Source of the DNA: Halichondria panicea
Taxonomy: Eukaryota > Porifera > Demospongiae > Suberitida > Halichondriidae
Direction: 5' to 3'
DNA: 64,000 nt
NCBI RefSeq assembly: GCF_963675165.1
Contig: NC_087377.1
Coordinates: 8,201,122 to 8,265,121, forward strand
Under the pieces are notes generated by a model. That model worked only from the letters and a program-made list of their open reading frames with translations, had not been told where the DNA came from and searched no databases. The position numbers and the translations under genes were made by a program. Position 1 is the first letter of the stretch, and every line of letters begins with the position of its first letter. Shown one piece after another: positions 1-64,000 of the stretch.

Positions 1-1
1 C

Positions 2-133
2 GGTCAATGATGTCTACCTATTTGATTTCAGAACCATGGTGAGCAGACAACGTTCTACATTAGGGCTCCAAACTGACCGTGATAATTATGGTCAATGATG
101 TCTACATGTTCGATTTCAGAACCATGGTGAGCT
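2..133. repeat. Two-copy direct repeat, period about 88 bp
   Basis: A segment starting GGTCAATGATGTCTAC and running to ATGGTGAGC occurs at positions 2-44 and again from 90, with a few substitutions. No coding potential is apparent. Confidence 0.7.
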
Positions 134-1100
134 GTAATTAGTATACTGCCACATTGAAATGCACAATACTGTGTGTTCGTTCACTGCATGTAAGAAGCTA
201 CTAATTTTTTGTACGTCTAATCTGTGCAGGATACATTTTCCATTATCATTCCATTGTAAACAGAGTGGCGAGTGTGGCTATATGTACTATGGAAGTAATG
301 TACTGTTTTGCAGAATCTTTGCAATAGTATTGTGTCCGTTTAACAGATGCTTGGCGACAAAAGAGACGCTGGTGCTGTGCCTGTGCCTGGCTTGGAACTC
401 TAGCTGTGACTGTGGTGGGTGATCAATTACCTATAATTATTGTTTTGACCTTAGAATTTGATAATCAAACAGCAGACGTATACTGCCACAACTTTATTGC
501 TATACAACAGAATTAGCATATTTCAGTTAAACCTAGCCATAATCTCTAACAGAACAGGCATAAGCAGTGAGCATGTCATCTTGTTGGTGTTATTTTAGTG
601 CTCCCTGATCTGTATCTTTGTAGAATCAAGTGCAGAAGAAAATTAAAATACTAATTAATAACTGTATTTTATGCAATTCCCCTTTTGGACGCAATTAGTA
701 CCCCGCGTATTGACCCGGCTCAGTTTTTGGCTCACCTATTGCCCCGCCAAAACACGGATACCGCACCATACTTCAATCTTTATTGTGGTAAATACAGTAG
801 TACATTAATGATAAGATAAATGTGACGATGATTAATTTGTTCCCATGCATTATTTCTTCATTGTTGCTTGCAACTTGCATTGAAAGAGGCGAGTTTCTTT
901 TCCCTGTGCTTGCATACCATTTTGTCCGGTACAACTCTGTTACAGAATGGCAACAGTTACACTGAAAACACTGAGTCCAGCTCCTCAAGGTCTGGTGGCA
1001 GCTCCAGATCCAGGACTATACATCCATCTTCTCCAGGCCTGGTGGTAGTAGCTGTTGCTCCTGCTCGCGCTCCTACTGCAGCAGCAGCTCCTCTGTCACC
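134..1100. other. Unassigned AT-rich stretch
   Basis: Short open frames occur on both strands, but none has a recognisable domain or a convincing splice structure. Opposing frames around 870-1160 are open because the DNA there is locally rich in repeated GGAGCTG/CAGCTCC-like words, so I do not call a gene. Confidence 0.5.
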
Positions 1101-1190
1101 AGCTATACGCCCACCACCAGGTCTGTGGCATTGGGCCAAGGCTAGGGCCATACCCACCAAGGTCAGGGGCTTGGACCGTAGAGGCCGAGG
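1101..1190. repeat. Dispersed repeat, copy 1 (copy 2 at 1998-2088)
   Basis: About 90 bp running from AGCTATACGCCCACCACCAG to GTAGAGGCCGAGG recurs near-identically about 0.9 kb downstream. Copy 2 has small insertions (GGCCAGGGGC in place of GGCCAAGGC). It may be a duplicated exon piece of an arginine/glycine-rich protein. Confidence 0.75.
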
Positions 1191-1197
1191 ATACCTA

Positions 1198-1351
1198 AGC
1201 GAATTACTTTAATACTTGTTGTTTTGACTAATTCTTTTACTCAAGCGAATTATCAAAATAAACTTGTTGTTTTGACTAATTAACTTTTACTTTTAAGCGA
1301 ATTATTACTTTAATTCAAGATGTACTCGTTGTTTTGACTAATTAAAATTGA
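1198..1351. repeat. Short tandem repeat, three imperfect units of about 45-51 bp
   Basis: The words AAGCGAATTA and TTGTTGTTTTGACTAATT alternate three times. The array begins at the end of the dispersed repeat copy. It is non-coding. Confidence 0.7.
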
Positions 1352-1997
1352 CTACTACTGAACAACATCATTACTAATCTCGATTTAGCATTGTTACTGG
1401 AGTTTCAATTGTTTCAAGCATAAAAAAATCGTTGTTTTAACAAACTTTTTTTGTAGTGCATGTAAAAATTTGATATATGTATATGCTCCACCTCTATCCC
1501 TTTGAATACCTGCTCTCCAATCGTTTGACTTGCCTCCAATGACCCCCTCTCGAGCTACAACCCCTTCTCATCCTGTGATTCCGTCTCTCAACAACGCCTA
1601 GCGATCATTCTACGCAAGAATCAGCTGATAGGCTGTTATTGCTGAAGATTAATAAGTTGCTTTTCACTCTTCAACAGAGAAAGGAGTTTAATTGCAGTGG
1701 AATGAGAGGAAAAAAAGGCCCTTGATGCTCCTTAAAATCAAGGCCAATGCCTTCACCTATTGACCTCTAGAGGGGAGTGAGCAGAGAGAGATGGCCTGGA
1801 AAAATTGCATTAGAGCAATCGATGAGTGAGGAAGGCTTTTAAACTACCTTCAAAGGAAAGGCTCCTCCAGTGAGAGAACTAGCTTGCTTCATTTCAGTAG
1901 TGTGCTGTATTATGACACTGCACAAAGCTCCTATGGTTTCCTTAACGCTATGGTTTCATTAATACCTATAAATTATGGTTCCAGCTCCTTTGGCACA

Positions 1998-2197
1998 AGC
2001 TATACGCCCACCACCAGGTCTGTGGCATTGGGCCAGGGGCTAGGGCCATACCCGCCAGGGTCAAGGGCTTGGACCGTAGAGGCCGAGGCCGTGGAGCTGG
2101 AGGAGGTGCAATTAGTATCCCCTTCGATGATCTAAAGAAGTTCAAGCAAGGGATCACCACAGTTGGGCGGCAAGTTACTATTACGTCAATGCCTTGA
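1998..2197 (+). other. Possible exon remnant with an RGRGRGAGGG stretch
   Basis: The second copy of the dispersed repeat continues into an open frame reading DRRGRGRGAGGG, then ISIPFDDLKKFKQG, and stopping at 2195-2197. The RG-rich piece resembles an RGG-type nucleic-acid-binding segment. I do not recognise a family and found no flanking exons, so this could be chance or a duplicated exon fragment. Confidence 0.25.
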
Positions 2198-4810
2198 TTC
2201 ACACCTATAACACTACAACTACATAGTCACAAACTAACGCGTATCGCCCATAATTAAAGCTGCGAATTTCCACGTCAAAACAATATAACTGCAATCTTCC
2301 ACCCCATTATTTGCTAACTATCCCCATTTTCTTGTGTATACAAATGCAATTGGTTTGTGAGCACACGCATGAATTAATTGTTTTAAGACGAAAAATAATT
2401 ATACTAGATAACCTCAAACATCATCTTCGTCATCACTTCCAGCCTCCTATATATATAAAAGGAATCTCGGGATAATGCTTCACAATCCAGTCAAAGCCAG
2501 AATGTCTGATCCCGAGGAAGAACTCCTAGGAATCCGAGACCTCAACATCCAAGAAGGATCTTCTCAACTTGCCACCAGCTGCCAACCCACCAGTCACGGC
2601 TTCCAATCCACCACCTCCAGCTCTACCAATCACCGGCACTGGCTTTACTATGTCTAGTACTACAGCAAACAGCATTCCCACTTTTTCTCGACCACGGGCA
2701 CCCTTCAGAAGCCATACTCTTCTACCACATCCAGCTCCATTTGGGCCCTATCCTCCATTCTACTCTCCTTAATTTTATAGCGCTCTCCTTCCTCTGCTAC
2801 CTGTACCCCTGGCCCCACTTTTCTGTGCATGGACAAGATGGACACAACGTGCCACGGCAGAGGATCAAGACGAGATCGCGAAGAAATAAAGAACAAGGCC
2901 TCTGCTCGATACGCCCGCACCATCTGGATCCACCCTCATACTCAACCTGAAACATGTCCAGCGACTAACAATTTTCCAGCCAAAAGACTGAACTATGCTG
3001 AGCATGCTAGCTTTACTATTTACATGCACGTATCTATGTCTAGCATTTTGTTTCTTGTTTATTTATTCTTTTCGTATGTTGTATATATAGATCGTCTTCT
3101 TCGAGGGATCTAATACACACACCAGCTCAAGTCGGTCTTAGGGATCTACACTAATGCTCACTCGCAGCCAAACAGCTGAGAATCCTGCCAGATCCTCCAG
3201 CTCTGTGGCAGGAAAAAAGTCCTCGTGCAGTTCTTTGACCAGGGCAATTTCTCTGTCCCAGTTGGATTATTTCATCGAAGGCCCTGAAACGGAAAGACGA
3301 GGATCGAAAGAAAAATTCTGTTCTTCATGGGAGATCTTCCATAAATTAATTAATTAATGAATAAATTAATTAATAAAAAACCCAAAATTATTATTATCGT
3401 TCGAACAAAAAAGAATATAATTATTACAATTTTCAGGAGTTCATGTAGAGGAGGATCCAACTCCCACGCATCCATCGGACTAAAAACGTCACTACACTCC
3501 AGGATCGTGCAGTACAGAAAAGCTAAACACTAAACCACTAAACATTTCTCAAATGGAATGGTTTCGTGCGCATGCCCAGTCAATAATAATTATTAATCCA
3601 TGCCTTCCTGATCTAAATCCATGCATCCTGACAGCAACTCTATAGGAAATGAGATAAGTGCCCACTCACCATTGTATACCTTGTGTATGTATAGCTACTC
3701 TTAATTCTTGTCCACTTCCCTACATCTATAATTATCATCACGTACATTACATCGCCCATCGCCCGTTCTAGTACAATATCAACACTGTCCAATCTACCTC
3801 TACTCATACACGTCATTATCGCACGCTACCTACCTCTAAAATAATATACGCAACACTTTCTTTCAAGTAATGCATGATGCTGTTCCTTGATTTCACCTCT
3901 ATTCTAGGACCACTACTAATGAACCCTGAACGACCAAGAATAATGCGACATTGTAAGCATGTTTGTGCCAAGACGATCGTCAGCATCCAACGAAAATGGA
4001 GGGCAAAAAGAGGAGGAGGAGCTAGACGTGGATAGTCAAGTTGAAAGCAGTGTTGTGTCAGGCTGAGTTGTCAAGGATATTTTATATAGAATGATTATAG
4101 AGTAGGCCTAGCGCCTACGGATCGATTTGACAGACGTAATGATTTTTGTATAAACCAATCAGATTGCTGTATTTGTGTGACTGTAAAACAAAGAAAAAAC
4201 AGCTAGCTACTCAGTCTTCTTCTAGGGATCAAATTATGCACATATATATCATTAATGGCATCAGCCTTACCGTTTCCACTCACCAGCTCTACCAGTACCG
4301 TCTCAAGATGGCAGACCTTGCCTCGCTGAATTCGTCCTCATCTGAGCAGGAAGCCAAGAAAAGCTTGCAAGCTTATATGTACGTTATGTAGAATGATATT
4401 TTCTGTAACCCTTTCTCAGTTCGAGATATTTCGATCAGTGCCCCCTAGAGCACATTTGGGGAGTAAGCTGGATATAAGAGTAAAGATGAAGGAGACAAAA
4501 AGAGAAAGAAGGCGAAAAAAGGCCCCGGCCATGGCCACCTGCACCTCCCCAAATGTGGCCACGTCCACGTCGACCGGAAGAAGGAATTGTAAATGTCAGT
4601 TTGTTAGCTAGTCTAGCTGTGTGAATATCTGTTTATGCACATTACTTTCCTTAAAGATTTATCACGGTCAAGTGAACTTCTAGAATTATCTATTGTTATT
4701 ACTGTCTATAATGTGTTCATAATTAAATTTTATAGGCCACAAAATAATAATGCAAAAGTTTATATAATATATAATTATGATAAATCGAAGCACTCGTACA
4801 GCGTATATAT
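2198..4810. other. Intergenic stretch with small unassigned ORFs
   Basis: Two overlapping plus-strand frames at 2475-2772 encode an acidic start (MSDPEEELLGIRDLN) and then, one frame over, a proline-rich tail. This looks like a frameshifted low-complexity ORF. A short plus-strand frame from 4310 (MADLASLNSSSSEQEAKK) ends at a GTACGTT donor-like site. An AT-rich TTAATTAA run lies near 3345-3375. No family is recognised in any of these. Confidence 0.35.
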
Positions 4811-5024
4811 ATACCGTATAGCGCGAAATTTTCGCGGATTTCGTGGGTTAGAATCCTACACGAAAATTAAGTCCACAAAAATTGAATTACCTGCTATAAC
4901 ATGCATAGATTTAAAGGCGTGGCTTCCGGTAAGCAGTCATTCCGCGAACATTGTGCAACGAAATAGCTTTTAGAGGCTAATCCACGAAATATAAGTGCCT
5001 CGAAAATTTCGCGCTATACGGTAT
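4811..5024. mobile_element. MITE with 24-bp terminal inverted repeats
   Basis: The left end begins ATACCGTATAGCGCGAAATT and the right end (5001-5024) is its reverse complement over 24 bp. The interior carries further CGAAAATT/ACGAAA words. No ORF is expected. The same terminal word recurs in degenerate form near 6480-6530 and bounds the element at 43683-43905, so this is a dispersed family. Confidence 0.8.
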
Positions 5025-5318
5025 ATAATTATGGCTAGTAATTTCCGGGGGTCGAAACATTTAAGGTTGAGCAATATTAGCAATATAGCCAGTTTGTGGT
5101 AAAATAAAGTCTCGTGCTCTGATTCCCCTTACATTATTTATACTGAAAATCATTAGAATGGAAAAATAGCTATATATAACACTGAAAACAAGTTTCTTGT
5201 CCTAATTGCATTGCTCCTGGTTAACATGTATTGCGCAAGCTGGCACACGCAGTATAATTTCTGATTGTAGCCCGCCTGCCTAACCATACAGTTTACCAGG
5301 TCATATCAACCAACATAG

Positions 5319-5500
5319 CAGGGTGTCATACAGGGGGAAAGGGGGGATACCCCCCCCTAGCTCCAATTCCCCCCCCCTTTCAATTATGACTGAGTGTCCA
5401 TAGCTGGGTATTGAAATAACAGTTAACCTTTTTTTAGCAACATTTTCTGGTTACTTTTCTCATTTCCCCCCTCTACTTCAAAATCCTGTATGACACCCTG
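5319..5500. mobile_element. CAGGGTG-ended MITE with CATAG target duplication
   Basis: The ends CAGGGTGTCATACAGG and its reverse complement bound about 180 bp rich in G and C runs. CATAG occurs immediately outside both ends (5314-5318 and 5501-5505), consistent with a 5-bp target-site duplication. A decayed relative lies at 30124-30204. Confidence 0.8.
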
Positions 5501-5505
5501 CATAG

Positions 5506-6749
5506 TCTACAACTTCGTGGGTCATATGTTACAGCACTGGAATAATAAGCTGTGAACACTCACTGATATATATTATGCTACACTTGTAAACTTAGTCAAG
5601 TAAAACATGTCAAGGCATGGGAGGGAGAGGGGGTTTCTTCAATTTAATATGGCCAAGACCAGATCAGGAGAAACAGCCCCCACTCCCCCTCATCACACTA
5701 ATCAAACCTCATTATAATTGTGCATCCACAACCAGGTTGAAGTTGGAGCAGCTTGAGCATAAAAAAAGTACGAGATATTGATATTGCAACCGGAACTTTG
5801 CTAAAAATGTGTGCAATGGGATGAATGAAAAAAATATTAATTATAAAAATATCATGCTATCTCGTAAGTATTCTCCAAAATATTAATGCCAAGTCAGTGT
5901 TACCTTGGTGATAATCCTGAACTAGGGATATACTTCTCATCTGTGTTGAGGCGAGGAATAATTTTAGATCTAGGTCTTTCGCGTTCAGTCTGTTCTTTGT
6001 CAATATTCGGAAGAAATTCTGCACTGATTCTGTGACACTGAGGAATGTAGTTAAATAGAAGATATATGCGTAAGTCACATTCAGAACCTTGGACAAACAC
6101 AATATTCATGACAGCTACCATATAATTTTGATTAAGGCGACCGTAAAAATTGCGATACCCTTGATAGAACACAATTTTCTACCATCGAAGGCCTTGAGTC
6201 TATAAGCTCACAGTTAACAAACATGTGGCACAAATACCTATACTCGTACTTCACTGATTCTCACCTATGTATTACTAAAACGTAATTACTGTATAGCTAG
6301 AAATTTCTACGGCCCAAACAGATCAAGTGTTTCTGTTTTGAAAACAGAAGAAAAAATAGCTAAAAAAAGACCTTCTGCGGATAATATTTCACTTTCAACT
6401 GTTAAATTAGGAGTGGTTATAATAAGCATTTGATAGTGCCACACCCTAACTCCACAAAATTTACTACCTGCGAAATTTTCCAGAATATTGAATTGCACGA
6501 AATTTTCCACCAGTACGGTATACGGTACTAAAATTTAATTTAACTTACAGACTCTGTTTCAGTGACCAGACAGGGCTTCATACAGAGGGGTGGGGGAGCC
6601 TGGAAATATGAAAAAACAATGATGTCATACCAAATTGTACAGTGATTCAAATAATTATATAGATCTACATGTAGCTATAATGATTATTCTACGTGTATCA
6701 GTTGAGAAAAGCCTCTTACACACATCAGGCAGGAGTGCATACATGTATA
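5506..6749. other. Unassigned, with a partial MITE relic
   Basis: No gene is supported. Near 6290-6530 there are degenerate AAATTTTCC and TACGGTATACGGT words related to the element at 4811. Minus-strand frames at 5857-6172 overlap each other in different frames and show no domain. Confidence 0.4.
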
Positions 6750-7159
6750 CAGTAGAACCTCGCTAATCCGAATAGAGCGGGACCAGACCCCATCCAAATA
6801 CATGAAATTTCTGGATTAACAGATGTTATTAATTGATTATGAATATCATTAACGAAGACACTTTTGTACATGTATTATGATATTACTGTGGCCAGAAGGG
6901 AAGCTGCTAGCTAGAATAGTCTTTATCTCAACTTTCTCTCCAATACAGTGAGTCTTGTGAGCTCTCTTCGTTTTCTTTGCAGTGGCCATTGTCTTGAGCA
7001 GTTTATCAATAAAATTATTGCTGATTCAGCTAAGCAATTTACATTGCGCATGCGCAGTACTCTATTCTACTGACAGCCCCTCCTCTTTTTCAGTTTGCCA
7101 TTTTGTCCGGATGTGCGAGGTTTCGGATTAAAGGGGTCCGGATTAGCTAGGTTCTACTG
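6750..7159. mobile_element. pogo/Tigger-like MITE with TA flanks
   Basis: The left end reads CAGTAGAACCTCGCTAATCC and the right end is the reverse complement of CAGTAGAACCTAGCTAATCC. TA dinucleotides sit directly outside both ends (6748-6749 and 7160-7161). Termini of this form (CAGTAGAACCTC...) are typical of pogo/Tigger non-autonomous elements. An NRF-1-like GCGCATGCGC word lies inside near 7045. Confidence 0.85.
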
Positions 7160-8359
7160 TATCCATTTTTATCTAGCACATGGTACAGTTCAAAAGTTCA
7201 GACATGCAGGAAATTACATGTATACACAAAAATTAAATGCATTTTAAAATTTAAACCATACAACATAAGCAGTGCATGTACATAGTGGGACCATAATTAT
7301 AGGCTCTGTACAAACACTAGAGGTCATTGAGTAGCTTTTCCGCTTAGCAAAAAAAATTTTTTTTCAGGCGAGTTGAAGGTGTACAATGCAGTAAGAACAG
7401 TTAAGAACTAGACTAATAGTTTTAAGCATAAAACCTCCTTAGAAAATCATTCTGTAAAATTTTCAACGGCATACAGCCAGCGTCATTTCCCCTCCTCTGA
7501 AACACGGCCAGACGTTCTTTCCAAATAATAATGTTGGCGCTTGCTTGCAACACTAACGTACAGCAGGTAATTTTTGTGAGATAAAAATTTGTTGAACTCT
7601 AACAGCAGTGATCTTCGTGAGTAAACAATTTCATCTGCTTCATTACGTATTGCATTGCATGCACAGCTGAGCTATACATTTGCTCTACAGTAGTTCCTAC
7701 TTTCCAAAGGTCAGAAGACAGCTTGACATAATTATGACTGCATGATTTTTTTGGAGGGGTGCAGTAGCTAGAAGTAAACTCATTTGCAGCAGTAGTAACA
7801 TGATAGGGCTACGTTATCTCAGAATCAGGGCGGGACAAACAGTCACATGCACAAAACATAAGCTAACGTGATGGATTCATTGAACACAGATAGTAGATCT
7901 TGATAGCAAGGCTCTTTTGATCATTCTAAGTTAATAATTCTTTTCGGTTCCCAAAAAGGGGCCATTTTCAGTGTGCTATAATTAGAAAGACTACAGTACG
8001 GTACATACAGAGTTGATCCAACTATTGTCACAGATTGAAATAAAAATAATATATTTTGTGAGTTTATCCACACTACACTCTATTCTCCTACTAACCTCAA
8101 AAAAGGATACTTGAACGAACTGAACTAATAATAGTTTAACTTACCTATAATTATATATCTTTGGCTGCACGTAGATTGTGAAGACCAGTCTGTTAAGAGT
8201 TTTTGTCTGTGCCAAGCATCACCCTGGCCCTATGCGCACATGCAGGATGAGACTCACAGAGTTATTACTGCGGTTTTCAGAGTTCTTGCATCTCCAATGT
8301 CTAGAGCGGAAGTATGGCAAGCGGTTTGTAACATAAGTATTATTATGACGTTGACGTGC
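7160..8359. other. Unassigned, ending in a dispersed repeat (8266-8345)
   Basis: No gene is seen before 8266. The segment at about 8266-8345 (TACTGCGGTTTTCAGAGTTC ... AAGCGGTTTGTAACATAA) is a copy of a repeat whose other copy, in reverse orientation, is split by about 490 bp at 38405-38985. Confidence 0.5.
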
Positions 8360-8407
8360 TTTACAGCATGACGTGAGGGCCTTACGGCCCTCACGTCATG
8401 CTGTAAA
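8360..8407. repeat. Perfect 22-bp stem hairpin with TTAC loop
   Basis: The two arms (8360-8381 and 8386-8407) are exact reverse complements separated by 4 nt. Each arm contains TGACGTGA/TCACGTCA, a CRE/ATF-like word. The arms could extend a little further with one gap. No gene starts close enough to tie it to a promoter. Confidence 0.9.
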
Positions 8408-9376
8408 CACGTCACGTAATGTAGGATGTGCAAGGAACCGCGCATGCGCAAAGTGGAAAAGGATGTGGACCTCCTTGGAGCACGAGTGTTACTGCAGTTA
8501 TACATGGTGGCTGGATGTCCCTCTATATCAGAGACTGTTAACTCTCTTTCCTGATGTCATGGTGTTGTGATGATGCAAAAGGTGTAAGCGGCTCAACTTT
8601 AAATCATAACCGTTGATGTACAAACAGACAGTGAAAGCCTTACTCTCAACTCTTCACAAGTGCAGTGCAGTTCATTTTTCTCCTCTATCATCACAACACT
8701 GATGTATATACTAGCATTGGTGAATGTGCTATTTGGCTGGTTATTAATCTCCTTGTGGAGGAAATGCAAGTGCCCTGTGAAGAAACCTTTTACAGTAGCT
8801 TTCTCAACTGAAGGCAGAGCCTCTAAAATCGGCTCCCTCTCTGACTACACAAGACTGTGGTGATCTGAATGATCCACGGAGGAGAACTCTATCATGAGGT
8901 GGGTATAAAGTATATTATGTGTGTACAGTATCATCGACTCTCGCTATTCTGGCTCTCTGAAGTACGGCTACGGCCACCTCAATATACCCGCCATTTGGTT
9001 TGGCACGGATTGCTAGCTATAATTGTTTATACTACCACACTTGCCCTGAAATGTATACCTGCCAGTTCTGGCTGCCCCTAACTATATGTGATATATACGT
9101 TTTTATTTTTATTACGGCCGGATGTGACGTTTTGGGTGTAGTTTGGCAGACAAGGGCATTATCTTTGCACCGCAAAATCATGCAGTCATTAGATTCGAGG
9201 TAGGGTCGTTTTAGCCACGGCTATTTTCTGAAATGTGGCTACCTCGCTATTCTTGCCAAGCTCCACTGTCTAAGTGTGGCTGGATTAACAATGTATGTGC
9301 ATGGCATTGCATGCATGTGTGTGTGCAAATTAATAAAGTGTGTTTTATCGTTGTGTTTTCCATTCAGGTTTTTGAG
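8408..9376. other. Unassigned stretch
   Basis: Several plus-strand frames of 65-70 codons lie here (8660-9203) without recognisable domains. A 22-bp word around 9211 (AGCCACGGCTATTTTCTG) recurs at about 9990, outside the next element, as a direct repeat. Confidence 0.4.
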
Positions 9377-9922
9377 TTGATTGAATCATAGATTGAAGAG
9401 TTAGAGGGATAGGAAACAGAGTGGTGCACGTGATGATTTTACATTGAATCTGCAGTGGAGCCTCGAAAATTATCCGCGTTACTCCCTATATGAACGAGGC
9501 TATTAAGCACATTTTTGCCGGGTAACTCCCAAAGCTGTGTTTCCTCGAGAAATCATCTCTTTCAGCAACTTATAACACGCCTAGTCCATGAGCCACGTGT
9601 AGTACTTGCTAATGACTGACCACACCCAGTAAAAAGAGACTTTTCAATAAAGTTATATGTTCCCAAGGCTGTTTTAGAGCTATTGGAACATGTAACGTGT
9701 AAGCGTGCTGGTTATGACTACTACAATAGGTATAGACCTTGAAATATAAGTGAGTTGCACGGACTAAGCACAGTTACTTGTAGTTTATTATGCACTGCAT
9801 GGGTGTAGAAATAGATATTGTTGTGATGGCCTCGATTAAACTGCAGCGTATATAGCGCAGATGTTACTCGAGATACCAACCGTTTCCTATCCCTATAACT
9901 CTTCAATCTATGATTGAATTAA
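9377..9922. mobile_element. Inverted-repeat element of about 545 bp
   Basis: The left arm TTGATTGAATCATAGATTGA continues through GAAGAGTTAGAGGGATAGG. It is matched by its reverse complement at 9882-9922 with two or three mismatches, giving arms of about 41 bp. I see no transposase frame inside, so this is probably a MITE or solo foldback relic. Confidence 0.7.
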
Positions 9923-10325
9923 GCTGTTGAGATGCATGGTAGTGTGCGGCCATTTATAATAATAATGCTGTATCTGGCGTGAGTTTTTAAGCCGTGGCTA
10001 TTTTCTGAAATAGCAGCTTGCCTGATAGAGTGGACATGGTCACTAGGTAGATTGTTGTGTTAAGATCTATACACTTATATATAATTATAATTATGCTTCG
10101 ATCAAGTCCAGCTCATGCAGTAACGATTGGTCTATAGATACAATATATTTAATCTGCTATAATTTATTTATACCTTTTACAGGAAGCTAGAATTATATTA
10201 GCTGTTCCTGGTATAACTGCATGATCACCTAAAAAAAGCTTGCTTAATGGAACCTCATGCACAGACTGTCAGAGCTCACTTCACTTTGCATGGTCCAGTG
10301 ATAGCTATATATACACGAGCTGATA

Positions 10326-10476
10326 GCACCAGATTCTGTGATGGCAGTCCTAAATTTAACTTGGCCACTTTGGTCCACTGCGCATGCACTGTGAAAAAGC
10401 TGATAGCCATGGCAGCAGAACCTAATTTCATATACGCACCAGATTCTAAATTGAAGTTGGCCACTTTGGTCCACTG
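10326..10476. repeat. Imperfect tandem duplication
   Basis: The words GCACCAGATTCT and TTGGCCACTTTGGTCCACTG each occur twice, about 100 bp apart. Open frames on both strands across this piece are by-products of the duplication. Confidence 0.7.
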
Positions 10477-11009
10477 ATCCATCAGCAATTATGTATACCA
10501 GGTCTAAGATTTGTTGATTCACCTTATAGCTGCTACAATACCATGCATATGCACCCTCAATAGCCTTCACTCCTTTTTAAGACTTATTGTATGAATGGAA
10601 GTGTTAGAACTAACGGTTCTTAAGAATACTCCAGGTAATAAAGATATAGAGAAAGAAAGCAAAGCAAATCTGAGTACCTGAGTTTCTTTAAAGTGGTTTG
10701 TCAGATATTATGATACTGTTGAAATTGGTGTATAGGACACTACCAACAAGAAACGATAATCTGTCGTTTAATGCAATTATATATAATAATACACAGGGAT
10801 AATAATTATCGGCAACTACTAAAGCTATATAGAAATCCTGGTAAGACTGCAATGTTATGCTATATTTTTAGCTCATAAAATTAATGTTCACTCTGGAATA
10901 ATAAACTGTATATATAGTAACTGAACTCTAAACTCGTTGAACCTATTTACTTATAAATTATTATTATGTATATTTTATCCTCACGTGATTTTTTGTGTTT
11001 ATGCCATGC
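10477..11009. other. Unassigned AT-rich stretch
   Basis: I see no gene, splice structure or repeat boundary that I can support here. Confidence 0.5.
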
Positions 11010-11068
11010 TAGCCTCGTTGTTCGCCTAACTGTTATAAAAGCAAAAACTCGGCCTGGGATCGAGGCTA
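11010..11068. repeat. Short TAGCCTCG...CGAGGCTA repeat, copy 1
   Basis: A 59-bp unit with complementary ends encloses GTTATAAAAGCAAAAACTCG. A close copy lies at about 25339-25392. It is a very small inverted-end repeat of unknown origin. Confidence 0.6.
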
Positions 11069-11244
11069 ATGCCATGCATGTGTTTTCTGAAATAAGATTT
11101 AATTTGTCACTGGTGTCTCAGAACTAACTATATATAGCTAGCTAAAGCTTAGCCTCGAAAAAATACTTCACTTTTGATGGCTGGCTCAGTAGTGACTTAG
11201 GCCCGAGGCCCGAGTTTACTTCAAAATAGCATAGACACTTTGCT

Positions 11245-11406
11245 TGTTTATGGGAATTGGACTTGCTCAATACTGATTTATCTACAAGTGAAAGCATTGG
11301 CTGTGATAGTTGTCTTGGATGGTTTCACTTAAAGTGTGTTGGATTGAAGAATGCTCCTAAAAGCAAGCACTGGTTTTGTCTGATTTTTATGATTACTCAT
11401 CTATGA
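11245..11406 (+). pseudogene. PHD-finger relic
   Basis: One plus-strand frame reads ...CLWELDLL, then IGCDSCLGWFHLKCVGL and HWFC. This is the C-x2-C...WFH-x2-C...WFC signature of a C4HC3 PHD finger. PHD fingers of this compact kind occur in ORF1 proteins of CR1/L2-group LINEs and in other sponge transposons. A stop at 11404-11406 ends the frame, and no upstream exon is obvious. It lies about 500 bp upstream of a LINE reverse transcriptase on the same strand, so it may be leftover LINE ORF1. That link is inference. Confidence 0.55.
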
Positions 11407-11630
11407 CACATGCTAATGTCAGAATTTACTTAGAGCTCGTAAAATAAAAAAATTACTTCATGAACTTGGCGCTGTAACTAGAAGAATGACGGCAGCATTA
11501 TTATGGTCAGAGATGAAAGTTCACCATGCCGTAACAATAGCAAGGTAAGCAGCCTTCACAGTGCCGTAAGAATAGTCACAGCGTTTTTAATTTTGCTGCA
11601 TGCAGAATCCAGAATCACTGGGAAACTCAA

Positions 11631-11755
11631 AGAGTGGGTAATAATCGACAACGATTGTTATTAAAAACTATCTGATCGTCGATGATTGTTATTAAAAACG
11701 ATCAATGCTAAAAGTTCAAGTCTAAAATTAATGGCTTGCAGCTCTCTTCCGATAT
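11631..11755. repeat. Dispersed repeat, copy 1 (copy 2 about 28363-28500)
   Basis: Both copies contain GAGTGGGTAAT, AAAAGTTCAAGTCTAAAATT and CTTGCAGCTCTCTTC in the same order, with divergent ATTGTTATTAAAAAC-like repeats between. The copy here sits just 5' of the truncated LINE. Confidence 0.6.
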
Positions 11756-11824
11756 AATAAGTCCGATATAATAAATAGGAGTCCGATAAGTATAGGACTC
11801 CAATATAATAAGTAGGAGTCCGAT
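11749..11824. repeat. Minisatellite of about 22 bp, about four units
   Basis: The word CCGATATAATAAGTAGGAGT is repeated with variation, partly as the inverted form AGGACTCC. Confidence 0.6.
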
Positions 11825-11925
11825 GAAGGCCATCATCAGGGGGCTGGATATTCACTCCTAAAAGGTGAAGGAGAAAAGAAAAGAAAGAGGGCAAAAAAGA
11901 GAAGACGAGAGTCAGCAACTTCACA

Positions 11926-13391
11926 ATGGCGTATCTTTCTATCAAAGGTGTTCTATCAAAGGTGCTGGAACGCATTGTTCATAATGAGGTAGTGGAGTAT
12001 CTTACTTCCAACAACCTTCTTTCAACACTTCAATTTGGCTTCAGGTGGGGCAGTTCTACCCAGGAGGCAATCCTCCATGCTACTCATGACTGGCACCGCT
12101 CATTGGAGAATGGCTCTAGTGTAGCTGCTGTTTTCTTTGACCTGAGCAAAGCCTTCGACAGAGTCCCTCACCAAGGCCTCCTGAAAACTCTCTGGTCAGC
12201 AGGCATCTCGGGCAGCCTACATAAGTGGTTTACTAGCTACCTCACAAACAGGAAGCAGAAGGTAGTCCTAGATAGTCACTCTTCGTCCACCGCCAATGTC
12301 ACTTCTGGAGTACCAGTCCATCTTAGGCCCCCTTCTGTTCAGCCTATACATTGATCCCCTAACAAGAATTCCTCTTTCTCCGGGCTCTCAGCTGTTATTA
12401 TATGCGGACGACATACTCCTGTACAGCCCCATTAGAAATGAATTTGACGTCTTGGATCTTCAAGGAGATATTGATGCCATCGCCAACTGGGTCAACACTG
12501 CGGGTCTCACTCTCAATCAGTCAAAACCAAACTGCTACTCCTCTCTAGAAAGAGACAGCCCCCGTCCATCATACTCTCTACAAACTCAGGTCAAATCACA
12601 CAAGTGGACTCCTTGTCCTACCTTGGAGTCACCATCACAAAAGACCTAAAATGGAATCTGCGCTACAGGCACTTCAACCAAGCAGATCAGTCCACACTTT
12701 CCTCCCTGTACAAATCACTGGTGCTCCCACTTCTGGATTACTGTAGCAGTGTGTGGGACCCATCTTCTTCTTGTGCCATCAATCAGTTGGAGTCGGTTCA
12801 GAAGTTTGGAGCGCGACTCTGTACCAAACGCTGGTCAGATCAATACTTACCTCTGCTAGCTAGTTTATCTTGGCCCTCTCTGAGCACAAGACGGTCTCAA
12901 CAGAAAGTAACTCTGTGCCGCAGGATCATCAGGGGGGAATCAATTCTCCACTCGTCAAGGTTCACACTCAATCCGAAACCTCAGCATTACCATCATGACC
13001 AACCTCTACTTATCCCCTTTGCCAAAACACTGTCTTATCAATCATCATTCTTCGTAAATGTGGTTCCACTCTGGAATTCCCTACCAAGCAGTGCTGTCTC
13101 TGCAAGTAGTTTACTTAGTTTTAAGGCTCATGTGCGGGATTGTTTCAATTAATTACTTACTTATAACTAATTGCCTGCTTGCCCTTACTTACAGTTTTGT
13201 GTCTGTTAATTAATTTGTATGTCACTGTCCTTGTCACTGCCTGAACCTTTTAGCTACTTTTGTTTTTTGTTTGTTTTTGTTTTTTTGTTTTGCATTTTGC
13301 TGTTTTTTGTTAGGGCTACCTTAATATTAGCTCTCAGTTGCTAGTTGGTACGTACCTATGCTCTGCATTAAATTTTATAAAGGAAAAAAAA
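11926..13391 (+). mobile_element. 5'-truncated LINE (Jockey/CR1-like) with broken reverse transcriptase
   Basis: The three successive frames 11926-12354, 12296-12649 and 12604-13152 together give the middle and C-terminal part of a non-LTR reverse transcriptase. Visible blocks are SKVLERIVHNEVVEYL, AVFFDLSKAFDRVPH (catalytic Asp), GPLLFSLYIDPL, LLLYADDILLYS (the YADD box) and the thumb-like LVLPLLDYCSSVWDP. The frame breaks just after GVP, where about five bases of the usual GVPQGSILGP block are missing, and again near 12600. The endonuclease and the start of the RT are absent, as expected for 5' truncation. After the stop at 13150-13152 a T-rich 3' tail runs to a short A tract near 13384-13391. 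The element cannot encode a functional protein. Confidence 0.85.
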
Positions 13392-13620
13392 ATCAGAGGG
13401 GCTCCTACTGTACCACTTGTAGGGGCTGGCTCAGAAACGAATAACACCACGTGAGCAAATACTTCAAGGAGCAGACACTTCTTACAACACAAAACTTCTT
13501 ACTGGACTTGCTGCTAACATTATAACAACAACTTTCTCACACATTAGATTTAATAAATTTAATAAATTATAGGTTTAGCAAAGGTAAACTTCTTTATATA
13601 TATTTTTATATGGATTAAAG
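13392..13620. other. LINE 3' flank, unassigned
   Basis: This short stretch lies between the A tract of the LINE and the first direct repeat copy. No gene is seen. Confidence 0.4.
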
Positions 13621-13979
13621 TATTTTGGTGATTTCCTCAGACAGAAAAAGAAAAGAAAACGCAATACGAAAAAAGCGATCTAGAAGCTGAAGAGTTGAAG
13701 CCACACTGCCTCTCTTAACTGGATACTAGCCACTGATGCTTGTGTCAATTACTTATCAATTTTCTAATACAGAACCAAAATTAAAAGTATGCGCATGTGC
13801 AACCGACTAAGACCCATTGGCAGTAAACCTTTGAGGCCGTTATGAAGTAGCATAGTAGACTTTCATTCACACTGTTGCAAAAAGGTCCTCGACTCAATAA
13901 AAACAACAAAGGCAAAAAAGAGGCGGCTACAGTTTAAGAAATCGCAAAGGACATCATACGAAGCACAGCAACGAAAAGA
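13621..13979. repeat. Direct repeat of about 360-390 bp, copy 1
   Basis: It starts TATTTTGGTGATTTCCTCAG and ends near ACGAAGCACAGCAACGAAAA. Copy 2 at 14566-14957 is nearly identical apart from small indels. The copies flank a LINE-type C-terminal relic, so this may be an unequal duplication of a transposon tail. Confidence 0.8.
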
Positions 13980-14314
13980 AATTATGTTGTAATAAGAAAA
14001 ATAGGCTGTTAGCTTGACATTAAAATATAGCATAATATAGGTAATATCTTGAGCATGTATTTCCTGATGCTTTCCCAACTCAAGATTGATTGTCGTAATT
14101 AATTCTATACCTCGGCTCGCATGAATAATAAGTAGTATGGTTCTACTTCAATGTTCATAGATTCCATGGGAATTACATAGATGGGAGGAAGCTTACAACA
14201 GTAAGTCTAAATAATAGCTTAATAATAATAATAATAATCGCCACGTTCATTTTCACGAGCAATGTAGTTATGTAATTAAAAAACGGCCTTTTGTGACGCA
14301 ATATGCAATATGGT

Positions 14315-14565
14315 CCAACCCACTGTGTCTGTGGCCAGACGTTCTCTATTCAACATGCTCTCTCATGCCCAAGAGGAGGCTACCCCAGCATAAGGCACAA
14401 CGAGCTAAGAGATAAAACTGCCTCTCTATACTGAAAGAAACCTACCATGGTGTCGCAACGGAGCCAACTCTACAACCAGTGACAAGTGAAACCTTTGAAG
14501 GTGCCTCAGCAGAGACGGAAACGGTTTCAGATAATGAAGAGGATCTCGTCATTCGAGCAATGGTC
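14315..14565 (+). pseudogene. C-terminal fragment of an RLE-like LINE protein
   Basis: The frame from 14315 reads PTHCVCGQTF, HALSCPRGGYPSIRHNEL, then a TGA stop. One frame over it continues as VATEPTLQPVTSETF. These blocks align by eye with the zinc-finger region (CVCG...H..SC) of the intact C terminus at 37394-38207, so this is another copy of that family, heavily decayed. The frameshift and the stop show it is dead. Confidence 0.65.
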
Positions 14566-14957
14566 TATTTTGGTGATTTCCTCAGACAGAAAAAAGTATG
14601 AAGGAAAGTTAAAGAGAAAAGAAAACGCAATACGAACAAAGCGATCTAGAAGCTGAAGAGTTGAAGCCACTGCCTCTCTTAACTGGATACTAGCCACTGA
14701 TGCTTGTGTCAATTACTTATCAATTTTCTAATACAGAACCAAAATTAAAATTATGCGCATGTGCAACCGACTAAGACCCATTGGCAGTAAACCTTATTGG
14801 CAGTAAACCTTCGAGGCCGTTACGAGTCAATAGCAGTATAGTAGCCTTTCATTCACACTGTTGCAAAAAGGTCCTCGACTCAATAAAAACAACAAAGGCA
14901 AAAAAGAGGCGGCTACAGTTGAAGAAACAAAGGACATACGAAGCACAGCAACGAAAA
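14566..14957. repeat. Direct repeat of about 360-390 bp, copy 2
   Basis: Partner of 13621-13979, with an extra repeat of CATTGGCAGTAAACCTT. Confidence 0.8.
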
Positions 14958-15128
14958 CTGTGGTCAAATAAACATGGACACCACACCTACGCGGAGAGGA
15001 TGAGGATATGGTTGAAAAGGTCGAGATTGTCAAGGGAGCAAAGGAAAAGAGAAAGTGCAAGTGTGGATCCAGTAGCCATTCCTTACCAACTCACAGAAAC
15101 TACTGTCCAAACAACCCCAACAATTTAA
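14866..15128 (+). CDS. Lysine/arginine-rich ORF of unknown function
   Basis: Inside and after repeat copy 2 an open frame encodes a very basic stretch (TTKAKKRRLQLKKQRTYEAQ ... AERMRIWLKRSRLSREQRKR) followed by a threonine-rich end. I do not recognise a family. The first half is repeat-derived and is broken in copy 1, so this could be a transposon-derived tail rather than a gene. Confidence 0.25.
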
Positions 15129-15961
15129 AACTTGCCGCAAACAGTGGCGCAACACCGATTGGCAATCTCGCTGAGAAAGAGTTTGGTGATTCCAGATAGA
15201 ATAGAAGTCATGAATAGTGGCTTCTTCAATGCAAAATTTCTCTAACGATCGGGCGATCGATGATCAAGTCTGACTATCGATCGGAGGAGCTCGACATCGA
15301 TGCCTTTGAGGATGCCATCACTAGTGCATGTATGTGGAGCACTTGCAGGACCTGCCCTATGAACTCACGAGTACGCTATGCCAGCAGTTCTCTTCAGTTT
15401 AATCATTAATTTTGTGTTATGTTTTATCACAATTAACTTACATGTAATAATATAATTATGTTCAGTTTAAAAAAAAATTGCACAAGCTATCATGTCAAAA
15501 TGTGATGGGACTAGCGCTCTAGTGCTGTCTAGTGCAGTCTATGTCATCACATTTTTCGCCGCGGTTTAAACCGCCATGTGTTTCAAAAGGAGGCGATTTG
15601 CAATTGCAGATCCGCAATGTCAATTTTTTAAGGGGGGAATAAAGCCCAAGAAATAAATAACATAAATAATAAATACTGAGGGGAAAAATTGCCTGAGGCC
15701 GTCATTTAATGCGCACGACCCCTCACTCAAATACGTAATGCACCCATTCTACTTTTATATCAAACGTTGAACTGTAATTGTTAGTGTGTTGGATCACAGG
15801 CCAAGCGATCATTTAATCACTGAATTGTCATTCATCAATCATCACTTTTTGTAGATTTACAATGACAATGTATGTCTCGAGTTGTATAATTGTATAAAGC
15901 TTAATTAAGAGCCGTATGTGAAAATGAACATGCATGACAGTACATATAAAACGTGCACTTA
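15129..15961. other. Unassigned stretch
   Basis: There are short self-complementary ATCGATCG words near 15245-15300. No gene or repeat boundary is supported. Confidence 0.4.
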
Positions 15962-16782
15962 TTAAAATACACAACAATGTTCAGTTTGGCTCAAAACAAT
16001 CAGGCAGCTGTTCCGTATGAGATGCATCGTTGATTGTCCCCTTGCAATAAGCCCGCTTGAACTATAGCATTCTATCAGGAAAATTAAATTATAAGAGGTG
16101 TCGTTTTCTTCAATATCGATATTACGATGTTGTCTAACACATACTTTGAAGCAATTTGTTGACCATATCCTCCACATAGTAACAGCTACTAAATACACAA
16201 ATGGAAGAACTCAAAACATTCCGGTAAGAACAAAAGAAAAGTTAACAAAATGAACTGCTTTCAGGCTATAGCTGAAGCTGAAGCACCATAATCAGAACAA
16301 TTTCAACATCATCACAATATCGATTAATATATAAGTTGTAGATACGAAACTGCTCTTTGTATGGCTGTACCAGTAGCTGGACGATGACAAAAACATGGTA
16401 CATATGAGATAGCAATGAATATTTCGTGAGAGGGCGAACAAGACAAACATAATGATATGAGAGAGAAAGAACGTTCTAGAAAAGCATCGACAGTCACGAG
16501 TTCCATTTGTCCCGTCCTTGTAGTAACCTTGATAACAGTAAACAAACATATCAACGTGTTGACGCTGAATTTTAAACTTGTTCAGAACTCGTTGAAACCA
16601 ACGCATTGGATAGATGACAAGAAATACAAGTGGAAAGATAATCACCAAGATCAAAACAAACAAAGCAGTGATAGCGTAGGGAAGGTGTTCTTTACTGAAG
16701 TAATCCACAGATGCATCGAGGTAGAGAACATAGCGGACACTATACTCTTTAATCCTGAGACAAATCAAGCCTTCCAAACCTG
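15962..16782 (-). pseudogene. Decayed C-terminal multi-pass membrane domain of a sponge surface protein
   Basis: A minus-strand frame begins after a TTTCAG acceptor at about 16783. It reads ...HLPYAITALFVLILVIIF (hydrophobic helix), YPMRWFQRVLNKFK, then YQGYYKDGTNGTRDCRCFSR and further hydrophobic helices. The block YPxxWFQ...FQGxYKDGTNGTRDCR is one I associate with C-terminal membrane domains of large repetitive surface proteins in sponges and related lineages. Two in-frame TGA codons after MMLKLF (near 16290) and before VLPFVYLVAV (near 16199) interrupt it. The frame then continues as VYLVAVTMWRIW. The extracellular part was not found upstream. This is a relic rather than a working receptor. 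Confidence 0.6.
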
Positions 16783-18387
16783 AAAGTAATTTCTTTTACT
16801 CCACAATCACACTGGAAGTGAAAACTTACTCCCATTCCACCGTCTAAAGTAGTTCGTTTTTCTAGTGGTACAAATAGAAGTAATTACTAAACTTTCAGTG
16901 TAAACAAAGGTTAATTTATAGCTCACAAGTCATTTCTGCGCATGGGCATCTGAAGGCCAAACAAGACCAAGCAGCAGACCGCAGAGGTCCTTAGTGATGT
17001 GAGCTCAGGCAAGCACTTTCGGTCACTTTCGGCCGTAACAAACCACCACACCTTGCACAAAAGTACTGTACGTGTTTGGGTTCGAGACTCTTAAACGAAT
17101 TGTGTAGTTTTATGTACTGAATCCCCTGAGCAACCACTAATTAGATCTAACCCACCACCCCCCGCGTCTGCTCTCACGTTACAGGTGTATTTGAGTACCA
17201 GAGAGTCACCATCACAGATCAACAAAGTTATTGGGAAACAACACACATGTCTTATAATACTGTTACAAAAAGCACATAATTGTCGTGGTCAACGAATCAG
17301 TCCAAGAAGAGGAGGGGCATAACCTGTTGAAAAATAATTGAAATCACCCATTTAGGGAGTTAAAATGATGTACGCAAGCAGCTAACCTAAAGTCTGTCAA
17401 TTTGTCACACTACATGGTCCGTACTAAACAGACAGTTCGTAGACATTCCTCTTCTTCAATGAGTTAGCCAAGGTAGAGAAGCTAGTCGCGCGGAAAAAAA
17501 TCTAGCCAAGAGCTTAATATGGGCTGTTCGTACATCAAAGTGAAGTCTGTTGGGACATGCCCCAACCACCAGCTCTATACTATATTAACACATATACTGT
17601 AAAAAGAGATGTGCCATTTATAGCATGCGTGTATAGCGTGTTACACATGTGTCAAACTGCTTAAACGGCTGACTGCAGAACTTTTAAACAAGCTAAGAAC
17701 TGAAAATTGATGTACGTGCAGCCAAAGTGTTCGCCACGATTGTACATGGTCATTAATGGTCCTAACAGTGAATCATCGGAATTGTAAAATCAATTCCGCC
17801 CTATAAGAAGCTTTTGACTGTACTCAATAGATTAAATGAGTATATAATATGAGGCATACACAGGAGTTGCATGCCCTCTTCTCCTCTTCTCTTTATATGC
17901 CCTTGTCTTGGAAATACTACATGTGAGCTTGCAATTTGACATACGTGTAGCATGTTATTTGGAGGGACAATCAAATGACACGCATGTCAGGGTTGAAACA
18001 ACCCACTTGTTTTTACAGTGCGCGCGCATGCATGCCAGTTATAACAGGGATTGTGAGCGTTAGCCAATAGCAATAGGTCATACACCATACATTGATTTAA
18101 GCTGTGCAACAGTTGGAAAGTTTGCAAGCGTCGAACCACACCGAACTCTCGCAAGGTACAGTTGGCTTAAGCTGTGCAACAGTTCTGATGTGTCGAACCA
18201 TATCTAACTCTCGCACAGTACTGTTTGCTTAAGCTGTGCATTCATTGAATTGCTGTGCATTGTTCGGTGTGGTTCGACTCTTCCGAACCTCTTCGATATA
18301 CAACAATGCAGTAAAATTTGACGAAGAAGAAAGAATATGAATATGTAATGTCCAATGAGCTGTATCATTACCTGCTTACCACATTTA
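16783..18387. other. Unassigned; core-motif repeats appear from about 18060
   Basis: No gene is seen from 16783 to 18060. From about 18100 the TTCGGTGTGGTTCGA / TCGAACCACACCGAA core motif appears, joined to TTAAGCTGTGCAACAGTT words. An almost identical block stands at about 20120-20440, so this is the downstream end of the duplicated gene unit. Confidence 0.5.
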
Positions 18388-19724
18388 TCACCACAAAACA
18401 ATGCTAGTCTACAATACTTGTACAATTAGCACACGAGTACTCACTGACTCAATCCCACTGGTGTCACTCGTCTCAGGATCATCATTGTTGTCCTGTGAGT
18501 TCACGGATTCTTTGTTCTTTGTACCCGCCTTGGTTTTTTTCGATGTAGCCTATGTGTGTGTGTGTGTGTAATAATGGATAATGTGTATATTAAACACTCA
18601 AACCCTAACCCATGGCACTTGTACAATTAGCACACGAGTACTCACTGACTCAATCCCACTGGTGTCACTCGTCTCAGGATCATCATTGTTGTCCTGTGAG
18701 TTCACAGATTCTTTGTTCTTTGTACCCGCCTTGGTTTTTTTCGATGTAGCCTATGTGTGTGTGTGTGTAATAATGGATAATGTGTATATTAAACACTCAA
18801 ACCCTAACCCATGGTTACAGTACCCTTACTTCTCTACGCTACATGTGTGTGTGTTTGAGAAATGGTATTAACAGGGTAGGTGATGACGGCTTTCCACCGT
18901 AAACTCCTAACACTCCCAGGAAGTCGAACTCAAACACATGTATGTTATATTCTTGCCTTTTTTTTACGTTTGTTACGTGGCAGAGGCTCGTTCTCACTAC
19001 TGCCATCCTGTAGAAAGGACAGGAAGTTGTCAAACATAATGTAGACCATATCATGCGAGTGGTTCGACTCTTCCGAACCTCTAAGAACTACTGTACAGCA
19101 TAAGCAAAGAGTACTTTGCCAGAGTTCGGTGTGGTTCGACTCTTCCGAACCTCTTCAAAGTAAGTTAATAATTTACCTGTGGTTTATTTTTCTTAAATGG
19201 TGGAGGACTCAATGACTCGTCACTGCACACATTCTGATTCTGTAGAAAGATCAGATAAGGACATCCATCAAGACAAAAAACGGGGTTGAGCAACAGACAC
19301 AGCAACAGAGGGAACGAGGACAGTTTACCTCTCGGCATTCCCTCACTAGCTGCTTGACTTTACTTGCTGCTTTGCTTTTCCTCGTTTCGAGGGCTTCTGG
19401 AGTGTCTATAATAGGGGGGGAACCAACGTTGTTTATGTTTAGGCAATCAACACCAAACATATGCTTGGGGAACTTACTTTCAAAAAATTTTTCATTGTCT
19501 CCCAACTCACGTTTCTTGGGAGTGAGTGTGACTAATGTTCCTTCAGTGGTCTGTGTGTGTGTGGGGGGGGGAGGTATTTATCTGATCTGGATGGAATTTA
19601 ATGGTGTTAGCTAGTTACATGTACATACCTTACACACGGCCTTAAAACCTGCGGGACCTTTACTGGTCACATAGCCAGGGATTTCTTGGGTCTGGGTTAT
19701 TCTTACTGGCGACGATGATGCAGT
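18388..19724 (-). pseudogene. Exon-repeat gene, copy B (start codon lost)
   Basis: This copy has the same exon set as copy A: 19629-19724, 19329-19550, 19177-19239, 18957-19007, two copies of the 35-codon exon (18646-18750 and 18445-18549) and a last exon at 18388-18408. All borders match GT/AG, except that the intron after 18957 starts with GC, as in copy A. The position equivalent to the start ATG is ACT here, so translation cannot begin as in copy A unless another upstream exon is used. Exons two to four are otherwise open. Only two repeat exons are present against four in copy A, so exon number has changed since duplication. The function is unknown. Confidence 0.65.
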
Positions 19725-19823
19725 ACTTTTAAGCTGTGCAACAGTTGGAAAAAGTTTGCAAGCGTCGAACCACACCGAACTCTCGCAAGGTACAGCTGGT
19801 TTAAGCTGTGCTTACCACATTTA

Positions 19824-20016
19824 TCACCACAAAACAGTGCTAGTCTACAATACTTGTACACTTAGCACACAAGTAACTCACTGACTCATTCCTACTGGTG
19901 TCACTCGTCTCAGGTGCATGTAAACCAGAAGAGGAGATCGCATCATCATCATTCTTGTCCTGTGAGTTCACGGATTCTTTGTTCTTTGTACCCGCCTTAG
20001 TTTTTTTCGATGTAGC
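19824..20016 (-). pseudogene. Third, partial copy of the exon-repeat gene
   Basis: Between copies A and B lies one variant of the repeated exon (19882-20016, 45 codons instead of 35, with an insert reading AISSSGLHA) and a last-exon-like piece at about 19824-19844. The other exons are missing. This points to an earlier triplication followed by deletion. Confidence 0.6.
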
Positions 20017-20415
20017 CTGTGTGTGTGTGTAATAATTGATAATGTTTCAATGCTTTTGAACCTCTTCGAAGTATTTCAAATCAGTTCGAAGAGGTTTGGA
20101 AATGTGTATAGTGTACTATTTGATTTAAGCTGTGCAACAGTTGGAAAGTTTGCAAGCGTCGAACCACACCGAACTCTCGCAAGGTACAGTTGGCTTAAGC
20201 TGTGCAACAGTTCTGATGTGTCGAACCATATCTAACTCTCGCACAGTACTGTTTGCTTAAGCTGTGCATTCATTGAATTGCTGTGCATTGTTCGGTGTGG
20301 TTCGACTCTTCCGAACCTCTTCGATATACAACAATGCAGTAAAATTTGACGAAGAAGAAAGAATATGAATATGTAATGTCCAATGAGCTGTATCATTACC
20401 TGCTTACCACATTTA

Positions 20416-22151
20416 TCACCACAAAACAATGCTAGTCTACAATACTTGTACAATTAGCACACGAGTACTCACTGACTCAATCCCACTGGTGTCACTCGTC
20501 TCAGGATCATCATTGTTGTCCTGTGAGTTCACGGATTCTTTGTTCTTTGTACCCGCCTTGGTTTTTTTCGATGTAGCCTATGTGTGTGTGTGTGTGTAAT
20601 AATGGATAATGTGTATATTAAACACTTAAACCCTAACCCATGGCACTTGTACAATTAGCACACGAGTACTCACTGACTCAATCCCACTGGTGTCACTCGT
20701 CTCAGGATCATCATTGTTGTCCTGTGAGTTCACAGATTCTTTGTTCTTTGTACCCGCCTTGGTTTTTTTCGATGTAGCCTATGTGTGTGGTGTGTAATAA
20801 TGGATAATGTGTATATTAAACACTCAAACCCTAACCCATGGCAACTTGTACAATTAGCACACGAGTACTCACTGACTCAATCCCACTGGTGTCACTCGTC
20901 TCAGGATCATCATTGTTGTCCTGTGAGTTCACAGATTCTTTGTTCTTTGTACCCGCCTTGGTTTTTTTCGATGTAGCCTATGTGTGTGTGTGTGTAATAA
21001 TGGATAATGTGTATATTAAACACTCAAACCCTAACCCATGGCACTTGTACAATTAGCACACGAGTACTCACTGACTCAATCCCACTGGTGTCACTCGTCT
21101 CAGGATCATCATTGTTGTCCTGTGAGTTCACAGATTCTTTGTTCTTTGTACCCGCCTTGGTTTTTTTCGATGTAGCCTATGTGTGTGTGTGTGTAATAAT
21201 GGATAATGTGTATATTAAACACTCAAACCCTAACCCATGGTTACAGTACCCTTACTTCTCTACGCTACATGTGTGTGTGTTTGAGAAATGGTATTAACAG
21301 GGTAGGTGATGACGGCTTTCCACCGTAAACTCCTAACACTCCCAGGAAGTCGAACTCAAACACATGTATGTTATATTCTTGCCTTTTTTTTACGTTTGTT
21401 ACGTGGCAGAGGCTCGTTCTCACTACTGCCATCCTGTAGAAAGGACAGGAAGTTGTCAAACATAATGTAGACTATATCATGCGAGTGGTTCGACTCTTCC
21501 GAACCTCTAAGAACTACTGTACAGCATAAGCAAAGAGTACTTTGCCAGAGTTCGGTGTGGTTCGACTCTTCCGAACCTCTTCAAAGTAAGTTAATAATTT
21601 ACCTGTGGTTTATTTTTCTTAAATGGTGGAGGACTCAATGACTCGTCACTGCACACATTCTGATTCTGTAGAAAGATCAGATAAGGACATCCATCAAGAC
21701 AAAAAACGAGGTTGAGCAACAGACACAGCAACAGAGGGAACGAGGACAGTTTACCTCTCGGCATTCCCTCACTAGCTGCTTGACTTTACTTGCTGCTTTG
21801 CTTTTCCTCGTTTCGAGGGCTTCTGGAGTGTCTATAATAGGGGGGGAACCAACGTTGTTTATGTTTAGGCAATCAACACCAAACATATGCTTGGGGAACT
21901 TACTTTCAAACAATTTTTCATTGTCTCCCAACTCACGTTTCTTGGGAGTGAGTGTGACTAATGTTCCTTCAGTGGTCTGTGTGTGTGTGGGGGGGGGGAG
22001 GTATTTATCTGATCTGGATGGAATTTAATGGTGTTAGCTAGTTACATGTACATACCTTACACACGGCCTTAAAACCTGCGGGACCTTTACTGGTCACATA
22101 GCCAGGGATTTCTTGGGTCTGGGTTATTCTTACTGCCGACGATGATGCCAT
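20416..22151 (-). CDS. Exon-repeat gene, copy A: intact spliced protein of about 290 aa, unknown function
   Basis: I place nine exons: 22056-22151 (starts MASSSAVRITQTQEIPGYV), 21755-21976, 21603-21665, 21383-21433, four near-identical 105-bp exons (21072-21176, 20873-20977, 20674-20778, 20473-20577) and 20416-20436, ending in a TGA. Every intron is phase 0 and has GT/AG ends except the one after 21383, which starts GC. All exon lengths are multiples of three. The protein is hydrophilic. Exon 2 contains KFPKHMFGVDCLNI, exons 3-4 are lysine-rich (FKKNKP, RNKRKKK), and each repeat exon reads ATSKKTKAGTKNKES followed by an acidic SQDNNDDPETSDTS. A nuclear, chromatin- or DNA-associated role would fit the basic/acidic composition, but I recognise no domain. 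The promoter side is an inverted minisatellite. Confidence 0.7.
20440..21240 (-). repeat. Tandem exon-plus-intron repeat, about 200 bp, four units
   Basis: Each unit holds the 105-bp exon of copy A, a short intron with a (GT)n run, and the word CCCTAACCCATGG. The four units differ at only a few positions. The matching array in copy B (about 18416-18812) has two units. The (TG)n tract lies just before the 3' splice site on the minus strand. Confidence 0.9.
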
Positions 22152-22224
22152 TTGTTCGAACTAGGCGTTGCGACTGGTAACGTGTCAGATGTGTCACGTG
22201 TCAGGTCATTTGCAGCACAAGCAA

Positions 22225-24020
22225 ACACTTGGTGAGTGTGTTCTACAGGGTGTTCGGTGTGTTTCGATCCCTCCAACTTTTTCGAACTATACTACTGGAG
22301 ATGCAAACACTTTGTGAAGGTGTTCTACTGGAGTTCGGTGTGGTTCGATCGTTCCGAACCTCTTCAAACTACATTACTGGACACGTAAACACTTGGTGAG
22401 GGTGTTCTACAGGTGTTCGGTGATTTGATCCCTTCGAACCTCTTCGAACTATATTACTGGACACGCAAACACTTGGTGAGGGTGTACTACAGGTGTTTGG
22501 TGTGGTTGGATCCCACCAAACCTCGTCGAACTACGCTACTGGACTGGCAAACACTTGGTTAGGGTGTTGTACAGGTGTTCGGTGTGGTTCGGTGTGGTTC
22601 GATCCTTTGATCCTCTTCGAACTACACTACTGGACATGCCAAAACTTGATTAGGGTGTTCTACAAGTGTTCGGTGTGGTTCGATCCCTCACCAAGTGTTT
22701 GCGGTCCAGTAGTGTAGTTCGAAGAGGATCGGAAGGATCGAACCACGCCGAACACCTGTAGAACACCCTAACCAAGTGTTTGCGTCTCCAGTAGTGTAGT
22801 TCAAAGAGGATCGGAAGGATCGAACCACACCGAACACCTGTAGAACACCCTAACCAAGTGTTTGCGCATCCAGTAGTGTAGTTCGAAGAGGTTCGGAAGG
22901 ATTGAACCACAATGAACACTTGTCCAGTAGTGTAGTTCGAAGAGGTTCGGAAGAATCGAACCACACCGAACACCTGTAGAACACCCTCACCAAGTGTTTG
23001 CTTGTGCTGAGATTTAGGACACGTAAACACTTGGTAAGGGTGTTCTACAGGTGTTCGGTGATTTGATCCCTTCGAACCTCTTCGAACTATATTACTGGAC
23101 ACGCAAACACTTGGTGAGTGTGTTCTATAGATGTTCAGTGTGGCTCGATCGCTCCGAACCTCTTCGAACTATGCTACTGGACTGGTAAACACTTGGTTAG
23201 GGTGTTGTACAGGTGTTCGGTGTGGTTCGATCCCTAAATCTCAGCACAAGCAAACACTTGGTGAGGGTGTTCTACAGGTGTTCGATTCTTCCGAACCTCT
23301 TCGAAGTACACTACTGGACACGCAAACACTTGGTTAGGGTGTTCTACAGGTGTTCGGTGTGGTTCGAACCACACCGAACTCCTGTAGAACACCTTCACAA
23401 AGTGTTTGAATCTCCAGTAGTATAGTTTGAAGAAGTTCAGAGGGATCGAACCACACTGAACACCAGTAGAACACCCTCACCAAGTGTTTGTGTGTCCAAT
23501 AGTGTAGTTCGAAGAGGTTCGGAAGAATCGAACCACACCGAACACCTTGTAGAACACACTCACCAAGTGTTTGCTTGTGCTGAGATTTAGTGATCGAACC
23601 ACACCAAACACCTGTACAACACCCTAACCAAGTGTTTGCCTGTCCAGTAGTGTAGTTCAAAGAAGTTAGGAACCACACTAAACACATGTAGAACACCCTC
23701 ACCAAGTGTTTGCTTGTGCTGAGATTTAGAGATTGAACCACACCGAACACCTGTACAACACCCTAACCAAGTGTTTGCCTGTACAACTCTTCCGAACCTC
23801 TTCAAACTATTGTACAGCATAAACAAAGAGTATCTTGCAAGTGTTTGGTGTGGTTCGATCAAGTTTGAAGAGATTCGAAAGAGACTTTGAACCACACCGA
23901 ACTCTCGCGTGTCCAGTGGTGTAGTTCGATGAGGTTCGGAAGAATCGAACCACACCGAACACCTGTAGAACACCTTCACCAAGTGTTTGCGTGTCCAGTA
24001 GTATAGTTCGAAGTTATAAG
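22225..24020. repeat. Orientation-switching minisatellite, unit about 90-95 bp
   Basis: The unit contains AACACTTGGTGAGGGTGTTC, TACAGGTGTTCGGTGTGG, TTCGATCCTTCCGAACCTC and TTCGAACTACACTACTGGAC. Units run in plus orientation to about 22685, minus to about 23010, plus to about 23365 and minus to about 24020, so large inverted repeats are present. A further minus then plus block lies at 24430-24870. Long open frames in this region are by-products of the repeat. Confidence 0.9.
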
Positions 24021-24440
24021 TGGGTTCGAAGTAGTTGAACCACCCCGATCTCATTTGCGACTATCCAGCAGTCTGCGTTTCCTAGGTCTAGTAGTGGTTC
24101 GGGCAGGTTCGAAGTAGTTGAACCACCTCTACCTCATCCCACAGTCCTTGTTTCCACTGTATAACAGTGGAAACAAGGACTTCGGAACTTGGATAGTCTC
24201 ACATGGTTTAGTAGTTAAACCACCCGGATCTCATGTGAGACTATCCAGCAGTCTTCGTTACCTCTGTCCAGCAGTGGTTCAAGCAGTAGTTCAAGTAGTT
24301 GAACCACCTCTATCTCATCCCACAGTCTTCATTTCCACGGTCTAACAGTGGTTCAAACAGGTTCGAAGTAGTGGAACCACCTCTATCTCATCCCACAGTC
24401 TTCGTTTCCTAGATCTAGCAGTAGGTTCGAGCAGGTTCGA
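24020..24440. repeat. Second minisatellite, about 110-bp unit
   Basis: Units carry AGTAGTTGAACCACCTCTA, TCTCATCCCACAGTC and TTCGTTTCC. A perfect 17-bp stem hairpin with a 3-nt loop lies at 24144-24180. It shares the GGTTCGAAGTAG word with the neighbouring array. Confidence 0.8.
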
Positions 24441-24970
24441 AGTAGTGTAGTTCGAAGAGGTTCGGAAGGATTGAACCACAATGAACACTTGTAGAACACC
24501 CTAATCAAGTGTTGGCGTAGTTGAGGGTGTTCTATAGGTGTTGGGTGTGGTTCGATCCCTCCGAACCTCTTCGAACTATGCTACTGGACTGGCAAACACT
24601 TGGTTAGGGTGTTGTACAGGTGTTCGGTGTGGTTCGATCCCTAAATCTCAGCACAAGCAAACACTTGGTGAGGGTGTTCTACAGGTGTTCGGTGTGGTTC
24701 GATTCTTCCGAACTTCTTCGAACTATACTACTGGAGATGCAAACACTTTGTGAAGGTGTTCTACAGGAGTTCGGTGTGGTTCGATTTTTCTGAACCTCTT
24801 CAAACTACACTACTGGACTGGCAAACACTTGGTTAGGGTGTTGTACAGGTGTTCGGTGTGGTTCGATCCCACTACTTCCAACCTGCCCGAACCACTGCTA
24901 GACTGAGGAAACGCAAACTGCTGGATGGTCTCACATGAGATCAGGTTGGTTCAACTACTTCGAACCTCGC
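24430..24970. repeat. Continuation of the TTCGGTGTGG minisatellite
   Basis: The units at 24430-24520 are in minus orientation and those at 24520-24870 in plus, again meeting head to head. The array fades out near 24970. Confidence 0.8.
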
Positions 24971-26261
24971 ACCACCAAGTCCTCTAGCTCACATGCACTC
25001 TTCACTTCATCCACCATAAGATAATTATACCAATGATGGATCTAGATCTTTCCAAACAAAAATGACTTGATATGATAGAACCACACAACAAATCTGACCT
25101 TGACGAGCTTTAATTGTCAAGATTTATAGCCTCTTCACTTGTTCTTCTGTCTTAACTTCAGAATAATGTTTTCTAAATAATTAAGAGCCATTCCAATCGA
25201 TTAATGATAAACGGGATACTGACTGCTAGTACGATAGTACACGAATATAAATGTGAACAAAAATATCCATTAGTCTAATTTTTAGTCTACTTGAATGACT
25301 GGGCGCATGCATGCGCAGACAACTAGTGCAGGCCTATATAGTTGTTCACCTAAACGTTATAAAAGCGAAAACTCGGCCTGGGATCGAGGCTAGCTATAAT
25401 ATAAAGCTACGACAATTCAGATGTAGATTAAATCTGGAATGTACCTTGCCATGTCTTGAACATGCACACGCATACATTGCATGCAAAACAGTTTTTTTAT
25501 GCATGAGTCTAATCTATACACGATTGTATTGGCCGCATCTCATTTAACACGCAGGAAGAAACGTCAATGATCATTAACTCTATCTGCTGCCATTGACTAT
25601 AAGTTGGACTTACTATTCCTCACGAATACTAAACTATTAATTTTTATCTTTACACTATATACTTGTAATAATTTATACACTTGTACACCTATCCCTGGTG
25701 GTGTGTTAATTGTTATTATTGTTGTAACATGCATGATATTACTACATGTTTTACTTCATTGAAAGATATTTTCCCTGTCTAGCATGCAGTATGCAAGGAT
25801 ATCGGACACTTACCAGTACTATAGGTTTTGCGTTATTGTTGAGAATTGATTATTTAATAAACTGATTAAATTCGCTGATTATATAAGCATGTACCGCGAA
25901 CATTTATATGCAAGATTAACGCATGCATGCATGTATGCTGCAGAAAGGCTGCGCTATTCCGCGAAAATTAAATCTGCGAAAACCTTTCTATTAAACAGTC
26001 ATCCTGCGAAGTTTATGTATATACCCACTATATACGATGCTCGTAAAAAATTCATTTTTGGTACATGTATATTGAACAGTATATATTTATATGCATGCTA
26101 GCTATTCTTTTATGCTCAAGTTAACAGCCTATATTAATTGCCTCCAAAACACGGCATATAGGCCCCATGTCGTTGCACAAGTAACACAAACTAATAATGG
26201 CCAAAATTTATGCATATGACCTCTATCTATTAATTCTACAATATATAGGAGATAATTACCC
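24971..26261. other. Unassigned, with two small repeat relics
   Basis: A second copy of the TAGCCTCG...CGAGGCTA repeat lies at about 25339-25392. Degenerate CGCGAAAATT words near 25955-26010 resemble the MITE at 4811. No gene is supported. Confidence 0.45.
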
Positions 26262-26382
26262 ACCATGCAGTACTTCGGGCCTAAATATGTTTATACTATA
26301 ATCATGACTCGTATATTGACCATGCAGTACTTCCGGGCCTACAAAATATGTTTATACTATAATTATGACTCGTATATTGACC
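26262..26382. repeat. Two-copy tandem repeat of about 57-63 bp
   Basis: ACCATGCAGTACTTC(C)GGGC followed by TTTATACTATAAT(C/T)ATGACT and GTATATTGACC occurs twice, back to back. Confidence 0.85.
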
Positions 26383-26571
26383 TGTATTTCAAAACCTCCC
26401 TATTATTCTAGCTCATAAATGTTATAAAAGTGCCTATTATCAGTGCAATCTGTTGAAGGTGTGCATGCATGTGCTCCATTTATAGGATGCTTATACGGTC
26501 TCACCAAAGAAAGTTTTAGGCATTATCAAACTGCCCGTGTTGGTGAATCCTGCTGAGGAACGTGTTGGTGG

Positions 26572-26796
26572 CTATCTTGTAGATATTGATTGGCAATTAT
26601 TATGTCGACTAATCTGCTTCAGCGATTCCTTCACTTCACAACTGGGAGCAGTGTATTGTCTGTCAGCAGTATCATCGTACAATTCAATCGTCTGAGTGGG
26701 CCAGGAGGCCTTGTGCGCACAACACATGTGATGCTTTGCTAAAGCTACCAATCTCGTATGCCAATTATAGCGAATTTCACGGAAAGTGGATGGCAA
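26572..26796 (-). CDS. Unassigned minus-strand ORF fragment
   Basis: The frame encodes IRYNWHTRLVALAKHH, then HKASWPTQTIELYDDTADRQ and a short basic end. The composition looks protein-like and may be the C terminus of a transposon or host protein, but I cannot name the family. No flanking exon was identified. Confidence 0.3.
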   Translation of the reverse strand: MPSTFREIRYNWHTRLVALAKHHMCCAHKASWPTQTIELYDDTADRQYTAPSCEVKESLKQISRHNNCQSISTR

Positions 26797-26973
26797 TCCT
26801 CAACGACAATGACCTTTGTTGGGTAATGAACTGTTTGTAACTTCTTTCTGAATGGACCATGAACTTCTTAATTAAGTATCGTCATTGTCATTATGTTACT
26901 ATTCCCTGAATGGACCTTGAACTTCTTAAGTTTAATTATTTGTGCTGATCACGTCATAATTGTTTTGGCTATA

Positions 26974-27132
26974 TACACAGTAAAAACAGATAATTATGTT
27001 ATAATAACATAAAACATCTCAAATAAAATGCATCATTTGAAATTATTTTAATGTAGAAATGACATAAATATCTGTCATTTTAACACTAAAATACGATGAT
27101 GCATCCCATATAACATGTGTTTTTGCTGTGTA
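26974..27132. mobile_element. Small MITE with TACACAG(T/C)AAAAACA ends
   Basis: The left end TACACAGTAAAAACAGAT and the right end, as reverse complement TACACAGCAAAAACACAT, bound about 159 bp of hairpin-like AT-rich DNA. A looser relative with ACACTGTAAAAATGAAG ends lies in an intron at 42615-42730. Confidence 0.65.
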
Positions 27133-27417
27133 GCTAGCTTACTCTCAGTGTCATCCTTCATTTCAATCAATCACCTTCATGGATGTTCATAATAATTATA
27201 ATAATTATTATGATTATCGTCAATTCTAACAATAACTCCCTTTAATTATATAGGTAGTATTGTTTTGGCTTATGCTATGTACTGCATGCATACTCTCATT
27301 AATCATTTTTCATGTTGATAATTATGAGCTTTGTTTACTGAGCATCACAATGGCATGCATCAAAATAATAATTATGTAAGGATAACATCAAATTATGAGA
27401 GTCATCATGGTCATGTT

Positions 27418-30400
27418 TTATACCGTAATCGTTGACATAAACTGCAAAACTTGTTCATACAAATCAATGCCAAACTCATCAGAAGGTGCTAACGGATTAA
27501 CAGCTTGCTGTAGGAGAGCAAAATTCTCTGAACTTAGCCTTATTGGCACCTCAGGCACAACTATAGAACGTCCCTGAGACGGGATGGGGCCTTCCATATC
27601 AATTCCATATTCTTCCTCCACATTCTCAAAAAAAATCCAAAGCTGCGAGTCCGGAGTGCTGCAAAAGTAGTGCCCCTGTTGTAAACAACTGGTGTGGAGA
27701 CTTATGGTGTGCAGTTCGGATTGAGTGATGGTTCCATCCACCAATGAACAGTGCAAGTGCCTGATTAATATGTGGAATGAACACATAATGAAGGGAATAC
27801 AGATGCGTCTCATTCAAACAGTCTAATAGATCCACTTGTTCCATAAAGTAAAACAGCTTGTAAAAGAGAATAGTCACACAGCGGTGCATGTCCCTCCATA
27901 TAGTCGCTCTATGCGTTGATTATGGACCGAGGCTCCTACAATCACACTCCTCCTATCATGTCCTCTTTTTTCTAACATGTGATGTGCGACCAATACATTT
28001 TCCCCACCTCGGTCCATTCTTATATACGAGATGGCAGCTGATGCTTTTGAACTGCACACAAAAATAATTCGTACACGGTTGACGATTTATTATTGCCACA
28101 ACACTTCAAGAAAGTCACCAGCCTACTGTAGCCGTCAATGCAGCCATGAGTGACGATTCTCCATCTAATAAGCTTATGATGTGAATCTGAAACAAGATAA
28201 TTCAACCATAATTAATTTTAATGTGATGAAATTAGTCAATACTATAATGATAGCACCGCAGGTGCTGATGCCTCGATGGAGATGCCAAAGCTACATAACA
28301 TAAAGCTACTAATAGCTTTTATACACATGATGAACATTTTTGATATTGCTGCATGCAAACTTAGAGTGGGTAATGATTGACCATGATTATTGTTAAACAA
28401 TAAAACAATCGATAAAACAATAAAACAATCGATGCCAAAAGTTCAAGTCTAAAATTAATGGATGCATCAGCAGAGCCTTGCAGCTCTCTTCTCACTCTTG
28501 TAATGCAGCTACCAATAGCTAGCATTCTAGTGCAGAGCTAACTACTAAGTAGAGTAGCAACACTCGGTAAATAAGTTTGGCTACGTGCCTGGCTTCTGAA
28601 AAGACTGCAATGGCATTCCAAGTAAGCAAAACTAGGCGTAACTCGAGAACGAAGCATTATTTTGCAAATCCACGAATTAAAATCCAAGTAAACATGACTA
28701 TAGAAGCCTATAGAAACTCTTACTTGCACTTGATTGCAGTCTACACACACATAGACACACAAACGTATACCTCGCTTGCGCATGCGCACCGAGGCATAAT
28801 AATGGTCTAACTGGTTTGGGTTTACGGGGCCGCCCGGGGTAATTAAAAGCGTATCACATACGGATCAGTAATTGCACAGGGTTCAAACAACAGCTGCGGC
28901 TAAAAATATTATTAAAATTGCTGAGAACGGCATCATTAACGATTAGGTTACTCGTATAAGGGATTAAGAACACTCATAACAAACACAGGCAAGGGCCAAT
29001 TAGAAGCCTTGCCATTGCTTGTTCCTCGTACTACTTGATCAGAGGCTGCAGCTATATACGATATTTTGCTAGCAATTAGAATTCGAGAGACCAGAAAGGT
29101 GTTCATTACGTCTACTAATGCTCCAGTAAAATGAGACCGCTTCCTTTTTTGCCTTTAGAAAGGGCTACTTTTAACCGTGCGTAAAGAATCTCACGCACGG
29201 AATAACTCTTCTTTGATAAGAATGCACAAGTCACAAATTAATACTTGCGCTTATTTATTAATGTTACCATGCAGACTCAATTACAAACACATCTATGGCT
29301 GCTTGTCGTGACCAAATGTTTGGCATCCATCCACGCATTATGTAATTTGTGGTTAGTTCTACGCTGGGACAACTCTTTGATAAGTAGCATACCAGTTCCT
29401 TTCTGAAGGCAAACAGGAAGTGGTTTAGCAGGTAAGTTCTTTTCACCTGCACAAACTCAAAGTCTGCCATGTGAAAGTCTGCACTAACAAGCTGCTACTG
29501 TAGATACCACTGCAGTATCAATATGACTCAGAGGTGATTACGGTTAAAGTTTATTGAGGCTACTATTTGAGAGCAGCTTTTATCGCACTGAAGATGGGGA
29601 TTAATTTTAGAGGCTACTATTTGAGTGTGGGCTTTATACAAGAGCGGCCTCTGATCAAGCATAATTAATATTTTGACGAATATCAAAAGGATGATACCGT
29701 ATTTATTCGATCTAAGGTGACACTTTTAAAGCCTAATTTTGGAGGTTGAAAAATTATGTTGAAGTCTTGGTGTTGCATATTTGATCATTGTTTCTCTAGA
29801 GGCTATAGTTTGACCTCTATTTAGAACGTGACATACACAAATATTGTCAACACAGCAGTTGCTACAGTATATAGCCGGACCACGAATATTTTACCCAGCG
29901 ACCTTGACTACCTTTACCTGCAGTGCAAGCAGAAACTATGAAAATAAGATCCATGAATGGACTTCCTCCCCCTCCCCCCCTAAACATCTGCATTCAGGTA
30001 CTATAGTTGTATGACTGAGTATATGCAAAGGCAATCTCAAAACCCACTAGAATTCACCCTATATACCTTCGAATGAACACCAGTCATGTCTCTGCATGGC
30101 CGGCGATGTTATTAATTATTAAACAGGGTGTTGAAATAATGGTGACTTTTAGACCCCCCCCTTATTTCCACTCTCTACTTCAAAGTCCTGTAAATGACAT
30201 CCTGTTGACAAAATAACACGTGCATATTATGAAGGGTGTCGCATATTTGGAGGGTTGCTTTACATGGATACCTTTAGCTATTTTCCAGCAATCAAGAATA
30301 TTTTTTGATTATTTCCACACGATACGTGGGGCACGGAAATCAAGCTTTTGGGAACTTAAAGAAGGCCTGTAAAGCCTTAAAGTTATTGCAGGGGACAAGA

Positions 30401-31285
30401 TCAATCCCTCTTTCCTATAATTATATCTACATGTATGGTTCCAGTTATCAATATGCATTTACAAAAACTTGTACAAATAATAATTATACCCACCAATATG
30501 CCAGAGGTTTGGGCCAGCAACTGAGTAAGGCTGTCGTCGACTAAGACCACCCATCAATATCTTGAAGCTGCACTTAATGGGTCAGATGACCTTAGAGAAC
30601 ATCGGACTCTATCCCTTGACACACTATATCCCATTTTTCTCAGCCTTCCACATACCATAATGACTCCTAACGTCGGGGATTCTGAATGGATTTCCTTCAC
30701 AATCCTGTTGAGCTCATCATCTGATAAAGTTGTTGCAGAGTCATCCAGCAATTCACACTCAACTCGTCTTCTGTATACACAAGATTACTTATGTTTATCA
30801 GTCAAAAACTTACCTATATATGGTCATATACAAGACACACCAAGCAGGGCCGCAATTTCAGTCCTGGACCAGCTAAAATTTAGTGATGATAGGTACACTA
30901 GTTGTTCCTTTTCAATTTCAAACTTAGATCTTCCTCTTCCAAAGATTCTTTTAGCAGCTTGATACTGGAATTTGCTGGTTTCTAACATCTCTTCATATTG
31001 CACCCACTGTCTGTGTACACTTCTCAGGCACTCTAGTAGATGAGCCAAATTCGATTGAAACTCATTAATTACTAGCTCATCTTCTTCTCCAACTTCAGAA
31101 CCCCCTTGCAGCATTTGATCAGATAGTTGCATGCAAGTACTCAGACAAACTTCTAGTCTTGGCAAAACCTAGTCACAAAATTCTCGATTCGCTATTCCAC
31201 GTTGATGTTCTGTGTTCTCTAGGAATCTGCTGACATCAATAAAGTATTGACTCCATGCTCCAAACAATTCATCCTGCTCAGCCAT
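27418..31285 (-). pseudogene. HTH/rve integrase-core protein gene, spliced and decayed
   Basis: The gene starts MAEQDELFGAWSQYF at 31285. Exon 1 runs to 30814, a 43-bp GT/AG intron spans 30771-30813, exon 2 runs 30770-30494, a large intron spans 28187-30493, and exon 3 runs from 28186 to 27418. Exon 1 holds a coiled or helical region and an HTH block (LNFSWSRTEIAALLGVS). Exon 2 holds LSDDELNRIVKEIHSESP and QPYSVAGPNLWHI. Exon 3 holds the rve core, with the DDE set visible as [20 protein letters not shown] and NQRIERLY, then SPHQLFTTGAL. In intact relatives of this sponge/cnidarian family the frame is continuous. Here there is a TAG at 31169-31171 and frameshifts after LLGVS, after SAASRY, and three more in exon 3. 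It is therefore a dead, formerly spliced gene. Whether the family is transposon or domesticated is not settled by this sequence. Confidence 0.75.
28187..30493 (-). other. Large intron of the integrase gene, filled with repeats
   Basis: Donor GTGGGT at 30493 and acceptor TTTCAG ending at 28187 join WHI to D(S)HHKLIRW, matching the protein family across the junction. Inside lie copy 2 of the 11631 repeat (28363-28500), a hairpin-rich ACTCGT/CTTGCCATTGCTTG element (about 28880-29040, related to 44100-44290), a duplicated GAGGCTACTATTTGAG word near 29560-29620 and a CAGGGTG MITE relic (30124-30204). Confidence 0.65.
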
Positions 31286-31294
31286 CTCTAGCTA

Positions 31295-32534
31295 CAGTGC
31301 AACAACCAAAGAGAGTAGATTTTTTTTTATATTATTTTTTTCACATTTTGTGGCATATCTTCTGAAGTAAAAGTGATATGATCTATTTGAGTGCAGGTAC
31401 TGAAAGTTCAATTATTGGCGCTTCCATTGGACCACCACCTGTTACATCATATGACATCATCACTATGAAATGGCTGTCTAAAGATGTGTACCTCCGAAAA
31501 TATGTTAGGAATAGAAGTAGCTTATTTGTTTGAGTTAAGATCTGAAATTTATTGTGTATGTACCTGACTATATTGCTCATCTTTTGAGCTTCAACAGAAG
31601 TCTGGGCTGCTAGTAAGTTCTGAGAAATACTGAATTTTGTTGTTTTTTGGTGGCAAATATGTTAGGAATACAACTTTCGATTTTATGCTAGTTAAGGTCT
31701 GATTTTTGAGGAGCATGTACTACAATAGCATAGAATTCATCTGTACTAACTTACAGGAGCTAGACAAGTCTCATCTTTGCTAGAGCGGCCCTTCTTGTCA
31801 AAAATGGTGATTTTGCTCCGTTTTGCTACTTTTGCTGACGTATGCAATGATATTCATTGATTTGTGACATCACAAATCATCCTGTTGTTATTTGCTACAT
31901 CCAAAGGTCATGTGATGTCTACCTGCAAATATACAGTTGGTGTTGGTCATTCTGTGTCACAGGGGCGTGGTAATTGAGCTTACTACGTAGCCAAATCGCC
32001 CCAAAAGTCATAAAAAGCACTGTTTTTGACAAGATGGGCCGCTCTAGCAAAGAAGAGGCTAGCCTAACTCCTGTAAGTTAGTACAGATGAAAAGTACACT
32101 ATTGTAGTACATGCTGCTCAAAAATCAGACCTTAACTAATATAAAATCGAAAGTTGTATTCCTAACATATTTGCCACCAAAAAACAACAAAATGCAGTAT
32201 TTCTCAGAACTTACTAGTAGCCCAGACTTCCGTTGAAGCTCAAAAGATGAGCAATATACTCAGGTACATGCACAACAAATTTCAGATCTTAACTCAAACA
32301 AATAAGCTACTTCTATTCCTAACATATTTTCGGAAGTACACATCTTCAGACAGCCATTTTATACTGATGATGTCATGTGATGTAACAGGTGGTGGTCCAA
32401 TGGAAGCGCCAATAGTTGAACTTTCAGTACCTGCACTCAAATAGATCATATCACTTTTACTTTAGAAGATATGCCACAAAATGTAAAAAATGTGTACCAA
32501 AAAAAAAAATCTACTCTCTTTGGTTGTTGCACTG
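31295..32534. mobile_element. Foldback element with about 500-bp arms
   Basis: The left arm (31295 to about 31805) and right arm (about 32022 to 32534) are reverse complements of each other at high identity over their whole length. The ends read CAGTGCAACAACCAAAGAG. The loop of about 215 bp contains no transposase frame. The mirrored 65-codon frames on the two arms are symmetry artefacts. The flanks TCTAGCTA and TTGTAGCTA are similar but do not give a clean target duplication. It abuts the integrase start on one side and the Tc1-like element on the other. Confidence 0.85.
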
Positions 32535-32598
32535 TTGTAGCTATTGTATTTTTCCAAGATCTTGCAAAATGAGCCCATGATAGGTTTATTCTGTTCAC

Positions 32599-32610
32599 GC
32601 GCATGCGCAG
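32599..32610. promoter_or_regulatory. NRF-1-like GCGCATGCGCAG site upstream of the transposase
   Basis: The palindrome GCGCATGCGC lies 23-34 bp before the transposase ATG. A matching TGCGCGTGCGCA lies just upstream of the second gene at 36350-36361. NRF-1 recognises (T/C)GCGCA(T/C)GCGC(A/G). Its use here is inferred from position and symmetry. Confidence 0.4.
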
Positions 32611-32632
32611 TAGATCTGTTTGAATTTGAGCA

Positions 32633-33614
32633 ATGGCTACTAATACTTCTTGTGAATCAAAGAGATCTAGTGCTTACAGTGAAGATCTACGTTGGAGGAT
32701 CATATGGCAAAGTGAGGCTCTTCTTTATAAACCATCAGTGATAGCTCATAATCTCAACATTGATGTGTCAACTGTTTGGAGAGTGATGCACTGGAGATGT
32801 TGCCAAAAAAGAATACCCAGTTCAGAGAGCATTTTGGGTAATCACAGAACCAGTGCAGCTCTTCATCATCCATCTCATACTCCAAAGGCCGGGGATGTTC
32901 CTCCGAGAAATCACAAGTGAAGTAAAGTCAACACTTGGGCTAGATGTGAGTGAAAGCGCTGTGTGTAAGATGCTGAAAAAAAGCGGATTTACAAGGCAGA
33001 AGCTGGTTACATTTGCCTTACAGAGAGACGATTTACTCCGAAATGAATTTGTAACTGATGTTTCTTTGTATGAAAAGAGTTCTCTTGTGTTTATTGACGA
33101 AACAGGCACCGACGCAAGGGATTCTATACGCACGTATGGCTACAGCTTGAGAGGCAAACCATTGAAAGCCCAGAAATTGTTTGTGAGAGGATAACATATT
33201 TCTGCCATTGCGGCGATGTCGATTAATGGAATTATAGGATTGAAAATTGTACAAGGTGGTGTAAATGGTGATCATTTCTATGATTTTGTGTGCACTTCCC
33301 TTTTTCCTCATCTTTTGCCATTCAACGGTACTAACGAAAATAGTATTGTCATCATGGATAACTGTTCCATCCACCATGTGCCTGAAGTTGAGCAAGTTAT
33401 CAGTGATGCTGGATCGGTCAGTCATTACCTGCCTCCGTACTCACCGGATTTTAATCCCATAGAACTAGCTTTTTCGAAAGTCAAGTATATGATGAGATCA
33501 TTGGAAACAGAAATGCAAGCAATCGATGATATTGAAACTATTGTATTATATGCATTTTCAACAATAACAGTAGCAGATTGTCAAGCCTGGATTTCAAGTA
33601 TAGGAATATACTAG
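32633..33614 (+). pseudogene. IS630/Tc1-mariner transposase, inactivated
   Basis: The frame starts MATNTSCESKRSSAYSEDLR with an HTH region (VIAHNLNIDVSTVWRV). After a one-base shift near 32785 it continues as LILQRPGMFLREI, SGFTRQKL, VFIDETGTDARDS, YGYSLRGKPL, then after a TAA at 33192-33194 as MSINGIIGLKIVQGG, IVIMDNCSIHHVPE and LPPYSPDFNPIE. The DDE catalytic residues are all visible (FIDE, MDNC, NPIE). The product would bind the terminal repeats and cut at TA. The frameshift and the stop mean this copy cannot make it. Length and block order match the DDE_3 family seen in sponges and cnidarians. Confidence 0.85.
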
Positions 33615-33679
33615 AATACAAACACTAATTATTATGTACAAATAACAAAACAGCATAAATAACATAATTATACAACATA

Positions 33680-35094
33680 CAGGGGCGTACACAGGGTGGT
33701 GCTTAGGGTGCTCCAGCACCCCCATCCAGACTCTGGTGCTCCAGCACCCTATACAGACTCAGAGAAGCTCAAGTAGATAGTTCAACCATCACTGGCTGGC
33801 TAGAAGGAAGCTACACTTACTGCAGCTATCTAAAGCTTAATAGTGATAGTTACAATAACTTTATACCAGTTAGATCTAGCTAGCTAGCTAAGCTGGCCTA
33901 AAAAACTTACTTTTCTTCGATCGTTACTGGGATATCCATGGGAACTAGTGAAGAGTGGGGAGGGGCTCAATAATAAGGCTAGGCAGTAGGAAGTGGTTTG
34001 CTGTATCAAACACATAGAACACTTGATTGCTTCACAACATGCAGCACGACAAGGTTCTTGGATCCAGGTACATGAGGTACATGAATGTATAGTATAATTA
34101 TATAATTAAGCCTACATGTATGTACAATAAATTAATAATAATCAATGTTTGCAATGTAAACTACAAAGTCTCTTTTCCTCAACATCAAGGTACTGGTGGT
34201 CATACTTTGTACGCTGCCTGTCACCTCCTGGTAAGCTGATCAATCTTTTAGTGGCCTGAAAAGAAAAGAATCAAGACTGTCGTCAGATCAAGCAAAGGAA
34301 CAAACGTTTATCATCACTTACACTTCTACATTTACACAGAGTAGACTAGACATGATTGCATTGACATTTGACATACCTTAAGAAGAGTTGGCTAGAGTTT
34401 GCCATCCCAGGCGAATTGAGCTTCTGGTCATAAACATTCTTGACTTGCTGATGGCTAGTCTCATGAATCAGCCGCCGTTCTTTTGGAACCACCGTCTGAG
34501 CACTCTTGTCATCGTTTTATGTGCCAAGACGGAATTCCGTCTTGACCAATCAAATTGCAGAAGTCCAGTCAGGTGATGAACTTGGAGGCAGCAAAGAACT
34601 GCACTTTGCTCAACGCATTTGGATAATCATTACGCATGCATTACACATGGTAAATACTTCATACATAGAAGCTGCTACGAAGCATAAGCAAGGCAAGCAG
34701 GGGTCCTTGGGCACAGATTTAGCACCACAGCAAAACACAAGTAGAGAGAGATGCCTTCGCTTGGCGATTTGTATAACAATTAGGAAATATGTGTGGGCGT
34801 AAGATCACGATTTAATTACATTCCATTGGTTTTGTGAGCAATCAACATTCCATTTTGAAATGACTTCATGACAAGAGTGCTCAGACGGTGGTTCCAAAGA
34901 ACGGCGGCTGATTCATGAGACTACTGATGGCACTGTACTGTCGTATATACTGTCAGTACTGTGCACCATCTAGAAAACAGTGGGCGTTGCCGACAAAAGG
35001 GGCGTGACTCCCGGAAGTGGGCGTGGTTTAAATTTTGCGCCGCGCTTCGCGCGCAATGAGCACCTCCATTGACTGAATCCTAGGATCGCCCCTG
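33680..35094. mobile_element. CAGGGGCG-ended element inserted in the Tc1-like transposon
   Basis: The left end CAGGGGCGTACAC and the right end, as reverse complement CAGGGGCGATCC, bound 1.4 kb. ACATA lies outside both ends, consistent with a 5-bp target duplication. There is no transposase. The interior includes CTCCAGCACCC inverted words, a GCGCCGCGCTTCGCGCGC hairpin near 35036, and a nested inverted repeat at 34456-34925. Confidence 0.7.
34456..34925. mobile_element. Nested inverted-repeat element (about 57-bp arms)
   Basis: The arms at 34456-34513 and 34869-34925 share AGTCTCATGAATCAGCCGCC and GGAACCACCGTCTGAGCACT as reverse complements. A perfect palindrome CAAGACGGAATTCCGTCTTG lies near 34529-34548. 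This is a third level of nesting. Confidence 0.7.
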
Positions 35095-35126
35095 ACATAC
35101 TAAGTTGCAAGTACATTATATTCATG

Positions 35127-36315
35127 TCACTGAAGCCTTTTCAGTCCGAATAAAATATCTCGCTTTTGCTCTTCAAACTCATCTTGTGTTAAGACACAGT
35201 CATCATACAACTGTTTGAGAGTGCTTAGCTGTCCAAAGGATTTTCCACGTATTTCAGAGGCTTTACCAGGGGAAATTCCCAATTGTGATAAATCGTTTGA
35301 ACGTCTGGTAGGTGTACATGAATCTAAAATAGTCTGTTGAATAGTAGCTGATTGGGTGACTGGAGAAACACAATTTATTGCCTTAACAACGGCTGCCGCA
35401 GTGCTCGCAATAGTATCTGACATTGTCAAGTCATCCTTTCTTTGTTTCCTTTTTGGAGTAATACCAGTAATCATAGGGACTTGTGGAGGTGTATCTTTAC
35501 TTGAATGGATCCCTGTTGTAATCATGCGAGCCCACAGACGGTACTGCACTTCGCTTAAATTAAATTTTTCTTTATTCAGTTCCTTCAATTCTTTTGTTAA
35601 CTCTTCTACCTCAAGCTCCTTTTCCTCTCTTCTTGACAAACACCCTTCTCCAGTCTTTCGCCGCTTAGGATTTGGAGTTTCACTATCAGTAACATTTCGG
35701 CCATCACACCACAACATAATTTCTTGAGTGATAGACTTGCTATACATCGAAGCTAAATCTTCTTCTGTGTAAATCCAATATTTAGCAGATGGGCGGCCAG
35801 CAAAGTAACCCATTGAAAATGATGTTGTTGCTGGTACTTGACTCTTGAATTCTTCCATTAACCTGACCTTCATATCTGTCATAGATGAGAAATGGCTATG
35901 AAAAGTCCTCATGTCTCTAACAACCATGTCTGTTTTTTTTGCCGGGTTGATGATCTTTACTCGGTACAAAATTTGAGATTGTGTTAGTGGTGTCGGAGCA
36001 GGAGTACGAGTCGTGTCAGAAGTTGTACTTCCCTATGAAAACATTTACACGTAAACAATTATTATCAGCAGTTAGCGCACTTATAGTTTAGATCTAGCTC
36101 CACAAAATAATGTATTTATTGTCACCAATTATGTTTCTATTAAGTGAGCACTATAGATATAGATCTTCCTACATGACAATCTAATTGTGCACACTTACTG
36201 TTTGCATACATCCACTTGTACTCATAAACCCTGGTGGCAGAACAGTGACTGTTACTCTTCTGCTTGGAGCTGGTTGCCTAGCTGTTGCCTCACGATCACT
36301 TGCACTGTAAGCCAT
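35127..36315 (-). CDS. Intact second transposon gene: coiled-coil protein with SHOCT-like C terminus
   Basis: Exon 1 (36199-36315, 39 codons) starts MAYSASDREATARQPAPS and ends at GTAAGT. A 166-bp intron (36033-36198) is followed by exon 2 (35127-36032), giving about 340 aa with no break. A proline/threonine-rich N terminus leads to a folded segment (YRVKIINPAKKTD ... KYWIYTEEDLASMYS) of unknown fold, a nuclear-localisation-like PKRRKTGEG, a coiled coil (REEKELEVEELTKELKELNK), a second basic PKRKQRKD, and a C-terminal LSTLKQLYDDCVLTQDEFEE that fits the SHOCT pattern (short helix, acidic turn, EFE). It faces the transposase gene and lies inside the same terminal repeats. A role as transposase partner or regulator is inference. 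It is striking that this ORF is open while the transposase is not. Confidence 0.75.
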
Positions 36316-36517
36316 TGTACATTGTAAACGTACACATGTGTTAGATCTGTGCGCGTGCGCAGTGACGTTTTTGGACTTTCACCAAAATGATTGCAAGATC
36401 TTGGAAAAATACAATAGCTTGTTATGAAAGCTAAGGCATGCAAGGTTGCTTATGCGCATGCGCATATGAAAAGGCAAGAAGGTGATAAGGAAGGCAAGGT
36501 CAAGGTTCAAAGTATCT

Positions 36518-36576
36518 ACGTACGCCACGTTATAAGGTTACGTACGCCACGTTATAAGGTCACGTACGTCATGCTA
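36518..36576. repeat. Tandem ACGTACGCCACGTTATAAGG repeat
   Basis: Two full units and one divergent unit (ACGTACGTCATG) occur just before the retrotransposon fragment. Similar ACGTCACGTATGTCATG words follow it at 38361, suggesting that the element inserted into this repeat. Confidence 0.65.
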
Positions 36577-36610
36577 AACGTCAAACCAACAAAACAGAAA
36601 AAAATGGTTG

Positions 36611-37396
36611 TATGGCGCGCCGTGTGTTTCAATAACAATGTCTGCATATACATAGGCGTGTCCTGGTGTGAATATACCGACATAGCATGCACGTGCAATG
36701 ATCGCCTTATGCAGTGATCATGTCTGCACATGCAACCATTAGTCTCTGCACATGCAGTGATTATGTCTGCACATGCAGTGATCATGTCTGCACATGCAAC
36801 CATTAGTCTCTGCACATGCAGTGATCATGTCTGCACATGCAACCATTAGTCTCTGCACATGCAGTGATCATGTCTGCACATGCAACCATTAGTCTCTGCA
36901 CATGCAGTGATCATGTCTGCACATGCAACCATTAGTCTCTGCGTGTGCAGTGATCATGTCTGCACATGCAGTGATCATGTCTGCACATGCAACCATTAGT
37001 CTCTGCACATGCAGTGATCATGTCTGCACATGCAACCATTAGTCTCTGCACATGCAGTGATCATGTCTGCACATGCAAAATGTGTTCCAGCCGAGTACTT
37101 CAATGGCAGATTCGTCTTCATCCATGTCCATATCATCTATTATATCCATCATTAATTTTTAATACATCTTTGATACACGTGCTTTACATAGAGCTGCTGC
37201 ATCAGGTCAAAGTATATGTTTCTCAATGGGACTCAGGTCTATACTGTACTGCATGTGCAGAGACTAATGGTTGCATGTGCAGACATGATCACTGCATAAG
37301 GCGATCATTGCACGTGCATGCTATGTCGGTATATTCACACCAGGACACTCCTATGTATATGCAGACATTGTTATTGAAACACACGGCGCGCCATAT
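36611..37396. repeat. Inverted repeat (about 145-bp arms) around a 43-bp tandem array
   Basis: The arms 36611-36754 and 37250-37396 are near-perfect reverse complements, with ends containing GGCGCGCC. Between them, 36711-37078 holds about seven units of a 43-bp repeat (GCAACCATTAGTCTCTGCAC...), with two extra units of about 21 bp. A piece at 37079-37154 reads on the minus strand as an acidic start, MMDIIDDMDMDEDESAIEV. Confidence 0.85.
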
Positions 37397-38332
37397 GGTT
37401 GGAATATGCTCAGAGAAAGGTACCTCAAGCTGGATAACAGCGCTGCCTATTGCAGAGCATGGTTTCATGCTATACAAGGGAGCCTTCAGAGATGCTCTTT
37501 GCCTCAGGTACGGCTGGCGGCCTCAGAACCTACCCTCTCACTGTGTCTGTGGACTTCACTTCACAGTAGAGCATGCACTCAGCTGCTCTAGGGGAGGATT
37601 TCCAACAATAAGACATAATGAAATACGCAACATCACAGCAAATCTTATGAGCGAAGTATGTCCAGATGTGGGTATTGAACCAACCTTACAGCCTGTGACG
37701 GAAGAGCAGTTCCAACTTAGGACAACCAACCGCGAGGATGGGGCTCGCCTTGATGTTGTGGCCCAGAGCTTCTGGAGCAACGATAGACAGAGTGCATTTT
37801 TTGATGTCAGGGTCTTCAACCCGTACGCACCTACCTATCGCCGCTCCACCATGGCCCAGAGCTACAGAAGAAACGAGATGGAGAAGAAGAGAGCTTATGA
37901 ACAGCGTGTAAGAGAAGTCGAACATGGATCGTTCACGCCTTTGGTTTTCTCTGCTGCTGGAGGTATGGGTCCGGCTGCAGATATTGTCTACAAGAAACTA
38001 GCTTCAATGCTGGCAGAGAAACAGGACAAAACATACAGCACAACTCTGAATTGGATGAGATGTAGGCTAAATTTCTCCCTCATAAGATCAGAGATTATGT
38101 GCATCAGAGGCTCTAGGAAGTCATTCACCACCACCACACCATGGAAGGCCTTAGACACTGGCACTATTGACCTAGCAACTCAAGAAGGCCGGGTGCTATC
38201 GGTCTGAAACATGTGTTTTCACCCAGGAACTTTATAAAATTATGTCACATGTTTTTGTTGTTTTTTCTTGGTTTGTTTTTTTGTTTTGTCTTTTGTCTTT
38301 TATCTTCTCACTTGCAATAAAATTAAAGTTGG

Positions 38333-38362
<30 letters not shown>
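37394..38362 (+). mobile_element. 3' end of a retrotransposon: RLE-like C-terminal domain, AATAAA and A30 tail
   Basis: The open frame from about 37394 to 38207 encodes SSWITALPIAEHGFMLYKGA, CVCGLHFTVEHALSC (a CxC...HxxxC zinc-binding set), RHNEIRNITANL, then GARLDVV ... AFFDVRVFNP and REVEHGSFTPLVFS. The spaced Asp pair (RLD, FFDVRV) after a zinc finger suggests a restriction-like endonuclease domain of LINEs such as R2/NeSL/HERO. This is family-level reasoning, not a search result. AATAAA at 38326-38331 precedes a run of about 30 A (38333-38362). The upstream reverse transcriptase is missing, replaced by the inverted repeat. The ORF itself is intact to its stop. Confidence 0.65.
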
Positions 38363-38363
<1 letters not shown>

Positions 38364-38990
38364 GTCACGTATGTCATGTTATAACATTCAAACGTCATAA
38401 CGCCATCATTTCTTTATGTTACAAACCGCTTGCCATACGGAAGTACCTGTCACTTGAACCGTTACGTAACAAGATTGAATTCTAGCTTCATTCTAAACCG
38501 ATTTTTTCCCAATACATGATTTGGGAGAAAATCAACCTTGGAAATAGCCTTTGCAAGCCTTTTGCATCACCACTGAAGCTATCCTTGAGATTGTAAGCAC
38601 TTCCAATAGTTTTGTGAGCTACTATTAGTAACACAGGACTGGATGTCTGGAGCTAAGAGAGAGAGATTCTACTGTCTATATGACTCATCACTGACATCAG
38701 CTTGCAGCAACACAAAATGAGTAGGCAGACCGGGGTAGTCACTTCAACCAGTTCCTTATATAATACTGAGAAGCTACACTCTTATTTCAGACTTCTCTGG
38801 ATAACTACTAGTAACGAATAAGTTTGTCTGTAAATGAAAACCATGTAAAAAAACTTGCCTGACTCAGCAATATTGTGCTCCCGTGATGTTGTCCAACCTT
38901 AAATGTTTGGGAATATCACGTGACCAGTGACTTCCGCTCTAGACATTGGCAAGAACTCTGAAAACCGCAGTACACTTTCCAGATTATGGC
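38363..38990. repeat. Dispersed repeat copy 2, interrupted by about 490 bp
   Basis: TTATGTTACAAACCGCTTGC through GGAAGT (to about 38445) and ACTTCCGCTCTAGACATTGG through AAAACCGCAGT (38930-38982) are the two halves of the reverse complement of 8266-8345. The DNA between them is therefore a later insertion. It has no recognised ORF. Confidence 0.6.
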
Positions 38991-39294
38991 AATGGGACTC
39001 TGATGAATGGACCAAAGGTAGATTACGTCATGAGGAGGCTGAGAGCCTGCAGGGTGGGTGGGGCTCACACAAGCCCCATGCAACATGCACACAGTACAGA
39101 GCTAGACGCTCAAGTATCCCTGCAGCATGTAGCCTATGCAGCATGTAGATATACTGTTGATTGAAGCATAGATAGTAGAAGAAGTAACGGAGTAGTCTCT
39201 CGAAACATGTCTGTCGATTCCTCTACTATCTATAATTGAAGCAACAATTTAAGAAAGGTATGGAACAGCTGGTCCAGGTCTCTCTGGTGTCCTT
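38991..39294. other. Unassigned, with a local hairpin
   Basis: A near-palindrome, ATAGATAGTAGAAG...CTCTACTATCTAT, occurs at about 39168-39234. No gene is supported. Confidence 0.4.
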
Positions 39295-40620
39295 TCACTC
39301 CCTACACAAAGTACAAGCGTTTAAACATTCTCGATATGGCTCCGTTGGTATCAAGTAAACCTGAAAATGCATTCGTTGGTCCATTAAAGTTCCTATTTCA
39401 GTGGGTGGACCAACAAACGGGCTGGATAATAAGCAAGAAAATAGTTTACTTACTTTGCATGCATTCTTTTTATAGCCGTATCCGAGCTCATTTAAAAGCT
39501 TGGTGTCTCCGTTGGCATCAGGAAAACCTGCTCGTTGGTCCATACAGGAGGCCGTTTCTGGAAACTAGGTGGACCAACGGCCTGGACGACAAGTAAAGTT
39601 CACGCACTTTGAATGCATTCTGTGTTCCCCAGGTTGGTGTGATTATGAGCTCATTTCAAAGCTTGGTGTCTCCGTTGGCATCATTATAAACTGGAAATCC
39701 TGCTTGTTGGTCTATGAGGTTTCCTGTTTCTGGAAACTGGATGGACCAACGGCCTGGACGACAAGTAAAAAAATAGTTCACGCACTTGAATGCATTCTTT
39801 TAATGTGTTCCAGGTTGGTGTGAGCAAGCTTGCATGGTGTCTCCGTTGGCATCATTAAACTGGAAAACCTGCTCGTTGGTCCATAAGGTTTCCTGTTTCT
39901 GGAAACTGGGTGGACAAATGGCCTGAACAACAAGTAAGAAAATAGTTCACGCACTTTCTTTTAATGTGTTCCAGGTTGGTGTGAGCTTCAAAGCTTGCAT
40001 GGTGTCTCCATTGGCATCTTTAAACTAGAAAACCTGCTCGTTGGTCCATAAGGTTTCCTGCTTCTGGAAACTAGGTGGACCAACAGCCTGGACGACAAGT
40101 AAGAAATAGTTCACGCAGCTTGAATGCAATGTGTTCCAGGTTGGTGTCAGCTCATTTCAAAACTTAGTGTCTCTTGTTTGCATCAATTAAAGGAAAACCT
40201 GCTCGTTGGTCCATAAGGTTTCCTGTTTCTGGAAACTAGGTGGACCAACGGCCTGGACGACAAGTAAGAAAATAGTTCACGCAGCTTTAATGTGTTCCTG
40301 CATAGTTGGTGTCAGAGCTTGGTGGCTCTCCGTTGGCATCATGCAGTTATACTAAAAAACCTGGACGTTGGCCCATAACCTCTTCTGTTTTTGGAAACTG
40401 GGCGGACCAACGGCCTGGACGACACTGACAAGTAAGAAACTAGTTCATGCAGCTTAGCTTGCATTCATTCTTTTATAGGTGGGTATCAGCTCATTTCAAA
40501 TGCTGCATGCATGGTGGCTTTGTTGGAAACTCGAAAACCTGTTCCCTGCATGGTCTATCAGAATATCATATCCAGCCGGAAATTGGATAGACACAACAGC
40601 CTATACGACAGGTAAGGTAA
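39295..40620 (+). repeat. Tandem array of about eight exon-like units, about 170 bp each
   Basis: Each unit has a TTCCAG-type acceptor, about 125 bp of conserved sequence (GTGTCTCCGTTGGCATCA ... GGTGGACCAACGGCCTGGAC), a GACAAGTAAG donor-like end and an intron-like stretch of about 50 bp (ATAGTTCACGCAC). This looks like tandem exon duplication on the plus strand. No single reading frame stays open through all units: the commonest TCCATAAGG variant adds a stop in one frame, where the first unit reads PYRRPFLETRWTNGLDDK. I therefore cannot assign a protein, and it may be a decayed gene or a spliced non-coding RNA. Confidence 0.55.
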
Positions 40621-41557
40621 TAAGTAACACACGACAGTCTGGTATGTACACTTTTACAGCTGTGAAGTTTCACAATGATATTTTTACTAATTCAAGTCTA
40701 TAATTATTTGTTTACACAATTTGTCAGACTACTGTCGTAAAAACTCATCATACAGCTGCATCTACAGACTCTATTATACATTAGACTGAATGAAAGCCTC
40801 ACTGCGACTCTGTATGCTGAAATCTACAATGACATTTAAGCTAAGAGCTCAGCTTGTCTACTCACTAGACTATAGTGTATTTTTGTCAAATGTGGTTGTA
40901 CCTAAAACATGTGTGGTGATACTATGTGTAGCTACTATATCAGACAGGTCTCATCAAGAGATTCTTGTTCCTGCATGGATTTAACTAGAATACTGATGAT
41001 GTGTATTCCTCGCTTATCTGAGTTGGTCCATTTCTGTGGCTTAGCCTATATATAATGATTAATATGTAAAACGTACTTCAATGTTGTTTATATATATTTA
41101 TATCCCGTTGCTACGTTGTTGCCAAGTGCAATATGAAGCATATTGCACTGCTGAAAGTCATATTGCACTGACCGCAAAGTCATATTGCACTGACCGCAAA
41201 ACGCCCCTCTGGCAATTAGACAGACAATTAAATTAAAATTAAATTAATACGCATGAGAAATAACAAGTATCAAAGTATGTCCAGCCATGCAGGAATGAAT
41301 GTTCAGCACTGCTGGAGTTTCTTCTTGCAACCGTGCAGGTTTTAAAATTGTCCAAGATTTATTTTGTGGAAGATTCTGTGTTCCAATTCCTAGATCGACC
41401 TAGTCCTCGACATCGTGATGCATGTCAATTCTGCTTCACCGTAGCACTAGAAGTGGCTCTTTTTGCTGGGGGCATGAGCTGTTTTGCAGCAGTGTAGAAG
41501 CGAGCTTTCTTGGCTTGGTTATGAGGCCGAGCGTAGACCAGCAGCTAGTATTCACTG
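40621..41557. other. Unassigned, with CATATTGCACTGACCGCAAA repeats
   Basis: Around 41120-41200 the word CATATTGCACTG occurs three times. The rest has only short ORFs without known domains. Confidence 0.4.
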
Positions 41558-41643
41558 AGTAGTGGGGTGGGGCTATTTCTTTGCAGTAAGTGGGGCGGGG
41601 CTGTTTTGCAGCACCAGAAGTGGGGTGGGGCTGTTTTGCAGAT
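41558..41643. repeat. GTGGGGCGGGGCTGTTTTGCAG minisatellite, three units
   Basis: Units of about 30 bp are G-rich and may form G-quadruplex on the plus strand. The longer plus-strand ORF starting here is repeat-derived. Confidence 0.7.
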
Positions 41644-41833
41644 TTCAGTTAAAACTCCAACAATTTTGTGTCAAGCCATTCGTCGGTCATGCCAATCTTA
41701 TACGCTGCAGATACTGGCGTCTAGAAGAGAGAAGAGATGGAGCTGTGTCTAGAGTTGTCTCTGTCTTTTTTTGTGCTGTTTATATTGTGTTACTAGGACA
41801 GTGTTATGTTGCTATGCCCTCGGGATATAAACT

Positions 41834-41950
41834 AGTTATAACACGTGCACTCGGGCTGCATGGCATATATTGCACTCAGCCCTCGGGGCTGGCGCCCTCG
41901 TGCTTCAGTGCAATATATTCCATACATCCCTCGTGCCCGTGTTATAACTA
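41834..41950. mobile_element. Hairpin MITE
   Basis: The left arm TAGTTATAACACGTGCACTC and the right arm ending GTGTTATAACTA fold back around GCCCTCGGGGCTGGCGCCCTCG. Together they form a 117-bp imperfect palindrome directly upstream of the first exon found for the next gene. It may have separated that exon from its upstream partner. Confidence 0.7.
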
Positions 41951-41980
41951 TAACATATATATTTGGATATATAATTATAG

Positions 41981-44900
41981 GCGGATAAATGGCTAAATGG
42001 AAAGAAATGCCAAGTGATTGTACCCAAATTTGCCATTCTCTATTACAAAAGGGAGAGGGGCCGGCCCCCTCAAATTGTTTGGAGAGGTAGGTCTACTACA
42101 AACCACAACACACTTGATTCATCGTATATATACCTATAATTATATTGACATGCAGGACCTGAACATATGAAATCGTTCGTTGAGAATGAAGCTGTAAGAG
42201 ATGAATTTCTTAGAGCTGCAGCACAGTCAACATCGTCCAGTTAGTTTATGATGCTGCATGTAGACATACAAATACACACACGCGCACACATGCACACTCA
42301 CTCACATACAACATGACATATAGAATCAGAACAACCAGCTGGAAGGCAAAACCATCCACCTACAGTACCAACCATTCCCATCTCAACAACAGATTTCTCA
42401 ACCTTGAAGTATAATGTGCTTGGAAAGCTTTCCAATAGAGTTCTCAACCCGTTTCGTAAGCATGCAATGTTATGATACACTTATAATAAGTGTTACATTA
42501 TCTTCATGCAGGTAAGAAAAAGGGATTTTATTGTGACTTAAACAGGCCGAGGTGGTTTCCGGAAGAACTCCGCTTCCAGTGCCCTACACACAAAGGGCCA
42601 AGTAAGTACACCTATACACTGTAAAAATGAAGTGTGCTGAGCACACTGAAAATTAACAGTCGCATATTATATAGCACACTTTTTTAGGTGTTATAATTAA
42701 TTTTTATTCTGCTCACCACACTTCAGTGTATAACATGAGTATATGTACGTATGAATTATATATGTTGTATACGTGCATACATGCATTATGCATGCAGATG
42801 ATGAACGAAAGTACTCCTCTGATGAGCTTTGTCAGATCCTAGATGCTTGTATGAAGGAATGTCCTGAGATATTCAAAGTGTATGTTATTAAATACATACA
42901 CAATTATCTATATCTATGTTGTCGGTGAATTAATGGCATTTTATGACACTATATGCATATGCATGCACCCAGGCATACCAGTGATGACTCATTGACAAGT
43001 GAATCAGATAATGAGCATGCTCCTCTGGTCAAGGAACATCAACATCTACAACCAAGTAAAGTGAGTATAATAATCTACATTATGTGTGATCAATCATTAT
43101 AATTATGTGCAGTCTGACCGGAATCATCAAGCCCTCAATCCTCAAGATGCATTGCCTTTAGTGTATGACTTTGCAGCAAGTCATCCATGGGAGGAGTTGG
43201 TGGAGAAAGCTAAAGACACCTACGATTTAGTAGATTTCAGTAGCTTAGATGCTGCTCACCCAGTGGATATAATAGAAGTTAGAAGGCGTTACTTGGATCG
43301 AAGGTTAACTGCGTATATATAACTGCCAAGGAATATAGTGTATATAATTATACATGCATGCACGATCCTAGTCTATGTATATACGTATATAGTGAGTGAT
43401 CTGGCTTTATATAGGCTATAATAATTTATCATGCTCGTGCATGTATAGCCATGTATAGCATTATAATGATGCATGCAATTAATACAGACTCCAGAGTGTG
43501 GCGAAAGGTCGACTTCGTAGGGACCTTCATGCTGGTGCATCAACTAAAGACGGCAACTGCTTCTTTAACTCCATCAGCACATGTCTCTTTGGAGATGAAT
43601 CGAAAAGTGAAATGCTTCGCCTCTTCACATTCTGCCATGCTGTGAAGCATCATGATTTATACAGGAAATTGGTGTGTTTCAGGGTATCGTATAGCGGGTA
43701 ATTTTCGGGGGACAAAAATTAATATTCGTGGTTCAGCAATATTGAGACATTTCGTGGGTAATATTTTCGTGGTAGCTGCTTGCACTGCAGGTAAAGGTAG
43801 GCAAGGTCGCTCCATTCGTGGGTAAAACATTCGTAGTCAGACCTCCAACCACGAAAACCACGAATATTTTGCCCCACGAAAATTACACACTATACGGTAT
43901 ACTATGTAATTTATCAATCACTAAAATGTAAGTGTTATAATAATTATAATCACATGTTGTCCTATTATTCACTGTGATTCGTACAGTGATTAATCGCGTA
44001 TCAGTAAATGAACGACGTGCAATTACTGCCTTGACGACCGTACGTTCGAATAACGGCCGCGGCTAATGTTTTTACTGAAACTGCAGCTAAAAATGTCCTT
44101 AAAACTGCATCACAAACGATTAACAATCAATAGTATGGCTACTCGTGCAATAAGGGACTAATAGCACTCATAACAAGCACTGGCAAGGTTAATAGCACTC
44201 GGCTATACGCCTCGTGAAATTAGTATCCTTGCCATTGCTTGTTACTCGTGCTATTAATCCCATATTGCACTCTTAGCCATACTATTAATTATACTAATCA
44301 TGCATGTATACTTCTGTAACAGTTCACAAATGAGTTCAGCAGCCAGGATCGTGCTCTTCAAATTCTTATCGATCGTTGCTAGTACAGACAGTATCTTTGT
44401 CAACAGGCCTGTGGGTGCTTCCATCACTGAACTGCTGCAGTATACCCTGAAAGAGGAGACTAAAGCAACAGCTGAGAATGGAAGTTATTCAGGTGTGCAT
44501 ATAGAACAAGTAGTATAGTGCATGCATACATGTATACATGCATGCCTGGCATAGATAATGAGTTGATCTTGACCCATTCCACTTCATGATATTATTATTG
44601 TAGGATTGCTGCAAGTACAGTTTGCGTCGTCTGCACTAGACACAACAATACAGCAGCACTGTCAATATCCCAGGGATGCATATGACAGTTGCGTAGTGCC
44701 TCAGTTTTTAATGAGCAAGGCAATTCACATTATGTGGACGCAATTAGCTGAATCAACAGATGAACCACATCGTACCTGTCTTCCCAGATGAATGTAAGTG
44801 GCATTATACTGACTGGCAACTTATACGCATAATATAGACACGCAGTCATGCATGTATGCAGACTCGCTATATAGAATTGTCACGTTGAATTATGTGGTTT

Positions 44901-46864
44901 TGTCATAATTTTTATATATTTTATAGTCCCTGCATGCATGCATGGTGTTCTTATCATTCAGAAATGTTAACTGTATGTCTGCATGACTTTCTGATCGTCT
45001 CCTTCCTTATACGTATAGTAATGGCAGTGCCAAAATTAATGTTGATGGTCCTCTTCTCACTGAGTCTGTATCATCATACTGCGTAATGGACAGGGTTGGC
45101 CAGTGTATTGCAAGCTCCTTGCATGGAAAGAGAAGGATTCAATGGGTTGTATGTGACACCTGTCAGTGCTGGTACTATTGCGTGTGCATTGGTTTTCAAG
45201 TGGACCAAAAAAAGGAGTTTTCATGTTGCAAAGAGAGTTCCTTACCAAATGAAATGTGAGTACAATCACATGCATGCATATACATAATTATTATACAAGC
45301 CATGCATGCATATACAGTATATATATACTTATCTAACTCTGTGTATAGATAACTATAATTATAAGAACACCTGTTTTAGAGTGATATCTGGTGGAAGCAA
45401 AAGCACAAGCTACTTGCTGAATCGAAAAGATGTGAGGAGCCTTTACCCGAAGAGAGGAGTGTCTGATGCAGTTATTGACTACTTTACTAGGTGATATATA
45501 TCTATATAGTTGCCACAGTATAAATTACACACATGCATTTTAATCTTATATTTTAGGTTCATGCTAGAATGTGTACCACATGCAATGACTGTCGTCAGTG
45601 CTCTGACGTATCAAAGACTCTCAAGATTGTTCGAAACAAACAAGTTGCAAAAGTACGGACCGATTGAAGAGTGGGTACAGAAACTCAAACGGAGTTGATG
45701 TATGCACATTGCAAGAAAAGGCATGGATTCTGTTTCCGTGTAGAGTAAGGTATAAGTTGTCACATTGAATTCACTTTCATATATAGTGTTTATGAGAATT
45801 TCATTGTTCCCACGTATGCATCATAATTATTATAGAGGCTGGCACTGGATTCTTGTTGCTGTCAATCTCCCAAAGAAAACGTACGTTATTATGCATGTGA
45901 TTGAGTTTCTGGAGTCTAATTTGACCAGTACCCATACATGCATGTGAGCTCCTCATGGATGCATTATATTGTGTGATAGGATTACATGTTTTATTGGTCT
46001 GTGAAAAAGATTATTACTATATAATGTGAGTACAATTTTCCTTTTCTGTAGTGTCTATGTTCTTGACTCCCAGTCGCCAATTCTCTCACTTTTTAGAGCA
46101 GGCAACACAAGATTGTTCAATTCTTAAGCATGTGCATTCGACAACCTGCAAAGATGGATATACAGTGTGTGAAGGTATATAATTTATAGAGTGCACATGC
46201 ATGGGGTAATCATAAAAGTTAAATTATTGACTTGCTTAGTTACCCCAAATGCAATTTTTTTAGTCTTCTTGGATACTCCACGCACTCCTTGTTTCGTGAT
46301 GGATTTCATTTCACGAATGTTTATTGTATATGTGGCCGCTCAGGATGGAGTTGAATGTGGCATTCATGTGATACACAATATTATGACAATGGTCAAGGTA
46401 CGTGATGATATATGTAAAAGCATTCGTGAGTATTTACACTAACACAATTGATCAGTTTTCTGGACTACCTGCATCAAAGCACCTGCAAAAGTCTGTAAAC
46501 ACTGCTGAATTACGTGGATTGATCCTGTTATCATGCTACTCCACTCAACAAAGGTAAAAAAATGATTTTGGCTACTCCCTCATGTGTACCTATATATACT
46601 GCAGCCAAAAGACATCTCACGGAGTCAGAAGGAGTAAAAGGGTTGCTAATACAGATCTGCAGGTGAGTACACCACACTGACACGCACTCATGATTGTGTT
46701 CATGCTTTCACAAAAGTTGATTGCTATGTACTTGTATATAATGTGTATATGAGCATGCTTCACTGCATGCTGGTATATAAACTATACTGACATTGTCTAC
46801 TATGCAATAGACTGATGATGATGCCAGTGTATCTGTTAAGAAGACAGCAAAATCGAAGCCTTAA
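41981..46864 (+). CDS. Multi-exon OTU-PHD-Ulp1 protein gene, several frame lesions
   Basis: I place 19 exons: 41981-42086, 42156-42239, 42324-42455, 42512-42601, 42798-42879, 42973-43060, 43113-43303, 43488-43671, 44323-44492, 44604-44793, 45019-45255, 45380-45490, 45557-45744, 45836-45880, 46052-46174, 46344-46397, 46456-46553, 46605-46662 and 46811-46864. The first eight join in phase without a break. Domains in order are GFYCDLNRPRWFPEELRFQC, an OTU-like Cys box (STKDGNCFFNSIS), a PHD-like finger (CDTCQCWYYCVCIG ... FSCC), SYLLNRKDVRSLYPKRGVSD, then a Ulp1/C48-like core (GWHWILVAV, VYVLDSQS, QDGVECGIHVIHN) with His, Asp, Gln and Cys visible. It would deconjugate ubiquitin- or SUMO-like modifiers. 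Lesions: a stop near the end of exon 10 and shifts in exons 13 and 15. The exon 8/9 join needs a shifted donor. The true first exon is not found. It may be TE-derived or domesticated, or the lesions may be assembly errors. Confidence 0.65.
42615..42730. mobile_element. MITE in an intron of the OTU-PHD-Ulp1 gene
   Basis: TACACTGTAAAAATGAAGTG at the left and CACTTCAGTGTATA at the right form short terminal inverted repeats around an AT-rich core, wholly inside the intron between exons 4 and 5. Confidence 0.5.
43683..43905. mobile_element. MITE related to the 4811 element, in an intron
   Basis: The ends GTATCGTATAGCGGGTAATT and, in reverse, ATACCGTATAGTGTGTAATT bound about 220 bp rich in ATTCGTGG/CCACGAAT words. 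It sits in the enlarged intron between exons 8 and 9, only about 10 bp from the donor. Confidence 0.7.
44039..44290. mobile_element. Foldback MITE relic in the same intron
   Basis: AATAGTATGGCTACTCGTGC and its partner ATTGCACTCTTAGCCATACT, plus CAAGCACTGGCAAGG/CCTTGCCATTGCTTG, form nested inverted pairs. A relative lies at about 28880-29040. Confidence 0.6.
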
Positions 46865-48350
46865 CTGCTATTATTACTCGACATTAATTGTATAGCTTGT
46901 AGTATATAGCTCAGAATGTTTATTTACTATTGTATATAATTATGTGCAATAATATAGTTACTATATAGTTTCCCTCATATAGTTTCTCATCTGTTATTCC
47001 CCCATGCGTATATATATATATGATTGTGTTGTGTGTAATTTCTTCAGTCACCCCTTATTGTAACGCATGCATGATAAGTCAGAACAAGTGACGCCACAAT
47101 TTTAAAAATTCATGGTTGTAAAACAAAAAGTGCATGACAAGACCATCATGCATGTGAGTACAATATATATATATATATACAATATTATACTTATAGTTTT
47201 TTCTGATTGTGATACCATAGATAAAATCCACAATGTGTGAGGAAATTTCTTTTACTCATATATGACAGTGACGATTTGATTCTCTTCAAGCATGAATTGC
47301 TTTGCTCTACCATCTGGCTGTTCAAGGCATCATATTGTCTACAGGTGCTCATTTTGTAAGCAACACTGCATCCTGTATGATATATAAGTGCACGGTAATT
47401 AAAATCATATATACAATTATTATAAATTAATATTAGACAGTTAAGTCTATGATAACAACATGACTACATGCACTGTATTATATCACTTTTTATAATCATG
47501 TCACCAGCCTAGCTGAGGGTTTGCACTTTAGTGCTCTAGTTGTTATGTGTGTTGATTAATGAATCTGTGGCTAAGGCAAAATTTAGCTTGTTCTCTTGAA
47601 CCAGAAACTGGGGACTCCGGGGATATCATCGTATAATTCAACATGGCGCAAATATTGACAGCTGAAGTGCGATACAGATTATTTCATACATACTACTGCA
47701 TTCATTGCAAAATGTTGGTGTTATATAAATCACCACACACCCACCACCTTTGGTTGCCATGGAAATCTTTTTGGACGAGTTTTAGATAATTTGTTCACCA
47801 ACACAATGGTATCATTAAATGCTCCAATCCCAAAATATTTACATTTATGTACCAATACGCACCAAATTGCGTTTATTTACTCAAGGCACTGTAACTTCTA
47901 AGAGTGAGAAGAGAGCGTGGGCTGACACTGACGTAATGACAAAAATCCACGGACGCTTTCTAAAAATAGAACTGCCCATATTCATTTAGCCAATCGGATT
48001 GCAGATTTTTTTGTGACGCTCTGCCATTTTCAGGAGTATAAAGTAGCAGTTACTCAAGTTTTCCCAGTCTTCTTTCGAGGGATCTTTTGCTCTTTTGCTA
48101 ACACTGTCGTGTTCCGTTAACGGGTTGTACCGTCTCAATACCTATATCCTCTCAGCCCTGCTCTACCGACATCTCTCTCAACAAAGCAGGTTCTTTGTTC
48201 GTGTCGTGATTTATAAAAATTAATGGTAGATCTTTTCGCACACACGTATACTCGGGCTCAACTATCCGTCTCTCTACTATCTCTTAGCTCTCTCATGTTC
48301 ATGTCTTGATTATAATTTATATAATGTGTCAGTTGTACAATGTGAAGGAA
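46865..48350. other. Unassigned AT-rich stretch
   Basis: The stretch contains (TA)n runs near 47165-47180 and scattered short frames. I find no domain, splice chain or repeat border. A promoter or 5' region for the 48961 gene could lie at its end, but nothing in the sequence shows this. Confidence 0.45.
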
Positions 48351-48843
48351 GTACCGTAATTGATGTAATTACAGCGCCACCATAATTTAAGCGCCACATC
48401 AGCATCAGCATAATTTTTTAGGCCCTAAAAAAGCGCCAACCGTTGCTGGAATTATTTTTTTCTGGCACTTATAAAAAGGCTTGTTTGAGACATCAAGACA
48501 ATCATCCTGCATCTTTGACTTTCTTCACTTCTAAACAGTTGTCTAACCCATAGCTACAGTCAATGAATGTTGTTCACGAGTCACTCAGCTCTCAACGGTG
48601 CCATAGCTACAGTCAATGAATGTTGTTCACGAGTCACTCAGCTCTCAACGGTGCAGCTAGCAAGTGAAACTGAGCTAGACCACGCCCATTTTCTCTACAA
48701 ATTCTATACTAGCTGTTGAACATAAGCGCCACCATAATTTAGGCGCCAGCTTGGGCTGAACGCAATTTTTTGTGTTATAAAGACGTGCCACTCAGAAGTG
48801 GAATTAATTTTTTCTGGCGCTGTAATTACATCAATTACGGTAC
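48351..48843. mobile_element. MITE with GTACCGTAATTGATGTAATT ends
   Basis: The left terminus GTACCGTAATTGATGTAATT(ACAGCGCC) is repeated in reverse at the right end, about 28 bp in all. Inside are several AAGCGCCA/GGCGCT words and a perfect 51-bp tandem duplication at about 48552-48653 (CATAGCTACAGTCAATGAAT...). It ends about 118 bp before the next gene's ATG. Confidence 0.8.
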
Positions 48844-48960
48844 AGGGTTCCCATTATTACTGTTTGAAGTGGCTTGCCCCAGCCTGCGATCTAGTTGCAA
48901 TATCCTATGGTCTTAGGTGTAGACATGTCGTTACCTTGCTTATTTTGCTACCCAGAACTC

Positions 48961-49689
48961 AATGGAATCGAAAACGAAAACGAAAACAAACAATCTGGAT
49001 GCGGATAAAATAATTGTTGCTCTAGATGATGAATGTAAGTAAACAATCTAGTTAATTATTGAACTTGTACATGTTAAGTTATTTACTGGTACAGGTGAGA
49101 TTGACCCAGTGTTATACATTGTCTTCTCATCGTCAGAGATTCTTCACAATTGTTTGGGCCCAGCGATTGTTGCACCTCCAGATGAAGACGCAATTCCGTC
49201 ACCACAGCAAGGTGATGTTTGACCCCTTTGTATTTGCAGGTGCAACTGCTGCACAAAGTGTATAAGCCGTGACGACTTGGGTGAACGCTGTTGCCAAAAA
49301 GGCTATTGGCATCAGTGCGTACAAAAATTGTCTGGCAACAGATCAACATGGCATACCCATTACACCGGGGTTACATCTTGACAAATTACGGTGTCACCAT
49401 GTAAGTGTCTTTAGATAGTATGACTTTTGCCTAAAGTATGGGGGGGGGGGGAGTAATATCTAGTTGTGTCATGCTTGAAACTTTAGGGGTCGCTTCCAAT
49501 AATTATATGCAAGGCCTTAGGGACTACTGTACTCCTGATTGTGGCTTTAGTGCTGCTATTATTTTATCACATGTTGTTTTTCTTTGGCAGGTTTCAGATA
49601 TCCTTACCTACCTGAACCGGTATACTACCTGGATGCTTAACTGCAAGTTGGCAAACCTGTCCATGGGATCTGTGTGCCAAGTTACATGA
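48961..49689 (+). CDS. Four-exon gene of unknown function with one in-frame stop
   Basis: Exon 1 starts MESKTKTKTNNLDADKIIV and ends at GTAAGT near 49034. Exon 2 (about 49097-49211) reads CEIDPVLYIVFSSSEILHN and AIVAPPDEDAIPSP. Exon 3 (about 49240-49400) reads WVNAVAKKAIGISAYKNC, HGIPITPGLHLDKLRCHH. Exon 4 (from about 49592) reads VSDILTYLNRYTTWMLNC and stops at 49687-49689. Phases fit across all four exons. One TAA interrupts exon 3 after ATAAQSV, so either this copy is dead or the base is miscalled. I recognise no domain. Another frame of exon 3 is Cys-rich (CNCCTKCISRDDLGERCC) but has no exon chain. Confidence 0.45.
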
Positions 49690-49931
49690 TCAGAATCCAA
49701 AATGAAAATCACAAAATGTTCTGTTGGCCCATTTTAACTGTGAATCCTTTAACTGAACCAAAAATGTATAAAATGTTTTTTAACTTTTTGTTGTAAATAA
49801 TCACAGAAACCAGTGGTTAATTATTTGAAGTTGAAAAATTTAATTATGTTGAAGTCCAGGTGTCGCTATGGTTTGACCTCTATTTTAAACACTTGGAAGT
49901 AGAGGGCACAGACTGGGTTGAACCGTAGATT
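49690..49931. other. Repeat relic
   Basis: GAAGTTGAAAAATTTAATTA, GTTGAAGTCCAGGTGTCGC and TTTGACCTCTATTT resemble words near 29740-29820, so this is a fragment of a dispersed repeat. Confidence 0.45.
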
Positions 49932-50305
49932 TCCATTTGTATGCCCACTGGGAGTGGAAAGTCTGCCCTGTGCAAGTTTCTCAAGCTACTGGTTGATAGC
50001 TCCTCCTTAACAGTTGCAGTTGCAGTTCATTAAGTCGGAATAACAGTCTGTTGCTTTGCATCAGTTCTAAACAAGGCAATGGTGCCAAGCAGTTCCAGAG
50101 AGGTAACGAATTCTGACCCATCCTGGTGCCTTGACGACCAGTCGTTCAAGAAGATGGGAGCTCTGATGGCTGAAAATCACAGCAAACTGATTGGCGTGTA
50201 CGATGAGTTAGCCACGTTCCTGTCACAGATAAATGTGTTTAGATACAGAGGACTCTGTACGTTCCTGCAATTGTATGGTGGTAGTTCATGGACTCTGCAG
50301 AACAG
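49932..50305 (+). pseudogene. P-loop / DUF3987-like protein fragment
   Basis: The frame at 49941 reads MPTGSGKSALCKFLKLLVD, a Walker A loop (GxxxxGKS), and is closed by a stop at about 50035. From 50079 a second frame reads CLDDQSFKKMGALMAENHSK, LIGVYDELATFLSQIN and LCTFLQLYGGSSWT, ending at a GTAATT donor. The YDE in the second block sits where DUF3987-type primase/ATPase-like proteins have their acidic Walker B-like pair, and such proteins occur in sponge mobile elements. The break between the two blocks indicates decay or a missed intron. Confidence 0.45.
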
Positions 50306-50392
50306 GTAATTTTTTTTATATCAGTGTAGTGTATAGTAATTAATGGTTTGGTTAACACGTTAATAACAAACATGATGCCAACTTCAGTATGC

Positions 50393-50680
50393 AGTTCGTG
50401 TGAGTCTGGACCAGAAGGATCCACCCCTGTGAGCGGCCGAGGACTCCAGGACGTGAGAGTCTGGGCCAAGAAGGATCCACACCTGTGAGCGGCCGAGGAC
50501 TCCAGGACGTGAGAGTCTGGGCCAAGAAGGATCCACACCTGTGAGCGGCCGAGGACTCCAGGACGTGAGAGTCTGGGCCAAGAAGGATCCACACCTGTGA
50601 GCGGCCAAGGACTGATTGTTACCCCTGGACGTGAGAGTCTGGGCCAAGAAGGATCCACACCTGTGAGCGGCCAAGGCTCG
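50393..50680. repeat. 56-bp minisatellite, five units
   Basis: The unit GTGAGAGTCTGGGCCAAGAA, GGATCCACACCTGTGAGCGG, CCGAGGACTCCAGGAC is repeated with few changes. The fourth junction carries an insert of about 8 bp (TGATTGTTACCC). Overlapping minus-strand ORFs here arise from the repeat. Confidence 0.9.
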
Positions 50681-51030
50681 TTTCCCAAGGAGATAACTAT
50701 AGCCGCAATACAATGTTTGACCAATCACACTTGTATAATTATATAATTATGATGAAATGAAGAGCATCAAGTGATGTGGGTAACCGGATGCCCAGGAAAA
50801 GGTATGATTGTCGTATATAAATGTACTAACTTCATACATGCAATAATTATAAAAGGAAGATCTCAGCCAGCATTTAAGGCACACCCACAAAGCGTCCTGG
50901 AATGAGGTATGTCCCAGTTTTATGTGCATCATTAAATGATAAATAAAATATAAATTTCATAGCCATTATTCTATGCTATAGGTGCAACAACTCCCGGCAG
51001 ATAGAGGTAATTAATAATCTAAAACAACCC
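50681..51030. other. Unassigned
   Basis: No gene is seen. A candidate short exon (AAGATCTCAGCCAGCATTTA ... GGAATGAG before GTATGT) near 50855-50906 might belong to the P-loop gene, but the frame cannot be tied to it. Confidence 0.3.
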
Positions 51031-51745
51031 CACTTTCGATCTGCAAGTATCAAAGCACCAGACGCAATTAAGGTTCGGCAGTGGACTTGCGAAATGCTAC
51101 AGATCCATGACTCGTCGACTGTGTTGCCTAATAAAGACGTGATACAGTATCTGGTATCTGGACTGGGCGCAAAGCACCAGACGCATTTAAGGTTCGGCAG
51201 TGGACTTGCGAAATGCTAACTGTGTTGCCTAATAAAGACGTGCTGGTGGAGGAACGGAAGATGGATGTTGGTGAGATTTAGATAGTATATTATTGATTAA
51301 ACCTTGTACTCTACCAAATACCAGGGTTGTTGGACTGCAGTACTCCCGGGATACTTCTGTTACCCCGAATAAGCCAACACCAGCTGGACTGGGCGCAAAG
51401 CACCAGACGCAATTAAGGTTCGGCAGTGGACTTGCGAAATGCTAACTGTGTTGCCTAATAAAGACGTGCTGGTGGAGGAACGGAAGATGGATGTTGGTGA
51501 GATTTAGATAGTATATTATTGATTAAACCTTGTACTCTACCAAATACCAGGGTTGTTGGACTGCAGTACTCTCGGGATACTTCTGTTACCCCGAATAAGC
51601 CAACACCAGCTGGACTGGGCGCAAAGCACCAGACGCAATTAAGGTTCGGCAGTGGACTTGCGAAATGCTACAGATGCATGACTCGTCGACTGTGTTGCCT
51701 AATAAAGACATGGTACAGTATTTGGTGGAGGAACTAAAGGTGAGC
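51030..51745 (+). repeat. Tandem duplication of an exon-like unit, about 220 bp
   Basis: GCGCAAAGCACCAGACGCAA, GTTCGGCAGTGGACTTGCGA and GTGTTGCCTAATAAAGAC recur at about 51055, 51170, 51390 and 51620. One frame reads KAPDAIKVRQWTCEMLQ, DSSTVLPNKDMVQYLVEELK up to a GTGAGC donor, so the unit probably derives from an exon of a lost gene. Confidence 0.7.
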
Positions 51746-53306
51746 TTTAGATAGTCTATTATTGATTAAACCTGGTACTCGAGGACAATTTCCTCATTCC
51801 CCTGTTCTCAGTTATTCATTATAATTATGTTTGGTTTGTTTGGTTATGTACTATGTGATCAGATGTCGTAGCTTTTGGCTAACCTAACACTACAACGCTG
51901 GGAGGTTCCCAGTCGTTACATAGAGTAACCTAAGTCATACCGCCAGTGCTGTACGTACGTGCTGATCAACCCTCCGACTCCTAGCATCGGTGATGCAAGT
52001 GTGTCCAGTGCAATGTTCTCGATTCTCATTTGAAGGATGGTTCTACTCAACCATGTCTTATATATTTATGACTTGGACAATGTTGCTTACCGCAGTAAAG
52101 TTCACCCATGGTTGTACCGCTTAGGCGCACAGGTATTACATGTTCATCAGCAGATATGTGTACGGTACGTCTCTTGTTATGATCGATATACACTTTGAGA
52201 CAACGCAATGTTTTTACAGAGTGAACACGTGACAAATAAGATCATACGTTTAAAATTGCCGCAAACATTGGAACATGGATAGTAACAGTTTGTTTGCAGT
52301 TATTAGTGAAAAGGAAAATTGTGACATAGAGAGGGACGTGATGTTTCTCTACATTAGCTATAGTTGCTCAATGGGTTGAAAGATGATTTCAGATGCTTGT
52401 GTGACAGGTGTGCCACCTCTCTCCAGTGCCGGCCCAGGCTTGGGACTCTGTCTCAGACTCAGTATTATCTTGTGTCGCTTCGTTGTCACTACCACTTACA
52501 AGCGTCTTGCCACCCTCGACATTACAGCATGTTTCAGTTTTGACGTAAAAAATTACATATATTAATTTGACACCAAATGCCATAGACACGCGACCTTTAT
52601 ATTTTGCTGAAGTAATGCTTTGCTTTCTGTCTCAGGTTGAAAATGTGGCACTAGAGATTCAGCTTATATACTGGTGAAATCTTCTTGATAATTATACTAT
52701 CAGTTGGACACCAGTAAAAGGAACAAGTACTACCGTGTTTAGTTGTGTATTAATATGGTATGTACACAACGAATTCTTCAGTGAAAGTGGACTGACTCAT
52801 TTCAAACAATTAAACCATAATTATTATAGTCAGTGTTTGGAACGCGCGAGAGAATCCGGGGGAGGGGTTTCTCGGCTGTGTAATTTTTTAAGTAGGGACC
52901 AAATTATAAGGAGTAGATTAAAATGTTAGTAAGTCTTGTTTGTTGTTCTAGCTGTGTGCATATGTATATATAAATATCTGCGAATTGGCCAATTGATTCC
53001 TGCAATGCTTTGAGGTTTTATACGTTGCCTTTAAAGTAAGCAAACAACGAAGCATTATTTTGCAAATACTAATTGCGGAATAATTATGATGATGCACTGT
53101 ATATTCCTCTAATACTTTTGGAGCGAAAGCATAACATGGCGAGCAGCGCAACTTGCAACACTTGTTTAAACCTGGGAGGACAAAATGGTGAGCGTGTACT
53201 CGAGACAGAAAAGATATTGGAAGTTCTGATGAACATAATATGAAAGCTTTGTTAATAGAAATGTAGTCATTCTTCTCTTGCTGAAGTCGGGTGTGTACAA
53301 AACGTA
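51746..53306. other. Mostly unassigned
   Basis: A minus-strand piece at 52389-52560 encodes an acidic SGSDNEATQDNTESETESQ, possibly an exon, but no partner exons were found. Other short frames carry no domain. Confidence 0.35.
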
Positions 53307-53703
53307 ATGAAAGAATGTCATTCAGCATTGAAACGGGCAGCTATGTTAAAATTATTAAGTAACAAGAAATGGGGTCTAATGATGTTCATTAGTAACTGGA
53401 AGTTGTTCGTTCAAGCGACGATGCGATATACTAAGAATAATAGGGGAAAGAAAGGACTATCAACTATTGTTGAAACGCTACAGGCCAGGCTTTGAGAACG
53501 TATTTCAAAGGACTGAGGTTGGTTGTAATTGGATAGCTGTGTTCACATTTAAACATAATTATAGAGTGAGATTAATGTCAAAACCCTACGTGAGACACTT
53601 GCCTGCGAGTACAACTAGGCTCCGGCAAGATTCGAATTTGTGTTGTTGGAGAGGGCAGATGATCGACACTGGTGAGGGATTATACGGTAGCAATAGTAGT
53701 TAA
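53307..53703 (+). CDS. Overlapping unassigned ORFs
   Basis: Two plus-strand frames (53307-53495 and 53467-53703) encode HSALKRAAMLKLLSNKKWGL and LRQDSNLCCWRGQMIDTG. Neither resembles a family I know. They may be parts of a gene broken by a frameshift or intron near 53480. Confidence 0.25.
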
Positions 53704-53726
53704 TTGCTTAACTCAATTATTTTTAC

Positions 53727-53749
53727 GGGGGGGGGGGGGGGGGGGGGGG
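53727..53749. repeat. Homopolymer run of 23 G
   Basis: An uninterrupted G tract follows ATTATTTTTAC. It is a strong candidate for G-quadruplex formation and for length errors in sequencing. A shorter run of 12 or so G lies at 49440-49451. Confidence 0.95.
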
Positions 53750-54921
53750 TAAGCTGGTGATGACCGATGGTAAGTATACATTAGTCCTTCATGTGTATGT
53801 GTACTCATTTATACACTGTTTTCCCATGTAGGATATATCTCTTACAGATGCAGAGCTGGTTAGAAACTCCCACAGAATCGTTGTTCTCTGTGGCAAAGAA
53901 AGAGTAAAATACTTCATTGTTGTTGTGTGAAGCCCCCATCCATCCATCCCAAGTGTCCTTTTCTTCAGCCTATGCGTTCAACTTGGAGCACTCAAAAAAG
54001 CTATAGAATATTACACTTCCTACAAAACTATTACGTAAGTTACAGCTTAGCTGTAAGTACATTATCAACATTTAGTACGCATTCATGTGTACTGTTATTT
54101 CTATACACTAATAATATGGTCGGGTGATGAAGCTGCTATATGACTCATTAGCTACCACTCAAAAGAACCTATATGTGGCGCAACCTATATAGCTATATTT
54201 TTAAATTATTGTTGTAACCCAGCAAGCTTAATGGGAACCATTTGATTTTATATGCTCACACTTGACTGGGGTGCATGGAGGGACTAGGCGACGATCATCC
54301 AAAACCACTGTCATGATCGGTCTCGTCACTGAAAGGCTTAACATTTCCTGCAGGAACATTGAGATCATCTACTGTAACAATAGCCAGATTACAGACACGT
54401 ACTAAGGTTGAGGCCGTGTCCTGTGACACCGGCGGTCCAATTTAAAGTGCAAGTCTGGTGGAGCAGTGGAATTGGTCCTGATCCAAGAGATGTGCTCCAC
54501 CAAAACCAAGGTTAAATCGAGAATATGAGTAATATCATTACTGCAGTCTTGTGCAGTAGAGGTGTCCCCGATTGTCATTGCCTAAATCCAATTTTGTGCG
54601 TACGTATAGGCTTCATATTACCTTAACCCTTTCCCCGCTTTAGCTGCCTATATAAATTATAGACAACATGGCTACTGATAAATTTTGCTACACACGCTGT
54701 GTTTGAATGTACCACCCCCTATAGGTATCAGCACATGTGCAATGATCTCTGTCGTAATTTTACTATGTGGTCCGTTTCGTTGATCATAGCTGATGGCTTC
54801 AAGACCAAGATACAGGGGTCTACTAAGAAGTGTGTTAGCCCTAGAGACAGTGATGTGATTTTGTCCTTTTGGAGTCATAGGACAGTGACTGCGATGATAG
54901 GGATGTAGGAAACTACTTACC
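53750..54921. other. Unassigned
   Basis: There are opposing short frames at 54672-54908 and no recognised domain. Nothing supports a gene or an RNA. Confidence 0.4.
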
Positions 54922-54925
54922 TTAA

Positions 54926-56010
54926 GGTGACATATTTTCGCGTGTATTAATTTCTGCTATTTCTGCGAATGAGAGTAAAATCGTAAAAATTAGTACTCGC
55001 AAATAATTGGCCGCCCTCTTGTTTAACCCTTTAACCGCTACGGGCCACGAATAAGTGACTTTTTTTGCGAAATTCTAACTCTGCGATACTTAGGAAGTAG
55101 CTCGAACTACGTACATCCCTGTATAGAGGAAGAGCTGTAGAATCACGTGCAATTTAGTCTAGAATTTTCCAAGCCACGTTGCTATGTTAAAATTTCATTA
55201 GCATCTTACCGCACGAAGTTTATAGCTATGGCTAGATTGTTTACTTGTGCCGATGTGCTTGAACAGCTTGAGGACAGCAATGGCGATGTCTCCTCTGGTG
55301 ATGACAGTGCCTATGAAGGAGAGGGATACCTCCCAAAGGCTACCAGCTTTATGCCAGACGCTGATGAACTGTCTGGGACTGAGGACATGGACCTAGACGC
55401 TAGCGCTATGGACCAGGACGGTGAAAGACCAGGAGAGGGCTCACTGTGTGACTCTGGCAAGAAGTATAGTATAGCAAGAATATCAGTAGTGTAAGTATAG
55501 TATAGCTAAAATAGTAATGAACAGTCTTTATGTGAGCTTGTAAATTTCATAGATCGTTCACCGATATAGTAATACATGTACGTATTGTTCTTCAAATTGA
55601 TATATCTTAGCACTGTTACATTCATATGATGTGAAAATCAAGCTTAGTCAAGCCTTTATACCATATGATAGGCTGATCCATAAAAAAAAATTTTTGGATT
55701 TTATCTCACCGCTGGCCGAGCATTTAAAATGATAAAAACGGGTGAGCGTAATAACCGTAGTTGTTATGGCAACACATATTGCACCATTTTATTCCTTGTT
55801 GTATGGGCATTCTATTGGTATATGGTTGCTAGGCATTTTATTGCTCTGGAAACACGATAGAGAATTTACAGACATTTCACTTCACTGTTAATTAAGAATC
55901 TGACGGTTAAAGGGTTAATGTATCCAGATCGACATTTCGCAAAAAATTATACCGCAAAATGTACAAAACTGTAAAAACGCAAACAAATCTACCTGTGAAA
56001 ATATGTCACC
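54926..56010. mobile_element. piggyBac-like element, internally deleted, TTAA-flanked
   Basis: The ends GGTGACATATTTTCGC and, in reverse, GGTGACATATTTTCAC are directly flanked by TTAA (54922-54925 and 56011-56014), the hallmark of piggyBac insertion. Subterminal AACCCTTTAACCG/CGGTTAAAGGGTT words add inner inverted repeats. At 1.09 kb it is too short for a full transposase. Confidence 0.85.
55228..55494 (+). pseudogene. N-terminal piece of a piggyBac transposase
   Basis: The frame starts MARLFTCADVLEQLEDSNGD and continues with an acidic, serine-rich stretch (SSGDDSAYEGEGY ... GTEDMDLDAS), then stops. An acidic leader of this kind precedes the DDD domain in piggyBac transposases, which is absent here. 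The upstream in-frame codons from 55147 probably lie outside the original start. It is encoded inside the TTAA-flanked element. Confidence 0.6.
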
Positions 56011-56014
56011 TTAA

Positions 56015-56543
56015 GGTACCTACCAGCAGATGTTTCTCTGAGGAAGAAGCTTGAGATTGATAATGTTCATGGACCTGGTGAGTAACTAGAATAAACGTAG
56101 TGTTAGCAGTATCAGTATACAGCATTGTTTAGTTAGTTCACACAGCGGGAGCCATCATTTCCTATAAACCTATAATATATAGGCGAAGCAAGCACTGTTG
56201 GGTGAAAATCTAGTGTATGGCCCGAGTCCCAGGCTTTCTGAAACAAGAGATGGAATGTTTGAGGTTGTATACGCTTCATGTATACGCTTCATGTATACGC
56301 TTCATGTTCCCAGTGATCAAAGAAAAGCCAGAGAGGCCATGAAACAATGGGCCCAACATGCACTCAGACTGTAGATATCAGCATGTTTGCATCTCACGTT
56401 ATTTTACCGATTAAGTGTGATGATAGTAGTGGAAACGAAGCGGTATGCAGCCAGATGCAGACAAAACCTTAGCCAGCATAGTAGGCCGTGGACCCCAGTT
56501 ATAATTGAGGATATGAAATGTGGGGTGATTATTCTTACGAGGA
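56015..56543. other. Unassigned, with a short tandem word
   Basis: GTATACGCTTCAT is repeated three times at about 56267-56306. The stretch lies just 5' of the recombinase-like pseudogene and may include decayed exons of it. Confidence 0.35.
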
Positions 56544-57965
56544 TTGTCAGTTGCACACGTACTGGTCTACTGCCCTATCCAAGAACCTCCTAACCCTGAA
56601 CCAACTCAAGCCAGCCATCTCCAAGAACCAACTCAAGCCAACCCTATCCAAGAACCAACTCAAGCCAACCCTATCCAAGAACCAACTCAAGCCAACCCTA
56701 TCCAAGAACCAGAAGTCACTGTGCCAACAACTCAAGAAGAAAAAGTGCAAACTTTTAAAGTAAGTGTCTAACTCAAACTCTTGTTCAATAGTTAGTGTCA
56801 TTGTGAACATTTTCCAGGATTCACATGCAAAGTGCCAGGGTGTGGAATGACCATCATGAAGCCGTGGAACCATCTGTATCAGGGCAAACGACACTCCGCA
56901 CTAACAAAGGAGGCCAAGAGAGAGTTTCTGATGCTGGTTAGGGCTGCAGGCCCTATCATCCTTCCCAAGGCAGTTATTGTCAAGGAGATGTAAGAGCATT
57001 ACTGCTGTATTTCAAGTTGTGCATACTTACGCTACCTTACTTTTCACAGAGAACACAAGCAGCACAGTGAACCCAGTGAGAGCAGTGAGCGCAGTGCAGC
57101 ATACCACATAAACACAGTCGGTAGACAAAGGTTTGGCTCCACCATGTGCATGAAAAGCCACCCAAAGGACCATCCCTTGATAATGCAGTTTTCAAGGGAT
57201 ATATGCTTGACTTCTTGTCTGTTCTTTTCAAATCAGGCCTTTCTTTATCCATGCAGCTACTTGGGAGTCTGTCCGGTGGCTCAAAGAGCGTAAAGGTGCA
57301 GACAGAGGCCGCTGTGGATCTGGGCAAGTACCTGTACTTCGCCAACTCCGAGATTGTAGATGCCAACGAAATTGTCAACATGGTACAAATCGAAAACTTT
57401 ATCAAGATGTTGGCTAAGTTGGGGATTGGGCCCAGTGGCCAGGTGTCGAAACTGAATGTTATATCTCAAGCCCAGACATTCGTGAATCACCGGTGAGTGT
57501 AGCTACATGTTGTGTACAAATAATGATATCTCATTTGCAGCTTGCCAAATGACCTCTCAAAAGCAGATGAGACACTGATTGGTAAAGCCCATGTCTCCCA
57601 AACAAAGACAAACGGGCTGAAGAAGGGGCTGCGAAAGCAGCAGCTCCTTCTCTCGGCGAAAAAGAAGGAGTACGTATCAAAGCATCTGACTGCCCCAGAC
57701 GACCTCATCAACTTCCTCCAGGCTGAGGGCACCCTGGAGGAAGTTTTGAAGGGAGGAGATGATGTCATGCTCAGACGGTAAGCCTTCTACATGTTAATAA
57801 TTATGCATCTACACACGATTGTCTATCCAACCATAACCCAGGTTCCTAATGTGCTACTTGGTTTACACCAACTTCCAGCGCCAGGGCGCAGTAGTTAATA
57901 TGACAATGGGTGAATTGAGGAGTGCGGAGAAGAAGAACGAATTTCAGGTGGTGTCAGTGTGGGGG
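56544..57965 (+). pseudogene. Zinc-finger and tyrosine-recombinase-like protein gene, broken
   Basis: In order: a 27-bp repeat coding IQEPTQANP, a finger exon (about 56817-56991: FTCKVPGCGMTIMKPWNHLY, GKRHSALTKEAKREF), a short exon (57051 on), then after a one-base shift near 57140 the block PKGPSLDNAVFKGYMLDFLS, LGIGPSGQVSKLNVISQAQT. Next come LPNDLSKADETLIGKAHVS (exon 57540-57778) and a last exon reading NFQRQGAVVNMTMGELRSAE. The NFQRQGAV...EL block resembles the first catalytic-Arg box of tyrosine recombinases, as in Crypton-like proteins of invertebrates. A stop follows soon after VVSVWGH, so the catalytic Tyr region is missing. The family assignment is by eye and tentative. Confidence 0.45.
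56600..56713. repeat. 27-bp in-frame minisatellite, four units
   Basis: CCAACTCAAGCCAACCCTAT(CCAAGAA) is repeated. It codes a 9-residue repeat in the presumed reading frame and is also open in the other plus frame. Confidence 0.9.
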
Positions 57966-60238
57966 CATTAAATTTGAGCAGATTTGGAGGTACTTCTATT
58001 TGTGCAACCTTGATCATCAGGTACCTAGAGGACAGCCAGGGCATAACAAGCTTTTCAGCTGATAGACCTAGTATCTGCGCCATTTGAATCGCCATATAAC
58101 GCTGAGCTCACAATAGATGACGCTATCCTTAGTGCACAAACAATTTAATACCACAATTTGTCTCACAATTGGCAGAGAGCCATAAACGTGCTCTAGATCG
58201 TTTTTATCATAACGACGTGTCAAGTTTATGATCAAGTTCAAGGGAGACTAGGTTTCAAGCAGTGTCTGAAAAACAAAAGGCTGTCAGTGCGTACAAATAA
58301 GGCGCATTCAGATCTACACGTTCTGCCGCAGCTGTTGACAAGCAACAGATGACCCCGGTGCCACAGCTAGAGTAGTATATTATACGGCCCGCTATAACCG
58401 GAAATCATTGTTCCTCAGCTTTTTGGGGGGCTGATATAGCCACCCTGTTTATTTTTTGACTACTATATATGTTGCTGAGGCCTCTACTGTACCCAAGGTG
58501 AAGCGCACAGCCTGTGATGGTAGTCGTACCTGCATGGGTGTGTACCCTCCTCTCATGCCTGTGACAAGTGGTACCACTGTGCTGCCATTCAGCGACTATA
58601 ACACATTGTATAGACAACTGCAATTAGATAGCAGGTTTTCGGTTTTCAATTCATGTATTGGAGCAATAAATAAATAAAATAAAAATACTGTATTTTTCTT
58701 TCTTGTAGAATTGCAATGTAAAGTAGAATTTCAAAGCCAAAATGTCACAAGTTGCACAGTGGTGCGGGCTCAAAAACTACCGATTGATTCTTTATCTACC
58801 ACATTAACTTTCATCAAATCAGCTCTTCATTGTACATGATCTTTCAGTCGTGATCTTTTCATGTTAACAATGACGTACAAGAAATTGCAAGGAGTATGTA
58901 ATTACAATATCTGTGTGATAAATGCTCCATTTGAGGTGAACATTTCAGGAGAATGTTCAGGTGGTGGGTGATGTATGATCGTGAACAGCAAAAAGTCAAC
59001 TACTTTGAGCTAAAGATGTCAAACCACACTGCAATTGACATTATTGTGAGCCTATGAGGGTCAAGTAATTACACGAAAAGAAGTTTTGTCGAAAATTATT
59101 GCAAAATTTTAACGCACTAATTCAGCGCTAAGTGGAATTACAGTTATGTGTTCGCTGGTTCGCTTGGGTTATTAGTGTAAAGATCATGATTAGGATTGCA
59201 GATAATTATTATAGACATACAATTAGTGATTAATTTGTATAAAGGTGACCTTGGCAGTCTGAAATGGAGTCAAGAGAAACAACAACACGGTGAACTACAT
59301 CATAAGTTCAAGGAAGGATCGAAAAGAAACTGAAAGATTTTGCTGTACGTAGTATTAAACGAGAATCGCCATCTGCATTATTCAGCTGCATTATTCAGGA
59401 AGAATCGTGCGCTCTGCCAGGAATCTATTGCGGTAGTCCACTGTAAATGGGAATCCCCTTTGCCAATAGAAATTAGATTGCTTAAAAACTGTCATTTGAG
59501 GAGAACAACACCACGTTTATCAGTGACCACTGCAAGAAACTGCACAGCGACAAACTACCAACTGTTGTCATTTGGAGGATGTCCTACTTAATTCACAGTA
59601 CGTGTATAATTATAACCGCTGGAATTTCTCTTTTTTGTGTTGGGTTTGTGCTCTTTTGCATCTATGAAAACAAAATTAATAATGAATATTCTGTCACGTG
59701 GTAGTCTCGTAGAAGCAGCCCTCAGGGGTTGACCACGCGCCACCATTCACGTGGCATTCCCAAGGTCTCTGCTCACGTTACCAAGTTCGGGACTATAATT
59801 ATAGCCAGATCAGATAAACTTTTTTGTAATACCATTGCTATAACCCCATGCACATGTTTAATTATCGATGCTGTTTCAATTACCTGAGAAAAAGTGTTTT
59901 GTAAACAAACGATCGCGAGCTGAAGATATTTAATTTCCATTCTCGAGAGTAATAGTATGGATTTTGAGTGTATTAGTGTAACCAAATACAAGGTGCTACA
60001 GGCACATGAATCCGGAAGCATCACATGCAATAATTCATCTTAAAACACTCTCTCAACTATTTTGACTTGGTCTCAACTACTTTTTGAATTGAAATAGACA
60101 TGTTTGTGGTAAAATTAACCACGAAATTGATGATAAACCACATTTCATACACACTCTTTTTACCTTTTGAAGAACATAGCAACAAAGGTCCCATAAATAT
60201 CTCTACTTTGAAAAGGTGTCAAACATTAAGCATTAAAA
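57966..60238. other. Unassigned, with a possible PHD relic near 58550
   Basis: At about 58551-58595 one frame reads HACDKWYHCAAI, similar to the Cys-x2-Trp-x-His core of a PHD finger, but stops surround it. Other short frames (58456-58677 and 59340-59591) have no known domain. No repeat borders are clear. Confidence 0.35.
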
Positions 60239-60341
60239 ATGTTAGTACATGATTTCAGCTCACAACAAAGGTACCAAAAAATTACATTGATTAAACTTTA
60301 CACTTTAAAGTTTTTGAACTCTCTACCTCAAACGTATACCG

Positions 60342-60812
60342 GGGACCCACGTGTGAGACCTTGGTTGAACCAAGGACCCACACTTTATCTTGATGCGCAA
60401 ACGAAGGACCCACGTGTGAGACCTTGGTTGAACCAAGGACCCACACTTTACTTTGCTGCGCCAACAAAAGACCCACGTGTGAGACCTTGGTTGAACCAAG
60501 GACCCACACTTTACTTTGTTGCGCCAACGAAGGACCCACGTGTGAGACCTTGGTTGAACCAAGGACCCACACTTTACTTTGTTGCGCCAACGAAGGACCC
60601 ACGTGTGAGACCTTGGTTGAACCAAGGACCCACACTTTACTTTGTTGCGCCAACGAAGGACCCACGTGTGAGACCTTGGTTGAACCAAGGACCCACACTT
60701 TACTTTGTTGCGCCAACAAAGGACCCACGTGTGAGACCTTGGTTGAACCAAGGACCCACACTTTACTTTGTTGCGCCAACGAAGGACCCACGTGTGAGAC
60801 CTTGGTTGAAAA
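60342..60812. repeat. 63-bp minisatellite, about eight units
   Basis: Each unit contains GGACCCACGTGTGAGACC, the perfect inverted repeat CCTTGGTTGAACCAAGG and CACACTTTACTTTG. Because 63 is a multiple of three and the unit lacks stops in several frames, long ORFs appear on both strands (60239-60889 plus, 60291-60848 and 60323-60982 minus). On the plus strand the repeat reads TKDPRVRPWLNQGPTLYFVA. I regard these as repeat artefacts. The array lies about 180 bp beyond the 3' end of the ParB-like gene. Confidence 0.9.
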
Positions 60813-60989
60813 AAGGCCGGAAACTGAAGATCCATAGTCATTATACACAGGAAATTAATCATGTAAGTATCACAATGCAATGGACATAGCTGAATCCTAA
60901 CCTTAAAGTCATACGTATAATGGGGTGTAACAATACTAAGATATGAACTTAAGCAATGTTGCAGGTAGCCGATAAATAGCATTAAATTT

Positions 60990-63957
60990 TTAAGCAGTAT
61001 CAGTTGCAGGTAGCAGTGATGCTACTTTCCGATAAATAGCTTGCTGGTTATCTTGAGACGGCACAATAGATACTATATTCCTCCCCAGAGTAACGGCTGT
61101 GTACGATATTAGCTCTGTATATGTAGGGATGCAAAATTAATTCATAGCAAGGTATACTAAAAATACCATACGTACCTTTCTCATTTCCGCTAGTAATGTC
61201 TAGCACCGTAGACCCAGCCACACACAAGTGAGAAATGAGATATTCATAAAGACAGGCTGAGTCGCCATCTACAAAGTTTAGTCTGTGGTCATTGGGTGGA
61301 TAGTCTAGCATCTCCTTGGCTGAAGCGTCTACTGCCGGGGTGAAAAAAGCAACAACTACAGCCTCCACGCAGGGTGTAAGGTATGTAGTGGTGCTTGCTG
61401 TAGAGACAAAATTAAATAATTGTACTGTACGATAAGAATGTACGTACCTTTTGCTATACTGGTGTTAGCAAAAAACAGCACTTCAGCTTTTCCAAAAGTA
61501 CGCCTCCATGTGTTCATTGTTGTCTGTTGGGCGTCAACAGGACATACACAGGCAACTACATACATGTAACAACCTAAAAAGGCATTGATCTCTTTTATGG
61601 TGTATGCGATACTCTCCATATTCTCACTGTGTGATGTTATAACTAGGTGGGCCCCTTCAAAAGACGGGTTTGCCTTTCTGATCATATTTCCCGAAATTAC
61701 TGAAATTTCTGTTACTAAAACATTCACAGATGCACCATTGACGATAATACTGGAAGCTGGTGATGCGTCGTCAGCTAAATAGCTTTTTGCCCGCTGGCAG
61801 AAACTAACGAAAGCTTTCGGAATCGTTTTTCGAATGTCGATGCCAAGAAATCGATTCAGCTGATCGTCAGTAGCAAAAGCGGGAAATTTGTCAACAGCTT
61901 GATCCCATGACTCAACATTTGTTAGTTTTGCAAATGCTGTTTTCAGAGCTGCTTTCTGCTTTAAATGAGTAGCAGCAGTCTGCAGCTCAGTCAGAGAGGT
62001 TTCCCCAGCTATAACTTTTTGCAGTAGTAAACACTGATCGCTAATTGGCAGCGTTCGAATAGGTGCCAAGTAGTTCTGCTTAAATTCGGGCTTCTGTAAT
62101 AGTGTCGACATTCTTAGCTTTTGTGCCTTTAGTTTCGACTGCTCGAACAGGTCCATTACCTGAACTACCAGGTCCCACACTTGCTTACGTAAGCTGGCTT
62201 GAGAGAACACATTATCCTTATGTGTGTGGGATATATCCTGCAAGGTATATATAACTTATTATAATACTCATTTCCTACATTCTTATAGTTTCAAAATAGC
62301 TGTTATGTGCAGTTGTAGTAAGCAGTATACAAGCTGACAAACGCATTTTCTTTTGTGCTCCTGAGTCTCAATTATACATACCTTTGGGAGAATAGCCATC
62401 TCGCAAGAGGTTTTCCAATCTTGCGACTGGGCTGGGGTTTCCATCGAGAGATCTATGTCATTCAATGCATATAGTCGAGAGCGACAAGCTTCTACCTATA
62501 CATGCATGTATACACATGGTTAATTAAGTGAAAGTAAAAGGTTGGCTGTAAAGCAAAACTATCACAACAATAAATATATTAGTTACTGACCAGATCGCGG
62601 TGTGTAACTCGGTGAACGAAATGTGAATTGTCGTTGTGCCTTGAAGCAAGGCGAAGTGATTCTTCATCACTGAGGCCGACGTAGACATCGGCAAGAGCCA
62701 CTGTGTAGTATGGGTTATCGGGATGCTCTGTTGCCAACTGATTTTTGCAAATTAAGCTATGCAATCCTCCTAGGACTTCGTACTCATATACGTTTTTGTG
62801 CTTAGCTTTAAATTCTCCAGAATTGTGAACACTAGTACACAAAACTGCCATTGGGCATGCACCTGGAGCAGAGGGGTCAGCAACCATCCTCTTTTTGAGG
62901 TGTCCCAAGAATGTTGAATCTGCTTCACGCAGTAGTCGTGATTTCTTTGGAGGAGCATGTAGTTGCGTTATCGGTAGTTCCATCACACCTTAGGGTTAAA
63001 AAAGACTCATCATACACTTCAGCAGCCATACAATCAAGGCACATACATAATGTCAAGAGTTCATTACGAAGAGTACGCAACTCCAATAGACTGTACACAA
63101 AAAGCATTCCTACAATCTGACATCACAGTAATACTGGCTGTATATAGTAACCGCAACTAGCAGAAGGCAATGAGTAACTATGTTATTCATTGCCTTTCCT
63201 ACTGGCAGTTGTAAATGAATAACATTAGTGATAATTATCACTAATGTTATTCATTGCAAATCTTGATAATGTACATGAATGCATTTATTATTACCTTTTC
63301 TAGCACTTTCAATTGCTTCGTCAATTGGCGCCTTGATAAATTTTCGTTTCTTTGTAGGAGAAGGTTGGTCGTACGGCAATATTTCGTTCGAAACAGCTGA
63401 AACTCTTGATGACTTTGGTGTTTTTGAAGTAGCATCCTTTGAAGTGGATGGAGGAGTAAGCTCAGCACTAGCAGAATGCCTCAATTTGTCCATAGGCTCA
63501 TTAGCTGTAGTCGCAAACGTATCCTGTAACTCATCCCATTTTTGAATGAAGTCGTAACTCGTAAGTATCCCCATGAAATTCGTAGAGAAACCCTTCGTGC
63601 AGTCATGGCGTTCCAGCTTCATAACAATCGTTCCAGAGGCACAATTGAACTGTGTAGACATTATAATTATGTAGAGCATGACTGTCACAGTAAAATTATA
63701 TACAACTTAGCTTATTACAAAATCACAAAATTACAAATTAAATTGAGGAGGATTAATTTGTAACTCACACGAACAGTGCTTGCTTGCTTTGGCCTCTTCT
63801 TGAATCTCTCCAAATCAGCTACGGTTGGTATAGTGATATCCATCACATTGCCCAAGTCTTTGTTGGCATTCACCTTCTTGATGAGCTCTCCATCACTGTA
63901 CACCAAGGACACACCATCCCCTGTACTTTCAAGATACCACTTCTTGGGCTTTGTCAT
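60990..63957 (-). CDS. ParB-like protein with methyltransferase-like C terminus, seven exons, about 770 aa
   Basis: Exons: 63769-63957, 63295-63649, 62591-63110, 62382-62495, 61448-62237, 61176-61397, 60990-61114, all with GT/AG borders and matching phases. The start is MTKPKKWYLESTGDGVSLVY. Exon 3 holds the ParB-like part: VMELPITQLHAPPKKSRLL, YEYEVLGGLHSLICKNQL, VYVGLSDEESLRLASRHND and HRVTHRDLVEA, the G-x-H and LA-x-RHN pattern of ParB/Srx-type domains. Exon 5 is largely helical. The end reads AGSTVLDITSGNEKELISYT, LGRNIVSIVPSQDN, which resembles the SAM-binding motif I of N6/N4 DNA methyltransferases (VLDxxSGxGT...GR), but GxGT is changed to GNEK. DNA binding and a possibly inactive methyltransferase fold are inferred. 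The only lesion is a one-base shift near 62990, just before MELPITQ, which may be an assembly error. Confidence 0.65.
63166..63255. repeat. Paired palindromes in an intron of the ParB-like gene
   Basis: 63214-63255 is a perfect 42-bp palindrome centred on GATAATTATC. Just before it, GGCAATGAGTAACTATGTTA...CATTGCC forms a second, imperfect one that uses the same TGTTATTCATT word. Both lie between exons 2 and 3, 3' to the exon 2 donor. Confidence 0.9.
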
Positions 63958-64000
63958 AATTATTCCGATCAGAGTAGAGGAAAGCTTTAGCTACAGCTAT
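63958..64000. other. Upstream edge of the ParB-like gene
   Basis: These are the last 43 bases, 5' of the minus-strand ATG. They are too short to judge the promoter. Confidence 0.3.

Follow-up and report, generated by a model that had tools for sequence, protein, structure and literature searches.

How does an animal come to carry a spliced gene in which a ParB-like domain appears to be joined to a degenerate DNA methyltransferase-like end, and is it a gene of the host or of a mobile element? The gene in question lies on the minus strand, at 60990-63957, of a 64,000-nucleotide stretch of the genome of the sponge Halichondria panicea (the window), and the first-pass annotation had offered both acquisition and repurposing by the host and an unstudied mobile element as its possible sources.

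A seven-exon gene with relatives across the genome

The gene runs from an ATG to a TAA over seven exons (Table 1). As had been described earlier, the exons join in consistent phases: all six introns are GT-AG and the exon-end phases are 0/1/0/0/1/1. The predicted product, however, has 730 residues and not the approximately 770 previously given. Exon 7 has two possible in-frame acceptors, the second lying 18 nt further in; the motifs quoted in the first-pass annotation are all present, VLDITSGNEKE requiring the upstream one of these two. The six introns, together with Wnt matches in the same genome, support the claim of a spliced gene in an animal.

Relatives of the gene are found elsewhere in the genome, with 95% identity on C7 and 36-47% identity where the ParB-like exons of other lineages are compared; in several loci the matches are interrupted at identical residues (181/182-316 and 314/315-353). 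This conservation excludes a chance origin of the gene model, and we consider the gene to be confirmed as a sequence-based model. Grouped by hand, the related loci number 22; they are scattered and several are near-identical. The coding sequences bear signs of purifying selection: between the window copy (W) and the C7 copy dN/dS is 0.37 in exon 5 (16 differences), exon 6 being without differences, and between M and N it is 0.14 (3 differences). Across six between-lineage pairs of the ParB-like exon the synonymous sites are saturated and dN is 0.24-0.78.

Direct look-ups of the protein yielded little: no Pfam family matched the 730-residue product even at E<=10; PHROGs gave nothing firm (E=0.041), nor did NCBIfam (E=0.04 in one of six exon members); and of the PDB sequence searches one gave no match and the others E=2.2 and E=1.1. 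Neither exon 3 nor exon 5 yielded a prokaryotic or viral relative when used as a query. An AlphaFold2 prediction for exon 3, made from the single sequence, reached a pLDDT of only 37 and was uninformative as to the fold.

Table 1. Coordinates of the features (window positions unless prefixed C1)
Feature	Position	Strand	Remarks
Exon 1	63769-63957	-	holds the ATG; the other gene of the element diverges from here
Exon 2	63295-63649	-	gene model
Exon 3	62591-62988	-	ParB N-domain-like (YEYEVLGGLHS ... GLSDEESLRLASRHND); P-motif arginine replaced
Exon 4	62382-62495	-	gene model
Exon 5	61448-62237	-	conserved middle region, without assigned fold
Exon 6	61176-61397	-	methyltransferase-like block; motif I degenerate (VLDITSGNEK)
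Exon 7	60990-61114	-	end of methyltransferase-like block (LGRNIVSIVPS)
TSD TTAA	60040-60043; other copy C1:8269412-8269415, beyond window		flanks both element ends
TIR, 33 bp	60044-60076; partner ends C1:8269411 (window-equivalent 68290)		perfect inverted repeat
Transposon, in-window part	60044-64000; entire element C1:8261165-8269411		TIR + TSD
63-bp-unit array, 7.4 copies	60343-60810		8 near-palindromic CACGTG-centred sites (<=2 mismatches)
Divergent gene	DUF7869 matches C1:8266767-8267560, beyond window end	opposite to seven-exon gene	Pfam DUF7869

The gene is carried by a DNA transposon

The gene lies inside a transposon of 8,247 bp which reaches 4,290 bp beyond the end of the window and whose TIR starts AACAC. 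A perfect 4-bp TSD is present in six of the seven copies read at both ends, these coming from two families (TTAA in W, AAGA in A, ATAT in F, ATAG in E, TACA in the C8 copy and TAAC in the C7 copy); copy B is without a perfect one, and in lineages J and K the TIR search gave nothing convincing. Dispersed copies and internally deleted derivatives of the element are present in the genome, such as a 1,715-bp copy on C8 from which both genes are gone and in which the TIRs are kept. Copies E and F of the second family, located on different contigs, diverge by <0.1% in two stretches (2,973 and 1,848 bp), a near-identity that points to recent movement of this family.

The divergent partner gene matches Pfam DUF7869 with E=2.4e-35 in the W element and 1.3e-30 in the second family. 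Its product has the pattern IIDGMDQ ... MDNTARENKN ... GHTHEDVDQ, which we read by eye as DDE, and is the probable transposase of the element. DUF7869 occurs <=15 kb away at 12 of the 22 related loci and is divergent in 11 of those 12, the chance of such a neighbour being ~0.7% per locus; the other 10 show no match within 15 kb. A literature search for DUF7869 found no paper. The order within the element is: TIR, palindromic repeats, the DUF7869 gene (leftward), the ParB/methyltransferase-like gene (rightward), palindromic repeats, TIR. The analysis shows the ParB/methyltransferase-like gene to be the second gene of a DNA transposon of the cut-and-paste type and not an isolated host gene. Of the two sources proposed at the outset, the mobile element is the correct one, the gene being enclosed by TIRs and a TSD together with a probable transposase gene; acquisition and repurposing by the host are not what the data show. 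A bacterial origin of the gene is neither shown nor excluded.

A degenerate ParB-like domain and a probable methyltransferase-like end

Homology of the exon 3 product to the ParB N-domain, also recognized in the first-pass annotation, is supported by profile-profile comparisons: seven rows against 12 ParB proteins gave E=6e-4 with 76 columns in register (0 of 100 shuffles), six rows against eight ParB proteins gave E=0.0032 (0 of 200 shuffles), and the seven-row profile against only six plasmid and phage ParB proteins gave E=0.0027, with one of 100 shuffles scoring better. PF02195 is matched by none of the six exon members and by nothing in the genome at E<=0.001; three of the six match Pfam DUF6551 (best E=0.0034). 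The arginine of the P-motif (GxxR) is absent from all six aligned members, S, T or G occupying its place. A ParB-type helix-turn-helix following this domain was sought by profile comparison in exons 4-5 and rejected (E=0.67, 26 of 100 shuffles as good).

The end of the product likely represents the C-terminal portion of an N6/N4 DNA methyltransferase, with support below that for ParB. A profile of the motif I/II block against N6_N4 methyltransferases gave E=0.0015 over 42 columns (0 of 200 shuffles; ParB control E=0.39) in a comparison that included the terminal exons of A, J and K, picked by eye for resemblance; with exon-6 parts only, E is 0.033 and one of 100 shuffles is higher, and the C terminus of W alone gives E=0.046. 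The methyltransferase-like end claimed from the first reading of the locus is retained as likely, its stronger value belonging to the comparison with the by-eye exons. By eye, the glycine pattern of the aligned motif I, noted as changed in the first reading, is not intact in four of four lineages examined. The aligned motif II position holds an acid in none of the four, with two glutamates following it directly in J. The motif IV region found no support (E=0.51, 24 of 100 shuffles) and no motif IV was recognised; PF01555 gave no Pfam match in the protein and none in the genome at E<=0.1.

Subterminal palindromes

Three lineages (W, A and J) each repeat a palindrome of their own close to both ends of the element, with 6+8 sites near the two ends in W, 4+3 in A and 7+10 in J. 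The palindromes of these lineage-specific arrays (ACCTAAATTTAGGT, GTACAAATTTGTAC, AAGGACCCACACGTGGGTCCTT) are 14 bp long in A and J, and 22 bp and imperfect in W, where the end opposite to the array in Table 1 has a 52-bp array with six related palindromic sites. A scan of 10 element loci recovered recurring exact 14-bp palindromes in A, J, K, M and N, missing W because its repeat is imperfect; L014 had only a TACATG-type simple repeat, L018, L022 and L045 had none, and one of 10 controls was positive, the hit being poly-A/T. In M the palindromes are confined to one side, and the second set in N is part of a 1,402-bp perfect inverted duplication; palindromes at both ends were dropped for these two loci.

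A proposed role and its alternatives

On balance, we lean towards the protein being a non-catalytic DNA-binding or scaffolding accessory factor of the transposon that recognises the palindromes of its own element. Both catalytic centres would have been lost across the lineages while the protein was kept for DNA binding or scaffolding: most likely it would recognise the subterminal palindromes as candidate sites, bring the two element ends together and perhaps protect the element, with the cutting and joining done by the DUF7869 protein. In copies E and F the ParB-like exon is deleted, yet both moved; thus, the ParB-like protein is at least dispensable in cis. A bolder and rather unlikely form of the proposal is a parS-like end-pairing system, in which a ParB-fold without nucleotide switch and a dead methyltransferase serving as sequence reader would co-evolve with the lineage-specific arrays and act as a synapsis or segregation factor.

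It is also possible, if somewhat unlikely, that the palindromes are bound by the DUF7869 transposase, much as a CACTA-encoded protein binds the subterminal repeats of its own element, and that the ParB/methyltransferase-like protein acts elsewhere, for instance against host silencing. The gene-less C8 copy retains both arrays (4 and 8 sites) with its TIRs, as would be expected if the transposase needed them in cis, and no helix-turn-helix was detected in the ParB-like protein. On the other hand, at four DUF7869 loci without a detected ParB-like exon no 14-bp palindrome recurs within 10 kb (their element borders being unmapped), and M and N combine palindromes and the gene with no DUF7869 match in the 13 kb read, a lower bound.

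That the C-terminal block is no methyltransferase, but an unrelated tail on a ParB-like protein whose motif I resemblance arose from chance and exon picking, we consider unlikely. The drop in significance on removing the by-eye terminal exons, the unsupported motif IV and the lack of a Pfam match would agree with this; however, the alignment sits exactly on the motif I strand, the block recurs in four lineages, and ParB-methyltransferase fusions are described in phages (PMC12704722) and algal transposons (PMC12477816).

It is distinctly doubtful that the transposon carries a still active methyltransferase of an unusual motif type, which would methylate the element ends and thereby evade silencing, a role put forward for the algal proteins. 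The motif I block does align, and in its domain types and in the orientation of its gene relative to the transposase the protein resembles that of Ectocarpus Sola1 (PMC12477816), but the broken motif I glycine pattern and missing motif II acid in four lineages, and the unrecognised motif IV, argue against activity. Finally, a domesticated host gene of bacterial origin, with transposons inserted into or beside it by accident, would accord with the intact frame, the introns and the signs of purifying selection, and is highly improbable given the location inside TIRs with a TSD, the 22 scattered and partly near-identical loci and the same divergent partner at 11 of them.

Returning to the accessory factor we favour, the finding that the examined catalytic positions are intact in none of the four compared lineages suggests that selection may keep DNA recognition and not methylation. 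The lineage-specific palindromes are directly testable as candidate binding sites.

Relationship to known systems

In CACTA/EnSpm transposons a second element-encoded protein binds subterminal repeats. The elements described here similarly have short repeats clustered inside both TIRs; they differ in the AACAC start of the W TIR, the 4-bp TSD, the DUF7869 gene and the palindromic nature of the repeats. Plasmid ParB proteins act on clustered parS or sopC centromere sites on the same DNA. The combination of a ParB-fold protein with clustered repeated sites on one mobile DNA is shared with these, whereas in our case no helix-turn-helix was detected and the palindromes are candidate sites only.

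The closest counterpart in domain content is Sola1-1_Ec32 of Ectocarpus, a DNA transposon described as encoding a ParB-like and N4/N6 methyltransferase protein in the orientation opposite to its transposase; the same paper also cites elements of green and red algae (PMC12477816). The likeness is one of domain types and arrangement, with both domain types, the second of them probable here, in one protein encoded opposite the transposase; the present case has an animal host, DUF7869 in place of Sola1, 730 versus 1,104 residues, loss of the P-motif arginine, a broken motif I and palindrome arrays at the ends. No report of an animal transposon-borne ParB-methyltransferase was among the literature matches listed. 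If our reading is correct, transposon-borne accessory proteins of this kind, reported in algae, would also occur in an animal and in elements with DUF7869.

In phages, fusions of a ParB-CTPase with an N6_N4 methyltransferase are described as losing NTP binding upon change of the P-motif (GxxR) arginine to alanine (PMC12704722). Here too a mobile element encodes a ParB N-fold together with a methyltransferase, the latter probable in the sponge; the sponge proteins differ in having S, T or G at that arginine in six of six members, and in that searches with exons 3 and 5 found no prokaryotic or viral relative. Fungal DNA transposons carrying TET/JBP genes likewise have a second gene of the DNA-modification type in a eukaryotic element, the transposase families named for them not including DUF7869 (PMC12730594); there it is a dioxygenase, as against the ParB/methyltransferase-like protein here.

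A transposon-borne gene

The ParB/methyltransferase-like gene lies within a transposon. When its protein was searched against the host genome (G000; 131 Mb, 39 contigs), in which the window occupies C1:8201122-8265121, 67 exon-level matches were recovered, including a copy on contig C7 that is 95% identical to the window gene and other lineages with 36-47% identity in the ParB-like exon. Aligning the copies placed the borders of the window's element (lineage W), which has perfect 33-bp terminal inverted repeats (TIRs), AACACTCTCTCAACTATTTTGACTTGGTCTCAA. This TIR pattern (≤3 mismatches) occurs at seven genomic places: three pairs and one single site. A second family, 47% identical to the window gene in the ParB-like exon, comprises elements of ~9.8 kb with the TIR AACACATTCACTGTTAAAAGTTCC (copies A, B, E and F). 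Across the two families, six of the seven copies with both ends read show a perfect 4-bp target-site duplication (TSD). E and F, which lie on separate contigs, differ by <0.1% across stretches of 2,973 and 1,848 bp and have therefore moved recently. The host genome is, by its gene content, that of an animal, because it contains matches (down to E=5.3e-54) to the Wnt family, which is to our knowledge restricted to animals; none of 14 control genomes has any.

Elements and palindromic arrays of the two families
Feature	Location	TSD	Length	Palindrome sites	Basis
Window's transposon (TIR pair 1)	C1:8261165-8269411 (window 60044 to 4,290 bp past window end)	TTAA	8,247 bp		copy alignment
C7 copy (TIR pair 2)	C7	TAAC	17.3 kb incl. 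inserts		
C8 copy (TIR pair 3)	C8	TACA	1,715 bp		
Second family, copy A		AAGA	9,805 bp		
Second family, copy B		no perfect TSD	9,822 bp		
Second family, copy E		ATAG			
Second family, copy F		ATAT			
W array, one end			52-bp units	6	
W array, other end	window 60343-60810		63-bp units	8	

The ~0.17 Mb from the window's gene on (C1:8262292-8433532) hold five of the 22 loci of the ParB/methyltransferase-like family, with several DUF7869 matches in between. Seven same-strand, unpaired second-family TIR sites, with a variant ending in common (AAAAGTTCG), are spread over ~480 kb at C13:5504396-5982395. At C3:1893821-1893869 (locus L053) two second-family TIRs stand back to back with one base between them, the end of one element abutting the start of another.

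A divergent DUF7869 partner gene

Just past the window end, exons divergent from the ParB/methyltransferase-like gene match the Pfam family DUF7869 (E=2.4e-35 and 1.5e-13); the second family has the same divergent arrangement (E=1.3e-30). The partner protein carries the pattern FLTLIIDGMDQ ... LQMDNTARENKN ... VGHTHEDVDQ, which to us looks like that of a DDE-type nuclease. The host genome has at least 57 exon-level DUF7869 matches. Such a match lies ≤15 kb away at 12 of 22 loci of the ParB/methyltransferase-like family (grouped by hand, some being short fragments; one match is counted for two of the 12), against a chance expectation of ~0.7% per locus, and is divergent at 11 of those 12. The other ten, among them the loci on C6 and C4 (~2.47 and ~3.75 Mb) and members M and N, have no DUF7869 match within 15 kb. 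Conversely, several DUF7869 loci are without the ParB/methyltransferase-like gene, and in the four that were read no ParB-like exon was detected; the gene is therefore an accessory of only a subset of elements.

A TIR variant with two mismatches lies 2-8 kb from DUF7869 matches at C5:5548020 and C5:5159273, where no ParB-like match is listed; both are possibly related elements without the accessory gene. At C2:4684738-4685220 (locus L048) a DUF7869 match falls inside a 683-residue open frame, and 10 kb of sequence there showed no ParB-like exon: this is a candidate for a domesticated or intron-poor transposase.

Domain composition of the protein

The seven-exon model of the first-pass annotation was borne out on the minus strand, from the ATG at 63957 to the TAA at 60990, with GT-AG introns and consistent phases; the frame has 730 codons rather than the ~770 proposed. 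Exon 7 can begin at either of two in-frame acceptors that lie 18 nt from each other, and the predicted VLDITSGNEKE is in the product if the upstream one is used. Sequence searches with the 730-residue protein yielded nothing in Pfam at E≤10 or in the PDB and a single PHROGs match (E=0.041); AlphaFold2 with exon 3, the ParB-like exon, alone as input gave an uninformative model (pLDDT 37).

An alignment of six ParB-like exons of this genome has 20 invariant columns, including Y67, Y69, E70, G73, G74, H76 and N118. Compared profile to profile with eight ParB proteins it gave E=0.0032, with none of 200 column-shuffled profiles as high (controls: methyltransferases E=0.33, reversed profile E=0.72). 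Seven rows against 12 ParB proteins gave E=6e-4 over 76 columns (0/100 shuffles), which upholds the ParB-type block originally proposed; against only six of the 12 the value was E=0.0027, with one of 100 shuffles higher. A ParB helix-turn-helix was not found by profile comparison (E=0.67, 23-26/100 shuffles).

The C-terminal blocks of W, A and two further lineages, J and K, matched six N6/N4 methyltransferases in the motif I region (E=0.0015, 0/200 shuffles; ParB control E=0.39); for A, J and K the terminal exons had been chosen by eye for resemblance. When the comparison was limited to the exon-6 parts it gave E=0.033, with one of 100 shuffles scoring above it, and the C terminus of the window's protein by itself gave E=0.046. 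On these values the methyltransferase-like end of the first-pass annotation is likely but not secure. The motif IV region lent no support (E=0.51, 24/100 shuffles).

Catalytic positions and selection

In ParB-fold proteins, according to PMC12704722, replacing the GxxR arginine by alanine abolished NTP binding. All six ParB-like members carry S, T or G there. The canonical methyltransferase motif I is DPFxGSGTT; the four lineages read DITSGNEK, DATSESG, DATESG and DATQSG. The aligned motif II position, judged by eye, has an acid in none of the four, J having two glutamates directly after it. PF01555 has no match at E≤0.1 across the host genome. Catalysis has probably been lost, to judge from these residues.

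Exon 5 of W and the C7 copy gave a dN/dS of 0.37 and M versus N 0.14, both based on few differences (16 and 3, respectively); exon 6 of the former pair has none. In six between-lineage pairs dN is 0.24-0.78 with synonymous sites saturated. By these comparisons the reading frame is preserved despite the altered catalytic positions.

Palindromic arrays and a proposed division of labour

Three lineages (W, A and J) each repeat a palindrome of their own inside both element ends. That of W is imperfect and of the AAGGACCCACACGTGGGTCCTT type; A has 4 + 3 sites of ACCTAAATTTAGGT (0.055 expected in shuffles) and J 7 + 10 sites of GTACAAATTTGTAC (0.1 expected), both at ≤2 mismatches. K has three sites at one end. 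A scan for exact palindromes found repeats in five of ten element loci and in one of ten control pieces (poly-A/T), missing W because its repeat is imperfect. Palindromes at two ends are not shown by M, with three sites at one end, nor by N, half of whose ten sites are owed to a perfect 1,402-bp inverted duplication. The latter flanks N (C1:15652029-15659154; L021, L044) and is either a recent rearrangement or an assembly artefact.

At each end of the element a TIR is followed inward by an array, and the two divergent genes lie between the arrays. This layout suggests a cis/trans division of labour, in which the DUF7869 protein would perform cutting and joining, and the ParB/methyltransferase-like protein, with no visible catalytic centres, is predicted to bind the palindromes, would draw the two element ends together and might perhaps shield them from silencing. 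The C8 copy has lost both genes and kept both TIRs and both arrays (4 and 8 sites), which is what a requirement for these sites in cis would predict. The main alternative is that the arrays are bound by the DUF7869 protein instead. In E and F the ParB-like exon is deleted, yet both moved; the protein is therefore needed in trans at most.

Relationship to known systems

PMC12477816 describes a protein with ParB-like and N4/N6-methyltransferase domains in an Ectocarpus Sola1 transposon, cites such proteins from green and red algal transposons, and suggests that these proteins act on the element that carries them, binding and modifying it. They combine the two domain types in one transposon-encoded protein, as the window gene probably does. 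No animal case is among the literature matches listed; an earlier description is possible, since subscription papers and repeat databases lay largely outside the search scope. Phage fusions of ParB and methyltransferase domains are likewise described in PMC12704722, and the fungal DNA transposons with TET/JBP genes in PMC12730594 offer a parallel to the window's element.
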